From the NCBI RefSeq assembly GCF_003149185.1, contig NZ_QGDO01000001.1, positions 62,001 through 126,000 on the forward strand: a stretch of 64,000 bases of DNA, read 5' to 3'. The notes beneath the pieces are model-generated. The model saw only the letters and a program-made list of their open reading frames with translations, made no database searches and was not told where the DNA came from. Shown one piece after another: positions 1 to 64,000 of this stretch. This DNA is from Sediminitomix flava. GTDB taxonomy: Bacteria > Bacteroidota > Bacteroidia > Cytophagales > Flammeovirgaceae. Both the position numbers and the translations under genes were made by a program. Numbering within the stretch: position 1 is the first letter of the stretch; each line of letters starts with the position of its first letter.

Positions 1-315
1 CTTGTAAGAGGTGGTGAACAATTGGCTGCAGAAAGAGAGAATACACTTCAATCTTTGAATTATAAAAAGTACGCTGACAGACAAGAGAAACTGAAAGAAG
101 AGTCTGATAAACTTGAGAAATTCCAAGAAAAGCTAGAAGGTTATGAATTCACAATATTGAAAGATCCTCAATCAAAAGAATTCTCAGCGACTTCTGAACA
201 AGAGAAAGAAGAGTTTGCTAAAATTCAAAAAGAGTCTGAAGATAGATGGAAAGAGTCTTTAGAAAAAGATGATTACATCCAAGAAGCTACAAATATCCTT
301 ATCGATATTCTGTAG
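1..315 (+). CDS. C-terminal end of probable tail-specific (S41) protease, partial
   Basis: Only the last 104 codons are inside the window; the frame is open from base 1, so the start lies upstream. The segment is charged and helical (Glu/Lys-rich, coiled-coil-like) with an SLN-type motif (LQSLNYKKY, about residues 16-24 of the visible part) and an ending of the form DDYIQEATNILIDIL. Both resemble the C-terminal substrate-handling region that follows the PDZ and S41 serine protease domains in Prc-type periplasmic tail-specific proteases. No catalytic residue is visible because the protease domain is outside the window. The gene ends 25 bp before a strong intrinsic terminator. The family call rests on a short divergent region and could be wrong; a generic coiled-coil protein is the alternative. 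Confidence 0.55.
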   Translation, partial: LVRGGEQLAAERENTLQSLNYKKYADRQEKLKEESDKLEKFQEKLEGYEFTILKDPQSKEFSATSEQEKEEFAKIQKESEDRWKESLEKDDYIQEATNILIDIL

Positions 316-340
316 AAGACTAATTCTTAGAAAATAGAAC

Positions 341-375
341 AAGGCATTCCTTAATTAAAAGGAATGCCTTTTTTT
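341..375 (+). terminator. Rho-independent terminator, copy 1 of an identical pair
   Basis: A 12-bp perfect stem (341-352 with 359-370), a 6-base AATTAA loop and a run of seven T follow the protease gene. Bases 342-376 recur without change at 2331-2365, after the next gene. Confidence 0.9.
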
Positions 376-456
376 ACACGATACAGATAACATCATTAAA
401 TAAAGAATTGTTAAATTGCATTTTAGTTTAATGCTTTAACAATTTATAATAAAATC

Positions 457-2307
457 ATGGGTAGACACTTTTTATTTTTTTATTTATTTTCACTCACTCT
501 TTTTTCTTGTACTGAAAAATACAATACACAAAAAGTCTATGATTATCAAGTAAGAGGACTCGTACAAAAAGGACCATATGTTTCAGGTTCTCCAATTACA
601 ATTCAAGAATTAGATGAAAACTTCATTCCTACTGGGCTTTCTTTTAATACTATTATTCAAGATGATTTTGGTTCATTTGCAATAAGACCTAAAATATCCT
701 CTCCTTTTATCGAAATAATAGCTCAAGGTTACTATTTCAATGAAGTATCTGGAGACCTTTCAAATTCTAGTTTATATTTACGATCTATTTTAGAGGTCAA
801 AGAAGGTACTACAGCAAATATTAATATACTCACTACCTTAACAAAAGATCGAATCATTAGTCTTATTGAAGAGTATGGCTACACATTTAGGGATGCAAAA
901 TCTCAAGCTACTTTTGAATTATTAAAAGTATTTGATATTGAAGAAAATACTCTTCATTCATTTAATGAAATGGATCTTAGCTCTACCAATAATGAAGCTG
1001 CAATACTCATTGCTATTTCATCCATCATTCAAGGTCAAAATACAATTGCTCAATTATCTGAATTCATTTCAAAGTTTTCTGTAGATTTTAAAGAGGATGG
1101 GAAAATTGATTCTGAACTTATTTTAAGACAAATAAAAGAAAACTCAGAAACTTTAAATCCTTCACAAATAGCTAATAATCTAAAAACTAGATATACATCT
1201 CTTGGATATGACATTCAAATACCTAAGTTTGACCACTACATCAACAAACTTATAGACTTGAAAGTCATGATGGTATATCCGAATGATCAACAAAAAGACC
1301 TATCTAATGATACAGAAATAAAAATCTTTTTCAATAAAAAACTTGATCCTGCTAGTATTAGCTTAAATACAATTTATTTAAGTCTCAAAAATGAAATAGT
1401 ATCAACCAGTCTTAGCTATAATGAAAAAGACAATTCTATTACTATACGCCCTCTAGAGGAACTGAAATCATTATCAAGCTACACCATTAATATAAAATCA
1501 AATCTTAAAGCTCTTGATGATACAAAAATGTCAGATGAATTTATAAGTCAGTTCACAACAGTAAGATTAGATATTGTAAGTGACCTTACTAATCATTATA
1601 TATTTTCAGGAAATGTAAATGATATAAGTGGTAATAATAATCAAGTAATTCTATCTCAGACTTCCTATTCATCAGATATAAAAGGAGATAGCAATCAAGC
1701 TTTAAACTTTAATGGAAATGGTCACTACATGGATTTTAATAGATCTATAAACCCAGTTACTGAAGATTGGACTTTCTCCATATGGTTTAAACTAGATCAA
1801 CTCCCTTCAAATAAAGACGATGCATTTTTCTTAACTAGTAATAATCATAGTAATGAAAGTGATATTTACCTATATGTAGATAATGATGATAATATGATCA
1901 AAACAGGGATTGCTAGTAGTCGTTCTAAAGTCTCTACAAATGTTGTGGTGTCAAAAGATCAATGGTATCAAGCTGCAATTACTTATTCTTCTGATTCATT
2001 AAGTATATATGTAAATGGAGAATTAAAGTCTAGAACATCAAATCAATTCTCCTCTAGCAACACAACTAACGAAAAGTTTAGAGTAGCCTGTAATTTAATT
2101 GATAGTTGGTATGGTTACAATGAAAATAAAGGTAGAATTTTTGGAAGTATAGATAACTTAAGAATATACTCAAGAGTGTTGAATGAAACTGAGATTGAAA
2201 GTATATACAACCTAGAAAATATATCTTCAAACTCTCGCATTTCAAATATAAGTTTCGTCCCTGATGAGATAACTTTAAAATCACGAAAACAGAATAGTTG
2301 GCACTAA
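457..2307 (+). CDS. LamG/Big_5-like surface lipoprotein
   Basis: Probable outer-membrane or surface lipoprotein of 616 residues. The N-terminus is a lipoprotein signal with lipobox LFSC (Cys18). Residues about 30-260 have no family I recognise. Residues about 270-370 read like an SbsA-type Ig-like domain (VYPNDQQKDLSNDTEIKIFF, ending SQFTTV). Residues about 375-590 form a concanavalin A-like LamG domain, with the usual GxALxFNGxG, WTFSIWFK, DQWYQAAITY and IDNLRIYSRVLNETEI signatures. Such domains bind glycans or proteins at the cell surface; the ligand cannot be read from sequence. The gene stands alone, bounded on each side by an identical 35-bp terminator, and is more AT-rich than most neighbours. 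This suggests insertion or duplication as a unit. Confidence 0.8.
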   Translation: MGRHFLFFYLFSLTLFSCTEKYNTQKVYDYQVRGLVQKGPYVSGSPITIQELDENFIPTGLSFNTIIQDDFGSFAIRPKISSPFIEIIAQGYYFNEVSGDLSNSSLYLRSILEVKEGTTANINILTTLTKDRIISLIEEYGYTFRDAKSQATFELLKVFDIEENTLHSFNEMDLSSTNNEAAILIAISSIIQGQNTIAQLSEFISKFSVDFKEDGKIDSELILRQIKENSETLNPSQIANNLKTRYTSLGYDIQIPKFDHYINKLIDLKVMMVYPNDQQKDLSNDTEIKIFFNKKLDPASISLNTIYLSLKNEIVSTSLSYNEKDNSITIRPLEELKSLSSYTINIKSNLKALDDTKMSDEFISQFTTVRLDIVSDLTNHYIFSGNVNDISGNNNQVILSQTSYSSDIKGDSNQALNFNGNGHYMDFNRSINPVTEDWTFSIWFKLDQLPSNKDDAFFLTSNNHSNESDIYLYVDNDDNMIKTGIASSRSKVSTNVVVSKDQWYQAAITYSSDSLSIYVNGELKSRTSNQFSSSNTTNEKFRVACNLIDSWYGYNENKGRIFGSIDNLRIYSRVLNETEIESIYNLENISSNSRISNISFVPDEITLKSRKQNSWH

Positions 2308-2330
2308 TACTAATTTAATAAAAAGTATTT

Positions 2331-2364
2331 AGGCATTCCTTAATTAAAAGGAATGCCTTTTTTT
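2331..2364 (+). terminator. Rho-independent terminator, copy 2 of an identical pair
   Basis: The same hairpin as at 341-375 with the same T-run, 24 bp after the lipoprotein gene. The 35-bp identity includes loop and T-tract, which natural selection for termination alone would not require. Confidence 0.9.
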
Positions 2365-2408
2365 AGATTAATTGACAAAGATATTTACTCAAAATTTGAC
2401 CAATTTGA

Positions 2409-2567
2409 TCAATGAGCTGTATTAAGTGATAGATGTAGTTCTGTATTCTCCAATAATCTTCTACGTTCCAACCTTCTGACTCTAAAATCACAGCTTTTCA
2501 AAAGCAAAAACACAAATATCAGAAGCCAGAATAGTAAAAATGAAATCATAACTTTATTGATATTCAT
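2409..2567 (-). CDS. Small single-pass membrane protein (52 aa)
   Basis: An open frame of 53 codons starts at ATG 2567 and ends at TGA 2409. The product starts MNINKVMISFLLFW. It has one strongly hydrophobic segment (about residues 6-23), a Cys at the membrane edge (KSCDF) and then a basic stretch (RVRRLERRR), so an N-out/C-in single-pass topology is predicted by the positive-inside rule. It lies 30 bp downstream of the lipoprotein gene at 2598-2993 on the same strand and could be co-transcribed. I recognise no family. The coherent membrane segment plus basic flank argues for a real gene, but the short length leaves doubt. Confidence 0.45.
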   Translation of the reverse strand: MNINKVMISFLLFWLLIFVFLLLKSCDFRVRRLERRRLLENTELHLSLNTAH

Positions 2568-2597
2568 ACTAATCGTCTGAACATTAAAACTTGTTTA

Positions 2598-2993
2598 TTA
2601 AGCCACTTCAAGTGATAGTTCACCTCCGTCAAAGTCTTCAACAACATTGAGGTTTATAGTTGTTATCTCATTTGCTTTTACCTCAAAAGGAATTGATTTA
2701 TCAATCATTGTAAACTTATGATCTGCTATTGAATACCTGAATTCCATATAGTCAAAAGTGTATTCTCCTTCAGGGAGGTCTATGCCTTGCTCTAGCGCAT
2801 CAATTCTAATTTTCTCATGGTTGATAACAATAAAACCATATTCCAAAACCGAAGAGATAACTACACTTTCCTCTACATCTTGAATAAAATTAATATTAAT
2901 GGTTCCCCTACTTTGGTAAGTATCATTTTGCTTATCTGAACAGACAAGTGATACTAAAGACAGACTTATTATGAATAGAATATTTTTCAACAT
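2598..2993 (-). CDS. Small putative lipoprotein, unknown function
   Basis: A 131-residue protein with a hydrophobic export signal (MLKNILFIISLSLVSLVC) ending in a Cys followed by SDKQ, so a non-canonical lipoprotein signal is likely. I chose ATG 2993 because the longer frame begins at TTG 3020 and would place nine polar residues before a good signal peptide. The mature part is probably a beta-sandwich: GTININF, an EYGFIVIN strand and a PEGEYTFDYMEFRYSI segment as in small secreted Bacteroidota proteins that carry a carbohydrate- or metal-binding Ig-like fold. I cannot assign a family. It reads toward the 52-aa membrane protein gene. Confidence 0.6.
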   Translation of the reverse strand: MLKNILFIISLSLVSLVCSDKQNDTYQSRGTININFIQDVEESVVISSVLEYGFIVINHEKIRIDALEQGIDLPEGEYTFDYMEFRYSIADHKFTMIDKSIPFEVKANEITTINLNVVEDFDGGELSLEVA

Positions 2994-3029
2994 TTCATTT
3001 ATAACTTTTTTATTAAACAAAAGGTGATG

Positions 3030-3095
3030 CCCCTAGCAAAGGAGTTGAACCTTTGCACGTTAAAATCGAAAAAATACGTGATACCGATCTAGGGG
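3030..3095 (-). other. tRNA-like element A
   Basis: Read on the minus strand this 66-base element closes with a perfect 7-bp acceptor-like stem (CCCCTAG with CTAGGGG). Its T-arm-like hairpin is a 6-bp stem with loop TTCAACT and is stacked directly on the acceptor stem. The middle arm is a 5-bp CACGT/ACGTG stem with a 15-base loop, and ATCGGTAT sits where a D-arm would be. There is no D-stem, no normal 7-base anticodon loop and no encoded CCA. It is not a standard tRNA; a tRNA remnant or a tRNA-like domain fits. Confidence 0.4.
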
Positions 3096-3151
3096 TTAAT
3101 AAACACAGTCTAAAAGTCTATGCCTATCTAATAAACTCTATAGTGTATTGC

Positions 3152-3234
3152 TCCTAAAGGCAGAATCGAACTACCTCAAAACACCATGTCAGGATTCATT
3201 TCCGGTTATATAATTCTCTTGATAAAATTTAGGG
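3152..3234 (-). other. tRNA-like element B, degenerate
   Basis: On the minus strand a T-arm-like hairpin GGTAG-TTCGATT-CTGCC is stacked on TTTAGGA. CCCTAAA lies 52 bases upstream and pairs with it over 6 of 7 positions. The T-stem needs a G-U pair on the minus strand (an unpairable C-A on the plus strand), which supports the minus orientation. No convincing D- or anticodon arm is seen. It could be a decayed tRNA gene. Confidence 0.3.
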
Positions 3235-3420
3235 TGTACGCTCCCTCCCCATTTCATTATTATAAATAACGAGGCGGATAAATGCCAACTAAAAATCTCA
3301 AAGAGGTTTTAGCTTGTACCAAGACTTATTTTCATATTCAGAGCAAACAATACATATGAATTGACATTAAAGTGTAGGATAATTAAATGCCTATTCATTC
3401 TACTTTTATGAATATAAAAA

Positions 3421-3465
3421 ACTCCTAGTGTGGGAGTCGAACCCACACTAAACCAATCTAGGAGT
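3421..3465 (-). other. tRNA-like element C, minimal acceptor plus T-arm
   Basis: A 45-base minus-strand element: 7-8 bp acceptor-like stem (ACTCCTAG with CTAGGAGT), a short ATTGGTTTA segment, then a T-arm-like hairpin GTGTGGG-TTCGACT-CCCACAC. The loop matches the canonical T-loop pattern. D-arm stem and anticodon arm are absent, a layout like the tRNA-like domain of tmRNA. The 3' side is followed by six T, so it could also act as a terminator. Confidence 0.4.
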
Positions 3466-3946
3466 ACAACAACAAACCTAGCATTACGACTCTACTTTTG
3501 AATCTACTGACAATCAGATTGAACAGTAAAACTCAAAGCTTTGAGAAGCTCTGCCTTCTGAGAAATTCAACTATGAATACTAAGATTATTTTAAGAGATC
3601 CTTTTAACTGAAAATGCTTTCTTTAGGGATAAACTTTAAGGAATTGATTCCTTTTAGATCTTTATACTAATTCTAATTATCTAATTAATCTTCAATAGGT
3701 ATGGTGATTTGAACTATTAGAAGATTAAGATCTTTCTACTAGGTACTAGTAAATACCCACGCCCGTCTTGGGGTGGCTATACATTTATTTGTATTAATCA
3801 TTGCTTGTCAATATTGGAATTATAAAAACGTTAGTAAGTAATATTTGATGTTTGCAATATATAAAGAAGGTTTTTAAATCAATGTGAACGTTGTTATACA
3901 ATAGTTAAACAAGTCTTCTATTAACAAATAATTCCTCTAATTAAAT

Positions 3947-3986
3947 AAAAAAGTCCCAAGATAACTTCCGAAAAAGTTCTTGAGAC
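3947..3986 (-). terminator. Rho-independent terminator downstream of the subtilase gene
   Basis: On the minus strand an 8-bp stem with one G-U pair, a 2-base bulge and a further 5-bp stem (3953-3986) are followed by TTTTTT (3952-3947). Confidence 0.8.
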
Positions 3987-4043
3987 CTTAGTGGGCAAAC
4001 TCAGTTCTCAACAGAGTTGAGAGTATTAAGGTATAACTAATTC

Positions 4044-4071
4044 AATGAAGGCCTTTTACAAGACCTTCATT
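4044..4071 (-). terminator. 12-bp hairpin just after the subtilase stop codon
   Basis: A 12-bp stem with one G-U pair and a 4-base loop begins 9 bp past the stop. It has no good T-run, so it may act with the terminator at 3947-3986, or as a 3' stabilising hairpin. Confidence 0.55.
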
Positions 4072-4079
4072 CCTATTAT

Positions 4080-7000
4080 TTATTTAATAAGCTTATTGAA
4101 TACTTTTGGTGTTCCATCAATAATCAATGTGTAGATATACATACCTGATTGAAGTACAGATGTGTCATACTCCACTTCTGAAGTTCCAACAGACTTTCTA
4201 CCTGCTTCAATGCTATCTACTAATTGACCTTGCATGTTATAAACCATAATCTTCACATCAGCTGCTTCTGTAAGATCGAATGAGAATTTAGTACTTGCTG
4301 TAACTGGATTTGGATAGTTCATCAACTTGAACTTGTTTGCAAGGATCTCATCTTCTACTCCTGTAACTAATGCTTCTCTAACAATTACAGATACTACTTT
4401 TACTACAGATGCCATTTCTGGGTCATAAGCAGTAATTGCAATTTCTGTTTCACCTTCTTTGATAGCTGAAATGATAAACTCATTATTAGCAAAACCTGAA
4501 ACAACAATTCCATCGTTATTGTCGGCAATACCATAAGTCAACTCATCTCCGTCAGGGTCAGTGATCGCTTGTGTAGCATCCCAGTAGAATACTTCTCCCA
4601 AGTCAATTACAATTGTATCAATTTCCTCTGCAACAGGAGCTCTGTTGACATTCATTACTTCTACATCAATAGTAGCAGTTGTTGTAATTCCATATTCATC
4701 TACACCAACGATATCGAATGAATGCATACCAGAATGATCAAAAGACGGTGTAAGTGAAATATTCACTTGATTACCTTCAATTGTAGCTGTACCTAAATCA
4801 TCGAGATTCTCGATCGAAATTGTGAAGTCATGAGACTCAGGATCCATTAAGTTATAACTTAACATTAATGTATCTCCCTCATTCATGCTCTGCTTTTCAA
4901 CGTTACCATAAACTTGTGGGCCTTTGTTGATGTACATACTCGCGATGAATGAGCTTTCATCTTCAGACAAATCAGGGTCATTTGTGATAATCGCTACTTT
5001 CGCGATCAACTCATTTGCTCCTCTTCTGAATCTAGCATCAAAACTAGCAGTTACATCTAGGCTATCACCCATCTCGATTACACCTTCATCATGACTCAAT
5101 TTGAACCACGTACCATCTACTTTATCTTGAGCATACGCTCTAGCATAGTAACCTGTTGTAGCAAATCTTGTATCAGTTGTAATATCGATCAAGCCGTCAT
5201 CTGCCACGAAATAGAACGTTTCAGCATAAGTCTGGTCTAATGCGATCAAACCTTGAGGGTATGTAGCATCTGCTTCATAAGTGAAGGCTACATAGATATT
5301 TTCACCTGAGAAGAATAATACTTCTTCACTCAATTCAAACAACTCTGCTTTACCCGTTTGTTCTGAAGAACTTGTTTCTGTAGTAAATGTCTCAGTATGA
5401 AGTGTAACAAGATTGTCAATCGTTCCTGTCATTACTTCTACTTTGATTTTTCCATTCTCAAGTCCTTCTGGTCTGTACCAAGTAGATACATGTGATAAAC
5501 CAAAACCTCCTTCTGGAGCGATGAATTTAGTCATAGAAGTCATTTCTTGACTACCACCATATCCAAGTGAATTTGAGATTTCGATATCTTCTGCTCCGTA
5601 ATAAAGTGCTTGATAGAAATTCGAATCTGCTACTGCATTTGCATATGAAGTAATCCCTACAAACTCATTTATCATTAGAGCTACAGCACTTGCCGAAGAA
5701 GAGAAATCAGGCATCATTACCTCTCCTTGGTACTGATAATCAATTGCAAACTGATAATGTAGAGGATATTCGCCATTTTTATTACTGATGTTGAATGACA
5801 TTTCCTCTTGGTGATCTTCTACCATAGCTACAACAGCTAAAGTATCAGCCATATCAGACTCAAATACTGGAGGCAAATAGAAGTTAGCTTTCACTAAAAG
5901 CTCATGCATACTACCATCTGCATAGTTCAATTTAAGAGTATCTTCATATACCCCAGGTTCAGTTGGCTTAAGAACTACTTGAGCATCTACAACCTCATTT
6001 ACTTTAATTACTAAAGGCTTATAGAATGGATTCAAGAATAAGTTATAGTCTACAAATCCTGGAATAGCAGGGAATGGCAACCAAGGGTTAACTTCCTCTA
6101 AAGTTCCCCAGAATTCTAAACCAAGGTTTGAATCTGAAATCACTTCAATTTCTCCTTCAGCTAAAGTATGATGAGCTGTACCTTTATTTTCAATTGCAAA
6201 CTGATGTCTTGTCCACCATCCTGGTTGATAAAGAACATCACCCAAGTCAAGTTCTTCAACATTCCAAGACAATGCTGACTCTCCATTTACAGTCAAGTTT
6301 ACAGGAATTGAAATATCTTCACTGTTTGGCGTATGGTTTACAAAAGTAAGATTAGTAACATAGTCTCCTCCAATCAATTCTGTTGCGTTCAACTCAAAAG
6401 TAATGTCTTTACTTTCTCCAGCAGCAATATTGATAACTTCTGAAGGCGTGAACTCAATTACTAAGTTATCTTTAATCAGACTTCTATAGAAATTCGCCAT
6501 TGTACCTTCTGTACCATCAATATTTTCAACTCCTACTACCAAATTGTGATTCCATTGGTCAATTGTCTCTTGGTTAATTGTTTTGTATTGCATTTTGATT
6601 CTGCCATCCAAGTACAAAACAACTTGAGCTTCTACCAATCCACCATTTCCTTCTCCGAACGAATGTACCCAACGGTAGTAAGTAAATACCGCTTTATCTT
6701 CAAACTCTTTGAAGTAGATACCTTTCATATCATTTTCATCGAAGTAATCATAACCCGTTAATCCCCAGAATACAGCGATAAAGTTGTTAAACTTATCTTC
6801 AAAAGGAATAACGTTGTTGATGATTGGTGCTAATTGAACAGGCTCAGTAAATGTGATAATACCAGGGTAACCCATCCAAGCAGTAGAATACTCTTCTCCG
6901 TAGAACATAAATGGTTTCTCAAAGTCAATCTTAGCAGACATGATCGATTGATCGAAATCCAATTTTTGACCTTCTCCATTTGTTACAATCTCAATCCAGT

Positions 7001-10000
7001 CAAATAGTGGTGCATCAGGATCTTCAAGACCAATCAATGCATCATCATTATGATTGAAGTAATATTCAAAGTCTCTCAACGATGGTAGAGACATTGCTCC
7101 AACATCAGATTTCTTTTCATATAACCAGTTGCTTCCTTTTGTCAACATTCTAAGCGTAGTATCTCCTGCTACGTTAGAAACATTTACTGTAAATTCAGCT
7201 TTCTCACCATGATTCAATGTGAATGACGATTGATCATAAGTTAAATCAATAGCAGGTGCACCGATAACATTCGCACTTACATCAAACACATATGTATTAT
7301 TCATGTCATCCGTAAATGTAATCTGATCTGAGTACTCACCTAGCTCTGAAGCATCAAAGTAAACTTTTACTGTTGTACCTAATCTAGCTTTAAGTTCAAA
7401 TGTCTCTTTGTTTACAGAGAATTTAGAACCGTCAGCAAAAGAAGTCGATACTATATCAGCATTGCTATTTCCATCATTCAGGAATGAAATCACTCTGAAT
7501 AGATCTGTTCCTCTGTAAATCGAACCGAAATCAACTGTATTATCTGAAGTTGATACAATTGCTTCACCACCTTCATTGATATCTACATTTACTGTGAAAT
7601 GTGCAATTGGTAAAGATGGGTCATTATTTTCGATCGCAATATTTTGCGTATTCACACCTTCTACCAAGCCGTCAGTATCAATATCAAAAGTAATCTCCAA
7701 TGAGTCACCAACAGCAACTACACCATTTGTATGAGATAGATTTGAAATGATTTTTGAACCAGGGAACGTGATATCAATCCAAGTTGGTTGCGCCCAATAC
7801 CCAAACAATCTTTCTGGTTTTCTATATACATCATAGAAGTAAATACCATCTTGCTTGTCAGGACTCTCGATACCCATCATAGGATCCCAAATATCAGCAT
7901 CAGACCAATAAACATCTAGGTATCTCATTTCTGCGTGACCATCGTAGTAAACTGCCAATTGGAAGTTCATTGGTTCTCCAGATAATCCGTGAGTTACTTT
8001 TGAATGTACATTTTTATATTCAAATACTACGTGATCATCAAATACATGATAAAGTAGTTTTGTATCGTGAAGTAGATCAAAGTACTGGTAATAAATCGCA
8101 AAGTACCCATTTGAAGTAAAGCTAGAACCTAGCAAACCACCCCAAGAACCATTTACAGGATCTTTATCATCCAACGCGATCAAACCAATATGCGACATAT
8201 AAAGCTTGTTCACTAAAGTATCGTAGAATGGGAATTTGAAGCTCAAATCTACTTCTACGAAGTCAAGGAAAGGATTACTCTTAAACTGATCAGTAACATC
8301 AACTGTACCATCCATTCCATCAATTTCTTCCCAAGTGAAGCCATCATTTCTCAACTCCCAAGCATAACCAAACTTATGTCCACCTTCTTTACTTGGTTTC
8401 GAGCTATATTTAGGAATGTTGAAATCCAATGGGTAATCACCTTCATTCTTGATCATAATAGAAGATGTAGCTGCAGCCCCATGTGCCAAATAATGAACTT
8501 GCGATTGAGGTGTAACAGCGATCTCAGCTGGTGCTTCACCATTACCAAACAGATTTACAACTGCTTTGTAACCATTTCTATCTGTGATTGATAAAACTGC
8601 ATTCGAGTTACCAGGAGTTGTAGGTACATATTTCACTACTAAGTCTTCAGCAGTTCTTGGCATTACATTGTATGGCTTAGAAACGATTTCAAAAGGAGAA
8701 CCATCTAAACCTTCGAAAGTAAATGAACCTTTAAACAAACCGTAACCATAGTTCTCCATTCTGATGATCAACTCTCTTTCAGAACCAACTTGAACAGAAC
8801 CAAAATCCACAATACCAGGAGTAATCAAGTTTGGTTCTTGACCCGCAATTGTAACTTTAGTCGAGATTCTAGCATCTGCTGCATTCTCATCATTAGATTT
8901 GATCAAGATATTAGTCTCAACATCACCATTCTTCAAGTGAGAAATATCTGCACTGAATTCTACCTCAGTTTCTCCTACTCCATTGATCATTCCTTTTGCT
9001 GGAGTCAATGAAATGAAGTCACCTTGATATTCTTCGTCAGTAAATGCACCCATAGTAAATGCCCATCCTGGCTCTTGCAAAGCATCTGCTAAATTATTCC
9101 AAGATGTTCCATCATCGAATGAAATCCATTGGTACCTCTCCGCATCTGGATGATCTGTGATACTGCTAATACCAATTGGGTAACGGTTACCTGCTGGTAC
9201 TTTTACCACTAACCACAGAATATCATTTTGCTGTACATAATATGATTCATTGTAATCCAATGAAATAGTATGAGAACCTTCTTGTGTATCTTCAATTTCT
9301 TTTGACAATACCAATTTAGCATCTGCTAAAATATCTCCATGATAAATTTCTACAGTTGCTTTTCCTGTAGAGATATTATTCAAATAAACATCCATTTCTG
9401 TGATATTGAATCCATCAGGATTAGACACAGAGTAGGCTGCAGCGATTGTATTTGATTTTGACAAATCTTCATCTCCGATCAAATAAACTGCATAGAATGA
9501 CTCCGTATAGTAAAGATACTCGTTTTTAAACTCACGAAGTGGCTCATAATCTTCATTACGAACTACATCAAGTGGCATTACACGAGATCTCTCTAAAGAA
9601 ATATCAGCATTTTGAGGGTAACCCAAACTAGCATTTGCCCATGATTTAACATAAACATCTGTTTGTCTTGTTTCCAATTCCCACTCCAAAAGTGCATCAT
9701 TGGTATTACCAATCATAAATGTGTCAACAACAACAGTACTCTCAGTAACATCACCATCTAAATCAATAGCAAATGACCATGAGTTTGGCGCTTCTGGGTA
9801 TGTCATCGCTGGTCCCATATTAGTCGTAAAAGTAAGTTCTTCTGACAAGTCTGAAGGATTTCCCCAACGGTCAAAAGCTTGTACTTTCAAACTATAATCT
9901 GTAGAAGATGTAAGCTCTTCAATTCTATACTCATAAGTCTCTCCTGCTGCTACATCTGAGAATACGAAAATTTCTCTCGCTGTATTCTCATCAAAAGCAC

Positions 10001-11687
10001 CTTCCGAGAGGATGATTTTAAACTTACTAGGTTTTTCATCATCCTCATCAGCAGGTACCGTCCAATTCAAGTCAACAAAATCGTTTGAGATTGCTGATAC
10101 TATTAATCCGGTTGTAACCTCTGGACCAATGCCTGAGTTTTCTTTTATAGCTAAGCTTGCATCAATTAAACCTGTTCCTAACTGTCCAATAAAATCAGGA
10201 GCTGTTTCATCGAGTGACAAACCTGCAAATACAATTTGATTCTTTAGTACATCTTGAGAAAAATCGCCTCCACCTAGTTTTGAAACAACTAAGGCCGCAA
10301 TACCACTCACATGTGGACAAGCCATTGATGTTCCGTCTAAGTAACCATACTCATTACCAGGTAACGTACTCAATACACCATAAGATTGTCCCTGCCAAGT
10401 ATCTCCACCAGGAGCTGCAATTTCAATCCATGATCCAAAGTTTGAGTAAGAAGCTTTGTCTCTTGTTCCATCAGTAGATGCTACAGCAACTACAGACTCG
10501 TAATAACCAGGGTAATATGCTGCATTTCTACCATCATTTCCTGCGGCAAAAATAACAATACCACCTCGCATAGGGCTTCCTTCATAATCACCTGCCTCAG
10601 CAATAAAATAATCAATCGCATCAAGTACAGATTGCTCATACTGACCTGGAACTAAATATCCCCAAGAGTTTTGAGAGATAACAGCACCATTATTCGCTGC
10701 ATAAATAAATGCTGAAGCGAGGTCTCCTCCTCCTCCGCCTTCTGATAAAATCTGGCAGGCCATGATACGAACACCATCTCCATTTCCAGAACCACCAGCT
10801 ACACCAGCTACACCTACACCATTATTATTCACTGCCGCTACTGTACCCGCAACGTGTGTACCGTGAGTTTCTGGATCAATGTTTCCAGAGTTATTGGTGA
10901 AGTTATAACCATATACATCATCGATATAGCCATTACCATCATCATCTACTCCGTCTTCACCATTAAGCTCGGCTTCGTTGATCCACATATTGTCTCTCAA
11001 ATCTTCATGATCGACATCAATACCACCATCTGTTACAGCTACAATAACATTTGTAGAACCTGTAACTTCTGCCCATGCTTTATCCAATTGAATAGAAGCA
11101 TCAGCTCTCTTTCCTGCTTGGCTTCCATCATTAAAATAATGCCATTGGCTAGAAAGTAGTGGGTCATCCATTGTCATAGAAGCAGAAGCATTTGCTGTAA
11201 TAGCAGCAACCTCTTCCTCTGACAATACTCGAACACCTTTTTCACCACCAATAAGTCTTTTTTCAAGAATTGGCTCTGAAAGCTCTACCGTTTCTACATT
11301 GTTATACGCTCTACAAACCACAGTAGGGTCTACATCTAAATCGTACTCAATGTTGTACCAAAGATGCAATCCGTGCTTTCTTAGTTTGTGTTCAAATTTG
11401 GCATCATAAGGAAAAACTCTTTCCAAATGATGCCCATTGAATTGCTTTGATACTGCGTCAAAGCTGGCAATTCCTAATTGCCCTGTACTCAGTCCTCCAT
11501 AACTAACTGTTTGAAGTTTGTCTGCTGTACTTTCAGCAAATTTTACGCGAATGATTCCTTTCGCTTGTCCTTGGTTGTTGTAATTAACAATACCTGTTCT
11601 TCCCTGAGCCGTTGCTGTGTAATACTTGTGGGATGAAATAATACAGCACAGACTCAAAAAGACAAAGAGTAAACATCTTCTCATCAT
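4080..11687 (-). CDS. Giant secreted S8 subtilase with T9SS sorting domain
   Basis: A 2,535-residue extracellular serine endopeptidase. After the signal peptide (residues 1-28) and a propeptide-like region, the S8 domain carries Asp220 (VTDGGID), His275 (ETHGTHVAG), oxyanion Asn384 (AAGND) and Ser454 (DGTSMACP), so the triad is intact. An acidic DDDGNGYIDDVYG loop (about 248-260) looks like a calcium site. A fibronectin type III-like domain follows at about 520-620. The long middle holds several repeats of the 'choice-of-anchor D'/HYDIN-like kind (VDFGSVQVGSERELIIRMENYG, VDFGSIYRGTDLFRVISFLNDG) and cadherin-like segments (NRAPVAEEIDTIVIDLGEVF). The last 85 residues (YPNPVTASTKFSFDL ... GMYIYTLIIDG) form a type A T9SS C-terminal domain for outer-membrane export and surface anchoring. 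It shares an ATGA-type overlap with the 50-codon frame upstream. Two hairpins follow. Confidence 0.95.
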   Translation of the reverse strand: MMRRCLLFVFLSLCCIISSHKYYTATAQGRTGIVNYNNQGQAKGIIRVKFAESTADKLQTVSYGGLSTGQLGIASFDAVSKQFNGHHLERVFPYDAKFEHKLRKHGLHLWYNIEYDLDVDPTVVCRAYNNVETVELSEPILEKRLIGGEKGVRVLSEEEVAAITANASASMTMDDPLLSSQWHYFNDGSQAGKRADASIQLDKAWAEVTGSTNVIVAVTDGGIDVDHEDLRDNMWINEAELNGEDGVDDDGNGYIDDVYGYNFTNNSGNIDPETHGTHVAGTVAAVNNNGVGVAGVAGGSGNGDGVRIMACQILSEGGGGGDLASAFIYAANNGAVISQNSWGYLVPGQYEQSVLDAIDYFIAEAGDYEGSPMRGGIVIFAAGNDGRNAAYYPGYYESVVAVASTDGTRDKASYSNFGSWIEIAAPGGDTWQGQSYGVLSTLPGNEYGYLDGTSMACPHVSGIAALVVSKLGGGDFSQDVLKNQIVFAGLSLDETAPDFIGQLGTGLIDASLAIKENSGIGPEVTTGLIVSAISNDFVDLNWTVPADEDDEKPSKFKIILSEGAFDENTAREIFVFSDVAAGETYEYRIEELTSSTDYSLKVQAFDRWGNPSDLSEELTFTTNMGPAMTYPEAPNSWSFAIDLDGDVTESTVVVDTFMIGNTNDALLEWELETRQTDVYVKSWANASLGYPQNADISLERSRVMPLDVVRNEDYEPLREFKNEYLYYTESFYAVYLIGDEDLSKSNTIAAAYSVSNPDGFNITEMDVYLNNISTGKATVEIYHGDILADAKLVLSKEIEDTQEGSHTISLDYNESYYVQQNDILWLVVKVPAGNRYPIGISSITDHPDAERYQWISFDDGTSWNNLADALQEPGWAFTMGAFTDEEYQGDFISLTPAKGMINGVGETEVEFSADISHLKNGDVETNILIKSNDENAADARISTKVTIAGQEPNLITPGIVDFGSVQVGSERELIIRMENYGYGLFKGSFTFEGLDGSPFEIVSKPYNVMPRTAEDLVVKYVPTTPGNSNAVLSITDRNGYKAVVNLFGNGEAPAEIAVTPQSQVHYLAHGAAATSSIMIKNEGDYPLDFNIPKYSSKPSKEGGHKFGYAWELRNDGFTWEEIDGMDGTVDVTDQFKSNPFLDFVEVDLSFKFPFYDTLVNKLYMSHIGLIALDDKDPVNGSWGGLLGSSFTSNGYFAIYYQYFDLLHDTKLLYHVFDDHVVFEYKNVHSKVTHGLSGEPMNFQLAVYYDGHAEMRYLDVYWSDADIWDPMMGIESPDKQDGIYFYDVYRKPERLFGYWAQPTWIDITFPGSKIISNLSHTNGVVAVGDSLEITFDIDTDGLVEGVNTQNIAIENNDPSLPIAHFTVNVDINEGGEAIVSTSDNTVDFGSIYRGTDLFRVISFLNDGNSNADIVSTSFADGSKFSVNKETFELKARLGTTVKVYFDASELGEYSDQITFTDDMNNTYVFDVSANVIGAPAIDLTYDQSSFTLNHGEKAEFTVNVSNVAGDTTLRMLTKGSNWLYEKKSDVGAMSLPSLRDFEYYFNHNDDALIGLEDPDAPLFDWIEIVTNGEGQKLDFDQSIMSAKIDFEKPFMFYGEEYSTAWMGYPGIITFTEPVQLAPIINNVIPFEDKFNNFIAVFWGLTGYDYFDENDMKGIYFKEFEDKAVFTYYRWVHSFGEGNGGLVEAQVVLYLDGRIKMQYKTINQETIDQWNHNLVVGVENIDGTEGTMANFYRSLIKDNLVIEFTPSEVINIAAGESKDITFELNATELIGGDYVTNLTFVNHTPNSEDISIPVNLTVNGESALSWNVEELDLGDVLYQPGWWTRHQFAIENKGTAHHTLAEGEIEVISDSNLGLEFWGTLEEVNPWLPFPAIPGFVDYNLFLNPFYKPLVIKVNEVVDAQVVLKPTEPGVYEDTLKLNYADGSMHELLVKANFYLPPVFESDMADTLAVVAMVEDHQEEMSFNISNKNGEYPLHYQFAIDYQYQGEVMMPDFSSSASAVALMINEFVGITSYANAVADSNFYQALYYGAEDIEISNSLGYGGSQEMTSMTKFIAPEGGFGLSHVSTWYRPEGLENGKIKVEVMTGTIDNLVTLHTETFTTETSSSEQTGKAELFELSEEVLFFSGENIYVAFTYEADATYPQGLIALDQTYAETFYFVADDGLIDITTDTRFATTGYYARAYAQDKVDGTWFKLSHDEGVIEMGDSLDVTASFDARFRRGANELIAKVAIITNDPDLSEDESSFIASMYINKGPQVYGNVEKQSMNEGDTLMLSYNLMDPESHDFTISIENLDDLGTATIEGNQVNISLTPSFDHSGMHSFDIVGVDEYGITTTATIDVEVMNVNRAPVAEEIDTIVIDLGEVFYWDATQAITDPDGDELTYGIADNNDGIVVSGFANNEFIISAIKEGETEIAITAYDPEMASVVKVVSVIVREALVTGVEDEILANKFKLMNYPNPVTASTKFSFDLTEAADVKIMVYNMQGQLVDSIEAGRKSVGTSEVEYDTSVLQSGMYIYTLIIDGTPKVFNKLIK

Positions 11688-11836
11688 TTTGAGTGAGTTT
11701 TAGTAATTGAATTGGTTGAAGATGAAGCCAATTTTTGCATTAGCTTCTTTAAGAGATTAATCTCTTTTTTTCGATCCTCAATGAGCTTTATCAAATCTTC
11801 TTTATCAGAAGAAGTAGTTTGATTTTTCTTTGACAT
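11684..11836 (-). CDS. 50-aa coiled-coil protein overlapping the subtilase start
   Basis: A 51-codon frame from ATG 11836 to TGA 11684. Its stop overlaps the subtilase ATG (AAATGATG), so translation of the two is probably coupled. The product has a polar N-terminus (MSKKNQTTSSDKED), a heptad-like helix (LIKLIEDRKKEINLLKKLMQKL) and a Ser/Thr-rich tail. It has no signal peptide, so it would stay in the cytoplasm while its neighbour is exported. No family recognised. It may simply serve as a leader that delivers ribosomes to the long message, or be a real small protein. Confidence 0.5.
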   Translation of the reverse strand: MSKKNQTTSSDKEDLIKLIEDRKKEINLLKKLMQKLASSSTNSITKTHSK

Positions 11837-12041
11837 AGAAGTCGATTAGTCTCAAAAAAAATTGATAAAGCAAGCTTACTGGTTTTTCACCAATTCATCT
11901 CTAAATAGTACACCAACAAATCTCCACGATGGTCACAACATTTACCCAACAGCAACTACTACATTGGCACTACAAAAAATCTCAAAACCCTGATTTTAAA
12001 CACTTAAAGATTAAAAATTCACAAACATTTTAAAATGCTAT

Positions 12042-13775
12042 TTACTCTTGTGAAAGAAGGTTTTTGAAAAATGTTTGATAGTCGGTATCCGTATTTGTAA
12101 GTCCCAATTTCTTCCTCAATCGGAATCTCGCAACTTCAATTGATTTTGTACTTTGGTGGGTTATACTAGAAATATCTTTTGTGCTCAAGTTCAAATATAG
12201 GTATGCACAAAGCTTCTTTTCATTAGGCGTTAGTTTCGGATAATGGGTATTTAATTGATCATAAAAATCCTGATTAACCTGTTCAAAACGTACTTCCAAT
12301 TCTTTCCATACATCTCCTTGTTTGTCATTCTGTAAATTGAAAACAATTGATCTTAAAGCCTTTTTGGTTTTAGCATCAACTTGGTCGTACAAAGCTACTA
12401 TATTTTCTGAAACCGAGTTAATTAATTCATACTTCTGCATCAGGTGCATAATATTCGTTGTCAACTCCCGATCTCTGAAGGAAATATCCGCTTGAAGTTT
12501 TTCATTAATTACCTTAATCTTTTCTTGCTCAGATTGTGTCAACTCAACCTCTGTTTGATACTGTATTGTTTTTGCTTTCTGGTGCTTAAGGTTTAATCTG
12601 TAGTACCTAAAAATAAGATAACAGACTATCAAGATTAAGCTCATCAAGACGCTTAGTCCTATTATAACATATTGCTGATTTTGTTTTTCATCAATAAGTT
12701 CTTGTCGAGCCAATTCCAATTCGTGCTGCTCTTCAAATCTTTCCAACTGTATTTCATAGGTTTCAGAAAGCAGTAAATCTGAATATTCCTTATACTTCTT
12801 TAAGTAAAAAATAGCATTTTCAAATTCTTTTACTTCTTCATAATAGACATACAAATTATTGTATGTGTCTTTCATGTGAGTCGGTGAATTAAGTTCTTCA
12901 GCCTTTTCCAAAGCTACTTCATAAATTGGTAAGGCTATATCAAAATCACCTTTCAGTCGATGAATATTACCGAGAATATTCAATGAATTTACTACACCAC
13001 CCCTATCATTTGTTTTCTGCTTAATATCATAAGCCTCTTCAATGGAATTTAGAGCATCATCCAATCTCCCCAATTTTAGATACTGGATCGCCATATTGTG
13101 CAAGACTTTACCTCTAAGATTATCTTGAACACCTCCTTTACAATAATTTAATGCTGTGTATAAGGATTGAATTGCCTTTTGAGGGTTATCGGTGTTGTCA
13201 TATAAGGCTCCTAAATTCAAATATATATGAGGTAAATACTTCTCTGAGAAAGTATCATCCATTTTTTCCAGCTCCTTTATAAGTCTGAGAAACTCTTTTT
13301 CCGACTTTTCAAACTGCTTTTCTCTTTGCCCTAATAAGGCTAGATTGATTTGTGTTCTAATCCTAAGCTTCGAGGCTCCTAACTCTGTAAATATTTTCTC
13401 TGCTTGTAAATACGATTCTTTCGCATTAATTAAAAAGCCTTTGGTCAGATAAACATTCCCCCTGTTTTTATAGAATTCTCCGAGCAATTCAGAATTGGGT
13501 TCTTGGCTCAATAATAAAATCCCTTCCTCTAAGTAATTCAATGACATGTCAAGGTCAGACTTGAAATAAACTTGCGAAAGTTCATATAATAGTTTGGCTC
13601 GATCTTCTATTTCAACAGTCTTAGATAGTTCATGCTTCAAACTGTCTAAAGAATTAGCCCATAGCGGTGATGATACTATGATATATAGAAGTAAAGTTTG
13701 TATAGATCTCAAGATAGTCGTGTGATTTTGTTGCTTAAGTAAAAATGGTAAAAAAATCTTGTGAGTAGCTGCCAT
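12042..13775 (-). CDS. Membrane TPR protein with LuxR-type DNA-binding domain
   Basis: A Bacteroidota-type one-component regulator of 577 residues. A signal-like hydrophobic segment near residues 25-42 is followed by about six tetratricopeptide repeats (to about residue 320), which would be periplasmic. Then come a charged coiled coil, one transmembrane helix (YVIIGLSVLMSLILIVCYLIF), a second cytoplasmic coiled coil and a C-terminal helix-turn-helix of the GerE/LuxR class (LTPNEKKLCAYLYLNLSTKDI ... ARFRLRKKLG). This couples periplasmic protein binding to DNA binding; the signal and targets are unknown. I prefer ATG 13775 to the upstream GTG 13781. It lies upstream of, and on the same strand as, the subtilase unit with about 200 bp between, so regulation of that unit is possible but unproven. 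Confidence 0.85.
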   Translation of the reverse strand: MAATHKIFLPFLLKQQNHTTILRSIQTLLLYIIVSSPLWANSLDSLKHELSKTVEIEDRAKLLYELSQVYFKSDLDMSLNYLEEGILLLSQEPNSELLGEFYKNRGNVYLTKGFLINAKESYLQAEKIFTELGASKLRIRTQINLALLGQREKQFEKSEKEFLRLIKELEKMDDTFSEKYLPHIYLNLGALYDNTDNPQKAIQSLYTALNYCKGGVQDNLRGKVLHNMAIQYLKLGRLDDALNSIEEAYDIKQKTNDRGGVVNSLNILGNIHRLKGDFDIALPIYEVALEKAEELNSPTHMKDTYNNLYVYYEEVKEFENAIFYLKKYKEYSDLLLSETYEIQLERFEEQHELELARQELIDEKQNQQYVIIGLSVLMSLILIVCYLIFRYYRLNLKHQKAKTIQYQTEVELTQSEQEKIKVINEKLQADISFRDRELTTNIMHLMQKYELINSVSENIVALYDQVDAKTKKALRSIVFNLQNDKQGDVWKELEVRFEQVNQDFYDQLNTHYPKLTPNEKKLCAYLYLNLSTKDISSITHQSTKSIEVARFRLRKKLGLTNTDTDYQTFFKNLLSQE

Positions 13776-13946
13776 ATTCACTCTGTTAAAGAAAAGACAA
13801 CTTTTTTAACAATTAAAAAAGGTAAAAAATATTGATATAATTAAATATTAAATAATAATATTTAATGAAAAGTGAGATTAGCACGAATATTCCTCGCTAG
13901 AAAGCAAATTGTACATGATGTTATTCTCAATACAACAATCCACACT

Positions 13947-14426
13947 TTAGGCTTTAGAATGCTTAAAATATTTCATAGAAAAGAATGATATACCGTAAGC
14001 AATTAAACATCCTAAAAGAACATTACCTAAACGCCACACGGCAACTTCTAAGACTTGAGCTCGTTCGTAGTTGGCCATAAAAATTGTCATAGAAGTCAGT
14101 GTTGCTGCATAGGGATATTTTTTACTTGCATTATAAATTCCTAAAACAAAGCCTGTACAAATAACGATGTAATAAAATTGAACTGAATGCAGTTTATAAA
14201 GAATAAAATATCCTACTAAAGAAACTAGACCACCTATCGATGTCCCAATTGCTCTGTGTCTTGCCTTTTTAAATGCTTTCTCAACATCATCTGCTGGTGC
14301 TAAAATGACAATAATAGTAATATACATCCAGCCTTCATGGTCCAATTGTAAAAAGGTCTGAAATAAATGGGCTATGGAAAGACCAATCACAACATTTAAA
14401 GTACGTACAAAATCTTCCCACTTCAT
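13947..14426 (-). CDS. FUSC-like inner membrane protein
   Basis: A 159-residue membrane protein with about four to five predicted helices. The motif KKARHRAIGTSIGGLVSLVGY (about residues 51-71) and the MTIFMANYERAQVLEVAVWRLGNVLLGCLIA stretch are typical of the membrane half of FUSC/aromatic-acid-exporter-like proteins (E. coli YccS/AaeB relatives). Those proteins are far longer and carry a cytoplasmic domain, which is absent here, so this is a stand-alone membrane module. Substrate unknown. It is transcribed alone. Confidence 0.7.
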   Translation of the reverse strand: MKWEDFVRTLNVVIGLSIAHLFQTFLQLDHEGWMYITIIVILAPADDVEKAFKKARHRAIGTSIGGLVSLVGYFILYKLHSVQFYYIVICTGFVLGIYNASKKYPYAATLTSMTIFMANYERAQVLEVAVWRLGNVLLGCLIAYGISFFSMKYFKHSKA

Positions 14427-14728
14427 ATTTTCAAAGGTGTTAGCTTCTATTTTAATAAATGAGTATTCAAACTCATTTCTTCTACTAATTACTATTTATA
14501 GTTATCACCAGATATATTATCAAACCAATAAATGCTACACATTCATTCATTGTAGAATTAAATATCAAATTATTGCTCTTATTTTTTTACGTCTTAGCCA
14601 TTACCTGTTTCTTTCTAGTACCATTATCTGCATAGACGAAATTATTAAGAAGTAAAAATATTCATGATAGTTTATAAACTTGTCACATTTATACTCATAC
14701 TGCTAATGATAACTCGATGATAAAACAA
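14427..14728. other. Gene-free intergenic stretch
   Basis: About 300 bp of AT-rich DNA between the FUSC-like gene start and the terminator at 14729. I see no coding frame with support and no structure beyond that terminator; the promoter of the FUSC-like gene should lie here. Confidence 0.5.
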
Positions 14729-14768
14729 AGAGCGTAAAGTCAAGAAAATCATTCTGACTTTACGCTCT
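14729..14768 (-). terminator. Terminator of the DJ-1/HbpS/propeller unit
   Basis: A perfect 14-bp stem (14729-14742 with 14755-14768), a 12-base loop and a T-rich tail (TTTGTTTT) on the minus strand, 45 bp after the propeller gene stop. Confidence 0.85.
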
Positions 14769-14813
14769 CATACACCCACAATAACTGATCGTTGTTTTAA
14801 TTGAATACCCTCA

Positions 14814-16358
14814 TCAAGGAGTTTGTAAACTTGTATTTAGAGTCCAATAATCCATTACAAAAACGTCATCTAATAATGGTCCTACTTTTTGTACAAGAGC
14901 CAAATGAGCCTTGTGGAAAAGGTAGATTTCTCTGCCATGCGCATTATTAAATGTCAAAGTAAAACAGTATTGGAAACCTTTGCTATGCCCTTCTGTACTG
15001 TTGTTTAAGCCCCATTCCATATGAGCAATTTCTGGAATCTGATTTTTTAGGTTCGAGAATCGAGCTACGGCTTCATCGATCTTGTTTTGGCTAACGTCAG
15101 CCTTGAATTTAAGATTGACAACATGTCTCAAGACTTTACCTTTTGTGCTAGGGCTGTTGAGAGCGACTTTATAACTCACCAACTGTTTTAGGTCAAAACG
15201 AACTGCTCCTGCAATGAAAAGTAATTCATCTTTTACTTTCAAGGCATTCAAACCGTAATAGATAGGAAAACCCGTTTTTAGAGAAGACAGAGGTGATAGT
15301 ACTCCCTCTTTATTCAGTTTACAAAGCTGAATGCTTTCGTCATCTCTTGTTCCTACCGCTACAATTGCTTCTTCATCATTGGTCTTCAGAATTTCGATTC
15401 TTGTTTGACCCGAAAGCAATGTTGTTTCGTCATCGATTAGGGTAGAATGAGGAAGAAGTTCACCTCTCTTATTTACCTTGAAAACACTCACCGCATCTCC
15501 GTGATAAACGAAATCTTTCTTCTTGATGAAGTTGATTCTTTTGTAGTATTTGTGGTGTCTGTGTCCTACCACTACATAGTGGTTGTCTCCTAAAGTAACA
15601 CCTGTAACAGGATACGTACCTGTCAAGAAACGGTCTGTTGTATTATCACTGATATTTGTGATGTTTTTGAAACGACCGCTTTCATAAACTCTAAAACCAC
15701 TTAGACCATTGTCTTGAAAACCTCCTGTGTACAGATAAGTCTTTCCATTGATTTTATGTACATACATCCCAATGATACCATCCGTGTGAATTTTATCATT
15801 GTCTTTTTGGGATTGTACATGTGTTAGAGAACCGTTAGACTGAATTTTGAAACAGCTTAAACCCGGTGTTTTTTCCAAACCACCGACAAAAAGGTAAGCC
15901 GCATTTTTCATTTTGATTACCTGTAGCGTAATGACTGTTCCGATATACGTTTCGTCAGTATCGTTTAGAATAAAGACTCTTTCTAGTGAGCCATTTTCTA
16001 GTATTTTGAATACTTCTACTGCATTTGCTCCTTTATTTCCCACAAAAAGGTAATCAGTTCCACTGATTTGAGAAGCTACCAATCCTCTCGCTGGACCTTT
16101 ACCAATAGCAAGTTCATGTCTGCTGATCGCAGAAAGTGCTCCGTTTTGATCAAGGGAAAAAACGTCTATATTTCCACCATCTCCTCCAGAATAGACATAG
16201 TGAGAATTTCCTTTCTCATAACTAGTGACACTAACAGTGTTGTTTGCTGTACCTTTAAAATCTTGTCGGTTAAGCGTTGCTTCTTCAGTAGTTTGAGCAA
16301 AACTGATCGAAGATAAAAAGAGTATGCTAACGAGCAGGATACTTTTAATGCTGTTCAT
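14814..16358 (-). CDS. Exported beta-propeller protein with C-terminal Dabb domain
   Basis: A 514-residue protein with a signal peptide (cleavage near SFAQ). Residues about 35-400 are repeating blades of the lactonase/YncE beta-propeller kind (VYSGGDGGNIDVFSLDQNGALS, LFVGNKGANAVEVFKILENGSL, LYTGGFQDNGLSGFRVYESGRF). Residues about 408-508 form a stress-responsive A/B-barrel (Dabb) domain with the diagnostic LRHVVNLKFK start, a GFQYCFTLTF strand and a HKAHLALVQKVGPLLDDVFVMDYW end. Dabb domains normally occur alone in small dimeric proteins; joined to a periplasmic propeller this is an unusual architecture. It is the last gene of a three-gene unit (26 bp after the HbpS-like gene) and is followed by a strong terminator. 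Enzyme activity is not established for this combination. Confidence 0.85.
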   Translation of the reverse strand: MNSIKSILLVSILFLSSISFAQTTEEATLNRQDFKGTANNTVSVTSYEKGNSHYVYSGGDGGNIDVFSLDQNGALSAISRHELAIGKGPARGLVASQISGTDYLFVGNKGANAVEVFKILENGSLERVFILNDTDETYIGTVITLQVIKMKNAAYLFVGGLEKTPGLSCFKIQSNGSLTHVQSQKDNDKIHTDGIIGMYVHKINGKTYLYTGGFQDNGLSGFRVYESGRFKNITNISDNTTDRFLTGTYPVTGVTLGDNHYVVVGHRHHKYYKRINFIKKKDFVYHGDAVSVFKVNKRGELLPHSTLIDDETTLLSGQTRIEILKTNDEEAIVAVGTRDDESIQLCKLNKEGVLSPLSSLKTGFPIYYGLNALKVKDELLFIAGAVRFDLKQLVSYKVALNSPSTKGKVLRHVVNLKFKADVSQNKIDEAVARFSNLKNQIPEIAHMEWGLNNSTEGHSKGFQYCFTLTFNNAHGREIYLFHKAHLALVQKVGPLLDDVFVMDYWTLNTSLQTP

Positions 16359-16384
16359 ATAAAAAGTAAGTTAAAGTTTTGGGA

Positions 16385-16873
16385 TTACTCAATAGCTGCT
16401 AATGCCCCAGTAGTAGCTATTTCGTGATCTTGTTCGATAGTGCCTCCACTGACGCCAATTGCTCCTATGATTTCTCCATCATCATTTTTAATTGGTACAC
16501 CACCAGGGAAACTGATTAAGCCATCATTAGATACTTCAATATTATAAATAATTCCACCGGGTTGAGTAAGTTTCCCAAGATCTCCTGTGGCAATATTGAA
16601 ATACCTTGCAGTTTTCGCTTTTTTGACTGCTACATCTATACTTCCTAAATAGGATTCATCCATACGCAAAAAAGCTTTCAAGTTCGCTCCAGCATCCACT
16701 ACGGCAATATTGACCAATACATTGTCTTTCTCCGCTTTTTCTTTGGCTGCCAACATCACTTTTAGAGCATCTTCTTGCGTAATGTTGTAAGTCACTTGAG
16801 CATGAGCCAATGTGCATATCGATGAGAGGATAAATATAAGGATAAAACCTTTTATATGTTGAAAGGACTTCAT
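16385..16873 (-). CDS. Exported HbpS/GlcG (DUF336) family protein
   Basis: A 162-residue protein with a signal peptide (to about AHAQ) and a complete HbpS-like domain: ALKVMLAAKEKAEKDNVLVNIAVVDAGANLKAFLRMDESYLGSIDVAVKKAKTA, then PGGVPIKNDDGEIIGAIGVSGG. Family members bind haem or small metabolites, and HbpS itself is an extracellular haem-binding/redox sensor partner; the ligand here is unknown. Its ATG overlaps the stop of the DJ-1 gene (ATGA), so the two are translationally coupled, and the propeller gene follows after 26 bp. Confidence 0.85.
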   Translation of the reverse strand: MKSFQHIKGFILIFILSSICTLAHAQVTYNITQEDALKVMLAAKEKAEKDNVLVNIAVVDAGANLKAFLRMDESYLGSIDVAVKKAKTARYFNIATGDLGKLTQPGGIIYNIEVSNDGLISFPGGVPIKNDDGEIIGAIGVSGGTIEQDHEIATTGALAAIE

Positions 16874-17562
16874 GACTCAGAATTTAGTTGTTTTAGTAGT
16901 AACTCAGCGACAAGAATAGATGAGGCAGGATTTTGCCCTGTGATTAAGTGACCATCTTCTATAGCATAAGATGCCCAATCCTCTGCATTCGAGAAGATTC
17001 CGCCTTTATTTTTCAATTCATCTTCTACCAAAAATGGAACGATACCGTCTAATTCAATCGCTTTTTCTTCGCTATTGGTAAAAGAGGTTAATTTTTTTCC
17101 TTTTACAAGCGGTTCACCCGAAGCTAAAACAGCATCTTTCAATACGACAGGAGCATGACAAACGGCAGCCACAGGCTTATTTTGCGTATAAAATTGCTCT
17201 ATAAGCCCCACAGAAGTTTTGTTCTCGGCTAAATCCCAAAGTGGACCGTGACCTCCTGGGTAAAAGATAGCATCAAAGTCATTTGGGTTGACTGTGCTTA
17301 TTTCTGAAGTATTAGAAAGTTTGACTTGTAATTCTTTGTCATTGTTGAATCTGACAGTTGAAGGAGTTTGAGAACCCTCATCATCACTTTTCGGATCGAT
17401 AGGAGGCTGTCCACCTTTTGGAGAACTTAAAGTAACGTCAACATTATTGTCAGTAAGGTAATAATAAGGAGCTGCAAACTCCTCTATCCAAAAACCTGTT
17501 TTTTCACCTGTGTCTCCCAAACGGTCGTGGCTTGTGAGAATAAATAATACTTTCTTCATCAT
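16870..17562 (-). CDS. DJ-1/PfpI family protein, Hsp31-like
   Basis: A cytoplasmic 230-residue protein of the DJ-1/PfpI superfamily. The nucleophile elbow is AAVCHAPVVL (Cys135, His136) and the acidic partner is in GFWIEEFAAPYYYL (Glu27/Glu28); the PGGHGPLWDL motif (102-111) is also typical. These features match the class-I-glutamine-amidotransferase-like group that includes Hsp31 holdase/glyoxalase III proteins. Likely role is detoxification of reactive carbonyls or protein deglycation/chaperone activity, inferred from family only. It is the first gene of the unit, 18 bp downstream of a TAATTTTG promoter element and a 16-bp palindrome, with the Crp/Fnr-type gene upstream on the same strand. 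Confidence 0.85.
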   Translation of the reverse strand: MMKKVLFILTSHDRLGDTGEKTGFWIEEFAAPYYYLTDNNVDVTLSSPKGGQPPIDPKSDDEGSQTPSTVRFNNDKELQVKLSNTSEISTVNPNDFDAIFYPGGHGPLWDLAENKTSVGLIEQFYTQNKPVAAVCHAPVVLKDAVLASGEPLVKGKKLTSFTNSEEKAIELDGIVPFLVEDELKNKGGIFSNAEDWASYAIEDGHLITGQNPASSILVAELLLKQLNSES

Positions 17563-17579
17563 TTACATTTGTTTGAAGA

Positions 17580-17587
17580 CAAAATTA
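17580..17587 (-). promoter_or_regulatory. Putative -7 element TAATTTTG for the DJ-1 operon
   Basis: Matches the Bacteroidota TAnnTTTG promoter consensus on the minus strand. With a start site about 7 bases on, the palindrome centre at 17616.5 falls near -41, as expected for class II activation; no TTTG -33 motif is seen at the usual distance, which also fits activator dependence. Confidence 0.5.
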
Positions 17588-17608
17588 GTGCTCCAAATCA
17601 AAAGAATG

Positions 17609-17624
17609 GTTGAACTAGTTCAAC
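17609..17624. promoter_or_regulatory. Perfect 16-bp palindrome, probable Crp/Fnr-type operator
   Basis: GTTGAACTAGTTCAAC is a perfect inverted repeat in the 82-bp gap between the Crp/Fnr-like regulator gene and the DJ-1 gene. Size and two-fold symmetry suit a CRP-superfamily dimer. Confidence 0.6.
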
Positions 17625-17644
17625 ACTAGAAAAGAAAGTAATGC

Positions 17645-18223
17645 TTATTTTTGGGGTTGCTTTTTCAGTTTGCTTAGGAATTCATAGGTAATGCCTAAGT
17701 AGCTTGCAATCTGCCTATCGGTGAGTTTGGATGAGATATTGGGGTAATCTCCGATAAATTGATGGTATCGCTCTTTGGCTGTAAGGCAATTGCTATTGAT
17801 CAAACGTCTTTGCCAAGCTACAAGTGCTTTTTGAGACATAACTCTGAACAACTTTTCTACTGCAGGGAGTGATTCATACAAAGCGAGTTTATCAGACCTT
17901 TTGATTAAAAGTACTTCACTATCTTCTATGGCTTGGATATTTAGGTTTGAGGGACTCTGATTCATAAAGCTATCAATATCCATCAACCACCAATCTTTTA
18001 CGGCAAAGTATAAAGTAATTTCATTACCCTTTTTGTCAAGAGTAAAGACTCGAAAACAACCATCCAAAACAAAGCCTTCAAACTTGCAAAGTTCTCCTTG
18101 TTCTAAAACGAACTCCTTTTTATTTATAGTTTTAGGCTGAAAATACTGGCAGAATTCGTCTAATTCATCCTTTGAGAATTGTACATTTCGCTGTATGTTT
18201 TCTTTTAGTAATTGGTGTGTCAT
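17645..18223 (-). CDS. Crp/Fnr family transcriptional regulator
   Basis: A 192-residue regulator. Residues about 20-120 form a cyclic-nucleotide-binding-type beta-roll (KEFVLEQGELCKFEGFVLDGCFRVF, VKDWWLMDIDSF). Residues about 145-190 carry a helix-turn-helix (SKLTDRQIASYLGITYEFLSKLKKQ). The cAMP phosphate-binding arginine motif is not apparent, so the effector is probably not cAMP; this matches the many Bacteroidota Crp/Fnr proteins of this size with unknown ligands. It lies immediately upstream of the DJ-1 operon on the same strand, and a perfect palindrome sits in the gap, so it probably activates that operon. Confidence 0.85.
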   Translation of the reverse strand: MTHQLLKENIQRNVQFSKDELDEFCQYFQPKTINKKEFVLEQGELCKFEGFVLDGCFRVFTLDKKGNEITLYFAVKDWWLMDIDSFMNQSPSNLNIQAIEDSEVLLIKRSDKLALYESLPAVEKLFRVMSQKALVAWQRRLINSNCLTAKERYHQFIGDYPNISSKLTDRQIASYLGITYEFLSKLKKQPQK

Positions 18224-18313
18224 GAGTGTGAAGTCAATGATTGGATGATCTGCTAGCGTTCAGTTTTGAGACTACCTCAAAAATTAGTTGATCAATTAGA
18301 ATCTGGGCTATAA

Positions 18314-18871
18314 CTATTCTAAAATATCATGTTGTTTTTGGTATCGGACATACTCATGTTTTGTAATACCATCTCCTTCATCTTCAAATCGGATGAGATC
18401 AATCCAAGGACCTCTATAATTCTTTTGTAGGAAATTCGGAACGATAATATTTAGAGTCTCCATTGCTACACCACTTGCCGTAAAGGACTGCGCCCAACTG
18501 TGCTTAAAAAAATCGTCAAAGTTATCAGGTTCAATCAGTTCAATATTCAGACATTTTGCTCCATTTTCTAATACCTCAATCTCAACGCCAAGCTTTAAGC
18601 CCTTCATCTTTTTAGAAACATGCTCTGCTATTTCTTTTGCTATTTCAATGAGTGGAGTGCCTTTTTTCACTCTAAGAAAATCATCTACCACACTCGTAAT
18701 GATAAAATCACCTTGCACATAGTTTAAGCCATACAAAGGTAAAATGTATTCGCTGTTTCCTTTGTCTACAAATTCATAGCTTACAATTTCAGGCTTTTGC
18801 CCAAAAGAAAAGTATGGTAAAAAGTAAATGAAAACACTAAAAAAGAGTTTGAATAAAAAGTTTACGTTCAT
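18314..18871 (-). CDS. Exported protein of unknown function
   Basis: A 185-residue protein with a clear signal peptide (hydrophobic to about FSFGQ, residue 25). The mature part is mixed alpha/beta with alternating charges and ends in a basic-aromatic segment (GDGITKHEYVRYQKQHDILE). It contains one Cys (GAKCLNIEL). I recognise no family. It sits upstream of the Crp/Fnr-type gene with a 90-bp gap and may have its own promoter. Confidence 0.6.
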   Translation of the reverse strand: MNVNFLFKLFFSVFIYFLPYFSFGQKPEIVSYEFVDKGNSEYILPLYGLNYVQGDFIITSVVDDFLRVKKGTPLIEIAKEIAEHVSKKMKGLKLGVEIEVLENGAKCLNIELIEPDNFDDFFKHSWAQSFTASGVAMETLNIIVPNFLQKNYRGPWIDLIRFEDEGDGITKHEYVRYQKQHDILE

Positions 18872-19132
18872 CGGTTTAATTGAATGGTTAGTTTATATAG
18901 GGAATATCAATTTTTAGAAACTCAAATCTATCGAATCAATTGGACTTTTAATAGTTATTGATTTGGTTCTTTAATACTTACTCCTTCTCTTCTTTGAAAT
19001 AGAATTCTTTGTTTTCTCATAAAAAATATAGTTTAACCAAAACCTATTAACGATCTTTATTAAAGTAGAAGTTTTGAAATATAAAAATCTACTTAAAACC
19101 CAATTATCAAAACCATTCCACAGATCAATAAA

Positions 19133-19603
19133 ATGGAGAAAATGACATTCAAAAAAAATCTAGAGAAGTATGGATATACATTACCCAATACATCTAAACC
19201 AGGTGGTAGTTATAAATCCGTAAATATCAGAGATCATATTGCATACATCGCAATTCAATTCCCTATTTGGAATGAAGAATTTAAATTTCAAGGGAGATTA
19301 GGGAATGAAATATCCACGGAAGAAGGATACAAAGCGATGGAAATCTGTGCTTTGAATGTTTTAGCTCAAATAGAGGAAAAGGTTGGCATTGATAATATTG
19401 TTGGATTGAATCACATCGATGCCTACTTCCAATCAAGTGAAAATTGGGATGACTCACCTATTGTTGTTAATGGAGCCTCTGACCTTTTTGTAAAAGTACT
19501 AGAGCAAAAAGGAGAACATTCAAGAGCCATATTTGGCGTTTATAAACTTCCACGGAACTTTAGTGTCGGGCTAACGGCTACTTTTACGATCAAGAAATAT
19601 TAA
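19133..19603 (+). CDS. RidA/YjgF-type protein (chorismate mutase-like subgroup)
   Basis: A 156-residue cytoplasmic protein of the YjgF/YER057c/UK114 superfamily. It has the N-terminal LEKYGYTLPNTSKPGGSYKSV segment, GRLGNEISTEEGYKAMEICALNVLAQIEEKVG helix and the C-terminal GEHSRAIFGVYKLPRNFSV block typical of the longer subgroup with a chorismate-mutase-like fold. The Arg that RidA uses for imine hydrolysis corresponds here to HSRAIFGV, so enamine/imine deaminase activity is possible but untested in this subgroup. A NADAR gene follows after 47 bp on the same strand. Confidence 0.8.
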   Translation: MEKMTFKKNLEKYGYTLPNTSKPGGSYKSVNIRDHIAYIAIQFPIWNEEFKFQGRLGNEISTEEGYKAMEICALNVLAQIEEKVGIDNIVGLNHIDAYFQSSENWDDSPIVVNGASDLFVKVLEQKGEHSRAIFGVYKLPRNFSVGLTATFTIKKY

Positions 19604-19650
19604 AAAAACTTACTAATTTTACTATATAACTCACAAACAATTAAATAAAA

Positions 19651-20199
19651 TTGAAATATAATATTGAGACGATTCAACAAGAGTTTGAATCTGGGAAAAG
19701 GAATAAATTCCTTTTCTTTTGGGGACACCGAAAATCAAAAAACGGAGAAATTGGACAAAGCTGTTTAAGCCAATGGTGGAGTTCTGAATTTGAAGTTGAT
19801 GGTATTAAATACTTTTCTGCCGAGCATTATATGATGGCCGAAAAAGCTAAACTTTTTAATGACCAAGTTAATTTAGAGAACATCATAAATTCAAAATCGC
19901 CTGCTCAAGCCAAGCAATTCGGAAGGGAAGTCAGAGGCTTTATAGAAGAAGTTTGGTTGAAACACAGGTATCAAATTGTCGTACGAGGAAATTTGGCAAA
20001 ATTTGGTCAAAATCTAGAATTAAAAAACTTCCTAATCTCAACTAAAAAAAGGGTATTAGTAGAAGCAAGTCCTGTTGATGCTATTTGGGGTATTGGTCTT
20101 TCCAAAGATAGTAAAGTGATCGAAAACCCGCTGAAATGGAGAGGCTTGAACTTATTGGGTTTTGCTTTAATGGAAGTAAGAGATGAATTTTTAAAATAA
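19651..20199 (+). CDS. NADAR family protein (YbiA-like)
   Basis: A 182-residue NADAR-fold protein. Diagnostic blocks are FFWGHRKSKNGEIGQSCLSQWW (about 22-43), FSAEHYMMAEKAKLFND (55-71), the SPAQAKQFGREV helix (83-94), IWGIGLSKDSKVIENPLKWRGLNLLGFALMEVR (145-177). NADAR proteins act on ADP-ribose-type N-glycosidic bonds: YbiA-type members have been linked to riboflavin intermediates, and others reverse guanine ADP-ribosylation as antitoxins. Which applies here cannot be read from sequence. The only sensible start is TTG 19651, since the first in-frame ATG is inside the conserved core. It is followed after 62 bp by the glycan-binding/Hint gene. Confidence 0.85.
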   Translation: MKYNIETIQQEFESGKRNKFLFFWGHRKSKNGEIGQSCLSQWWSSEFEVDGIKYFSAEHYMMAEKAKLFNDQVNLENIINSKSPAQAKQFGREVRGFIEEVWLKHRYQIVVRGNLAKFGQNLELKNFLISTKKRVLVEASPVDAIWGIGLSKDSKVIENPLKWRGLNLLGFALMEVRDEFLK

Positions 20200-20261
20200 A
20201 GATATCTTGAATGTAATCTGATACCTTTTTTCAAATCACAAACAATAATTTATTTTTTCAG

Positions 20262-21500
20262 ATGAGACAAATTACTTTTTTAATTTTTATCACACTGTTT
20301 TCATGTAAGATATATGGACAGGATATCAAGAATATCCATCCTACTTATGTTCATGCTCTAGATTTTTCAGCATCTGAAAAAGCGAAATGGAAACAAAGAG
20401 ATACGCTACTTGACCAATTATCTTCAGGGGAAAAGAAATGGAGTGATATGACTCCTCAAGAGCAAGAAATCATGCAAAGGTTTGGAGAGATATATGAAGA
20501 TATATGGGACATTGTAGGAGGAGCATGTAGTTGGTATTGTGGAGGAGGTCCGAAAGAAGTTACCGCTAGCAGTTATTTAAAATCTCAAGGATCGAATAGC
20601 TATGCCCCCAAAAATGCTCATGATTTGAGTTATAAAACTGCTTGGGTAGAGGGTGTAAGTGGATATGGAATAGGTGAAAGCTTGACCTATACATTTTCAG
20701 CTATATCACCAAGAATTACAGAAATCATTGTCGTTAATGGATATGTGAAAAGTGAAGCAGCCTACAAAAATAACTCAAGAGTAAAAAAACTAAAGCTATA
20801 CATCAATGATAAACCACATGCCATTTTGCATCTAAAAGATGAAATAGCAAATCAAGGATTTAAGTTTGAGCCAATAGGTGTTAGTGAAAGAGATGACTTT
20901 GAACTTCTAAAAACAAAAGCAGATTGGACGCTAAAGTTTGAAATTCTAGAAGTATATAAAGGCTTAAAATATGATGATGTAGTTATTTCTGAAATTTATT
21001 TTGATGGTCTTGATGTGCATTGCTTTGCAGCAGGAACTAAAATTCAACTAGCTAACAGTTCTGTCAAAAACATTGAAGAGATTGAAAATGGTGATATGAT
21101 TGCCTACATGGATTTTAAGACTAAGACCTTAAAATCTGCAAAAGTTGAGAAAACAGAAAAAGTAAGACACCATAATTTGGTGAAATACCAATTTGAAAGT
21201 GGGCAATCAATTATAGCTACTCAAGATCACCCTTTCAAATTAGAGGAAAAAGGTTGGGCTTCTTTAAAACCAAGTAAGTCGAAACAATACAAAGGTTTTG
21301 AAAACATAGCTAAGATTAAAGTTGGGGACACTTTTATAACAGCCGAAGGTACTGAAAAACTAACTTCAATTGATTTAATCAAAGAAGAACAAGTTACCTA
21401 CACAATTTCCAAACTAAGTTCGGGAGATAATTTTATTGCAAATGGGTTTATAGTAGGCGTAGAAGAATTGAAGAATTTTAATTTACAGCTTTCTAAGTAA
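20262..21500 (+). CDS. Exported glycan-binding protein with C-terminal Hint domain
   Basis: A 412-residue exported protein. The N-terminal signal has a possible lipobox (LFSC, Cys15) or may be cut at YGQ. Residues about 98-250 form the domain known as NADase-type glycan-binding/discoidin-like (VTASSYLKSQGSNSYAPKNAHDLSYKTAWVEG; VVISEIYFDG). Residues 254-400 are a Hint domain as in hedgehog and inteins: Cys254 at the splice junction (DVHCFAAGTKI), block B TQDH (Thr320, His323) and the end NFIANGFIVGV. The terminal His-Asn-nucleophile of inteins is missing, so cleavage after Asp252-Val-His253 by an N-S shift, without splicing, is the likely chemistry. A terminator follows. No toxin domain is attached. 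Confidence 0.85.
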   Translation: MRQITFLIFITLFSCKIYGQDIKNIHPTYVHALDFSASEKAKWKQRDTLLDQLSSGEKKWSDMTPQEQEIMQRFGEIYEDIWDIVGGACSWYCGGGPKEVTASSYLKSQGSNSYAPKNAHDLSYKTAWVEGVSGYGIGESLTYTFSAISPRITEIIVVNGYVKSEAAYKNNSRVKKLKLYINDKPHAILHLKDEIANQGFKFEPIGVSERDDFELLKTKADWTLKFEILEVYKGLKYDDVVISEIYFDGLDVHCFAAGTKIQLANSSVKNIEEIENGDMIAYMDFKTKTLKSAKVEKTEKVRHHNLVKYQFESGQSIIATQDHPFKLEEKGWASLKPSKSKQYKGFENIAKIKVGDTFITAEGTEKLTSIDLIKEEQVTYTISKLSSGDNFIANGFIVGVEELKNFNLQLSK

Positions 21501-21507
21501 GAACGAT

Positions 21508-21547
21508 AGAGTCAAATGAGCTAGTATTATTAAACTCATTTGACTCT
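21508..21547 (+). terminator. Intrinsic terminator after the Hint gene
   Basis: A perfect 13-bp stem (21508-21520 with 21535-21547) and a 14-base loop. The following T-run is weak (TTAGTTCTTT). Confidence 0.65.
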
Positions 21548-21590
21548 TTAGTTCTTTAAAATGGTTGATAACAACCTACAAAATTCTAAC

Positions 21591-21645
21591 ATTTCGATTT
21601 TCGCTACTTTATTTCGATTTTCGCTACTTTATTTCGATTTTTCGA
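21591..21645. repeat. 20-bp tandem repeat overlapping a gene end
   Basis: The unit ATTTCGATTTTCGCTACTTT occurs twice exactly (21591-21610, 21611-21630) and a third partial copy starts at 21631. The array reaches into the last codons of the minus-strand membrane protein gene and supplies its stop codon region. Confidence 0.85.
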
Positions 21646-22135
21646 TTAGAAGTAGTTGTTTATGATAATCATTAATTCTTGCATTGGCATTTATATCTAC
21701 TAACAAAATAACGGACATCATAGCGATAGTCGTGATCCCAATTGCTCTCCACATCGGTTGTTCCATAAAGAAAATTAGCATCGCTGCAACTGCAATGATA
21801 CATGGTATAACTTTAAGAACTCCATTTTGAAACTCTTTTACCGTTTTGTCAGCTCTGGTAATTTCTGATTCCAAAAATGCAGCTGTATCTTTTTCATACT
21901 CCTTCGGAAAACTATTCAGTCTGTACATATTATTTCCTACCAATCCAATTCCGATAATTAAGAGTAAAATACCAGCAACTATTGTTGGAGTAACAAATGC
22001 TTTTGCCATTTCAGTTTTACCTAAATGCCAAAACCCTGCACTTCCCAATAAAAACAAGATTCCAAAAACAATGAAAAAACTTGTCGAAAAAACTTCGGCT
22101 TTTGCCCAATCTGTGGCAGTTTTTAATATATCCAT
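21629..22135 (-). CDS. Four-helix membrane protein, unknown function
   Basis: A 168-residue protein with predicted membrane helices at about 19-36, 47-66, 107-124 and 131-147. A charged helical loop of about 40 residues (NSFPKEYEKDTAAFLESEITRADKTVKEFQ) separates the two hairpins. I recognise no family. It lies 22 bp after the AraC gene and probably belongs to the SDR-AraC unit. Its last codons are built from a 20-bp tandem repeat, so the C-terminus (LLIEKSK) may vary between strains. Confidence 0.65.
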   Translation of the reverse strand: MDILKTATDWAKAEVFSTSFFIVFGILFLLGSAGFWHLGKTEMAKAFVTPTIVAGILLLIIGIGLVGNNMYRLNSFPKEYEKDTAAFLESEITRADKTVKEFQNGVLKVIPCIIAVAAMLIFFMEQPMWRAIGITTIAMMSVILLVDINANARINDYHKQLLLIEKSK

Positions 22136-22157
22136 ATCAATTAATTTATAATTCGAT

Positions 22158-22985
22158 TTATCCTCTTAGTTGTTGATTACTATTTAAGCTGCTTGGACTA
22201 TAGCCAAAAGCTTTTTTGAAAGCAAACGAGAAATGTGAGAGGTTTTCAAAGCCTACTGAAAGATACACATCAGAAGTCTTCTGCTTTTCTACATTGAGTT
22301 TATGATGTGCCAAATCCAATCTCTTTTCAGTCAACCACTTTCCTGGGGTATTCTGAAATATTTTCTTAAAATCTGATTTGAAAGTCGTTAAGCTTCTCCC
22401 TGTTAAAAATGCGAACCTCTCCAAAGGAAGATTATACATATAATGCTCTTCCATATAGGCTTCAAGATCGACTTTCCCAATTTCACTAAACGTACCAAGT
22501 ATCTTACTAGCCCTTTTATCTACGGTATCAATAATGGTGAGTGCTTCCGTAATTTTAATTGGAACAAGAGCTTCTGGAAGTTCATCTTCCATATCAAAGT
22601 AAGGCAATAAGGTTCCAAAGAAGCTTTCTAGCAAAGGATGTGGGTTTATGGGTCTTTGCTTTGAAATATTTTCAATCCAATCCTCTGATACAGGTTTATT
22701 CAAATAAAAGTCTCTAAGATTTTCATCTGTCAAGAATAAAGATACGCATTTAAATGGTTTCCCATCTGCAGGCTTTTTAAGACTTCTTGTCAACTGATTT
22801 TTGGGTATCAGCACTGTATCTCCAGGAACGAAAGTCAGTGTATTTTTTCCGTAGGTCAGAATTAACTCCCCCGAATAAATAAACACAATGATGTGTTGTG
22901 GTGAAATGGTCTCCCATGTGTATTCTTTATCTGTTGTTCCTGATAAAAATACTTTGCCCTTACTTGATGCTTTTGGATGCTCCAT
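22158..22985 (-). CDS. AraC family transcriptional regulator
   Basis: A 275-residue regulator. The N-terminal half is a cupin-like sensing domain (YTWETISPQHIIVFIYSGELILTYGKNTLTFVPGDTVLIPKNQ). The C-terminal 100 residues hold the two helix-turn-helix motifs of AraC/XylS (LERFAFLTGRSLTTFKSDFKKIFQNTPGKWLTEKRLDLA; VYLSVGFENLSHFSFAFKKAFGYSPSSL). It lies 12 bp after the SDR gene and is co-transcribed with it, and so probably regulates its own unit from the 22-bp-phased direct repeat at 24030-24065. Confidence 0.9.
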   Translation of the reverse strand: MEHPKASSKGKVFLSGTTDKEYTWETISPQHIIVFIYSGELILTYGKNTLTFVPGDTVLIPKNQLTRSLKKPADGKPFKCVSLFLTDENLRDFYLNKPVSEDWIENISKQRPINPHPLLESFFGTLLPYFDMEDELPEALVPIKITEALTIIDTVDKRASKILGTFSEIGKVDLEAYMEEHYMYNLPLERFAFLTGRSLTTFKSDFKKIFQNTPGKWLTEKRLDLAHHKLNVEKQKTSDVYLSVGFENLSHFSFAFKKAFGYSPSSLNSNQQLRG

Positions 22986-22997
22986 TTGTTAAAGATA

Positions 22998-23954
22998 TTA
23001 CAATTGAAACGTTTGTCCTGTTGCTTGCTCAGAAACTGACCACAATTTTGTAGCGATGGTTTTATCTTGAGCAAACGATTCTAATTTACATTCTCCTACT
23101 GGTCCTGTCCATTGCATTCTACCTGTAGGACCATAATAAGCCTTCTGATTCATGTTTACTTCATTTTCTGTAGCACACATGATCTCAGGATAAGCTCCTT
23201 TTTCTGCAGATTGAACTAATGGAGTCAAAGACATTAAACCAAAAATAATTCGATCTCTTAAACCTCCACTATTTTCAATAAGCGAAGTAGCTGAAGCTCC
23301 TGGGTGACATACATAGACTTTTACGTTCTTTTGAGCTGCTGTAATCCTGTCTTGTAATTCATAGGCAAACATGATTTGAGCCAATTTACTATGACAGTAA
23401 GTATGATTCGGATGATAGTTTTTATCCCAATTCATATCATCAAACTGAATCGTCTTCAAGCCCATTTTATACCCTTCACTTCCTACAACTACAATCCTTC
23501 CTTTCGTTTGGTCTATCTTTGAGAATAAAAGGTTAATCAATAAAAAGTGTCCATAATGATTCACCCCGAGCTGACTCTCGAAGCCATCTACTGTAAACTT
23601 TTGCTTGGGAACTTGAGCAATAGCTGCATTGCAGATCAGTGCATCAATCTGAGGAATCGTATCATTCACTTCTTTTGCTGCACTTCGTACAGAATCAAGT
23701 GAAGCTAAATCCATTTTGATAAACGAAACTTTTGCCTCATTGCCAAATTCTTCTTTCAATTCAGCTATTGCTGCATTCGACTTTTCTGCATTTCGGTTCA
23801 GCATCACAACCTCTGCTCCCTTTGTCAACAAAATTCGAGCAGCTTCAAAACCTGCTCCAGTATTCGCACCTGTGATTAGATAAGTCTTTCCTTCAAGTGA
23901 TTCGATTCTTTCTAGAGTCCAGCCTTTTTTACCAAATGTGTTGTTCATGTTCAT
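22998..23954 (-). CDS. Short-chain dehydrogenase/reductase
   Basis: A 318-residue SDR of the protochlorophyllide-reductase/retinol-dehydrogenase-like group. It has the NADP(H)-binding glycine motif TGANTGAGFEAA (about 31-42), a following Asn-Arg (MLNRNAEK) that favours NADPH, the CNAAIA motif, a catalytic Ser (VVGSEGYK) and YCHSK (Tyr-x3-Lys). Substrate unknown; the long C-terminal part (MQWTGPVGECKLESFAQD) is typical of this subgroup. First gene of a unit with the AraC and membrane protein genes. Confidence 0.85.
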   Translation of the reverse strand: MNMNNTFGKKGWTLERIESLEGKTYLITGANTGAGFEAARILLTKGAEVVMLNRNAEKSNAAIAELKEEFGNEAKVSFIKMDLASLDSVRSAAKEVNDTIPQIDALICNAAIAQVPKQKFTVDGFESQLGVNHYGHFLLINLLFSKIDQTKGRIVVVGSEGYKMGLKTIQFDDMNWDKNYHPNHTYCHSKLAQIMFAYELQDRITAAQKNVKVYVCHPGASATSLIENSGGLRDRIIFGLMSLTPLVQSAEKGAYPEIMCATENEVNMNQKAYYGPTGRMQWTGPVGECKLESFAQDKTIATKLWSVSEQATGQTFQL

Positions 23955-24352
23955 TTCTCAAAGTCTTTATTTAAAATACATTTATCTTGATTTCGGTGTT
24001 ACAAAGGTCTTGAGAAATCGGGAGACTGAGTTTGTTTAAAAGTCGTTTATTGTTTGTTCAAAAGTTTGAATAAATCTACTTACATAGATTAACACCTATG
24101 CTTTGTCCTTCCCAAAAAATGATACTTCAAACTATTCGTGAAGTGAAAAAGGGTAAAACGCCTATCTTCTCATTTGAAGGCTATAATCTACTTACTTCCA
24201 CACTGTTAACATAACAAAACCTAATACAATAACTATTATCATATTATTGACTGACATTTATAGTGCAGAAGTGTTAAGTAAATGTACTTCATTTATATAA
24301 ATCAACTCAATTGCCCTATGTAAAGGGTAAAAGGGAAGGAAAAGTACTAACA
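23955..24352. other. Divergent intergenic region between SDR and nifJ
   Basis: About 400 bp without a coding frame. It holds the direct repeats at 24030-24065 and a TTCAAA-N2-TTTGAA inverted repeat (24057-24070) that overlaps the second copy. Nothing else recognised. Confidence 0.6.
24030..24065. promoter_or_regulatory. 22-bp-phased direct repeat, probable AraC-type operator
   Basis: GTTTGTTTAAAAGT (24030-24043) and GTTTGTTCAAAAGT (24052-24065) match at 13 of 14 bases, 22 bp apart, about 76-111 bp upstream of the SDR start codon. The arrangement is that of paired AraC-family half-sites. Confidence 0.5.
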
Positions 24353-27300
24353 ATGAGAAAAATAGATTCTACGACCAACTACATCACCTTAGATGGTAAC
24401 GAAGCCGTTGCCAGTGTCGCATATAAGGTAAACGAAGTATGCGCCATCTACCCTATCACTCCATCCTCTAGTCTTGGAGAAAAATGTGACGAATGGGCAG
24501 CTAAGGGGGTTAAGAATATTTGGGGCAATGTGCCCTCGGTAATGGAAATGCAAAGTGAAGGTGGAGCAGCGGGTACCGTACACGGTTCCTTACAAGCTGG
24601 AGCCTTAACGACTACATTTACAGCCTCCCAAGGACTACTTCTGAAGATTCCAAACATGTATAAAATAGCAGGTGAATTAACCCCTGCCGTATTTCATGTT
24701 ACCGCTAGATCTTTAGCTACTCACGCGCTTTCAATTTTCAATGATCATTCCGATGTCATGGCTGCCCGTCAGACTGGTTTTGCCATGCTTGCATCTTCTT
24801 CTGTGCAAGAAGCAATGGATACTGCAATTATAGCACATGCAGCTACGCTAAAAGCACGTATTCCATTCATGCACTTCTACGACGGATTCCGTACCTCGCA
24901 TGAAATCAGTAAGATTAATCCTGTGAGCGATGATATCATGCGTCAGATGATTGATGAAGAGTACGTACGTGCTCATCGTGAAAGAGCTTTAACACCAGAC
25001 CGTCCGAAGATCAGAGGTACTGCACAAAACCCTGACGTTTACTTCCAAAGCCGTGAAGGTGTAAATACATATTATGCAGATTGTCCGTATGTGGTTCAAG
25101 AATATATGGATCGATTTGCAAAGCTAACAGGACGTCAATATAAAGTCTACGAATACGAAGGAGCAGAAGATGCTGAACACGTAATCGTAGCGATGGCTTC
25201 GGCAACTGAAACCATCAAACAGACTGTTGACTACTTCAATGCCAAAGGGCAGAAAGTGGGTGTATTGAAGGTTCGTTTGTACCGTCCTTTCGATACAAAA
25301 TTATTTATGGAAGCATTACCTGCTACTGTAAAGAAAATCTCTGTTCTTGATCGTACCAAAGAACCTGGTGCTTCAGCAGAACCGCTTTGCCAAGATGTTG
25401 CAATGACATTGCTTAACGGAATTCAGGCTGGCTATGGAACTTTGAAACAAATGCCAATGATTATTGGTGGACGTTTCGGACTTTCGTCAAAAGAGTTTAC
25501 ACCATCTATGGCGAAGTCTGTATTTGACAACCTATTTGAAGAAAAGCCTAAGAATAACTTTACGGTTGGTATCCTCGACGATGTAACCAATACAAGTTTG
25601 ACTTACGATCCGAATTGGGATATTGAGCCAGACAACTTGTACAGAGCTTTATTCTACGGATTGGGTTCTGATGGTACCGTTGGGGCAAACAAAAACACCA
25701 TCAAGATTATTGGTGAAAACACTCCTAACTACGCACAAGGATATTTTGTCTATGACTCGAAGAAAGCGGGTTCAATGACGGTATCTCACTTGCGTTTTGG
25801 TCCAGATAATTTCCAAGCACCATACTTGATCAACACTGCTAATTTTGTGGCTTGTCATCAGTTTGTCTTCTTGGAGAAAAAAGAAATGCTCAACGAACTG
25901 AAAGAAGGTGGAATCTTCTTGCTCAATACGCCATTCGGTAAAGATGAGCTTTGGGATCAAATGCCTCGCAAAGTTCAAGAGCAGATCATCAGAAAGAAAA
26001 TCAAAGTCTTTGCCATTGATGCTCAAAAAGTAGCAGAAGAAAGTGGTATGAAACGTCGTATCAATACGATCATGCAAACCTGTTTCTTCGCTATCTCAGA
26101 GATTCTTCCAAGAGAAGAGGCGATCAATGCGATTAAAGACGCTATTCATAAAACATACGGAAAGAAAGGGGATAAAATTGTCAATATGAACATCACTGCG
26201 GTTGACAATACCCTAGATAATCTTTTCGAACTTGAAATCCCAGCTGAAGCTAAGAGTCAGATCGAGATGCAGCCTCCAGTATCGGAGAATGCACCTGACT
26301 TTGTAGATCAAGTATTGGGTAAAATCATTGCTGGTTTCGGTGATGATGTACCAGTGAGTGCTTTGCCAGAAGATGGTACATTTCCTGTGGGTACAGCGGC
26401 TTACGAAAAACGTAACATTGCCCTTGAAATCCCTGTTTGGGATATGGATCCATGTATCCAATGTGGTAAATGTGCGGCAGTTTGTCCTCACGCAGCTATC
26501 CGTATCAAAGCATTTGAAAAAGATGCAGTAGAAAATGCACCAAGCACGTTCAAACATACTTCTGCTAGAGATAAAGACTTCAAAGCAGATGGATTAGAAT
26601 ACTCTATCCAAATTGCGCCAGAAGACTGTACAGGCTGCTACAACTGTGTGGAAGTTTGCCCTGCCATGAGTAAAGAGGTAGAAGGACGAAAGTCGCTTTA
26701 TATGCAACCTCAACTTCCTTTGAAACAGCAAGAGAAAGAAAATTGGGACTTCTTCTTGTCTATTCCAGAACTTGACCGTAGCAAGTTGAAGAATTCAGCC
26801 TTGAAACAACAACAATTGCAACAGCCATTGTTCGAGTTCTCGGGTGCTTGTGCAGGTTGTGGAGAAACGCCTTATATCAAGATGCTAACGCAGTTATTCG
26901 GAGATAGAGCTTTGGTTGCCAACGCGACTGGATGTTCATCTATCTTCTCGGGTAACTTGCCAACTACGCCATACACTACCAATGCAGACGGTAGAGGTCC
27001 AGCTTGGTCTAATTCATTATTTGAAGATAATGCAGAGTTCGGACTTGGTTTCCGTTTGGCAGTAGATGAGCAAACAAAGGTTGCAAGAGAGCTTGTTTCT
27101 GACTTGAAAGGAGAAATTGGAGAAGAACTTTCTAACAAACTTCTTTCAGCTTCACAAGACAATGAAATCGAAATCTTCGAACAACGTGAGCGAATCGAAG
27201 AAGTAAAAAGTATTCTTTCTCAATCAGAAGATACAAAAGCAAAACGCTTACTTGACGTTGCTGATTACCTTGCCAAAAAATCTATTTGGATTGTAGGAGG

Positions 27301-28204
27301 TGACGGTTGGGCTTATGACATCGGCTATGGAGGACTTGACCATGTACTTTCAACGGGTAAGAATGTCAATATCCTTGTTCTTGATACCGAAGTTTACTCT
27401 AATACAGGTGGACAAGCGTCAAAATCAACGCCACTAGGGGCGATCGCTAAGTTTGCGACAAATGGTAAACGCACAGGTAAGAAAGACTTAGGTGCTGAAG
27501 CGATGGCTCACGGAGGTGTATATGTTGCGACTATTGCCTATGGTGCAAATGACAACCAAACACTGAAAGCCTTCTTGGAAGCAGAAGCCTATGACGGACC
27601 TTCTATCATTATTGCTTACGCTCACTGTATTGAGCATGGCATTGATATGAATGCTCCTCTAGCACATCATAAAGCCTTAGTTGATTCAGGACAATGGATT
27701 CTATACCGTTACAATCCTGAGCGTGAAAATGAAGGCAAGAACCCATTAATCTTGGATTCGAAACCTAAACAGCTCAGCATTGCCGACTTTATGCAGTTGG
27801 AAAACAGATTTAGAATGCTTGCCAAAAATGATCCTTCTAAGGCGAAAGAATTGGCTGAAAGAGCATCTAAAGAGGCAGGACAACGCTACAGACGTATGAA
27901 GCATTTGGCTGAAATGGAATTTGAAATAGAAGTAGAAGAAAATGATCCTTCAGTTTCAAAACCTGTTGCTAAGAAAGCTGTTCGCCCAGCAATTGGCGGA
28001 GCGAAAAAGCCCATTAAAAGAGCAGTGATTCCTTCGGCTAAGAAAGTGGAGGAAAAAACGGAAGAATCTGCTAGGCCAAAACGTCCTGTGGTGAAACGAC
28101 CTGTAATTGGCAAGAAACCAAGTACAGAAGTTGAAAAGAAAGCAGAAAAAACGGAAACGCCTAAACCTGCTCGTCCTCGAATGAGACCAAAATTCAAAAA
28201 GTAA
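24353..28204 (+). CDS. nifJ: Pyruvate:ferredoxin (flavodoxin) oxidoreductase
   Basis: A single-chain PFOR of 1,283 residues that oxidatively decarboxylates pyruvate to acetyl-CoA with thiamine diphosphate and three [4Fe-4S] clusters. I chose ATG 24353 over the upstream TTG 24311; a GGAAGGAAAA purine tract precedes it and the family begins near here. Visible: the YPITPSSSLGE start, the two ferredoxin-like motifs CIQCGKCAAVC (Cys701 on) and CTGCYNCVEVC (Cys759 on), the proximal-cluster CAGCGETPY motif and the ThDP motif GDGWAYDIGYGGLDH with NTGGQASKSTP. The core matches the usual length (about 1,180-1,200), but about 80 further residues (from about 1,200) form a Lys/Pro/Arg-rich tail (KKAVRPAIGG, KKPIKRAV, PARPRMRPKFKK). 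It is monocistronic, ended by a strong terminator. Confidence 0.95.
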   Translation: MRKIDSTTNYITLDGNEAVASVAYKVNEVCAIYPITPSSSLGEKCDEWAAKGVKNIWGNVPSVMEMQSEGGAAGTVHGSLQAGALTTTFTASQGLLLKIPNMYKIAGELTPAVFHVTARSLATHALSIFNDHSDVMAARQTGFAMLASSSVQEAMDTAIIAHAATLKARIPFMHFYDGFRTSHEISKINPVSDDIMRQMIDEEYVRAHRERALTPDRPKIRGTAQNPDVYFQSREGVNTYYADCPYVVQEYMDRFAKLTGRQYKVYEYEGAEDAEHVIVAMASATETIKQTVDYFNAKGQKVGVLKVRLYRPFDTKLFMEALPATVKKISVLDRTKEPGASAEPLCQDVAMTLLNGIQAGYGTLKQMPMIIGGRFGLSSKEFTPSMAKSVFDNLFEEKPKNNFTVGILDDVTNTSLTYDPNWDIEPDNLYRALFYGLGSDGTVGANKNTIKIIGENTPNYAQGYFVYDSKKAGSMTVSHLRFGPDNFQAPYLINTANFVACHQFVFLEKKEMLNELKEGGIFLLNTPFGKDELWDQMPRKVQEQIIRKKIKVFAIDAQKVAEESGMKRRINTIMQTCFFAISEILPREEAINAIKDAIHKTYGKKGDKIVNMNITAVDNTLDNLFELEIPAEAKSQIEMQPPVSENAPDFVDQVLGKIIAGFGDDVPVSALPEDGTFPVGTAAYEKRNIALEIPVWDMDPCIQCGKCAAVCPHAAIRIKAFEKDAVENAPSTFKHTSARDKDFKADGLEYSIQIAPEDCTGCYNCVEVCPAMSKEVEGRKSLYMQPQLPLKQQEKENWDFFLSIPELDRSKLKNSALKQQQLQQPLFEFSGACAGCGETPYIKMLTQLFGDRALVANATGCSSIFSGNLPTTPYTTNADGRGPAWSNSLFEDNAEFGLGFRLAVDEQTKVARELVSDLKGEIGEELSNKLLSASQDNEIEIFEQRERIEEVKSILSQSEDTKAKRLLDVADYLAKKSIWIVGGDGWAYDIGYGGLDHVLSTGKNVNILVLDTEVYSNTGGQASKSTPLGAIAKFATNGKRTGKKDLGAEAMAHGGVYVATIAYGANDNQTLKAFLEAEAYDGPSIIIAYAHCIEHGIDMNAPLAHHKALVDSGQWILYRYNPERENEGKNPLILDSKPKQLSIADFMQLENRFRMLAKNDPSKAKELAERASKEAGQRYRRMKHLAEMEFEIEVEENDPSVSKPVAKKAVRPAIGGAKKPIKRAVIPSAKKVEEKTEESARPKRPVVKRPVIGKKPSTEVEKKAEKTETPKPARPRMRPKFKK

Positions 28205-28211
28205 TATATAA

Positions 28212-28241
28212 GGGTTGGAGTTATTCTCCAGCCCTTTTTTT
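28212..28241 (+). terminator. nifJ terminator
   Basis: A 9-bp stem with one G-U pair (28212-28220 with 28226-28234), a TTATT loop and seven T. Confidence 0.9.
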
Positions 28242-28397
28242 ATGCTATTGACCTTCGTCGTAGGAGATATATAGATACATTTATTACGTCTGATGCTTCC
28301 TAAATTAGATTCCCATTAAAATGAGACCCCATGAATGGGCATCTTTACTATTTCAAAAAGAATATTTCATTTAAACTGATTCTTCACAACTCATATT

Positions 28398-28633
28398 AAA
28401 AAACTTTGGAAACCTAGCTGGCTACATTTAGACCGCTAAAAAATTTTCGAAAGCATAACTGGCTGCATTTAGATCACTAAAAAATTTCCGAAAGCGTAGC
28501 TGGCTGTATTTAGATCACTAAAAAATTTCCGAAAGCGTAGCTGGCTGTATTTAGAACACTAAAAAATTTCTGAAAGCATAGCTGGCTGCATTTAGAGCAC
28601 TAAAAAATTTCTGAAAGCGGAGCTGGCTGCACA
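28398..28633. repeat. 41-bp tandem repeat array, about six copies
   Basis: The motif AGCTGGCT (AACTGGCT in one copy) recurs with its CTGGCT core at 28418, 28459, 28500, 28541, 28582 and 28623, exactly 41 bp apart each time. The unit reads roughly CACTAAAAAATTTCCGAAAG then CGTAGCTGGCTGTATTTAGAT. The middle copies are nearly identical and the outer copies more diverged, as expected from slippage or unequal exchange. The array fills the gap between convergent nifJ and the pseudouridine synthase gene and ends a few bases before the latter's stop codon. Confidence 0.95.
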
Positions 28634-28640
28634 ATGAAGG

Positions 28641-30086
28641 TTAAAAAACACCTTCTAAATTCACCTCTATCATTTTTGAAGTGATAGGATGTATAAAGCT
28701 TATCTGATCTACTTGCAAACAAAACTGTTCTGCTTTTTTACCATAAAGCTCATCCCCTACTATCGGGCTATTTAAACCATTCTGATGTGCCGCATGCAGT
28801 CTCAGTTGGTGAGGACGTCTTGTTGTCGGATAAAAAGCCACCTTCGTTTGAGCTTCTATTCGCTCTAAAACTTCCCATTTTGTACGTGTCCCTTTGCCAT
28901 AGTCATAACAAATCTGATGTTCTTCACTTCCTTTAGATACAGGCCGAATAGGTAAATTGATATAGCCACTATCCGTTCCAAGCGTACCATCTAACAGAGC
29001 TACAAAACGTTTTTTGATTTGTTTTTTCTTAAAAAGTAAAGTCAACTGTTTACAGACCTCTTCATTTTTAGCCACTACCATAAGTCCAGATGTTTCATCA
29101 CCTAGTTGATGTGGTAAATGTGCACTAGGGTATTTTTTTCTTAAAAAAGAAAAGACTGACGATCTGTACTTAGCTTTTGGCATTGAAGGCAAATCTGATG
29201 GTTTATTGATGATCATCAAATGCTCATCTTCATATAATTCCTCAAAAACAATTTGTTCTTTTTCTTCAGCTGACCAAGCTACTTCTAGTCCTTCCAACAT
29301 ATGTCCTAAAATAGGTACACACTTTTCTTTACAGGCAGGGTAAAACTTTCCATGCTCTTTTTCTCCCGACTTTGGAGGAATCCCCCACCAGAATTCGGCA
29401 ATCGCAATAGGTTTCAAATGATGTTGGAAAGCATATTGTAGCAGTTTTGGAGCTGCACATTCTCCAGAAGCAGAAGGCGGTTTTTCATTATGATTTAGAC
29501 TAAAAATTTCAAACAAACCTTTTTTCTCAAGCTTAGTATTAAGGAATTGATATTCTTGGAAAAATCGCTTTTGTAATGAAGATGATTTCTCTTTTCTAGC
29601 CTTCTTCAGTTCTGTCACTTTAGCTAAATACAATGCTGAAGACTTCTGTTCTGTCGGAGTCTCAGCTTCTAGTTTTTGAAGTGTTTCATTCAGATGATTC
29701 ACTTTTAACTGCTCTTCCATAAAAGAAGGATCAGCAGTTTCAAAATCAAAAATTGGAGGTACAAAGCCATCAAGCCTTACTTTTCCTGCTAATTTCCCAG
29801 AAAAAGCTCTTAAATAACCATACTCCCCATTTTGATCTTTGATTACCAAAACCCCAAACATTTTCCCAGATGCTTTCGGCGATTTCGTTGGCTCAAACCC
29901 AAAATCATGTACCCAATCCTTTTGAGAAAGCAAATAAGATTGTAGATCAGCTACTGCTTTTTGAGCTACGGTAGGCGTTTGAGTTTGAAAAGGAGAATTC
30001 AGTTTACGAGGTAAACTATCTGTGTCTACATCTACTTTTAGAGGAAAAATACACAGTTCTTCTTTATGTTCACCAACTTGTCTCAT
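28641..30086 (-). CDS. RluA-type RNA pseudouridine synthase with altered active-site motif
   Basis: A 481-residue protein. Residues 1-270 are the N-terminal extension found in a subgroup of RluA-family proteins, with a coiled coil (about 125-185) and the block KPPSASGECAAPKLLQYAFQHHLKPIAIAEFWWG plus HGKFYPACKEKCVPILGHML. Residues about 280-481 are the synthase domain (EDEHLMIINKPSDLPSMP; TTRRPHQLRLHAAH; PIVGDELYG). In the family the catalytic Asp lies in H-R-L-D-x-x-T-S-G; here the motif is HQLGDETSG (326-334), with Gly329 at the Asp position and an Asp one residue later. Activity is therefore uncertain. In related proteins the substrate is rRNA or tRNA uridine. No neighbour shares its strand. 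Confidence 0.8.
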   Translation of the reverse strand: MRQVGEHKEELCIFPLKVDVDTDSLPRKLNSPFQTQTPTVAQKAVADLQSYLLSQKDWVHDFGFEPTKSPKASGKMFGVLVIKDQNGEYGYLRAFSGKLAGKVRLDGFVPPIFDFETADPSFMEEQLKVNHLNETLQKLEAETPTEQKSSALYLAKVTELKKARKEKSSSLQKRFFQEYQFLNTKLEKKGLFEIFSLNHNEKPPSASGECAAPKLLQYAFQHHLKPIAIAEFWWGIPPKSGEKEHGKFYPACKEKCVPILGHMLEGLEVAWSAEEKEQIVFEELYEDEHLMIINKPSDLPSMPKAKYRSSVFSFLRKKYPSAHLPHQLGDETSGLMVVAKNEEVCKQLTLLFKKKQIKKRFVALLDGTLGTDSGYINLPIRPVSKGSEEHQICYDYGKGTRTKWEVLERIEAQTKVAFYPTTRRPHQLRLHAAHQNGLNSPIVGDELYGKKAEQFCLQVDQISFIHPITSKMIEVNLEGVF

Positions 30087-30346
30087 GCCCTAAATCCCTA
30101 TTAGCTTAATTATATTTCTGTACAAAGCCACAAATGTACAAATGTTTTCAAGAATTACACCTATCTCATAAGTAGCTCATCATGAAACAGTAATATGTCT
30201 TCCAAAGCCGCAATTTTCTATATATTTTTATTGTTAAACAATATTAGGTTATGTTCTTTAACCTTAGTATTCAGTTTTTCGTGAACAATTAATGAGAAGT
30301 CAAACTTCTGGATCGCACATATTCTAAACACACTAATAAAAAACTT

Positions 30347-31273
30347 ATGACAAAAAGCCTTAGCCCCTCTCGCGTCATTGTTGGTTTAGATTTTTCACAG
30401 ACTGACACCTATGTTTATAAAATGCTCGCTTACCTCGAAAAAGTTTATCAATTTGAGCAGATCTATCTTTTTCATGTAATTCGAAATGTCAAACATAGTT
30501 ATTATGAGAATGTAAATCTTACAACACCACTAGATGAAGCTTTACGAGACCGAATGAAATCTGAGTCAGCCCCTTTTTTAAGTGAAGTGAAAGCACCTAT
30601 TGACTACATGACTGTGGAAGGTGATCTTGGTGCTGAACTGCTAAAATGGCAAAAAGTAAAAAATGCAGACTTGATTCTATTAGGAAGAAAAGAGGAGTTT
30701 GAAAATACACACCTTCATGGTATTCTAAACCTCTGCCCTTGCTCACTTTGCTTTGTTCCGACCAAAGAAATCCACCTACCTATTTCAAATGTCATTTTGC
30801 CAATCAATGGTTCTGAAGAGTCTGTGATTGCTATGAATTTCGCACTCGATTTCCATAATAAAACACTCCCGTTACAGTCTTCAATGATTGATATTGCATG
30901 TGCCTACACCATTCCTCAAGGCTATTCTTATTCAGGAAAATCAAGTGAAGAGTTTAAGGAAATCATGAAGAAAAATGAGCTTCTAGAAATTCAAGATTTT
31001 CTGAGAGAAAACGATTGGTGTGAAAAAGTAGATGATATACACCTTATTTATGTAGATTTTTGGGATGAAGTAGCGGAAGAATTAGCCGCTAAGATGAAAG
31101 AAATGGAAGCTTCTTGTTTGGTAGTAGGTACCCAAGCAAGAACTCGAATCACAAGATTTTTTAAAGGAACAAAGGTTAAACGTATGATTAAAGCGATTGA
31201 TGATAAAGTCATTTTTGTGGCTAAAGATCAAGACAAAACCTTTGACCTTATGGATATGATCAACAGCATTTAA
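30347..31273 (+). CDS. Universal stress protein, tandem Usp domains
   Basis: A 308-residue cytoplasmic protein with two UspA-like domains (about 1-145 and 150-300). The ATP-binding signature G-x2-G-x9-G-S/T is broken: the second domain has VVGTQARTRITRFFKGT, where Ala replaces the second Gly, and the first has LLGRKEEFENTHLHG. So it is probably of the non-ATP-binding class, unlike the paralogue at 45440-46348. It shares with that paralogue the stretch QG-Y/F-Y-x-SGKS-x-EEF after the linker. Monocistronic, followed by a terminator. Confidence 0.85.
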   Translation: MTKSLSPSRVIVGLDFSQTDTYVYKMLAYLEKVYQFEQIYLFHVIRNVKHSYYENVNLTTPLDEALRDRMKSESAPFLSEVKAPIDYMTVEGDLGAELLKWQKVKNADLILLGRKEEFENTHLHGILNLCPCSLCFVPTKEIHLPISNVILPINGSEESVIAMNFALDFHNKTLPLQSSMIDIACAYTIPQGYSYSGKSSEEFKEIMKKNELLEIQDFLRENDWCEKVDDIHLIYVDFWDEVAEELAAKMKEMEASCLVVGTQARTRITRFFKGTKVKRMIKAIDDKVIFVAKDQDKTFDLMDMINSI

Positions 31274-31675
31274 AGTAACTTTTTTTCAAGTCATAAAGAC
31301 AGCCCTTTGCAACGTTTGTGAAGGGCTTTTCTTTTATAGAGTTAATAACTCTAATTCTCAGAAATTCTTAACACTATCACAAGGCACACAAGCTTGATAT
31401 AATACTATATTCACCATCTATTAACCTATTCAATCCACTCTGCTAATCTTACTATACAAATACTCATAACAATCTTTACATTAAACTATTGACTTTCAAT
31501 TCAAGAGTACTCTAAAGTCATTTCACACTCAAAAACTAATTCGAGACAGAGCATACAGAATCGCAGGTGGTACTAGACTTCAATTCGTATACAACTTACA
31601 CTATCATGTCTATCACAACTACTCATTTCTTAGAGCATAGTTCTGTCCAACAATTCTTTTTAAATTTTTAATTTC
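31274..31675. other. Intergenic region upstream of the M43 protease
   Basis: Holds the Usp terminator hairpin (31301-31330) and then about 340 bp of AT-rich DNA in which I find no gene, repeat or clear promoter. Confidence 0.5.
31301..31332 (+). terminator. Terminator of the Usp gene
   Basis: A 7-bp stem AGCCCTT/AAGGGCT with a 13-base loop and a TTTCTTTT tail. Confidence 0.75.
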
Positions 31676-34600
31676 ATGAAAAAGTTATTTTTACTTTTTA
31701 CAATCTCAATTGTAACAACGGTGCAATTATGGGCTCAAAGTCCTGTTCATAGCTGTGGTACAGATCATGCTATGAAACATTTCCTAGAAGCTCACCCCAA
31801 AGAACACTTTGAATATCAGTCGCTAGAAAGTTTCACCAAAGACTTTGCTAAAAGAGCGCGAGAAATCAGAACTACTCGAAAAAGTAATATGAGAACGAGT
31901 GCTACTTCAAGTACTCCAACATATATTATTCCTGTCGTATTTCATGTTTTCGGAAATGTACAAGGTGGAGCTGGTGTTGACCAAAGTTTGATCGAGTATT
32001 CATTAGAGAAATTGAATGAAGACTTCAATGGATTGAACAACGATTACGATCAAGTTTCTGCTCTTTTTACACCTATCAAAGCGACACTAGATATAGAGTT
32101 TCGCTTAGCTAAAATAGATCCTGATGGTAATCCGACTACAGGTGTCACATTTAATCCTGTAGCTTCTGGATTTGGAAATGGAAGCGGTTATGACACTCAG
32201 ATTCAACAATATGCTTGGGATAATTACAAGTATATGAATATCTACATCATGAATGATCTTTATGATGATGGTGCAACAAATAACTCTGGAGTAGCATGGT
32301 ATCCGAATACATGGATGTCTGATAATAACCTCTCAAGAGTAGTCTACAATGGACTATACCTTGGTACAAATACCAATGAAAACTTCCGTAGAGTTTTGAC
32401 CCACGAATTTGGACATTGGTTAAACCTTGCACATACGTTCGATAATGGATGTAATAGCCCTGGTGATAATGTAGACGATACTCCTGCCACTACTTCAAAC
32501 TCTGGTACATGTAATACAACTACTGAAACTTGCCCTGGAGCTGGCATTCCGAATGGTGAAAACTATATGGATTATTCCAACTGTTACCGCATGTTTACAG
32601 CAGGACAAGTAGATAGAATGTTAGCTGCCTTACAGCACCCTTCTAGATATTCATTGTGGCAACAAAGCAACCTTGAAGCTACAGGTGTTTTAGCCGATAT
32701 TGGTCCTCACTTAAGCTATTCCTCTTCTAATTTTGAAGAATCTGATAACAATAACGGTACGATCAGTCAGACTGCAAATATCACAGCTAAAGATGGAGCT
32801 CAGTTTGCTGTAACTGGTGCCCTTACAGAAGGGACTCACTTCACAAGTTCAAATATCCCAAATGGATTAAGTATTTCTATCAATGTTTCTGATGTATTCA
32901 CTGCTTCTTTAAGTTTTTCGGGAACAAGCTCTTCTCATATCGATGCAGATGACGTTTCTAATATAGAGATCACATTCCTAGATGCTGCAATAGTTGGAGG
33001 TGCTTCAACACTTTTCAATCCTTCAAACACAGCTATCAGCATAGATTTTAATAATCCTTATGAAATTATATATACAGATGTAGCCGACATTACGGTAAAT
33101 GCAGGATCAACTTGGTCCTATTTTGAACTAGGAGAAGGTGATGGCGCTTTTGGTCTTTGGTACGACAATGGTGATCTGAGAATTGAAACCTATCAAAAGG
33201 ATTTGATCAGTGAAGGAAGTACTCGTAACATATCTTTACTTTCATTTGACGACCCGATCTCTACAACGAGTAACTGGGTAGCTGGAGGAGCTTATCCTGA
33301 TGAACATTATCTTAGAACAGATTCATATACAACTTGGGACGGTCAATCAGCTTATGCTGCTTTTAGTTTCACAAATGATAAAGGGAAAAGAGTTTATGGT
33401 TGGTTCAGACTATCAGTGAATAATAATGGTAAAAGTGTCACTCTCTTAGATTATGCCTATCACCAAGGACCTGAATACACAATCAGAGCAGGACAAACAA
33501 GTATTGACACTTCTACTCCAAGACTTGCTTATACTTCAACTTCATTTGCTGAATCAACTGCGAATGATGGAACAGTAGAAGGTTCTGCTACGATTACAGC
33601 AAACGAAGGAGCTCAATTTGCTGTAATTGGTACTCTCACTGAAGGGACTCACTTTACTCGTTCAAATGTCCCTGCTGGCTTGTCTTTGAATGTAACTGTA
33701 AACTCTGCAAACTTGGCTGATTTGACCATTTCAGGTTCTGCAGTATCACACATCAATTCAGATGACATTTCAAATATTGGAATTACCTTCTTAGCGCCTG
33801 CTATTGTGGGAGGTACGAGTGGTGTATCTGATCTTTCATTCAATAGTATTTCTATCGACTTTATTGATCCATATCAAATTGTTTATACAGACATTGCAGA
33901 TATAACTGTAAACAGCAGTGCTACATGGACATCATTCAGTATCGATGGTCTAAATGAAGCATACGGTATTTGGTATGATGGAGGAAATTTGAGGTTTGAG
34001 ACCTACGAAAAAGACATGATTTCTGAAGGTTCAAGTAGAAATATCACAAAACTTGCTCTAAACACATCTATCTCTCCATCAAGTAACTGGGTTGCTGGTG
34101 GTGCATACCCCGATGAACATGATGTTCGTTCGAGTAATTACACGGTATGGGATGGAAGCACAGCTTATATGGGTTTCAGAGTAGTAAACACAAACGGGGC
34201 TCATAATTATGGATGGTTCAGGATATCAGTAAATGCAGATGGTACAGCTTATTCACTACTAGACTACGCCTACCATGAAGGACCTAATCAAACCATACTC
34301 GCAGGACAAACAACTTTAGGTACAACTCCGACACCAACACCTCCAGTATCTGAATTTATAGCAGATCGTACCACCATTTCTGAAGGAGAATCGATTGTAT
34401 TTACAGATCAATCTAGTAACTCCCCTAATTCATGGAGTTGGGTATTTACAGGTGGAACACCTGCTACAAGTTCATCACAAAACCCTACAATTACTTACAA
34501 TAGCCCAGGAGTTTATCAAGTAGCACTTACTTCAACTAATGCTGATGGAAGCGATTCTGAAACTAAAATAGATTATATCACTGTAAATGCCATTGTTGGT

Positions 34601-35575
34601 ACGACTCCTCCAGTTGCAGAGTTTACAGCAAATACAAGCAGTATTTTAGAAGGACAATCCGTAATTTTCACAGACTTGTCAACTGAAAATCCGACTAGTT
34701 GGAGTTGGACTTTTACGGGTGGAACACCTGCTTCAAGTTCGTTACAAAATCCTACAGTAACATATAACACAGCTGGTACATATGAAGTTGAGCTAACAGC
34801 AAGCAATAACGACGGTTCAAGTACTGAAACAAAAACAGGATTTATCACCGTTACTCAAGCACCTACGGTGAGTTATTGTACTCCTACCAATGGAAACCCT
34901 GCCGGTCAATACATCAAACAAGTCACTTTTGGAAGTATTGATAATTCTACAAATTACGTAAGTGGTGGTTACTCTGATTTCACAAATTTAAGTACAACAC
35001 TTACCAGTGGCAGCAATACAACTTTGAGCGTTACACCCCACAACACTTGGGCAGGTACTTATGCTAAAGCATGGATAGACTGGAATGGTAATGGCACTTT
35101 TGAAAGTACTGAAGAAGTACTAAGTGGTAGCGGAGTTGGAGGTACATATACAGCTACAGTAAGTGTACCAAGTAATGCAGTAAGTAGTACTCGTATGAGA
35201 GTAAGAGCACTATATTATGAAGCTCCTGAGCCATGTGGTGATGAATGGTTTAGTGAAATAGAAGATTATACCATTAATATCTCAAACGCCGCTGCTGGTC
35301 CATCACAAATCGCATTTAAGAACAGCTTCTTTAAAATCTTACCAAATCCATCAAACACAGGAATATTCAAGCTGTCTTGGACTGGGGAAAAGAAAACAAA
35401 TGTATTCTTCAGAATTTATGACTTGAGCGGAAGAACAATTCTCACTAAAAAAGTAGATGTAGTGAGTGAAGGTCAAACGATTAAATTAGACATCAATAAA
35501 GAGCAAAATGGTTTATACATTCTGAATATGAATTCTAGCAATGAGACCATTAATGAAAGAATCATTTTTCAATAA
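31676..35575 (+). CDS. Secreted M43-type metalloprotease with T9SS sorting domain
   Basis: A 1,299-residue exported zinc peptidase. Signal peptide to about WAQ (21). The catalytic domain has HEFGHWLNLAH (His243, Glu244, His247, His253) and the Met-turn ENYMDY (Met298), as in pappalysin/M43 peptidases; the usual Gly of HExxHxxGxxH is Asn250. Then come two copies of a module of about 271 residues (starting near 346 and 617; both hold GAQFAV, LTEGTHF, SNWVAGGAYPDEH and LDYAYH-x-GP), two PKD domains (about 890-970 and 977-1060, each with SW-S/T-W-x-FTGGTPA), a GEVED domain (about 1063-1205, AWIDWNGNGTFE) and a T9SS C-terminal domain (FKILPNPSNTGIFKL onward). Likely a surface or released protein-degrading enzyme. 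Confidence 0.92.
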   Translation: MKKLFLLFTISIVTTVQLWAQSPVHSCGTDHAMKHFLEAHPKEHFEYQSLESFTKDFAKRAREIRTTRKSNMRTSATSSTPTYIIPVVFHVFGNVQGGAGVDQSLIEYSLEKLNEDFNGLNNDYDQVSALFTPIKATLDIEFRLAKIDPDGNPTTGVTFNPVASGFGNGSGYDTQIQQYAWDNYKYMNIYIMNDLYDDGATNNSGVAWYPNTWMSDNNLSRVVYNGLYLGTNTNENFRRVLTHEFGHWLNLAHTFDNGCNSPGDNVDDTPATTSNSGTCNTTTETCPGAGIPNGENYMDYSNCYRMFTAGQVDRMLAALQHPSRYSLWQQSNLEATGVLADIGPHLSYSSSNFEESDNNNGTISQTANITAKDGAQFAVTGALTEGTHFTSSNIPNGLSISINVSDVFTASLSFSGTSSSHIDADDVSNIEITFLDAAIVGGASTLFNPSNTAISIDFNNPYEIIYTDVADITVNAGSTWSYFELGEGDGAFGLWYDNGDLRIETYQKDLISEGSTRNISLLSFDDPISTTSNWVAGGAYPDEHYLRTDSYTTWDGQSAYAAFSFTNDKGKRVYGWFRLSVNNNGKSVTLLDYAYHQGPEYTIRAGQTSIDTSTPRLAYTSTSFAESTANDGTVEGSATITANEGAQFAVIGTLTEGTHFTRSNVPAGLSLNVTVNSANLADLTISGSAVSHINSDDISNIGITFLAPAIVGGTSGVSDLSFNSISIDFIDPYQIVYTDIADITVNSSATWTSFSIDGLNEAYGIWYDGGNLRFETYEKDMISEGSSRNITKLALNTSISPSSNWVAGGAYPDEHDVRSSNYTVWDGSTAYMGFRVVNTNGAHNYGWFRISVNADGTAYSLLDYAYHEGPNQTILAGQTTLGTTPTPTPPVSEFIADRTTISEGESIVFTDQSSNSPNSWSWVFTGGTPATSSSQNPTITYNSPGVYQVALTSTNADGSDSETKIDYITVNAIVGTTPPVAEFTANTSSILEGQSVIFTDLSTENPTSWSWTFTGGTPASSSLQNPTVTYNTAGTYEVELTASNNDGSSTETKTGFITVTQAPTVSYCTPTNGNPAGQYIKQVTFGSIDNSTNYVSGGYSDFTNLSTTLTSGSNTTLSVTPHNTWAGTYAKAWIDWNGNGTFESTEEVLSGSGVGGTYTATVSVPSNAVSSTRMRVRALYYEAPEPCGDEWFSEIEDYTINISNAAAGPSQIAFKNSFFKILPNPSNTGIFKLSWTGEKKTNVFFRIYDLSGRTILTKKVDVVSEGQTIKLDINKEQNGLYILNMNSSNETINERIIFQ

Positions 35576-35604
35576 GTAATACATAAGTAGTCGTTCAAAA
35601 AATA

Positions 35605-35634
35605 AGGTTACCTCTAAATAGGGGTAGCCTTTTT
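35605..35634. terminator. Terminator between convergent genes
   Basis: An 8-bp stem with one G-U pair (35605-35612 with 35623-35630) with T-run on the plus side and an A-run upstream that gives T on the other strand, so it can serve both the M43 and the ion-channel genes. Confidence 0.75.
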
Positions 35635-35658
35635 CTAAAGCATTAATTCCATATAAGT

Positions 35659-36459
35659 CTACAACATTGCACCACAATACTTACAGTATTTAGCATCTTC
35701 ATCATGCCCTTCTTTACTACAAGATTTACATACCTGTGTTGAAGGTTTAGAAGCTCTAGAATATTCTAAGGTTACAATTCCCGTAGGTACGGCAATAATT
35801 CCATAACCAAGAATCATAAGAAAGGCAGCTAGACTCTGACCGATTTCGGTTGAAGGAGCAATATCCCCATAACCAACTGTTGTCATCGTTACAATCGACC
35901 AATATACTCCTCTTGGAATACTTGTAAAACCATGTTGAGGACCTTCAATCAAATACATCAAAGTTCCCACAATTAAAGCGACAGTTAAAACGACGGTTAT
36001 AAATACTGTAATTTTAGCTCTACTCGCATACAGAGCTTTACGCATTTGCTCACCTTCTCCTAAATAGCGCCAAAGCTTAAAAATACGGAATACTCTTATC
36101 AGTCGTAGCGACCGAAAAACTATAAGTGGAGTTGTGTTTATTGCAAATAATGTAAGGTAAGTTGGAATGACAGATAATAAATCGACAATTCCGAAGAAGC
36201 TAAAAATATATCCCGAAGGTTTATCAACAAGCCATATTCGTAAAAAATATTCGAGCGTAAAAAGGAAGGTCAAAGCCCATTCTATGGCTAAAAACCAATT
36301 ACCATAAGCTTCTCGAATAGATGATACACTTTCTAAACTTACAATCAGAATACTGAAGAGAATCAATACAAGAAGTACTACATCAAAGAGTTTTCCTAAA
36401 GGGGTGTCTGCTTCAAAAACAATTTCATGTAGACGGTCTCTTATTTCCTTCACTCTCAT
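35659..36459 (-). CDS. Voltage-gated-type potassium channel with zinc-ribbon tail
   Basis: A 266-residue channel subunit with six predicted membrane helices. S4 carries regularly spaced basic residues (FRSLRLIRVFRIFKLWRYL, about 115-133) and the pore has the K+ filter TTVGYGD (193-199). After S6 the cytoplasmic tail has CKSCSKEGHDEDAKYCKYC, a Cys-x2-Cys-x11-Cys-x2-Cys zinc ribbon (Cys244, 247, 259, 262). I chose ATG 36459, which follows a GGAGG tract; the longer frame starts at TTG 36468. It lies 11 bp after the serine hydrolase gene and is probably co-transcribed with it. Confidence 0.9.
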   Translation of the reverse strand: MRVKEIRDRLHEIVFEADTPLGKLFDVVLLVLILFSILIVSLESVSSIREAYGNWFLAIEWALTFLFTLEYFLRIWLVDKPSGYIFSFFGIVDLLSVIPTYLTLFAINTTPLIVFRSLRLIRVFRIFKLWRYLGEGEQMRKALYASRAKITVFITVVLTVALIVGTLMYLIEGPQHGFTSIPRGVYWSIVTMTTVGYGDIAPSTEIGQSLAAFLMILGYGIIAVPTGIVTLEYSRASKPSTQVCKSCSKEGHDEDAKYCKYCGAML

Positions 36460-36470
36460 ATCCTCCAATT

Positions 36471-37820
36471 TTATTGCGCTTTTTTAATTTGCCTTACCCC
36501 CTCGAAAGTATCTCCGTCATTATTTGTCCACATCATTTTCATACCCTCCCCTTCAACACTCACAAATTCAACTGTGGCATAAAGTGTACGGCTAAAAAAC
36601 TTTGTATTTTCTAAAGGAACCAACTCACAATAAGCACCTTCATTTGCTCTAGCTTTCAATACACCATTTATCTTTTCGATAAATACAGTGAAATTCGGCC
36701 CAAAGGAATATGCGCCTCGGTATTGCTTTAAATTTGTAGGATATTGCTTCGCTAAAGGAATGGTTTTAGCTCTTGATTTATAGTCTTCATTGAAGACGAT
36801 TGCAGCAAGATCATTTCTAAAAAAGTCCGCTACTCCTGTCTGTAAATTGCCCAATATAATTATAGTGATATCATCATCATTATAATGGAGATAATCTGAC
36901 ATATACCCATTTATACGTCCATCATGACCAAATACCCTTTGTTTATAAGAAGTATACAAAGAAATACCCGTACCATAATTGTAACCATAATCTTTGAAAA
37001 ACTCTTCATAAAAAGCCTTACTGAAATAAATCCTATTTTTTAAGGTACTCACCCAAATAGAAAGGTCTCCCACTGTACTATATAAAGACCCAGAACCTTT
37101 TAATAAATCATGTTCAACAAAGTCTGCTTGTTTCAAGCCATCATACCCTTTAGGATCGTAGCCAATCGCTAAATTAGGAACAATGTCTTGTGATGAGCTA
37201 TGCCCAGTTCGTCTCATTCCAAGTGGCTTAAATATATTTTCATTCAAGAAAATAGCATAAGACTGATGACTCAATTGTTCAATCAATTGTGCTAAAACGG
37301 CATAACCACCATTGGAGTATTCATATTTTGTCCCTGCTTTAAACCTTGGTTTCTCAGATAAAAGTAAACCTGTTAATTTAGAGAGTGAAGTCTTATTGGT
37401 CTGAATTTTTTGAAATGAAGGAATACTGAATAGATCAATAAGGCCTGAAGTATGTGTCAGTAAGTGTTTGATCTTAATACCTGAAGCATTCGGATAACTA
37501 GGAAAATACATTGAAAGATCATCCTCTATATCCAAAAGACCTTGCTCCTCCAACTTTAAAATTGCCGCTGCTGTAAATTGCTTAGAAATAGAGCCAATTT
37601 TAAAGCGAGTATTTAATGTATTAGATATATGAAAAGACTGATTTGCTTTACCATAAGCTTTATCAAAAATTACAGTATCAGCTTTCACTATTCTAACAAC
37701 ACCACTAAAATCTGAGGTATTTACATACGACTTGATATAACTATCTATTTTCTCATCTAGCTCTTGTGCTCGAAGCTGAAATGAAAGAATAAAGAGTAAA
37801 AAGATAAGTTTTACTTTCAT
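36471..37820 (-). CDS. Exported serine hydrolase of the beta-lactamase/PBP4* family
   Basis: A 449-residue protein with a signal peptide (to about LRAQ). The class C beta-lactamase fold is shown by SISK (Ser77, Lys80), YSNGGYAVLAQL (Tyr-x-Asn) and FGHDGRINGYM (His-x-Gly). A C-terminal lipocalin-like beta domain follows (about 345-445, GAYSFGPNFTVFIEKINGVLKARAN). Members are D-aminopeptidases, esterases or peptidoglycan hydrolases of the periplasm; antibiotic hydrolysis is not implied. The ion-channel gene follows directly. Confidence 0.88.
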   Translation of the reverse strand: MKVKLIFLLFILSFQLRAQELDEKIDSYIKSYVNTSDFSGVVRIVKADTVIFDKAYGKANQSFHISNTLNTRFKIGSISKQFTAAAILKLEEQGLLDIEDDLSMYFPSYPNASGIKIKHLLTHTSGLIDLFSIPSFQKIQTNKTSLSKLTGLLLSEKPRFKAGTKYEYSNGGYAVLAQLIEQLSHQSYAIFLNENIFKPLGMRRTGHSSSQDIVPNLAIGYDPKGYDGLKQADFVEHDLLKGSGSLYSTVGDLSIWVSTLKNRIYFSKAFYEEFFKDYGYNYGTGISLYTSYKQRVFGHDGRINGYMSDYLHYNDDDITIIILGNLQTGVADFFRNDLAAIVFNEDYKSRAKTIPLAKQYPTNLKQYRGAYSFGPNFTVFIEKINGVLKARANEGAYCELVPLENTKFFSRTLYATVEFVSVEGEGMKMMWTNNDGDTFEGVRQIKKAQ

Positions 37821-37943
37821 TTATATTGAAAAGGAAAAAGTCCAATTGAAACTTGAATTGGAATAAAAATACAAAAATATTGAACGTAAAAAATGAAAAT
37901 CAGTCTCTCTTTTAAATTGTACTTTTCAGTTTCATTCAAAAAA

Positions 37944-38525
37944 TCATCGATTCATATATCGTACCAAGACCATCTCAGGACTTTTCACTTCAATACAACT
38001 TACTCCACCATAATCAATTCCTAGTCTAAAAGCATATTTTAAATCTAAGTTCATGGCATTTGAAAGCAAAGCTCTTATCACACCCGCATGGGTAACTACA
38101 ACCGCATGTTCTGCTTTCTTAGTTAATAATTCATCCCAAAAGGAAAGTACTCGTTTATTTAATTCTACAAAAGATTCTCCATTTGGTACTTTTTCATTTA
38201 CAAAGTCTTCACTCCATTTACTAAGCGTATCTTCTGGAATATCATCCCATGCTACATTTTCCCAATCACCAAAATCCATTTCCATCAATCTTTTATCTGT
38301 AAAAAAAGAAGGATTTTGATAGGAAGTCTTTTCTAAAATAGCTTCTGCTAGTTGTTCGCATCGAACTAAAGGGCTCGTATAAATATGCTGAGGAACTACT
38401 CCTATTTTTGATATGACTTTCTTAAAACTTTGTGGTGCATCATCTGGAAGAGGAATATCTGCTTGTCCGTAACAAATTCCTGCATCAATTTTTGGTTGAG
38501 TATGTCTGATAAGATAAATGTTCAT
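37944..38525 (-). CDS. Histidine phosphatase, alpha-ribazole phosphatase-like
   Basis: A 193-residue enzyme of the phosphoglycerate mutase-like superfamily. Catalytic LIRHTQP (His8) and VVTHAGVIRALL (second His), Arg in TSPLVRCEQLA and acidic LMEMDFGDWE are all present. The IDAGICYGQADIPL segment after the RHG motif is the pattern of CobC-type alpha-ribazole phosphatases of cobalamin assembly. No other cobalamin gene is near, so the substrate stays open. Confidence 0.8.
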   Translation of the reverse strand: MNIYLIRHTQPKIDAGICYGQADIPLPDDAPQSFKKVISKIGVVPQHIYTSPLVRCEQLAEAILEKTSYQNPSFFTDKRLMEMDFGDWENVAWDDIPEDTLSKWSEDFVNEKVPNGESFVELNKRVLSFWDELLTKKAEHAVVVTHAGVIRALLSNAMNLDLKYAFRLGIDYGGVSCIEVKSPEMVLVRYMNR

Positions 38526-38595
38526 GATGTAATAGTAGATTTGTCTCTAGTCTAAACATAGTTAGTGTGGGTAATTGTTCGAAAGCATTTTTACC

Positions 38596-39054
38596 TTATG
38601 CTGTAGGCAATACTCCGAACTCTTCTCCTAAGAAGTAAAAAAATGAAGTGATGATGATCGACCAAACCACTGCACTTATAAACATATAGGATATAATTCT
38701 GATTTTCCTTTCACCGAAAGAAACAGCTACTAATGTTCCTCCTATTGGAGTTAGTAACAAAGGGGTAAGAAATGCGACACCGAACATGCCATAGCTTCTC
38801 CAAATTTTCACAGCCTTTCTGTTTCTACTGGAAAATATCTTTCTTTTCTTACCAATAAGTCTATGGATGATTTTATTTCTTACAACAGGCCCTGCCAGTG
38901 TAAGAATCAGCACACTCATCATCATTCCTACAATCGTAAAAGTGATTGTTTCAATGATATGAAGTTCCATTCCTAGTCCTGTGATAGGCCCAAAAACAAA
39001 TTTGAACATGCTTCCAGTAACAACTGAAAGGTATTTAAGAAGCTGCGCAATCAT
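38596..39054 (-). CDS. Small integral membrane protein, unknown function
   Basis: A 152-residue protein with about three to four membrane helices and a basic cytoplasmic loop (RNKIIHRLIGKKRKIFSSRNRKAVKIW, about 60-86). The segment YGMFGVAFLTPLLLTPIGGTLVAVSFG resembles the core of SNARE-associated/small-multidrug-export-like proteins. I cannot assign it firmly. It lies between the phosphatase and upp genes on the same strand, with a terminator upstream of it. Confidence 0.6.
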   Translation of the reverse strand: MIAQLLKYLSVVTGSMFKFVFGPITGLGMELHIIETITFTIVGMMMSVLILTLAGPVVRNKIIHRLIGKKRKIFSSRNRKAVKIWRSYGMFGVAFLTPLLLTPIGGTLVAVSFGERKIRIISYMFISAVVWSIIITSFFYFLGEEFGVLPTA

Positions 39055-39144
39055 AGCTAGATGATAATAGGTTGAATCTAAAAAAGTCTACTCGATGTCT
39101 GTCTCTAAAACGATTCTAAAAAAAAACTAGTTTTCTAAACATAG

Positions 39145-39182
39145 AAAAACCTAACTAGGCTTCAGAAAGCTGTTAGGTTTTT
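39145..39182 (-). terminator. Terminator after upp
   Basis: An 11-bp stem (39145-39155 with 39172-39182) with an inner GCTT/AAGC helix and a T-rich region further on, 22 bp after the upp stop. Confidence 0.75.
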
Positions 39183-39203
39183 CCAATTTAGAGGCCTTAT
39201 GGC

Positions 39204-39851
39204 TTATAATTTTGGTCCAAAACATAAGTCTCCTGCATCACCAAGGCCAGGAACGATATAAGATTTATCATTCAATTCGGCATCTACTGCTCCTAACCAA
39301 AGCGAGTGCTCAGTTTGTATATTGTTATTTACATAATCTACCCCCTCTTGAGCTGCAATAGCGGCTACAATATGAACATGTTTAGGTGTTCCATTTTTTA
39401 ATAAGCCCTCATAAGCTTTCACTAAAGACTTTCCAGAAGCAAGCATTGGATCGACCAATACAACTACTTTACCAGTCAAATCATCTGAAGCCACATACTC
39501 CATGTTTATTTCCACTTCCTCTCCTGCTTTTGTTGGCATACGGTAAGAAGCAATAAAAGCACTATTTGCATGATCAAAGACATTTAAAACCCCTTGATAC
39601 ATTGGAACCCCCGCTCTCAAAATGGTAGTAATTACCAACTCGTCTTTAATCTCACAAGAATTGGCTACAGCTAAAGGCGTTTGGATTTGCTTCGGAGCAT
39701 AATCCAATGTCTTTGATAACTCGTAGGCTAAAATTTCACCAATTCGTTCCAAGTTTCTTCTGAAACGCATACGGTCTTTCTGAATCTCGATATCTCTTAA
39801 TTCATTGACAAACTGCGTTCCTATGGAGTTATTTTCAGTAAGAATAAACAT
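39204..39851 (-). CDS. upp: Uracil phosphoribosyltransferase
   Basis: A 215-residue pyrimidine salvage enzyme that makes UMP from uracil and PRPP. The PRPP loop is VVLVDPMLASGKSL and the uracil-binding end is YIVPGLGDAGDLCFG; ILRAGVPMYQGVL is also typical. Length is normal. A TACCTTTG promoter element lies about 55 bp upstream, and a terminator follows. Confidence 0.93.
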   Translation of the reverse strand: MFILTENNSIGTQFVNELRDIEIQKDRMRFRRNLERIGEILAYELSKTLDYAPKQIQTPLAVANSCEIKDELVITTILRAGVPMYQGVLNVFDHANSAFIASYRMPTKAGEEVEINMEYVASDDLTGKVVVLVDPMLASGKSLVKAYEGLLKNGTPKHVHIVAAIAAQEGVDYVNNNIQTEHSLWLGAVDAELNDKSYIVPGLGDAGDLCFGPKL

Positions 39852-39905
39852 GCCTTCTATTATTTTCTAAATGTTACTTATTCTCTAAAAAAGAGAACAT
39901 CTATA

Positions 39906-39913
39906 CAAAGGTA
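39906..39913 (-). promoter_or_regulatory. Putative upp promoter -7 element TACCTTTG
   Basis: Fits TAnnTTTG, 55 bp upstream of the upp start. A TTTG lies 14 bp further upstream, closer than the usual 17-23 bp. Confidence 0.4.
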
Positions 39914-39981
39914 ATCGCTCAATAGTGCAAAAAAAGAAATAAGATGATTCAAATCCTAACTCTAATTTCTCACTACCGAAA

Positions 39982-40015
39982 AAAGCTCTGCTTCCAGTCT
40001 TGGTAGCAGAGCTTT
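39982..40015 (-). terminator. Terminator of the AAE-type exchanger gene
   Basis: A perfect 11-bp stem (39982-39992 with 40005-40015), a 12-base loop and a TTTT tail on the minus strand. Confidence 0.85.
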
Positions 40016-40035
40016 ATCAAAATAAAATTTATACT

Positions 40036-41658
40036 TTACGCAAAGAATGCGATAATCTGCGAACAGAAAATTACTGTCACCAATGCAAATGGATAAACCG
40101 TAGCATAAGCAACACTTGGTGCATCTGTATCAGTCATTGGCTCAATAGCACTCAAACCTGGTGTTGAAGTCATACCTCCTGTCAAGGCTCCTAAAGCTGA
40201 GAAGAAATTGATTTTCAATACAACTCTTGCAATTACCGTAGAAACCACCATTGGGATAATAGTAATCAAAGCACCAATTCCAAAGATTCCAAAACCATTT
40301 TCAGCAATAGTAGGAACAATTTTAGAACCTGCACCAACTCCTACAGGAGTAAGGAATAATACAAGACCAAGAAGTCTCAACATTGCATTACCCTCTGAAG
40401 ATAAGTTCCAAATGATTGGCCCCGTTTTTCCTTTCCAGCTCAAAAGCAAAGCAGCGATCAATACACCACCTGTTAGTCCTAGGCTAAACTCATTTCCTCC
40501 AGGAAGAGGGAAATTCACTTTACCTAAAAGAACTCCGATTACGATACCCATAGCAATAGGTAAGAAATCTGCTTGTTTCAAGGCTTTAGAGCTATTCCCT
40601 AATGCCTCACAAAGTGGTACAAAGTTTCCTTTTGTTACCGATACTTTCAATTTATCTCCAAAACGGATTTTAGTACTTGGTCTTGGTACTAAATCAATAT
40701 CCGCTCTACGAATCCTTACTACAGTTGCTTGGTAGTTATCTCTCAAGTTCAATTCTTGAAGAGATTTCCCTACAACATCTTGCTTGGTTGCGATAATCCA
40801 ATCTACCTCAAAAAGACCTGAACGAGGGATTTTCTTATCAGTTGGCGTACCCAACAAAAGTTCTACTTTATGTAGTGCTTCAGAGGTACCTACGGCTCTC
40901 ACCAAATCTCCTTCGCTTAAAACAGTATCTTGGTTTGGAGAAATACTTTCGTCACCATGCATTACACGAGAAATACTCGCTTTTGTCATAGAACGAATAC
41001 TCAAATCACCAATTGTTTTTCCGAAGACATTCTGATTTGTGATGATGAAGTTTTGGTTGACTACTGGAGGAGCTGAGCTTGTTGTTTGAGCTTTGTAATT
41101 GTCATCTTCTTTCTTCAAATCTACTCTAAATAACTTTGGAGAAAGTCTTAAGAATAAAATTACACCAATCACCCCAAACGGATAAGCAATACCATAACCG
41201 ATAGACGCAAGATCAGAACCTGTACTATCAATAGCAGCAGCCAAACCAGGCGTACTTGTTAATGCTCCAGTGAACAAACCTGCAGCAATATTGATATCCA
41301 CATCAAACAAGAATGCTAAACCAAGTGTGGTCGCACAACCTGTTGTTACGGCCAGAACAGCCATAATAATCAACTTTGAACCTTGCGATCTGAAAGATTC
41401 AAAGAATGATGGACCAGCCTGCATCCCGATCGTGAAGATGAAGAGAATCAAGCCTAATGTTTGAATGATTTTAGGAATAGCAAAGGGTACTCCTAAAACT
41501 TCCTGAGTAAACCACCCATAGAAAAGGGCCACAAAAATAATTGCGGAAACCCCAAAAGAAATTCCCTTGATAGAAATTCGACCTAACAATATTCCTAAGC
41601 CAATAATGAGGAATAAAGCAAAATAGTCTGTTGTTAATACTTTAATGATGAAATCCAT
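40036..41658 (-). CDS. Aspartate:alanine exchanger (AAE) family transporter
   Basis: A 540-residue inner-membrane transporter with two homologous membrane halves. Each half carries the family motif: GALTSTPGLAAA (about 129-140) and GGMTSTPGLSAIE (near 500). Two TrkA-C-like cytoplasmic domains lie between (about 205-275 and 285-355: GDLVRAVGTSEALHKVELLLG; IRFGDKLKVSVTKGNFVPLCEALG). This is the YidE/YbjL/AspT layout. Substrate may be an amino or dicarboxylic acid. It diverges from tex. Confidence 0.9.
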   Translation of the reverse strand: MDFIIKVLTTDYFALFLIIGLGILLGRISIKGISFGVSAIIFVALFYGWFTQEVLGVPFAIPKIIQTLGLILFIFTIGMQAGPSFFESFRSQGSKLIIMAVLAVTTGCATTLGLAFLFDVDINIAAGLFTGALTSTPGLAAAIDSTGSDLASIGYGIAYPFGVIGVILFLRLSPKLFRVDLKKEDDNYKAQTTSSAPPVVNQNFIITNQNVFGKTIGDLSIRSMTKASISRVMHGDESISPNQDTVLSEGDLVRAVGTSEALHKVELLLGTPTDKKIPRSGLFEVDWIIATKQDVVGKSLQELNLRDNYQATVVRIRRADIDLVPRPSTKIRFGDKLKVSVTKGNFVPLCEALGNSSKALKQADFLPIAMGIVIGVLLGKVNFPLPGGNEFSLGLTGGVLIAALLLSWKGKTGPIIWNLSSEGNAMLRLLGLVLFLTPVGVGAGSKIVPTIAENGFGIFGIGALITIIPMVVSTVIARVVLKINFFSALGALTGGMTSTPGLSAIEPMTDTDAPSVAYATVYPFALVTVIFCSQIIAFFA

Positions 41659-42022
41659 AAATTTCCTTTACGGTTTTAAGACACAAGAAACCTGTTAGTT
41701 GAAATATGGCACAAAGAACGAACATCCCAAAGTTGATTTAAATGATTCAAATCAGCTTAAATTGGGAATTAACTTTGAAGCATTTCATGAGAAATATTGT
41801 CGCTTTTTATCATGAAAACATAATTGCAGATTTTTTTTCTACTTAGAACATCTTTTTATTTTTATAGATTCGTACTTTGCAATTTTGTGGCGGCAGAAAG
41901 CAATTAATTCATATTTATCTTTACAACTTTCTCTTGAATTGGCGAGAAGATTGTAAAGGCTAGATTCAAAAATGTGCTTTTCCAGCATTAAGTGGAAAAA
42001 CCAATAATCCAATTTTTGATTT
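41659..42022. other. Divergent intergenic region between exchanger and tex
   Basis: About 360 bp without a credible gene. An interrupted inverted repeat (CCCAA/TTGGG outside, TGATTT/AAATCA inside) lies at about 41729-41769 and could be an operator for either gene. Confidence 0.4.
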
Positions 42023-44269
42023 ATGGACAACAACATTAAAAGGATTGCAGTAGAGCTTAGCGCAGGACTAGGCCAAGTGGAAGCTACTGTAAAGTTATTA
42101 GATGAAGGAGCTACCGTTCCTTTTATTTCTCGTTACCGTAAAGAAGTAACAGGTTCTCTAGACGAAGTTGCAATTTCTCAAATCAGAGATCGTATTGAGC
42201 AACTACGTGAAATGGATAAGCGTAGAGAAACAATTTTGCGTACCATCGATGAGCAAGGCAAATTGACTGATGAGCTTAAGAAAAAAATCGATGCAGCAGA
42301 AACAATGGCTGAGTTGGAAGATTTATACCTTCCTTACAAACCAAAACGTCGTACAAAAGCACAAGTAGCTAGAGAAAAAGGCTTAGAACCTTTAGCTGAT
42401 ATCATTTTTGATGAGCAAAATATTGATGTAGAAGCTGAAGCTGCCAAATTTATTGATGCTGAAAAAGGTGTAGAAGATATCGAACAAGCTATGGCTGGTG
42501 CAAGAGATATCATCGCTGAAAAAATAAACGAAGACCAAGAGTCTCGTCAAGAGATTCGTGAGCTATTCGAAAAACAAGGTGTTTTCACTGCAAAAGTGAT
42601 TCCTGGTAAAGAAGAAGAAGGTCAGAAATACAAAGACTACTTTGAATGGAGTGAAGGTGTTGAAAATGCACCATCTCACAGGGTACTAGCCATGAGAAGG
42701 GCTGAGAAAGAAATGATCATTTCTTTGAACTGTTCTCCTGAAGAAGGTGATGCACTTTTCAAATTAGAAGACAGATTTGTTCATGGTTCAGATCAAGTAA
42801 GACTTGCCGTTCGTGATGCATACAAACGTCTGATGAAACCATCAATGGAAACAGAGGTTCGTCTTTCTTCTAAAAAAAGAGCAGATGAAGAGGCAATTAA
42901 TGTATTTGCTGAAAACCTTCGTCAGTTGCTATTAGCTGCTCCACTTGGGCAAAAATCAGTTTTAGCCATTGACCCAGGATTCCGTACAGGTTGTAAAGTG
43001 GTATGTTTGGACAAACAAGGAAAACTACTTTATAACACGGCAATATTCCCTAACGAACCTCAAAAGCAAACAGCAAAAGCAGGAGCTGAAGTTGCATACT
43101 TATGCGATAAATATAATATAGAAGCAATTGCGATTGGTAATGGTACGGCTAGCCGTGAAACAGAAGCTTTCGTAAAAAGCTTAGGTTTACCTTCTAAAAT
43201 CCAAGTGATTGTAGTAAATGAAAGTGGTGCGTCTGTTTATTCTGCTTCTGAAGTAGCAAGAAACGAATTCCCAGATCATGATGTAACTGTTCGTGGAGCT
43301 GTTTCTATTGGTCGTCGTTTGACTGACCCTCTTGCTGAATTGGTAAAAATTGATCCTAAATCTATTGGTGTGGGACAATACCAACATGATGTTGACCAAA
43401 CTTCATTGAAAAAAGGATTGGATGATGTCGTAATCAGTTGTGTGAATGCCGTAGGTGTAGAGGTAAATACAGCAAGTAAAGAACTTCTGACTTACGTTTC
43501 TGGACTTGGAGCGACCATTGCGGGTAATATCGTAAATTACAGAAACGAAAACGGTCCTTTCAAAACAAGAGCTGAACTTAAAAAAGTACCTCGTTTAGGA
43601 CCAAAAGCGTTTGAGCAAGCTGCAGGTTTCTTGAGAATTCAAGACGCTAAAAACCCACTAGACAAAAGTGCAGTTCACCCAGAAAGCTATGACATTGTAG
43701 CTAAAATGGCTGCAGATCTAGGCTGTTCGGTTGATGATTTGATGAAGAACGATGAGAAACGCGGTCAAATCAAATTGCAAAACTACGTTACTGATACAGT
43801 AGGCCTTCCAACACTTACAGATATTGTAAACGAATTAGCAAAACCAGGTCGTGACCCTCGTGAGCAATTTGAAGCATTCTCTTTTGCGGAAGGAATTGAG
43901 CATCCTGAAGACTTGAAAATCGGAATGACGCTTCCAGGTATTGTGACTAACATTACAAACTTTGGCGCTTTCGTGGATGTTGGAGTTCACCAAGATGGTT
44001 TAGTTCATATTTCTGAGCTTTCAGACTCATTTGTAGATGACCCTAACAAAGTGGTTAAAGTTCATCAGAAAGTTGAGGTTAGAGTACTTGAAGTTGACCT
44101 AAACAGAAACAGGATTGCACTTTCAATGAAATCTGAAGGAAGCGGACCTGCAAGAAGTAAAAAACAAAAACGACAAGATCGACAGGAGCGACAAGAAGCT
44201 AGAGAAGAAAATACAGACAATCTTTCAATGGAAGAAAAGCTGAAAATGCTTCAATCTCGCTTCAAGTAA
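42023..44269 (+). CDS. tex: Tex family RNA-binding protein
   Basis: A 748-residue cytoplasmic protein of the Tex/Spt6-core family, thought to act in transcription and RNA processing. Domains in order: N-terminal helical Tex region (VPFISRYRKEVTGSLDEVAISQIRDR), YqgF/RuvX-like domain (about 312-440, VLAIDPGFRTGCKVVCLDKQGKLL), tandem helix-hairpin-helix (about 480-560, LLTYVSGLGATIAGNIVNYR), and S1 domain (about 633-705, GMTLPGIVTNITNFGAFVDVGVHQDGLVHISEL). The C-terminus is a charged tail. Length is normal. Followed by a strong terminator. Confidence 0.95.
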   Translation: MDNNIKRIAVELSAGLGQVEATVKLLDEGATVPFISRYRKEVTGSLDEVAISQIRDRIEQLREMDKRRETILRTIDEQGKLTDELKKKIDAAETMAELEDLYLPYKPKRRTKAQVAREKGLEPLADIIFDEQNIDVEAEAAKFIDAEKGVEDIEQAMAGARDIIAEKINEDQESRQEIRELFEKQGVFTAKVIPGKEEEGQKYKDYFEWSEGVENAPSHRVLAMRRAEKEMIISLNCSPEEGDALFKLEDRFVHGSDQVRLAVRDAYKRLMKPSMETEVRLSSKKRADEEAINVFAENLRQLLLAAPLGQKSVLAIDPGFRTGCKVVCLDKQGKLLYNTAIFPNEPQKQTAKAGAEVAYLCDKYNIEAIAIGNGTASRETEAFVKSLGLPSKIQVIVVNESGASVYSASEVARNEFPDHDVTVRGAVSIGRRLTDPLAELVKIDPKSIGVGQYQHDVDQTSLKKGLDDVVISCVNAVGVEVNTASKELLTYVSGLGATIAGNIVNYRNENGPFKTRAELKKVPRLGPKAFEQAAGFLRIQDAKNPLDKSAVHPESYDIVAKMAADLGCSVDDLMKNDEKRGQIKLQNYVTDTVGLPTLTDIVNELAKPGRDPREQFEAFSFAEGIEHPEDLKIGMTLPGIVTNITNFGAFVDVGVHQDGLVHISELSDSFVDDPNKVVKVHQKVEVRVLEVDLNRNRIALSMKSEGSGPARSKKQKRQDRQERQEAREENTDNLSMEEKLKMLQSRFK

Positions 44270-44277
44270 AACGATAT

Positions 44278-44313
44278 AAACCGTTTCTTTTCACTAAGAA
44301 ACGGTTTTTTTAT
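44278..44313 (+). terminator. tex terminator
   Basis: A perfect 12-bp stem (44278-44289 with 44296-44307), a 6-base loop and a T-run. Confidence 0.92.
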
Positions 44314-44392
44314 TTTTTGCCTTTGAAACCATTATCTTTTAAACTAGATTTCGAGTTAATTGAAAACAGATTTCCATCAATAATTACGAAGT

Positions 44393-45214
44393 ATGGAGGA
44401 TATACTAAACAAAGTAAACGAAGCGGTTAACTATATTCAAGCAATAGATAATAGCACCCCAGAAGTAGGTATCATTTTAGGAACAGGATTAGGGGGATTG
44501 GTTAATCACATTGACATTGAACACTCAATCGATTATGCCAATATACCGCATTTCCCAACTTCGACGGTAGAGACTCATTCTGGGAAATTAATTCTAGGTA
44601 CTCTCAGTGGAAAAAAAGTCATTGTGATGCAAGGACGATTCCATTATTATGAAGGCTATTCTATGAAAGAAGTAACTTTCCCTGTAAGAGTAATGAAGTT
44701 TTTAGGTATTCAGAACCTATTTATTTCCAATGCTGCAGGTGGAATGAACAAATCTTTCCAAAAAAGTGACCTAATGGTGATTGAAGATCATATCAACCTT
44801 TGTTATGAAAATCCACTTACAGGTAGAAATATCAACGAATTTGGAGATCGTTTTCCAGATATGTTTGAGCCTTATTCAAAGTCATTCATTGAACTCGCTC
44901 ATAAAGTGGCGAAAGACAATGAGATTGATCTGAAAGAAGGTGTTTATGTTTCAGTTCCTGGGCCAAATCTTGAAACCAGAGCGGAGTACAGATTTTTGAG
45001 TATGATCGGGGCTGATGCTGTTGGAATGTCTACGGTACCAGAAGTTATTGTGGCTGTACAAATGGGATTACCTGTTTTAGCTGTCTCTGTAATTACCGAT
45101 TTATGTTACGAAGGTGCTCTGCATAAAGTTAATATTCAGGATATTATTCAAGCTGCGGCAAAAGCGGAACCAAATTTGATTCAACTTTTTAGAGAAATTC
45201 TTTCTCAGATATAA
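44393..45214 (+). CDS. punA: Purine-nucleoside phosphorylase (PunA-type)
   Basis: A 273-residue phosphorylase of the trimeric NP-II/PunA group that splits inosine and guanosine to base and ribose-1-phosphate. Motifs: [16 protein letters not shown] phosphate loop, [29 protein letters not shown] and [28 protein letters not shown]. Length is normal. Together with upp it gives nucleobase salvage. Confidence 0.92.
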
Positions 45215-45439
45215 TTATTTTACAAAAATAAATAACACATAGAAGTCTCATTATCACCTTATAAACGAAAAAAGGTTCACAGAATATCACATTTTAACAA
45301 AACCATTTCACTATTAGCGTGTTAGTATGTTTATGCAAATGTGAATAATTACAAATTTTGTGTATTGAGTTATCCACTGACTTAATTTTTTAAAAAAAGT
45401 TTGAGGTGTTTTTGAAACTAAAAAAAACCGATATTGGCA

Positions 45440-46348
45440 ATGCATCAACCTAATTCTCTTCTCGTAACTCTCGATTTAAGTCCGATGGATGAGTCTTTGA
45501 TCAGATACGCATTTTCTGTAGCTGATGGACTAATGGATATTGAACGTATTGTGCTTATACATGTAGGAAAAAACCTAGATAAGATGGTTCCTCATGAAAA
45601 TGGTCACATTACTAAAAAAGAATCGATACATAAAAAAATAGAGGATTTACTCTATAAAACCGTTACAAGAGAAATCACGGAACAAGTAGGAATAGAAGTA
45701 GTAGCAGGAGAACCATTACAGGAAATCTTGAGGATTAGCCGTGAAATGGACATTGATGGTATTCTTGTAGGTAAGAAAAATATCAGCGATGGTTCAGGAT
45801 TATTAGCTCGAAGAATCACTAGAAAAGCACTCTGTACAGTATTGGCTGTAACAGAAAAACTTCCAGTGAGCCCTAAAAAAATACTTGTACCACTAGATTT
45901 CTCAAAAACTTCAGAAATTGCGATGAGCCGTGCAATGGCTTATGCTCAACGCACAGGTTCTGAAATACTTTGTTTGAATGTGGTCAGTTTACCGCAAGGA
46001 TTCTATGCTTCAGGAAAATCTGAAGAAGAGTTTGGCGCGATAATGAAACAAAACTGCATCAAAAAATATAAGCAGTTTATCCATAAATTTGAATCTGAAG
46101 ATGTAAAAATATCGAGCAGATTCCAATTTGATCCGAATAACTCTGTGGCTAAAATCATCAACAATATTGCTTTGGTTGAAGATATTGATGTCATCGTTAT
46201 TGGATCGAAAGGTCGTACTGATTTAGCTGCTACATTCTTAGGTAGTGTTACTGAAAAAGTACTCCTTCACAATATGAGTATTCCAACTTTAGTTGTAAAA
46301 GAAAAATCAAAGAACTTGAGTTTATTCGGTGCTTTGATGAACATATAA
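45440..46348 (+). CDS. Universal stress protein, tandem Usp domains, ATP-binding type
   Basis: A 302-residue protein with two UspA domains. The second keeps the ATP-binding signature in full (VIGSKGRTDLAATFLGSVTE: G-x2-G-x9-G-S), the first is degenerate (LVGKKNISDGSG). I chose ATG 45440; the frame can be extended to a TTG two codons earlier. The linker motif QGFYASGKSEEEFGAIMK is shared with the Usp at 30347. About 225 bp of AT-rich DNA lies upstream with no other feature. Followed by a terminator. Confidence 0.87.
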   Translation: MHQPNSLLVTLDLSPMDESLIRYAFSVADGLMDIERIVLIHVGKNLDKMVPHENGHITKKESIHKKIEDLLYKTVTREITEQVGIEVVAGEPLQEILRISREMDIDGILVGKKNISDGSGLLARRITRKALCTVLAVTEKLPVSPKKILVPLDFSKTSEIAMSRAMAYAQRTGSEILCLNVVSLPQGFYASGKSEEEFGAIMKQNCIKKYKQFIHKFESEDVKISSRFQFDPNNSVAKIINNIALVEDIDVIVIGSKGRTDLAATFLGSVTEKVLLHNMSIPTLVVKEKSKNLSLFGALMNI

Positions 46349-46384
46349 GATAATGACAAACGCAAATACTTTTCATAACTCACA

Positions 46385-46420
46385 AACCCTCAGACTTCTA
46401 GTTTGAGGGTTCTTTATTTT
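46385..46420 (+). terminator. Terminator of the second Usp gene
   Basis: An 11-bp stem with one G-U pair (46385-46395 with 46401-46411), a TTCTA loop and a CTTTATTTT tail. Confidence 0.85.
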
Positions 46421-46437
46421 CCAAGCACTTACCTTCT

Positions 46438-47226
46438 TCAATTTTCAAGACCTAAATACACATTGCTTACTTCTTGAATAAACTCTTGCAATATATAATG
46501 TTCAGCTTCAGCTAAAGTGAGATACGCCCCTTTCCAATTCTCTTCTATTTTCCACGCTCCTACTTTCAAAGGCTTATAAAAGGTATAGTCTAAGTCATAA
46601 TCATTCAGACCATAAGCTGAATAATAAAAGTAAGATTCTTCAAACAGAGAATCTTTCATAGCTAAACCAAAACCTAGACCTATATTTTTATTTGGAGTCA
46701 CATATATTCCTGTATCAAAATGATGCGGCCAAATTCTGATTTCTCCATTAGTCTGTAAATGATTTAGCAACAACATACATGCTTCATTTGCCATTGCTCG
46801 ATTCTTAGTCCATTCTAATTTTTCTTTCTCAGATAAAGCTGGAAATACATTATTCTTAAAAGGATATGCTGTGATTTGAAAATGTAATCCTTTGATATAG
46901 TCCTCTGATTTTAGCCCTAAATCAGCTATAAAAGATTGAAGAATCCGCTCAATCTCCATTTGAGTTTTACCTTCAATAGATACCCTAATCAAAATATTCC
47001 ACTTATCATCTATGAGCTGAAAATCAAAAGCTAGTAAGTTCAAAACCATCATCACTCTACCTTTTTTGCTTTCTACCCACCTTCCAAATAAACGCATTCC
47101 TATAGAATCAAAAGCTAGATTTGTATGGCTATCATCACTTTTCTTTGGAACATAACTACGGTTGAACTTCGCGATGCTTTGAGACAGTTGGTGAATATAT
47201 TCATCGGTTTTATTGTACTCCTGCAT
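46438..47226 (-). CDS. DUF5996-like protein of unknown function
   Basis: A 262-residue cytoplasmic protein. The block IRIWPHHFDTGIYVTPNKNIGLGFGLAMKDSLFEESYFYYSAYG resembles the conserved core of DUF5996 proteins (WPHHFD plus a later EPYFY-type motif), in which the His residues may bind a metal. N-terminal half (VMMVLNLLAFDFQLIDDKWNILIRVSIEGKTQMEIERILQSF) is beta-alpha. Its start overlaps the end of the Rieske-glutamate synthase gene by 17 bp, so the two are translationally coupled and probably act in one process. Confidence 0.65.
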   Translation of the reverse strand: MQEYNKTDEYIHQLSQSIAKFNRSYVPKKSDDSHTNLAFDSIGMRLFGRWVESKKGRVMMVLNLLAFDFQLIDDKWNILIRVSIEGKTQMEIERILQSFIADLGLKSEDYIKGLHFQITAYPFKNNVFPALSEKEKLEWTKNRAMANEACMLLLNHLQTNGEIRIWPHHFDTGIYVTPNKNIGLGFGLAMKDSLFEESYFYYSAYGLNDYDLDYTFYKPLKVGAWKIEENWKGAYLTLAEAEHYILQEFIQEVSNVYLGLEN

Positions 47227-48817
47227 ACTTTATCCCTGTTAACAAATGAGTTTGATAATCAAGAGTAGAAAGGTCACTAAAGTTAAACTGATTGAATGAA
47301 TGATGACCACAACTTCTCGCAACAACTTTCATTAACTCTGAAGAAGCATTAAAGAAATTAGCTAATTGCTGAGCTGACTTTTCAATGATTAATCTACTTC
47401 TAAGATTTTCTTTTTGAGTGGCAATCCCAACAGGACAATTATTTGTTCCACATGCTCGCATTCCCAAACAACCAATGGCTTGTAAGGCGGCATTAGAAAC
47501 TGCAATCGCATCTGCCCCCAACATCATTGCTTTAGCGAAATCTTCAGGAACTCTTAATCCTCCTGTGATAATTAAGGTTATATCTTTCCGACCTAATTTA
47601 TCTAGATGTCTTCTCGCTCTTGCAAGTGCAGGAATTGTTGGTACATTTATATTATCTCGTAGAATGGTGGGTGCTGATCCTGTCCCCCCTCCTCTTCCAT
47701 CCAAAATAATGTAGTCTACCCCGACTTTAAGAGCAAAATCTATATCATCTTCGATCCTACTTGCAGCTATTTTAAACCCCACAGGAATCCCTCCTGTTTG
47801 GCTACGTACTTCTTCAGCGAAAGCTTTAAAGTCTTCAGCTGTTTTTAAATCTGGAAAAGCAGCTGGAGAAATAGCTGTTTCACCTTCTTTAAGACCTCTC
47901 ACTTCTGCTATTTCTTTAGAGACTTTATTTCCTGGTAAATGTCCACCTGTTCCCGTTTTTGCACCTTGCCCTCCTTTGAAATGAAATGCTTGTGCTTTTT
48001 TCACTTTATCCCATGAAAAACCAAACTTGGCAGAAGCCAATTCATAGAAATACCTTGAATTATTTGCTTGTTCATCAGGCAACATACCTCCTTCCCCACT
48101 ACAAATCCCTGTTCCTGCCATCTCGGCTCCTTTTGACAGTGCAACTTTAGCTTCTTGAGAAAGAGCTCCAAAACTCATATCAGAAACAAAAAAGGGAAGG
48201 TCCAACTTCAAAGGTTTTTTCGCATTAGCTCCAATGACTACTGAAGTTTCTACAGATTCTTCATCCAATAATGGTCTACGAGATAACTGAGCTGGAAGAA
48301 ACTGAATATTTTCCCACTTGGGCAAAAGGTTACGATCTACCCCCATACTTGCTGATGGCCCATGATGACCAAAATTTGATAAACCATTTTTAGCCAATTC
48401 CTTTATATAAGCAGTATAAGGTTCCGTATTCTCTGGATGAGTATCCATATAAAGTCCTTGATACTCTTCACGATTAAATGGTTGAGGGTGTTTTTCAGCA
48501 AATGCTAATATTTCGGAGCGATCGACACATACAAATCCTTCATTTTTATGCGTAGTAAACTTATGAAGCGCTTCTTTATTATTGTATGCACTCACTCCAG
48601 TATCTAATCTATAATCCCAATTATGAACTCCACAAATTAAGTTTTCGCCATCTACAAAGCCATCAGACATCAATGCACCTCTATGTAAACATCTGCCATA
48701 TAAAACTGAAATCTGATCATCAAATTTGATAACCACTAAATCAATTTCTTCAGCAAGAGCATAAGTAGGTTTTCTATCTTCTAATCGTTTTTCTTCAATG
48801 AGTTTTATCAGGTCCAT
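47210..48817 (-). CDS. Rieske-glutamate synthase fusion protein
   Basis: A 535-residue protein. Residues about 18-100 are a Rieske [2Fe-2S] domain with Cys43-x-His45 (GRCLHRG) and Cys62-x2-His65 (CGVHNWDY). Residues about 150-520 are the FMN-binding central domain of glutamate synthase (ISPAAFPDLKTAEDFKAFAEEV, YIILDGRGGGTGSAP, GADAIAVSNAALQAIGC). A Cys-x5-Cys-x4-Cys [3Fe-4S] motif (CLGMRACGTNNCPVGIATQ) is also kept. No glutaminase domain is present, so ordinary glutamate synthesis from glutamine is unlikely. Electrons may pass through the Rieske cluster to or from FMN. The GltS-related proteins of this kind have no firm function that I know. Confidence 0.88.
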   Translation of the reverse strand: MDLIKLIEEKRLEDRKPTYALAEEIDLVVIKFDDQISVLYGRCLHRGALMSDGFVDGENLICGVHNWDYRLDTGVSAYNNKEALHKFTTHKNEGFVCVDRSEILAFAEKHPQPFNREEYQGLYMDTHPENTEPYTAYIKELAKNGLSNFGHHGPSASMGVDRNLLPKWENIQFLPAQLSRRPLLDEESVETSVVIGANAKKPLKLDLPFFVSDMSFGALSQEAKVALSKGAEMAGTGICSGEGGMLPDEQANNSRYFYELASAKFGFSWDKVKKAQAFHFKGGQGAKTGTGGHLPGNKVSKEIAEVRGLKEGETAISPAAFPDLKTAEDFKAFAEEVRSQTGGIPVGFKIAASRIEDDIDFALKVGVDYIILDGRGGGTGSAPTILRDNINVPTIPALARARRHLDKLGRKDITLIITGGLRVPEDFAKAMMLGADAIAVSNAALQAIGCLGMRACGTNNCPVGIATQKENLRSRLIIEKSAQQLANFFNASSELMKVVARSCGHHSFNQFNFSDLSTLDYQTHLLTGIKYAGVQ

Positions 48818-49155
48818 CGTAATTGTAATTGGGTATCAAAACAGGTGTAAATAATCTAGTATTCAACTTACTTAGAAGTTTAAAAAGTTATCAGATTTTA
48901 TCTTAGAAAAAAGTACACCCAATCTTGACTAAGAAACTAAAATTCAAATTCGTGAAGTTAAATGAGCTTTTCTCTAAGTTATTTACATTCACTTATTATG
49001 AATCAAATATTTTATAACCCTATGCTATCCTATCACACTTGAGACTATAATTCATAGAAAAGAAATAATACTTTTCTACCTCTGAAGTGGATAAATCTTA
49101 TATTTGTTCTTATTGATTAATTTTTTTTGGATTCAGATCACAATCAATAGCCATT
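48818..49155. other. Divergent intergenic region, Rieske-GltS and GH3 genes
   Basis: About 340 bp without a gene. The only feature I can name is the promoter-like TATATTTG at 49099-49106. Confidence 0.45.
49099..49106 (+). promoter_or_regulatory. Putative promoter -7 element TATATTTG
   Basis: Fits TAnnTTTG, 49 bp upstream of the GH3 start codon; TTTC is found at roughly the -33 position. Confidence 0.45.
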
Positions 49156-50664
49156 ATGGGATTGAAATCTATATTAAGTAAGCCCCTTGCTAAATACACT
49201 GTTAAACAACAGAATAAATGGGCTAAGCAGCCAGTTAAGGCTCAGGATGATGTTTTTAAGTCTTTGATTTCGGGTGCTGAACATACCGCTTTCGGTAAAG
49301 ATCACAACTTCAATGAGATCAAAAATTATGAAGACTTCAAAAAGCATGTCCCTATTCGTGATTATGAAGATTTAAGACCTTATATAGATCGAATTATTGC
49401 GGGAGAAAGTGATGTTTTGTGGAAAGGAAAACCGACTTATTTGGCAAAAACATCTGGTACTACTTCAGGGATGAAATACATTCCTATTACCAAAGACTCT
49501 ATCCCTAATCATATTAATTCTGCAAAAAACGCAATGTTGAATTACATTGCAGAAACAGGAAATGCTGAATTTTTAGATCATAAAATGATTTTCCTTTCGG
49601 GAAGTCCTGTACTTGATAAAGTTGGAGGAATACTTACAGGTAGACTTTCGGGTATTTCAAATCATATGGTTCCTTCTTACCTCAAAAAGAACCAAGTACC
49701 TACTTACGAAACAAACTGCATCGAGGATTGGGAAGATAAACTAGACAATATCGTTAGAGAAACTTTCGATGAATCAATGTCATTTATCTCTGGTATTCCA
49801 CCATGGGTTCAGATGTATTTTGACCAATTGGAAGAAAAATCTGGTAAGAAAATAGCTGACCTATTCCCTAACTTCTCTCTGTTCATGTATGGTGGAGTAA
49901 ATTTCGCGCCTTATAGAGAAAAGTTATTTGACTCAATCGGTAAAAAAGTTGATTCTATTGAGACTTACCCAGCTTCTGAAGGTTTCATTGCGTTCCAAGA
50001 TTCTCAAAAAGAAGACGGACTTCTAATACAATTAAATTCTGGTATTTTCTTTGAATTCGTACCTGTAGAAGAATACGGTTCTGATAACCCGACTCGTCTG
50101 AGTATTAAAGATGTTGAACTGGGCAAAAACTACGCTCTAATTCTTAATTCAAATGCAGGACTTTGGGGGTATTCAATTGGCGATACGGTCAAATTTGTTT
50201 CAAAAGACCCTTACCGATTAGTTGTAAGTGGACGAATCAAACATTACATCTCTGCATTTGGAGAGCACGTAATTGGAGAGGAAGTTGAGAAAGCAATGAA
50301 TCATGCTTTGAGCGTTTGTCCTGAAGTAAAAATCACTGAATTTTCTGTAGCACCTCAAGTAAACCCAACTGAAGGTTTACCTTATCACGAGTGGCTTGTT
50401 TCGTTTGAACAACTCCCAAATGACTTGGATAAGTTTGGGAAAGCTATTGATGAAAAATTGAGTGAGTTGAACGGGTATTACAAAGATTTGATTGTAGGTT
50501 CGATCACTCGAAACGCTGTAATCACGCCGCTTCAAAAAGACGCATTCCAACAATATATGAAATCTATTGGCAAGCTTGGAGGACAAAACAAGGTTCCTCG
50601 TCTGGCTAACAATAGAGATATTGCGGATAAAATTTTGGAGTGGAAATTAGAAGAGACTAAATAA
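49156..50664 (+). CDS. GH3 family acyl-adenylate synthetase-like protein
   Basis: A 502-residue cytoplasmic protein of the GH3 family, ANL-type adenylating enzymes best known from plant auxin-amino acid conjugation but common in Bacteroidota. Motifs: ATP/AMP loop KTSGTTSGMKYIPIT (about 95-109), YPASEGFIAFQ (second motif), YSIGDTVKFVSKDPYRLVVSGRIKHYISAFGEHVIGEEVEKAM (hinge and C-terminal domain). Bacterial substrates are unknown to me. Single gene with its own promoter-like element and terminator. Confidence 0.88.
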   Translation: MGLKSILSKPLAKYTVKQQNKWAKQPVKAQDDVFKSLISGAEHTAFGKDHNFNEIKNYEDFKKHVPIRDYEDLRPYIDRIIAGESDVLWKGKPTYLAKTSGTTSGMKYIPITKDSIPNHINSAKNAMLNYIAETGNAEFLDHKMIFLSGSPVLDKVGGILTGRLSGISNHMVPSYLKKNQVPTYETNCIEDWEDKLDNIVRETFDESMSFISGIPPWVQMYFDQLEEKSGKKIADLFPNFSLFMYGGVNFAPYREKLFDSIGKKVDSIETYPASEGFIAFQDSQKEDGLLIQLNSGIFFEFVPVEEYGSDNPTRLSIKDVELGKNYALILNSNAGLWGYSIGDTVKFVSKDPYRLVVSGRIKHYISAFGEHVIGEEVEKAMNHALSVCPEVKITEFSVAPQVNPTEGLPYHEWLVSFEQLPNDLDKFGKAIDEKLSELNGYYKDLIVGSITRNAVITPLQKDAFQQYMKSIGKLGGQNKVPRLANNRDIADKILEWKLEETK

Positions 50665-51074
50665 AAAAATGAATACACAAGGGAGGTTTTTTAACCTCCC
50701 ATTGTGATTCTTTCAACCAGCTATGAAAAGAAATATTTAATGCAAAGCTTTAAATATTTACTAATATCAATACAAATATAGCAATTGTTAACGAACGCCA
50801 AACTTGCCCTTTTTATTTTTTCAGAAAAAGTTCTTTCAAAGTCAATTTTCTTCTTAGCTTCTCAAAAAGTATTGAAATATAAACACTTACCCACACACCA
50901 AATTGAAAGTTTTAGCGAATTCTTACGCTCAGAACAGCTACTTTCTCTCACTAAAAAGCTCAAACAGTATTTGAATTGAAAAAAGAAATGATAAACTATA
51001 CAATTCATTACTAAGGCAATATTCGGTACTTTTATTACTCAACTTGAATCTGAAAATCATACGAATTCATTTTT
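50665..51074. other. Intergenic region after the GH3 gene
   Basis: Contains the GH3 terminator (50676-50706) and then about 370 bp in which the only open frame is a 64-codon TTG-initiated one that I do not accept. No repeat or RNA recognised. Confidence 0.5.
50676..50706 (+). terminator. GH3 gene terminator
   Basis: An 8-bp stem GGGAGGTT/AACCTCCC with a TTTT loop, extended by CACAA/TTGTG beyond a one-base bulge. Confidence 0.75.
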
Positions 51075-52127
51075 ATGAAGTCAATTCTAAGATATGCTTT
51101 ACCTATTTTACTTTTAGCCTTTATCATTTGGGATAAATTATTTCCTGATTTAAACGAGTTTGGAATTGCATTAAATTATATCATGCCATTTCTGAGCTTT
51201 TCCTTACTACCCTATATATTTTACTTTGTCCTTAAAAGAAAGTGGAAAACTGTCTTCCTAGCTCTTCTTACCGTTATTTTATCTATTCCCTTCTTGCAAG
51301 GCGTATTTTCTTGGACTTTATTTTCTGAGAATAATCCAGATTTCATCAAAGTCTTGAGTTATAATACGAGAGTGTTTAATATCTATAAACACCTGAGCGG
51401 AAATGAAGATGAAAATATCAAGGGTGCACTTTCCTTTGGGATTGAACATCCTGCTCAGATTAAGTGTTTTCAAGAATATTTTAATGCTAAAGATGCCGAA
51501 AGAGAATATTTAAGAATCACAAAAGCCTTTGAGGATAGTTCCTATTTTTCACATACACATGCCTTTTTGAAAAATCATGTCGATCATGAATTTGGTTTGG
51601 CTATCTTCTCAAAATTTGAGATTGTTGATCGGGGAATTGTTCCTATCAGTAGTTCGAGACAAACCAATGGAGCTATTTATGCTGATATAAAAATTAGAGA
51701 CAATAAAGTTAGAGTTTATAATATTCACCTTGAGTCTCTCGGAGAAAAATTCCCTTCGAAGCTTTTGGAACCTAAAGTGTTTATTGCTTTCTGGCAAAGC
51801 TTCACCGATCGATACCAAAAGAGAGTCATTCAAATACAGGAAATTGTCGATCATGTTCAGAATAGTCCTTACCCTGTAATTCTCTGTGGAGATTTAAACG
51901 ATGTACCTCACGCCTACAGTGGACGTTTATTAAATCAAAACTTATCCTCTTCATTTGAAAAAAAAGGACAAGGTTTTGGCTTTACATTGAATAAAGATAA
52001 TCTCCTATTTTTCAGAATCGATCAACAGTTTTTTAGTGAAGGGCTTAAAATTCATGACTTCAAAACACTAAATCATATAAAATGGTCAGACCATTTTCCA
52101 ATAGAAGCTGAATATTCCTTTAAATAA
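51075..52127 (+). CDS. Membrane-anchored endonuclease/exonuclease/phosphatase family protein
   Basis: A 350-residue protein. Three hydrophobic helices in the first about 90 residues (RYALPILLLAFIIWDKLF, FLSFSLLPYIFYFVL, TVFLALLTVILSIPFL) anchor it in the inner membrane. The rest is an EEP domain: VLSYNTRVFNIY, CFQEY, VYNIHLES, ILCGDLNDVP and the terminal WSDHFPI, giving the metal-binding Asn/Glu/Asp/His set. Typical activities are phosphodiester or phosphomonoester hydrolysis. The secreted protein gene at 52192 follows after 64 bp. Confidence 0.87.
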   Translation: MKSILRYALPILLLAFIIWDKLFPDLNEFGIALNYIMPFLSFSLLPYIFYFVLKRKWKTVFLALLTVILSIPFLQGVFSWTLFSENNPDFIKVLSYNTRVFNIYKHLSGNEDENIKGALSFGIEHPAQIKCFQEYFNAKDAEREYLRITKAFEDSSYFSHTHAFLKNHVDHEFGLAIFSKFEIVDRGIVPISSSRQTNGAIYADIKIRDNKVRVYNIHLESLGEKFPSKLLEPKVFIAFWQSFTDRYQKRVIQIQEIVDHVQNSPYPVILCGDLNDVPHAYSGRLLNQNLSSSFEKKGQGFGFTLNKDNLLFFRIDQQFFSEGLKIHDFKTLNHIKWSDHFPIEAEYSFK

Positions 52128-52191
52128 TGTCATTTTTTTACTTATTATAGTAGAAATCTTTTGTGATCTAGACCGTTGTAGTTGGAATAAA

Positions 52192-53451
52192 ATGAAAAAG
52201 ATACTTTTATCTATACTTGCTATTTTTCTTTGTGGAACGCTACAAGCTGCACATATCCTCATTCCGATGGATGACAGCCAAGAGAACCATTTGAAAGCAT
52301 ATGGCATCGCTTATTGGATTTTGGAAAAGGAAGTAGAAGCCGAATGGTTTCTTAATTATAGAGGTGGAAGTTTCTTGATTCCTTATTTGCAAGATTTTGA
52401 AAATGAACTTGTCATCAGAGATGTTTCTTATGAAGTAATTTCGAGTGCTCAAGTTCGAGAAATCAAAACTATGATCAGCCATGCTGAATCGAATATGGAT
52501 ATCATGAAACTTGAGGTAGCACCTAAAATTGCAGTCTATTCTCCACCCAATAAGCAACCTTGGGACGATGCCGTTACGCTCGTTTTGACTTATGCAGAAA
52601 TACCTTATGACATTGTTTTTGATGATGAAGTGTTAGAAGATGACCTACCTCAATACGACTGGCTCCACCTCCATCATGAAGATTTCACTGGGCAATATGG
52701 TAAATTCTATAGAGCATTCAGACATCAAGCTTGGTACAAAGAGCAACAAAAAACTTATGAAGCTTCTGCGAAAAAACACGGATACGATAAGGTTTCTCAA
52801 TTAAAACTTGGAGTAGCTCAAAAAATTAGAGACTTCTGTGCTGGTGGTGGCTTTCTATTTGCAATGTGCTCTGCTACTGACACCTATGATATTGCTCTAG
52901 CTGCAGCAGGAGTCGATATCTGTCACGAAGTTTTTGATGGAGATCCTCCATTTTCTGATGCACAAGAAAGACTTGATTACTCAAAAACTTTTGCCTTTCA
53001 TAAATTCAAACTCTACCAAAACCCGATGGTATATGAGTATTCTGATATTGATCAGCAATACAGGGAAAGAGGTTTAACAGAGGCAAATGATTTCTTTACC
53101 TTATTCAAGTTTTCGGCAAAATGGGATCCTATTCCAACGATGTTGACTCAGAATCACAAGCACGTTATCAAGGGTTTTATGGGGCAGACTACTGCCTACA
53201 AGAAAAGACTTGTAAAGCCAGAAGTCATCATCATGGGGGAAAATAAATCTTTGAATGAGGCAAGATATATTCACGGAACTTACGGAAAAGGAACTTGGAC
53301 ATTCTATGGCGGTCATGACCCTGAAGATTATATGCACCATGTAGGTGAAGAACCTACAGACTTAAACCTTCATCCAAACTCGCCTGGTTATCGTCTAATT
53401 CTGAACAACATATTATTCCCTGCGGCCAAGAAAAAGAAACAAAAAACCTGA
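52192..53451 (+). CDS. Exported protein of the Bacteroidota 'asparagine synthetase B-like' family
   Basis: A 419-residue exported protein with a signal peptide ending near LQAA. It resembles a Bacteroidota family that databases often label asparagine synthetase B, but none of the asparagine synthetase motifs (N-terminal Cys2, SGGxDS) is present, so that name is unsupported. A GATase-1-like/ThuA-like alpha/beta fold is suggested by IAVYSPPNKQPWDDAVTLVLTYAEIPYDIVFDDE, LHLHHEDFTG and AGGGFLFAMCSATDTYDIAL (Cys in a nucleophile-elbow-like turn), and by IHGTYGKGTWTFYGGHDPED near the end. Enzymatic role unknown. The FAD oxidase gene follows after 48 bp. Confidence 0.65.
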   Translation: MKKILLSILAIFLCGTLQAAHILIPMDDSQENHLKAYGIAYWILEKEVEAEWFLNYRGGSFLIPYLQDFENELVIRDVSYEVISSAQVREIKTMISHAESNMDIMKLEVAPKIAVYSPPNKQPWDDAVTLVLTYAEIPYDIVFDDEVLEDDLPQYDWLHLHHEDFTGQYGKFYRAFRHQAWYKEQQKTYEASAKKHGYDKVSQLKLGVAQKIRDFCAGGGFLFAMCSATDTYDIALAAAGVDICHEVFDGDPPFSDAQERLDYSKTFAFHKFKLYQNPMVYEYSDIDQQYRERGLTEANDFFTLFKFSAKWDPIPTMLTQNHKHVIKGFMGQTTAYKKRLVKPEVIIMGENKSLNEARYIHGTYGKGTWTFYGGHDPEDYMHHVGEEPTDLNLHPNSPGYRLILNNILFPAAKKKKQKT

Positions 53452-53499
53452 TTTGATGTCATCTAACATCAGTTATCATTTAGAGCCTTTGGAATAAAT

Positions 53500-54651
53500 A
53501 TGACACGAAAAGAGTTTATTAAAATCTGTGGAATACTTGGTTTAACACTCCCTTTTCAGTCTATATTTTCCAAAGGCTCTTCTCGTATCTCATCCCAAGA
53601 AGTAATCATCATAGGTGCTGGAGCTGCTGGCATGACTGCTGCTTATTTACTCAATCAAATGGGTATTTCATTCAAGATCCTTGAAGCAAAGCCAACTTAT
53701 GGAGGTCGAATGAAAAAGCTTGAAGACTTCACCGATTTCCCACTTTCACTTGGCGCTGAATGGCTTAGCACGAATACAAATATCTTTGAAGAAATTATCA
53801 ACAATCCTAAGGTTAAAATCGACATTGAAACAACTCGATACAATCCTTTGGAGAGTTCTTTAACATGGAAAAAAAGAAAGCTCAGATCAGGTATTATCGG
53901 ATTTTTTAATGACAAAAAATTCGTCAATAGCTCTTGGCTCACTTTCTTCGAACAGTACATTCTCCCTTCAATTTCAGCCTATACACACTTCAATACAATT
54001 GTAAAGACTATCGATTATACTTCTGAAAAAATAAAAATCACAACAGATACAACTGAATACAATTGTGATAAAGTCATTGTAACAATCCCTGTTAAAATGA
54101 TGCAGAACAGAAGTCTTGATTTCCTACCTCCTCTTCCAAAAGAACAACAGAAAGCTTTTGATACGGTCATGGTTTGGGATGGTTTGAAAGCCTTTATTGA
54201 GTTTTCGGAAAAATTCTACCCTGCCTTTACTGAATTCAAAATTAGACCTAAAAAATCGGGTCAAATAGCTTACTACGATGCTTCATATGGACAAAACACA
54301 GACAAACATATTTTAGGATTATTTGCGGTCGGAGAAGCTTCTAGCCCCTACCTAACAAAAAATAAAGAAGAGCTAACTCGCTATATTTTAAATGAATTGG
54401 ATCAGATGTTTGAGCAGAAAGCTTCTTCTAATTTCATTAAAATAACAGTGCAGAATTGGACAAATGAAGCCTTTATAGAAGGAACTTATGTCTACGATTA
54501 TGAAGATTACAGAAAAGTAGAAAAGCTAGGAGCTCCACTCGCTAATAAAGTATTCTTTGCTGGAGAAGCTTATACAAATGGTAACAATTGGGGCTTTGTA
54601 CATACGGCTACACAATCAGCACAAGCCGCTGTTTTAAGAATGTTCACTTAA
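53500..54651 (+). CDS. Flavin monoamine oxidase-like FAD oxidoreductase
   Basis: A 383-residue flavoprotein. The N-terminus (TRKEFIKICGILGLTLPFQSIFSKG) looks like an export signal with a Tat-like Arg-Lys pair. FAD-binding motifs: VIIIGAGAAGMTAAYLL (about 34-50) with LEAKPTYGGRM, and the C-terminal FFAGEAYTNGNNWGFVHTATQSAQ. LSLGAEWLS is typical of amine oxidases. Likely oxidises an amine or amino acid in the periplasm; substrate unknown. Confidence 0.85.
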   Translation: MTRKEFIKICGILGLTLPFQSIFSKGSSRISSQEVIIIGAGAAGMTAAYLLNQMGISFKILEAKPTYGGRMKKLEDFTDFPLSLGAEWLSTNTNIFEEIINNPKVKIDIETTRYNPLESSLTWKKRKLRSGIIGFFNDKKFVNSSWLTFFEQYILPSISAYTHFNTIVKTIDYTSEKIKITTDTTEYNCDKVIVTIPVKMMQNRSLDFLPPLPKEQQKAFDTVMVWDGLKAFIEFSEKFYPAFTEFKIRPKKSGQIAYYDASYGQNTDKHILGLFAVGEASSPYLTKNKEELTRYILNELDQMFEQKASSNFIKITVQNWTNEAFIEGTYVYDYEDYRKVEKLGAPLANKVFFAGEAYTNGNNWGFVHTATQSAQAAVLRMFT

Positions 54652-54700
54652 TACTTATCCAAAAATAGAATAGTACTTTTTCGATCTCCTCTTTTTCCAA

Positions 54701-54708
54701 TAAATTTG
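54701..54708 (+). promoter_or_regulatory. Putative promoter -7 element TAAATTTG
   Basis: A full TAnnTTTG match followed by CA, 76 bp upstream of the GNAT start, with TTTT about 20 bp further upstream. Confidence 0.5.
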
Positions 54709-54783
54709 CACCGCAAAAACTTATAAAACCAAAAGCACGGCTATTACCATTGAAACTTCTATGGATAACAAGAAAACAAACAA

Positions 54784-55308
54784 ATGACAACTCAAACTCA
54801 TATCATCAGAAATGCCAAAGAAGAAGAATTCGCTACAATCGGAAAACTGATGGTAAATGTATATTCCAATCTTGAAGGATTCCCAAAAGCTGATGAACAG
54901 CCACAATATTATGAGATGCTCACTAACATCGGAGAAATTACAAAAAAGCCTTTTACTGAATTAATCGTAGCAGTTTCAAAAAAAGGAAAAGTTGATGGAG
55001 CTGTCGTTTATTTTAGTGATATGACAAGTTATGGCTCAGGAGGTTCGGCTACTCAAGAGAGAAATGCATCAGGATTCAGACTTTTAGCGGTATCAGAAAA
55101 TGTTAGAGGTTTAGGTTTGGGTAAAAAGTTAAGTTTGGCATGTATTGAAAAAGCGAAGAATATCGGTCATCAAAAAGTAGTCATTCACTCTACAGAATAC
55201 ATGAAAAAAGCTTGGAGAATGTATGAAAATTTAGGCTTTGGACGAGCTGAAGATTTAGATTTCAAGCAAGAATCATTGCCTGTATTCGGATTTAGATTAT
55301 TCCTATGA
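54784..55308 (+). CDS. GNAT family N-acetyltransferase
   Basis: A 174-residue acetyltransferase. The acetyl-CoA loop is LAVSENVRGLGLGKKLSLACIEKAK (motif A, R-x-x-G-x-G-K) and the end YMKKAWRMYENLGFGRAEDLDF is typical. The substrate is not evident. Its last six bases overlap the convergent AraC gene. Confidence 0.88.
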   Translation: MTTQTHIIRNAKEEEFATIGKLMVNVYSNLEGFPKADEQPQYYEMLTNIGEITKKPFTELIVAVSKKGKVDGAVVYFSDMTSYGSGGSATQERNASGFRLLAVSENVRGLGLGKKLSLACIEKAKNIGHQKVVIHSTEYMKKAWRMYENLGFGRAEDLDFKQESLPVFGFRLFL

Positions 55309-56268
55309 ACGTAACTCATTTGGGCTATACCCAAAAAACTTTTTAAATGTAGTACTAAAGTGAGATAGACTACTAAAACCTAGATTTTCACCAATCTCAT
55401 AGATGGACTTATCAGAATACTTTATCAATCTATTCGCCTCTTCCATTCGATGTTGATTAAAAAACTTTAGAATCGGCATCTGGTAAACAGCTTTAAATGT
55501 TCGGTGAAGTTTGGAAAGACTCATATTGTAATGCTCACTTAACGCTTTCAAATTTGGTTGAGAGCTAAAATCACTCAGAATATCCTCTTTCAACTTCAAC
55601 ATCAAATTCAAATCTTCGGCATGTACATTCGTTGCAAACAATTCATTCTCTTCTTTTTCTACCAAGAGTAAAATTCGTCCAATAATCTCATAAGCTCTCG
55701 CAAAAAATATAATTCTCCTTAAGTCTTCATTCATGGAAACCTTATAAGTTTCTCTAACCAAAGCCTCTATTTCTGGCGTCAATCGATAATACAAAAACCA
55801 CTGGTCATGCTGTTGTAAAACCTCTTTGAGTTTATACGCTGTTTTTTCATTCCATTGGTGAAAATACGCATGAGGAAAACGAATAACCATCCATTGTAAT
55901 CTTGTATTTATAGGGAAAGTTACTTCATAAGGTTGGGCTGCATTGTACATAAAAATCCCTTCAGAAGTATGTTCTCTATTTTTAAGATTTTTGATTTCAC
56001 CATTAAAGCCAATCCTTATGGCTACGTACTTCTCACTTTTCGTTGGTTTATTTACAAGTCGTAGTTTCTTTTTCAAAAGTAAAGAAGTCACCCCTACAAT
56101 CATTCCGTTTGGATAAGAGAATGAAACAACTTGATAGTCCCCATTCTGATCTAAAAATGCCAAAGATTCACCATCCCAATTCCCACCTTTCTCATGACTA
56201 ATTTGATGAAAAAATGAAGCGGAATTATCATCTGAAACATTTATAAGAAATTCATTTTCATCTTCCAT
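55303..56268 (-). CDS. AraC family transcriptional regulator
   Basis: A 321-residue regulator with a large N-terminal sensing domain (about 1-210) and a C-terminal AraC DNA-binding domain (LKALSEHYNMSLSKLHRTFKAVYQMPILKFFNQHRMEEA; IYEIGENLGFSSLSHFSTTFKKFFGYSPNEL). I chose ATG 56268, preceded by AGGAAAG, rather than the in-frame ATG 56301: the longer start would put the coding region against the operator-like repeats at 56303-56340. It diverges from the DUF1254 gene. Confidence 0.88.
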   Translation of the reverse strand: MEDENEFLINVSDDNSASFFHQISHEKGGNWDGESLAFLDQNGDYQVVSFSYPNGMIVGVTSLLLKKKLRLVNKPTKSEKYVAIRIGFNGEIKNLKNREHTSEGIFMYNAAQPYEVTFPINTRLQWMVIRFPHAYFHQWNEKTAYKLKEVLQQHDQWFLYYRLTPEIEALVRETYKVSMNEDLRRIIFFARAYEIIGRILLLVEKEENELFATNVHAEDLNLMLKLKEDILSDFSSQPNLKALSEHYNMSLSKLHRTFKAVYQMPILKFFNQHRMEEANRLIKYSDKSIYEIGENLGFSSLSHFSTTFKKFFGYSPNELRS

Positions 56269-56302
56269 TACTTTCCTTTTATAAAATTCACACACAATCA
56301 AG

Positions 56303-56340
56303 TTGACAGAAATTCAAAACTGCTTGACATTTTTTCAAAA
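56303..56340. promoter_or_regulatory. 21-bp-phased 17-bp direct repeats, probable AraC-type operator
   Basis: TTGACAGAAATTCAAAA (56303-56319) and TTGACATTTTTTCAAAA (56324-56340) share both ends (TTGACA, TTCAAAA) and differ in the middle four bases. Two 17-bp sites 4 bp apart is the half-site geometry known for E. coli AraC. They lie between the divergent AraC and DUF1254 genes. Confidence 0.6.
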
Positions 56341-56441
56341 CAATATTCTCAAGGAATCTCCCCTCCTTTGTAACAACGAAAAAATCAAAAGAAAACGCTT
56401 CTATAGAATTAGAATTTCGGATTCTTATTTAAACACTAACA

Positions 56442-57866
56442 ATGATGAAAAAATCAAAAATAAACTTCACTCTTTACACCTTAATTGCCTTTCTGTTTTT
56501 AGGAAATCTATCTATTTCCTACGCTCAAAACAAATCAGTCTCATATTCAGAAAGAGAACAAGCTCAATATAATTACTCATACAGCTTAGGTGTACAAGCC
56601 GTAGTGTACGGATGGGCTCCTGTAATGATGGATGTCGCTAAAGTTCTTCAAACTTCTGTTGATCAGCCAATGAATAACGGTCAAGCTCCTATCAATGAAT
56701 TTGGCCCTATTACTAGACTTTGGGATTATAGAGATCGATCATATACAACTCCTAATAATGATACATTCTACCTTCAAGGTTGGTGTGATTTGGAAGAGCA
56801 ACCTATTGTCATTTTTGTTCCAGAAATCAAAAATCGTTATTGGATCATGCAAATTGTAGATATGTACACAGAATCGGTTGTCGATCTTTGTAATGCAACA
56901 ATTGGCGAAGAAGGTGGCTATTTTGTGCTTGCTAAAAAAGGCTATACAGGAGATTTACCAGAGAATGTGCCTGTGTATTATTCTTCAACTAGATACATTT
57001 GGTTAGCGGGTCGATTGGGTGTTGAAAACGAAAAAGATTTGAAGATTGCTAGAGATTTACAAAAGCAATTTAGAATGATGCCTTTGAACCAATACCCTAA
57101 TGGAGGAGTACAGCCTGAACCAAAAAATATTGAAGGTGCTCCAAAAGTAGAATTTCCTGCAGGACTAGATTGGTTTAAGCGACTAGATCAAGTTTTAGCT
57201 GAAAATCCAATGCCAGAAGATGTTGAACTTGTAGATAGTTTCAAACATATCGGAATTGGTGAAGGAAGTATTGATGGACTCAATGAAGTTCAAAAAGAGG
57301 CACTAAAGGCGGCATTTAATGATGGATTTCAAATAATTCTGGATGCTGCAAAAAATAGTAACACAGCTGTAAATGGTTGGAACTGGGAATTCAACGCAGG
57401 AATATACGGTACTGATTATCTTTCAAGAGCTGCAATCAATATGAATTCAATTGGCTTAAACTCTCCTGAAAGAGCAATGTACCCTAAAAGATACGTTGAT
57501 GACCAAGGAATTCAGCTTAATGGTGAGAATACTTATGAAATCACGCTCCCTGCTCACATTCCTGTCAGAACTGAAGTTGGTGGTTTTTGGTCTGTCACTA
57601 TGTATGATGCTAAAGATCGTTTCATGGTAGAAAATGAAATCGATAGATATAAAATAGGATCAATGACTGAAGGCTTAAAAAGAAATGATGATGGCTCTGT
57701 CACTATTATTATTTCGAATAAAAAGCCTAAAAATAAAAAGATGAGAGCAAACTGGCTACCAGCTCCTGCTGATGATTTCATGCTTCAATTCAGGTTATAT
57801 GAACCAGAAGAAGTCATCTACAAAGGAGAATATGAACTACCTCAATTATACAAGATTGAAAAATAA
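56442..57866 (+). CDS. Exported DUF1254/DUF1214 protein
   Basis: A 474-residue exported protein with a signal peptide (to about SYAQ). The N-terminal DUF1254 part has YSLGVQAVVYGWAPVMMDVAKV and TPNNDTFYLQGWCDLEEQPIVI; the C-terminal DUF1214 part has PVRTEVGGFWSVTMYDAKDRFMV and GSVTIIISNKKP. The pair is common in bacterial periplasmic proteins but no activity is firmly assigned. Divergent from, and probably regulated by, the AraC gene at 55303. Confidence 0.88.
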   Translation: MMKKSKINFTLYTLIAFLFLGNLSISYAQNKSVSYSEREQAQYNYSYSLGVQAVVYGWAPVMMDVAKVLQTSVDQPMNNGQAPINEFGPITRLWDYRDRSYTTPNNDTFYLQGWCDLEEQPIVIFVPEIKNRYWIMQIVDMYTESVVDLCNATIGEEGGYFVLAKKGYTGDLPENVPVYYSSTRYIWLAGRLGVENEKDLKIARDLQKQFRMMPLNQYPNGGVQPEPKNIEGAPKVEFPAGLDWFKRLDQVLAENPMPEDVELVDSFKHIGIGEGSIDGLNEVQKEALKAAFNDGFQIILDAAKNSNTAVNGWNWEFNAGIYGTDYLSRAAINMNSIGLNSPERAMYPKRYVDDQGIQLNGENTYEITLPAHIPVRTEVGGFWSVTMYDAKDRFMVENEIDRYKIGSMTEGLKRNDDGSVTIIISNKKPKNKKMRANWLPAPADDFMLQFRLYEPEEVIYKGEYELPQLYKIEK

Positions 57867-57901
57867 CTTCAGTGCAAACCAACAATTAATAAATGAAAAA
57901 G

Positions 57902-57930
57902 CCCTTCCATTGATTTGGAAGGGTTCTTTT
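57902..57930 (+). terminator. Terminator of the DUF1254 gene
   Basis: An 8-bp stem CCCTTCCA/TGGAAGGG with a 6-base loop and a TTCTTTT tail. Confidence 0.85.
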
Positions 57931-57994
57931 CGTAAAAAAGGCATGACTTCAAATTCTGAAGCCACACCTAAGCATACATAAACCACGAAAGATT

Positions 57995-60934
57995 TTAAAT
58001 TTCTTCTTCTTTTTCTAAACAGAGATCACCTAAAGCCTCCACTTTTACTCCTAACCAGTCTTTAAGTTGGCTATATATTCTAATCTGATCTTCAACTGAG
58101 AAATGTCTTATTCGGGTAGCGTGACTACCTTTTTTAAGTACCATTTTTAGTGCATTTGTTTTGTCCGAAGGATTCACAGCACAGGCTCCCCAAGTATCAT
58201 ATTCGCCATAGATATAAAGAATATTATCTCCTTTACTTTCTAAAAAGTCTACGACCTCTTTCATATAATTAGGATTATAGGTTAAATCCACATTTTGAGG
58301 TGCAAAAAAGGAATTTGTAGGCTTGTGTACGATCTCCAACAAATCAGCGACAGGAGTTGTATCAAAACCATAATAGCCCAATTCTTTCATATGCTGATAA
58401 TAAGAAGGAAGTAACCTGTCAATCGTTATATCAGAATAAAAACTAATGCCTACAATCTGATTTAGATAATTAAACAGTTCTTTTGCAGGTGCATCTTTTG
58501 TTGGAATGTCTGATACGTTACCTCCCCATTGCCAATATGAAAATGGGAATTCTAAAACAGCATATTCTAACGCGACTTCCAGACCAACACTAAACTTCAT
58601 TTCTTTCTTAGCTGCATATTGTTCTATTTCTTTTAAAACTTCTGTTCGGTTTTGTAGAACGGTTCGCTGAAATTCGGTGATTCGTTTTCTCGTTGTTTTT
58701 TCTCCAACTGTGTTGATGTGCTGATCGGTACGAGGATCTTCGACGCCCAAAATTATTGGAGCGACATAAGGTACAGCAACATCAACATCATTTGGATACT
58801 TACTTTTATAGATTAAGGTAGTTTCTCCACCTTTACTAACTCCTGAACTAATCCACTTTCCTGTATAGACATTTTTCAATTTTGAAACGATTCTATGGTA
58901 ATCCTCTATTGCGAGATCATTGGTTAAATACTTCCAAGGAATACCTCCTTTCGGAACGGATTCTCCATAAAAACGATACTCCACCAATAGCTGATTTCCT
59001 TTCGTAATCTTACTGATTTCTCTAGGATAATTGTACAATTGGTAACCTTCGGTTTCAATCAAAATCGGTTTCTCAAAATCAACATGCCCCAAATACATTT
59101 TCTGTTCGAATGTTCCATTTTTAGGGTTCGAATGATCTAAAGGTTGTGGCAAATAAATCTCGTAATATTGTGTGAAATGAGCTTTGCGTTTTACTTCCTT
59201 CAATTTTGCTTTCGGGAATTGAGCTAAAAATGCTGCTCTTACTTTTTCCTTTTCACTTTGATCTGAAGCTTTATAAATCCAGTTTTCAGGGTCAACCAAT
59301 ACTTCCTTCACTCCTTTTTCTAAAGGAATTTTAACCTCTTCCAGTCCAACTTCAATTCGTTTTTTCTTCCCATCAATCACAACTTCTACGGGCATTGGAA
59401 AAGCTAACTTTTTTGGAGTATCCCATTGCAAAGTCAAATTCGACTCCGTCTGATTAATTACTAAATTGGGTAAATCTGGTTGACGTAAATACAACTCAAA
59501 ATACCAATCTAGCTCCATGCCACTTTCCTCTTCCATGATTCGGATAAAGTCCGTTGAATTTACAAAGTGACATTGACTGCCATCTGTACTTCTTTCGGCT
59601 TCTTTGGTTGGATAAGCCAACTTCCTGATACCTTTCAACAAAGCTTCTTCTCCTACCAAATACCTCAAGGTATGCAAAACTAAAGCCCCTTTAGTATAAA
59701 TATCGCCATCACTTTCTATATAGCATGGCCCAAAGAAATACTTCTCCAGTGTTGATTTTGACTCTAAAGGAGCTAGCGCCTGTTTGTTTCTAACCTTTGG
59801 TTTTAAAGTGGAGATATACTTGTGGTATGCAGGCATTCCACCCAATTCTTCAGCATACAATACCTGCATATAGATACAAAATCCTTCATGAATCCAGAAG
59901 TCTTTCCAATCACTCGCTGTCACCAAATTGCCCCACCATTCATGTCCTAATTCATGATGATGTAGGAAATCAAACCCGAATTCATTATTTGTGAAGTCTG
60001 CACCATAAGCAATTGCAGTTTGGTGTTCCATTCCTAAATGTGGTGTTTCCACAATTCCATATTTCTCCGAACGAAATGGGTAAGGACCTAAGACTTTTTC
60101 ATAAAACTTCAAATGATCTTTAAACTGTGGAAATTGAGCCTTTGCTTGCTTTTTATGCTCTGGTAAAACCCACCAATTTAAAGGCATTTCTTCACCCAAT
60201 ACATTTGTATAATCGAGTTTCAAATGTTCGTATGGCGCGATGTTAAGAGCAATATTATAATTATTGATCGGAGAATTGACAATCCATTGGAATGTATTTG
60301 AATCACCACTTTTACTTACATTTTCCAAAACTCCATTTGAAACGACCTCTAAACCTTTTGGTACAGTAATATTCAAACGCACATGCTCGGCTTCATCTGA
60401 AGGATGGTCTTTACACGGAAACCACAAATCTGCACCATCAAACTGGCATGCTGTAGCGATCCAAGGTTTACCCTCTTCTGTTTCTTCCCACATAAAACCT
60501 CCGACCCAAGGCGGTCGAGGAGCAACTTTAGGCTTACCACTATAATAAACTCTGATTGCAAACTCTTCTTGAGGTTGAAAAGTGAAATGAGGCGTACAAT
60601 AAAGTTTTAAGTCTTTGTGCTCAAAATCTATCGGTAAAAGCGCACCTTCTTTCTCCAAAACTACTTTCGAAACTTCAAAAGCAGAGTCTAAGTCCAAGAC
60701 AATCTGATCAATTGGAGAAAGAACATCTGCTTGTATTCGTACACTCCCTCTGATTGCTTTTTGCTCTATTAAAATAGATAAATCTAAATCGTATTGACGA
60801 ACATCATATGAAGCTTGAGCATAGGATAGCAGCCCTCCTGAATCTGTTGGCTTTACTCCCAAATAACGTTGTGCATTTATTTGAAAAGAAATTAAACAGA
60901 ACAAGAGACTAAAAAGTATAGTCGTTTTTGTCAT
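57995..60934 (-). CDS. Exported double peptidase: M1 aminopeptidase fused to S37 tripeptidyl aminopeptidase-like domain
   Basis: A 979-residue exported protein with a signal peptide (to about NAQ, 22). Residues about 40-550 are an M1 zinc aminopeptidase: substrate motif GMEHQTAIAYG (301-311; GxMEN in the classical form) and HELGHEWWGN with His327, Glu328, His331 and Glu350. Residues about 588-965 are a second, serine peptidase domain of the S37 (PS-10) type: the nucleophile elbow GVSKGG (Ser700), Asp913 (YGEYDTWGA) and His938 (KKGSHATRI). Both active sites look intact, so one chain has two different exopeptidases. It lies 32 bp after the AraC gene at 60967 and is probably co-transcribed with it. 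At least some S37 enzymes release Pro-ending tri- or tetrapeptides. Confidence 0.9.
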   Translation of the reverse strand: MTKTTILFSLLFCLISFQINAQRYLGVKPTDSGGLLSYAQASYDVRQYDLDLSILIEQKAIRGSVRIQADVLSPIDQIVLDLDSAFEVSKVVLEKEGALLPIDFEHKDLKLYCTPHFTFQPQEEFAIRVYYSGKPKVAPRPPWVGGFMWEETEEGKPWIATACQFDGADLWFPCKDHPSDEAEHVRLNITVPKGLEVVSNGVLENVSKSGDSNTFQWIVNSPINNYNIALNIAPYEHLKLDYTNVLGEEMPLNWWVLPEHKKQAKAQFPQFKDHLKFYEKVLGPYPFRSEKYGIVETPHLGMEHQTAIAYGADFTNNEFGFDFLHHHELGHEWWGNLVTASDWKDFWIHEGFCIYMQVLYAEELGGMPAYHKYISTLKPKVRNKQALAPLESKSTLEKYFFGPCYIESDGDIYTKGALVLHTLRYLVGEEALLKGIRKLAYPTKEAERSTDGSQCHFVNSTDFIRIMEEESGMELDWYFELYLRQPDLPNLVINQTESNLTLQWDTPKKLAFPMPVEVVIDGKKKRIEVGLEEVKIPLEKGVKEVLVDPENWIYKASDQSEKEKVRAAFLAQFPKAKLKEVKRKAHFTQYYEIYLPQPLDHSNPKNGTFEQKMYLGHVDFEKPILIETEGYQLYNYPREISKITKGNQLLVEYRFYGESVPKGGIPWKYLTNDLAIEDYHRIVSKLKNVYTGKWISSGVSKGGETTLIYKSKYPNDVDVAVPYVAPIILGVEDPRTDQHINTVGEKTTRKRITEFQRTVLQNRTEVLKEIEQYAAKKEMKFSVGLEVALEYAVLEFPFSYWQWGGNVSDIPTKDAPAKELFNYLNQIVGISFYSDITIDRLLPSYYQHMKELGYYGFDTTPVADLLEIVHKPTNSFFAPQNVDLTYNPNYMKEVVDFLESKGDNILYIYGEYDTWGACAVNPSDKTNALKMVLKKGSHATRIRHFSVEDQIRIYSQLKDWLGVKVEALGDLCLEKEEEI

Positions 60935-60966
60935 TGTATTAAATAGTTGATCTTAAAAATCGAAAA

Positions 60967-61848
60967 TCAGATTTGAAGTGCGACCTTATGTTTTTGAATG
61001 TATTGAGTAGGGGTCAGACCCGTAAATTGCTTAAATTTTCTATTGAAGTTTGAAAGGTTACTAAAGCCTACATGATAGCATACTTCTGTTACAGTTCTAT
61101 TCTCCTCTAATAATATTTTGCATGCCTGCCCTATTCTTACTTCATTTAGAAATGTGACATACGTTTTTTGAGTACGTTTTTTAAAATATCGACAGAAAGC
61201 ATTTGGAGTCATATTTGACTTGTCAGCGATTTCTTGAAGACTTATTGGTCTATGATATTCTTCGATTGTAAACTTAAATATCTTATCCATTCGTTTACTT
61301 TCGACTTCATTCTCAAAACTCAGATTATTACTTGATGCCAAATACTCTATTTCTGTACACTCTGTCAGTTGATGAAGAATATCTAAAAGTGTAATGGTTT
61401 TCATCATACCATTCATCAGATACAACTCCTTGAGCTTTTTAGAGACTGATACTTTAATATCTTCATTCAAAATCCTGATTCCTCTTGAAGATCTGCGCAT
61501 CAATTCCAAAAGACCATACATTTCTGGAAGCTGAAAAAACTCTTTACCGAAAGAATCTTTGTCAAAATAAACTGAAACAGCTTTGGCTTTCAATTCACTT
61601 TCTTCTTCATAATATCGAGAATCATTTCTGAAGACGTGAGGCATATTCTCTCCAATCACAAACAAATCACCCACTTTAAACTCACCTAAATAATCCCCGA
61701 CAATCACGGTTCCTTCTCCCTCTTCTATAGACATCACTTGCCATTCTTTATGCTGATGCAAAGTATCATAAAGATGCTTACCTGAATCTTCTTGAACACG
61801 GAAAGACTCCTTAGTATTTTTCGGGACTTTAAATGGTAGTGGCTTCAT
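60967..61848 (-). CDS. AraC family regulator with cupin domain
   Basis: A 293-residue regulator. The N-terminal cupin domain (HLYDTLHQHKEWQVMSIEEGEGTVIVGDYLGEFKVGDLFVIGENMPHVF) keeps His-x-His and a later His that can bind ligand or metal. The C-terminal domain has both AraC helix-turn-helix motifs (LQEIADKSNMTPNAFCRYFKKRTQKTYVTFLNEVRIGQACKILLEE; VCYHVGFSNLSNFNRKFKQFTGLTPTQY). It is followed by the M1-S37 peptidase gene and diverges from the dihydrodipicolinate-synthase-family gene, so it likely controls both directions. Confidence 0.9.
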   Translation of the reverse strand: MKPLPFKVPKNTKESFRVQEDSGKHLYDTLHQHKEWQVMSIEEGEGTVIVGDYLGEFKVGDLFVIGENMPHVFRNDSRYYEEESELKAKAVSVYFDKDSFGKEFFQLPEMYGLLELMRRSSRGIRILNEDIKVSVSKKLKELYLMNGMMKTITLLDILHQLTECTEIEYLASSNNLSFENEVESKRMDKIFKFTIEEYHRPISLQEIADKSNMTPNAFCRYFKKRTQKTYVTFLNEVRIGQACKILLEENRTVTEVCYHVGFSNLSNFNRKFKQFTGLTPTQYIQKHKVALQI

Positions 61849-61932
61849 AGTTATGGATGTTTTCGGGTAGAACTAAAAAACATTTAGAATCTGAATCAAG
61901 TCAGAAAAAATATAATTATCAAAAGATGGGTT

Positions 61933-61958
61933 AATATAGTATCAGCATTGGTTAAAAT
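61933..61958 (+). promoter_or_regulatory. Operator-like element, copy 1
   Basis: AATATAGTATCA-N8-TAAAAT, identical in its 18 defined bases and spacing to the copy at 62094. It lies 85 bp upstream of the AraC start codon. Confidence 0.5.
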
Positions 61959-62093
61959 CAATATTAAAATACCTTCTAACAACTTCAATACCCAACAAAC
62001 TCGAAAACAAACCCATTAACTTTCATTCACACCACAACCCTACCAATCAATCCTTTTTTACCCCAATAAAACCTTTAAAACTCATTTGCGGTG

Positions 62094-62119
62094 AATATAG
62101 TATCAAACAAAGCTAAAAT
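62094..62119 (+). promoter_or_regulatory. Operator-like element, copy 2
   Basis: AATATAGTATCA-N8-TAAAAT, ending 28 bp before the promoter-like TACTTTTG, so roughly -64 to -39, the place expected for an AraC-type activator. Confidence 0.55.
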
Positions 62120-62147
62120 GGTCGAAACTATTGATTTTCAAACCCAC

Positions 62148-62155
62148 TACTTTTG
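62148..62155 (+). promoter_or_regulatory. Putative promoter -7 element TACTTTTG
   Basis: A full TAnnTTTG match followed by CA, 45 bp upstream of the DHDPS-family start. There is no TTTG at -33, which fits activator dependence. Confidence 0.55.
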
Positions 62156-62200
62156 CAACAGATCATTTAATAAATCTGATAACTCAAAAACCACACAGAT

Positions 62201-63133
62201 ATGAAATTAACCTGGAAAGGTGTATATCCTGCGGTAACAACTAAGTTTACCAATGAGGATACTTTAGATTTGGTAAACTTCTCTAAAAACATTGAAGCTC
62301 AAGTAAATGCTGGTGTAGATGGTATCATTCTAGGAGGAACGCTCGGAGAAGCAAGCACATTAGATACAAATGAAAAATCGCTATTAGTAAAGACAACAGT
62401 AGATCAGTTAGAAGGAAAGTTACCTGTTATTATAAACATTGCAGAAGCGTCTACCAGAGATGCGATCAAAGCGGCAGAACAAGCACAAAAAGATGGTGCT
62501 ACTGGTTTAATGATGCTCCCGCCTATGCGCTATAAAGCAACAGACTTTGAAACTGTCACTTACTTTAAAGAAGTAGCTAGAAGCACTGATCTTCCGATTA
62601 TGATCTACAATAACCCTGTAGATTACAAGATTGAGGTAACACTTGATATGTTTGATGCTTTATCTTCTGAATCAAATATTCAAGCGGTTAAAGAGTCTAC
62701 TAGGGATATTTCAAATGTCACTCGTATGCAATCAGCTTTTGGTGAGCGTTACAAGGTACTCACAGGGGTTGATACGCTTGCGATGGAAAGTTTGGTTATG
62801 GGTGCTGACGGATGGGTTGCAGGACTTGTATGTGCTTTTCCAAGAGAAACCGTTGCCATCTTCAAACTCGTAAAAGCAGGGCTTATCAAAGAGGCGAGAG
62901 CAATCTATCAATGGTTCTTACCACTCTTAGAGTTGGATATTAATGCTCAATTGGTACAAAATATCAAACTAGCTGAAGTGGCAACAGGATTAGGTACTGA
63001 AAATGTAAGAGCACCTCGTCTTCCGCTACAAGGAGCTGAAAGAGAACGAGTGCTCCAAATCATTCAAGAAGGAATTGCTTCAAGACCAGAACTGCCTGAT
63101 TACTTAAACCTTGAAAACCTTCAAACTGTATAA
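62201..63133 (+). CDS. Dihydrodipicolinate synthase family lyase/deaminase, hydroxyproline-type
   Basis: A 310-residue class I aldolase-fold enzyme. It has GGTLGEASTLDTNEK (cf. GTTGE of DapA), IYNNPVDYK (Tyr) and the Schiff-base Lys in AVKESTRD. DapA itself is unlikely because the next gene is an alpha-ketoglutarate-semialdehyde-type dehydrogenase. This pair is typical of trans-4-hydroxyproline catabolism, where a DHDPS-family enzyme (1-pyrroline-4-hydroxy-2-carboxylate deaminase) makes the semialdehyde. Sugar-acid (ketodeoxyglucarate) dehydration is the main alternative. Divergent from the AraC gene; the next ATG follows its TAA directly. Confidence 0.8.
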   Translation: MKLTWKGVYPAVTTKFTNEDTLDLVNFSKNIEAQVNAGVDGIILGGTLGEASTLDTNEKSLLVKTTVDQLEGKLPVIINIAEASTRDAIKAAEQAQKDGATGLMMLPPMRYKATDFETVTYFKEVARSTDLPIMIYNNPVDYKIEVTLDMFDALSSESNIQAVKESTRDISNVTRMQSAFGERYKVLTGVDTLAMESLVMGADGWVAGLVCAFPRETVAIFKLVKAGLIKEARAIYQWFLPLLELDINAQLVQNIKLAEVATGLGTENVRAPRLPLQGAERERVLQIIQEGIASRPELPDYLNLENLQTV

Positions 63134-64000
63134 ATGATGCTACAGGATACCCCGATAACAACAACTGCGCTTAAAGTTTCTCCTTCTTCAGAAGCCGAAA
63201 TGATTCAAGCCGTAAAAGATGCTCAAGAAGCCTTTGGAATTCTTAAAGAAAAGACAAAAGAAGAGATTGCTGAATTTCTAGATACAATTGCCTATGAAAT
63301 TTTAGCACTTGGTGATGATCTGATCGCTGTCGCAATGGAGGAATCTAATCTTCCCTCTGCTCGTCTGACAGCAGAAAGAGGTCGTACCATGAACCAACTC
63401 AAAATGTTTGCTTCTGTAGTACGAGAAGGAAGTTGGGTAGACGCTGTTATAGACCTACCCGATCCTAACCGAAGTCCTTTACCAAAGCCAGATCTGAGGA
63501 AAATGTCACGTCCTATTGGGCCAGTTGTAGTATTCGGAGCAAGTAATTTCCCTTTGGCTTTTTCAACGGCTGGGGGAGATACAGCATCTGCACTTGCATC
63601 GGGGAATCCTGTGATCGTGAAAGCACACGAAGGTCATTTGAAAACAGATCAATTGGTTTCAAAAGCGATTGAGCGTGCCATCGAAAAATGTGATTTCCCA
63701 AAAGGAACATTCACTTCTTTGGTAGGAAAAGATTTTTCACTTGCTCAATCGCTTATCATGCAAGATGAAGTGAAAGCTGTAGCTTTTACAGGTTCATATT
63801 TCGGAGGAAAAGCCATTTATGATATGGTACAGAAAAGAACAGAACCTATTCCTGTTTTTGCAGAAATGGGAAGTACGAACCCTGTTCTTCTTCTTCCAAA
63901 AGAACTTGAAATAAATGCTCAATCTTGGGCTGAAAAACTAGCTCAATCCATCAATCTTGGAGCAGGACAATTCTGTACAAATCCTGGTTTGATATTAGCT
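63134..64000 (+). CDS. Aldehyde dehydrogenase, alpha-ketoglutarate-semialdehyde type, 3' end outside window
   Basis: The frame starts at ATG 63134, with no gap after the preceding stop, and stays open for 289 codons to the window edge. It is an NADP-type aldehyde dehydrogenase: RPIGPVVVFGASNFPLAFSTAGGDTASALASGNPVIVKAHEGH (nucleotide binding), FTGSYFGGKAIYD, the general base Glu244 (FAEMGSTNP) and catalytic Cys281 (GQFCTNPG). The NFPLAFS and EMGS variants are those of 2,5-dioxopentanoate (alpha-ketoglutarate semialdehyde) dehydrogenases. The product would be 2-oxoglutarate, feeding the citric acid cycle. About 240 residues are missing beyond the window. Confidence 0.85.
   Translation, partial: MMLQDTPITTTALKVSPSSEAEMIQAVKDAQEAFGILKEKTKEEIAEFLDTIAYEILALGDDLIAVAMEESNLPSARLTAERGRTMNQLKMFASVVREGSWVDAVIDLPDPNRSPLPKPDLRKMSRPIGPVVVFGASNFPLAFSTAGGDTASALASGNPVIVKAHEGHLKTDQLVSKAIERAIEKCDFPKGTFTSLVGKDFSLAQSLIMQDEVKAVAFTGSYFGGKAIYDMVQKRTEPIPVFAEMGSTNPVLLLPKELEINAQSWAEKLAQSINLGAGQFCTNPGLILA

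Follow-up and report, generated by a model that had tools for sequence, protein, structure and literature searches.

The locus of Sediminitomix flava in which a Crp/Fnr-type gene is followed by a perfect palindrome and three closely packed genes raises the question of whether the palindrome is read by the neighbouring regulator and, if so, whether the operon is switched on or off through it. The window (the whole stretch of 64,000 nucleotides that was analysed) was found to contain all parts of the arrangement claimed in a preliminary description, namely the palindrome, the regulator, the -7 element, the three genes and the hairpin.

14729..14768, minus strand: terminator-like hairpin; perfect 14-bp stem (14729-14742/14755-14768) with a 12-nt loop
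14814..16358, minus strand: beta-propeller protein with C-terminal Dabb domain, 514 aa, core gene (Pfam Dabb E 2.3e-23, Lactonase E 4e-5)
16385..16873, minus strand: HbpS-like protein, 162 aa, core gene (Pfam HbpS-like E 6.4e-37)
16870..17562, minus strand: DJ-1/PfpI-family protein, 230 aa, accessory (Pfam DJ-1_PfpI E 1.2e-16)
17580..17587, minus strand: -7 promoter element TAATTTTG; its TTTG begins 33.5 nt from the operator centre
17609..17624, no strand: predicted operator GTTGAACTAGTTCAAC; core TTGAACTAGTTCAA at 17610-17623
17645..18223, minus strand: Crp/Fnr-type regulator, 192 aa, recognition helix GITYEFLSK (Pfam cNMP_binding E 2.1e-9)

The regulator was found to contain an N-terminal beta roll of the cyclic-nucleotide-binding type (Pfam cNMP_binding, 37.7 bits against a cut-off of 27.5; structural matches to CRP, FNR and GlxR), followed by a predicted C-terminal winged-helix DNA-binding domain, which was indicated by the profile alignment through the FNR helix and by full-length structural matches; no separate HTH match was found in the Pfam search. 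The AlphaFold2 model (pLDDT 92; alignment of 48 good rows and one wrongly oriented row, L203:770-1339:-, of 17% identity) was closest to the solved structure 3dn7, followed by CRP/FNR-type proteins. 3dn7, a cyclic-nucleotide-binding regulatory protein of Cytophaga hutchinsonii, is the nearest solved structure by sequence as well as by fold and contains the helix EYLSE where the regulator contains EFLSK; we know of no function or DNA site for it. The regulator was found to be neither a cAMP-CRP orthologue (20.3 bits with the CRP equivalog NF008732, cut-off 266) nor an FNR orthologue (21.9 bits with the FNR subfamily NF008365, cut-off 228).

The palindrome GTTGAACTAGTTCAAC was located 20 nt past the regulator stop and 46 nt ahead of the DJ-1 start codon. 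When the 82-nt gap was shuffled 20,000 times with its dinucleotides preserved, 48 of the shuffles contained a perfect 16-nt palindrome, and four such palindromes were found in the whole window, so that the palindrome taken alone is suggestive and not decisive against chance; the arrangement goes far beyond chance because it is conserved. It had been described as a Crp-type palindrome, which holds in the sense of a Crp/Fnr-type operator, whereas by its letters it is of the FNR-like type TTGA-N6-TCAA rather than the CRP-like type. The CRP consensus contains TGTGA and the FNR consensus is a palindrome of the TTGA-N6-TCAA geometry. FNR (Escherichia coli; solved chains from Aliivibrio fischeri) shares the fold and this geometry with the regulator and acts from a class II position, and its helix VETISR was found to align residue by residue with the family consensus HEFLSK. 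The inner bases of the operator are AC/GT here and T/A in FNR, and the Fe-S cysteines in the N-terminal region of FNR have no counterpart in the regulator, whose alignment with FNR begins at chain residue 42. In contrast to the global regulon of FNR, a local operon with a Bacteroidota -7 promoter is found here.

Among 87 non-redundant regulator loci, the core TTGAACnnGTTCAA was found unchanged in 75 and with one mismatch in three more, and the conserved arrangement spanned more than 20 named genera, with many marine relatives. Loss of the palindrome in relatives that keep DJ-1, which the preliminary description had named as counter-evidence, was not observed, the core being exact in Flexithrix and changed by one mismatch in Wenyingzhuangia sp. 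2_MG-2023. In most loci the operator was located 9-25 nt past the regulator stop and was often followed by T-rich sequence, as would suit a terminator or RNA hairpin that ends the regulator mRNA. However, the RNA fold of the palindrome was no better than that of shuffles (z -0.21), the three one-mismatch loci were found to break the symmetry with no compensating change, and the site also occurred between divergent genes and, well away from the regulator, before a propeller gene that had been split off. The fold and the copy away from the regulator led us to reject the terminator or RNA element, which is extremely improbable. The split was found in one relative (G001), in which the order regulator-site-HbpS was present at 1.447 Mb and the order site-propeller-SDR at 3.05 Mb. 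The two sites are 1.6 Mb apart, and each was accompanied by TTTG at 33.5 nt.

The site was also searched for by its pattern alone in 395 genomes of the phylum, and 23 matches in 20 genomes were found, the reversed pattern giving one; in 17 of the 20 matched genomes the site was linked to a gene of the regulator's group, the targets were varied, and some of the sites stood between divergent genes. These linkages bear on whether the site might be read mainly by another Crp/Fnr protein, the neighbour being incidental. The genome contains 14 Crp/Fnr matches, of which 13 are in addition to the regulator, and paralogs in other species adjoin the same operator. Yet the regulator gene directly precedes the site in the 75 exact loci, the pattern-only scan points to the regulator's own group, and three other Crp/Fnr genes of the genome, which have the same layout, were found to contain different inner bases and the helix ETLSR; another main reader is thus very unlikely. 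In the genome-wide palindrome check that had been proposed, the exact 16-mer GTTGAACTAGTTCAAC was found to be the sole copy in the 6.6-Mb genome. The core was found in one further genomic copy, within a reading frame of 2026 aa, and no regulon of exact sites was found in the own genome (two cores, one of them within a reading frame); with up to one mismatch, 42 sites were found against 51 for the reversed pattern.

The centre of the palindrome was found to be 33 nt from the centre of the -7 element and 33.5 nt from the first T of its TTTG. In 69 of the 75 exact-core loci TTTG was present exactly 33.5 nt from the centre, as compared with a mean of 0.84 and a highest count of 14 at other offsets. 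TAnnTTTG as such is common in the window (87 observed, 83 expected). The -7 box of the window was of full consensus, whereas the first T of the box was mostly lacking in the relatives, and 4 of the 75 loci had the complete TAnnTTTG at this spacing. According to an excerpt of PMC9723704, the flavobacterial -7 box spans -12 to -5; since the spacing of 33.5 nt is fixed, the operator centre is predicted to lie at -41.5. This is the class II position and agrees with the earlier estimate near -41. The absence of a -33 motif had been taken as a sign of activation, but as far as an excerpt of PMC7366714 goes, no -33 motif was identifiable at all in Flavobacterium johnsoniae, so that the absence is ordinary in flavobacteria and is no argument for activation. 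Seven loci, among which two pairs are nearly identical, were found with TTTG at 56.5 nt (six behind GMSAEFLSK paralogs, and L052). Each of them was found to have its best second operator match (9-11 of 14 letters) 23 nt further on, at 33.5 nt from a TTTG.

Position by itself is no proof of activation, and a repressor that holds the operon off from the palindrome until a signal frees it has to be weighed. Crp/Fnr proteins are known to do both, the two roles having been argued from site positions for Desulfovibrio HcpR (excerpt of PMC545781), and a promoter with a full-consensus -7 box might work alone, a -33 motif not being the flavobacterial rule in the excerpt cited above. However, the site was located upstream of the -7 box and not over the box or the start, the spacing was base-exact as contact with RNA polymerase predicts, and the -7 box was incomplete in most relatives, so that a repressor is rather unlikely. 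The regulator is most probably a local, dedicated class II activator of the adjoining operon, as far as can be read from the sequence. In the presence of the signal, we infer, the regulator dimer would bind TTGAACnnGTTCAA, and the recognition helix would read the TTGA half-sites in FNR fashion through Glu181, Ser184 and Lys185. The dimer could contact RNA polymerase in class II style because the operator is centred at -41.5, and the polymerase would start behind the -7 box and transcribe the DJ-1, HbpS-like and propeller-Dabb genes up to the hairpin.

Two Bacteroidota regulators were compared. BT4338 of Bacteroides thetaiotaomicron is a Crp-like master regulator and activator whose signal is apparently not cAMP, and shares with the present case the phylum, the Crp family, the palindromic nature of the site and a putative -7 box, whereas its motif is wwwTATGTTnTAnAACATAwww and its regulon is a global one of carbohydrate genes (excerpts of PMC6989115 and PMC3878776, in which no spacing between site and -7 box is stated). 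HcpR of Porphyromonas gingivalis is a Crp-family regulator that raises hcp expression, and the haem-dependent NO response is its own (excerpt of PMC12750200), none being seen here; in other species hcpR often adjoins hcp (excerpt of PMC545781).

The operon and its terminator-like hairpin were borne out as predicted from the sequence. The DJ-1 and HbpS-like genes were joined by an ATGA overlap, followed by a gap of 26 nt before the propeller-Dabb gene. The RNA fold of the hairpin was stable (z -6.8; 0 of 200 shuffles equally stable) and its tail on the minus strand was T-rich and not unbroken; the hairpin was absent from the list of the terminator scanner, which allows loops of up to 8 nt. Among 64 operons surveyed, the propeller-Dabb gene was present in 63, the HbpS-like gene in 62 and DJ-1 in this place in 3, so DJ-1 is not the defining part that it had been taken for. 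Nor was the description of the unit as complete supported, since the SDR gene that comes next in 43 of the 64 operons is absent from the operon of the window. The propeller-Dabb model (pLDDT 87) matched beta-propeller proteins at the top of its structural matches. The HbpS-like and propeller-Dabb proteins had been placed outside the inner membrane; both contained signal-peptide-like N-termini as judged by eye, and their export is probable. HbpS-type systems combine haem binding with a sensor-kinase partner, and of such a system the Pfam domain alone was found here. Methylglyoxal, haem or peroxide, which had been suggested as signals, found no support, and the operon may perhaps handle a small exported or reactive metabolite.

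Across 41 regulator-bearing genomes, 95 exact cores were counted, as compared with 25 occurrences of the reversed pattern. Among 46 further exact sites from 21 genomes, which were part of the total, 25 were within reading frames and 13 not more than 100 nt from a Crp/Fnr gene. The generic pattern TTGA-N6-TCAA-N26-TTTG was rejected as a genome-wide marker, being weak in 58 genomes (344 matches against 250 for an N23 control). In the own genome it was found 18 times against once for the reversed pattern, a control that overstates the marker, as the gaps of 20-32 summed to 146, about 11 per gap against the 18.

Among 93 distinct regulators whose generic site was accompanied by TTTG at the 33.5-nt spacing, many of whose loci had been picked for the TTGAAC pattern or for similarity, 78 helices E-F/Y-L/V-S-K/R were found with TTGAAC/GTTCAA and 14 helices E-T/A-x-S-R with TTGAT or TTGAC; the remaining one (L078) had a doubtful match ahead of the gene. 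The AC operators formed one group in the tree (105 rows) except for L081, which is a second match in a locus that also holds an exact AC site, and the pairing of helix and operator is thus close to one evolutionary event. Of the paralogs with the helix E-F-L/F-S-x, 13 of 14 did not contain TTGAACnnGTTCAA within 400 nt. A general DNA code was rejected on this count, on the partial preselection of loci and on the nearness to one evolutionary event.

No title or abstract start describing the operator or the spacing was found in the literature searched, to which subscription journals were mostly outside and in which Crp/Fnr was unsearchable with its slash; to our knowledge, the action of the many Crp/Fnr paralogs of Bacteroidota is mostly undescribed. 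Promoters of Bacteroidota are unlike the promoters known from model bacteria, and the arrangement suggests that classic CRP/FNR switching takes place there. From a spacing that is base-exact over more than 20 named genera and several unrelated targets, the start sites, operators and target operons of unstudied regulators can be predicted, class II activation at such promoters becomes directly testable in laboratory flavobacteria, and an operon with two probably exported proteins gains a defined switch as a handle.

A wider reading, somewhat doubtful and lowered in its odds by the 13 paralogs with no nearby site, is that plug-in switches form a family in Bacteroidota. In such a switch a local Crp/Fnr gene would be followed directly by an operator at -41.5 of a -7-only promoter, often overlapping the gene's own TGA stop, and tandem versions would contain a full site at -64.5. 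The inner bases would follow the helix, AC/GT with E-F/Y-L/V-S-K/R and other bases with E-T/A-x-S-R, and if such a family exists, the two together would give a readable specificity code. The operons plugged in would be varied, with exported HbpS/propeller proteins, metallohydrolases, SDRs, pectate lyase, isochorismatase and NDH2-like proteins. Deiodinase-like was also found among the Pfam names of the targets.

The module was found on the minus strand of the window, where it contains the following features in reading order:

18223-17645, minus: Crp/Fnr-type regulator, the first element
17624-17609, minus: palindrome GTTGAACTAGTTCAAC, downstream of the regulator
17587-17580, minus: TAATTTTG, the -7 box, between the palindrome and the DJ-1 gene
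17562-16870, minus: DJ-1 gene
16873-16385, minus: HbpS-like gene
16358-14814, minus: propeller-Dabb gene
14768-14729, minus: 14-bp hairpin with a T-rich tail, the end of the operon

The palindrome, the -7 box, the three genes and the 14-bp-stem hairpin were all found in the order given in the preliminary description, and two of the operon proteins are probably exported. A 2535-aa frame resembling by eye a secreted subtilisin-like protease was located at 4080-11687, about 3 kb downstream of the module.

A perfect palindrome was found in the gap in 48 of 20,000 shuffles, which makes it moderately unlikely from the gap alone; at the level of sequence, it is conservation and not gap statistics that decides for a palindrome beyond chance. 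Together with the window, 11 relatives' loci (L041-L051) and 80 from the species collection, the best 80 among 501 confirmed relatives, gave a set of 92; removal of five second copies from the same genomes left 87. The operator core TTGAACnnGTTCAA was found to be exact within 300 nt behind the regulator in 75 of the 87 loci, with one mismatch in 3 more, so that the conservation to be expected in relatives keeping the regulator was observed. In the loci with an HbpS-like/propeller operon (n=64) the operator was exact in 60, contained one mismatch in 3 and was absent in 1; it was exact in all 11 loci with a metallohydrolase (cluster 8) operon and in the single locus with another protein as target. 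Among the 11 loci with none of these operons it was exact in 3 and absent in 8, one of which (L089) is truncated by a contig end. Operator and operon are thus mostly retained or lost jointly while the regulator stays. The 64 operons contained an SDR in 43 cases and DJ-1 in 3. A T-rich stretch was found just behind the operator: in a set of 80 loci that includes duplicates, T occupies positions 17-20 in 78, 74, 73 and 67 cases. These positions, 10-14 nt beyond the operator centre on its downstream side, lie outside operator and -7 box and read TTCT in the window (17603-17606, minus strand).

Class II activation by Crp/Fnr proteins is classic, and in E. coli its position, for both CRP and FNR, is -41.5. 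Of the 75 exact loci, 69 have a TTTG whose first base is placed exactly 33.5 nt from the centre of the operator, and four of the remaining six have TTTA at that offset; TTTG counts at other offsets had a mean of 0.84 and a highest value of 14. The -7 box has A as its second base in 70 of the 75, but only 4 share the full TAnnTTTG of the window. In Flavobacterium psychrophilum the TAnnTTTG box is placed at -12 to -5 (PMC9723704), which puts the TTTG start at -8 and the operator centre at -41.5, and the class II position near -41 proposed for the window was upheld on this basis. The missing -33 motif of the preliminary description carries no weight, since in Flavobacterium johnsoniae no such motif could be identified at all (PMC7366714). 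With the operator at this position, the regulator is best read as a predicted, and probable, dedicated class II activator; the main rival reading is that it acts as a repressor instead.

Further exact sites, 46 among those listed, were found in 21 genomes, 13 of them no more than 100 nt from a Crp/Fnr gene and 25 inside reading frames. Six of the sites follow paralogs that share 31-35% identity with the regulator and have the helix GMSAEFLSK; the gene behind one such site (L166) is an SDR (Pfam). These six loci and L052 contained TTTG at 56.5 and not at 33.5 nt. In all seven, which include two pairs of near copies, the best second operator match (9-11 of 14 letters) was found 23 nt further on, followed by TTTG 33.5 nt from it. 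Read from their sequence, these loci have the complete operator at -64.5 and a degenerate one at -41.5, and are exceptions obeying the spacing rule. Reichenbachiella versicolor (L149-L157) contained nine exact operator cores, the most among 41 genomes searched, six of them outside reading frames and three of these six behind Crp/Fnr genes.

A pattern-only scan for TTGAACnnGTTCAA-N26-TTTG in 395 genomes of the phylum, own genome included, gave 23 matches in 20 genomes versus 1 match for the reversed pattern. A gene of the regulator group was found adjoining the site or one gene away, within the fetched stretch, in 17 of the 20 genomes. By context, HbpS/propeller operons accounted for three of these and a metallohydrolase operon for one; in two loci the regulator lay behind the target (an isochorismatase in L211), and in 11 it stood divergent to the gene of an exported protein (a pectate lyase by Pfam in L203, the one of the 11 that was scanned). 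The three remaining sites lay inside reading frames.

The operon of the relative G001 was found to be split. One part, at 1.447 Mb, comprises the regulator, a site and the HbpS-like gene; the other, at 3.05 Mb, has a second site with TTTG at 33.5 nt, then the propeller gene, with 66% identity over 507 aa, and after it an SDR. This site, distant from the regulator and before the propeller gene, strongly favours an operator and disfavours a terminator. As RNA, the palindrome was found to fold no more stably than shuffles (z -0.2), and the 14-bp hairpin far more stably (z -6.8). The split-off part (L267, 1210-5228) lies directly behind a 741-aa gene resembling by eye the catalase-peroxidase katG. 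At 1.447 Mb, the first codons of the 210-aa HbpS-like frame (L041, 5717-6349, minus) resemble the DJ-1 start, MMKKALFISTSH, which hints at a deletion scar and at DJ-1 having formerly stood behind the same operator.

A sequence search with the regulator gave 3dn7 first, followed by FNR, and its structure model contained a normal Crp/Fnr fold. In the alignment of FNR VETISR with the family HEFLSK, Glu and Ser are identical and Arg is replaced by Lys, so that, given the known FNR contacts, the helix is compatible with TTGA half-sites. E181, F182 and K185 were invariant and S184 was conserved in 91 of 92 rows (five being duplicates). Cys56 was found in 90 of 92 rows but Cys25 in 71 and Cys46 in 76, a pattern that allows a thiol switch without pointing to one. 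In the regulator tree, regulators of the window's family were interleaved with Flavobacteriaceae, the window grouping with Flavicella sediminum (99/79) and G001 with Wenyingzhuangia heitensis (96/70), both slightly below the tool's threshold; horizontal transfer of the module is hinted at by this grouping. Of the known Bacteroidota relatives, BT4338 differs in its motif (PMC6989115, PMC3878776) and HcpR in its signal (PMC12750200, PMC545781). The operator with base-exact spacing on -7 promoters was not found in the available text of the literature searched, which does not establish its absence from print.

The layout TTGA-N6-TCAA-N26-TTTG was also found directly behind three more Crp/Fnr genes of the own genome (6.6 Mb, draft assembly), as TTGATATTTGTCAA, TTGACGATCGTCAA and TTGATTTGAATCAA, all three with full TAnnTTTG and two overlapping the regulator's stop codon. 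In L265 (1406-1409), L266 (1179-1182) and other loci, the TGA stop of the regulator forms part of the TTGA half-site of the presumed operator. Including the window, the layout was present at 4 of 14 Crp/Fnr genes of the own genome, versus about 0.003 expected under random placement. In relatives, 30 loci with the generic layout, taken as one site per genome, included 11 with a Crp/Fnr gene at the site; in the class, the TAnnTTTG-containing pattern gave 6 of 29, one of the six being a divergent gene with an unlike helix; as a whole-genome marker the generic layout is weak. Among 14 paralogs with an E-F-L/F-S-x helix (in 25 loci), a TTGAAC operator within 400 nt was found only in L038, which counts against a general rule. 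The target of one further own-genome layout (L264, 2299-2994) matches the iodothyronine deiodinase family (Pfam) and, weakly, redoxin families.
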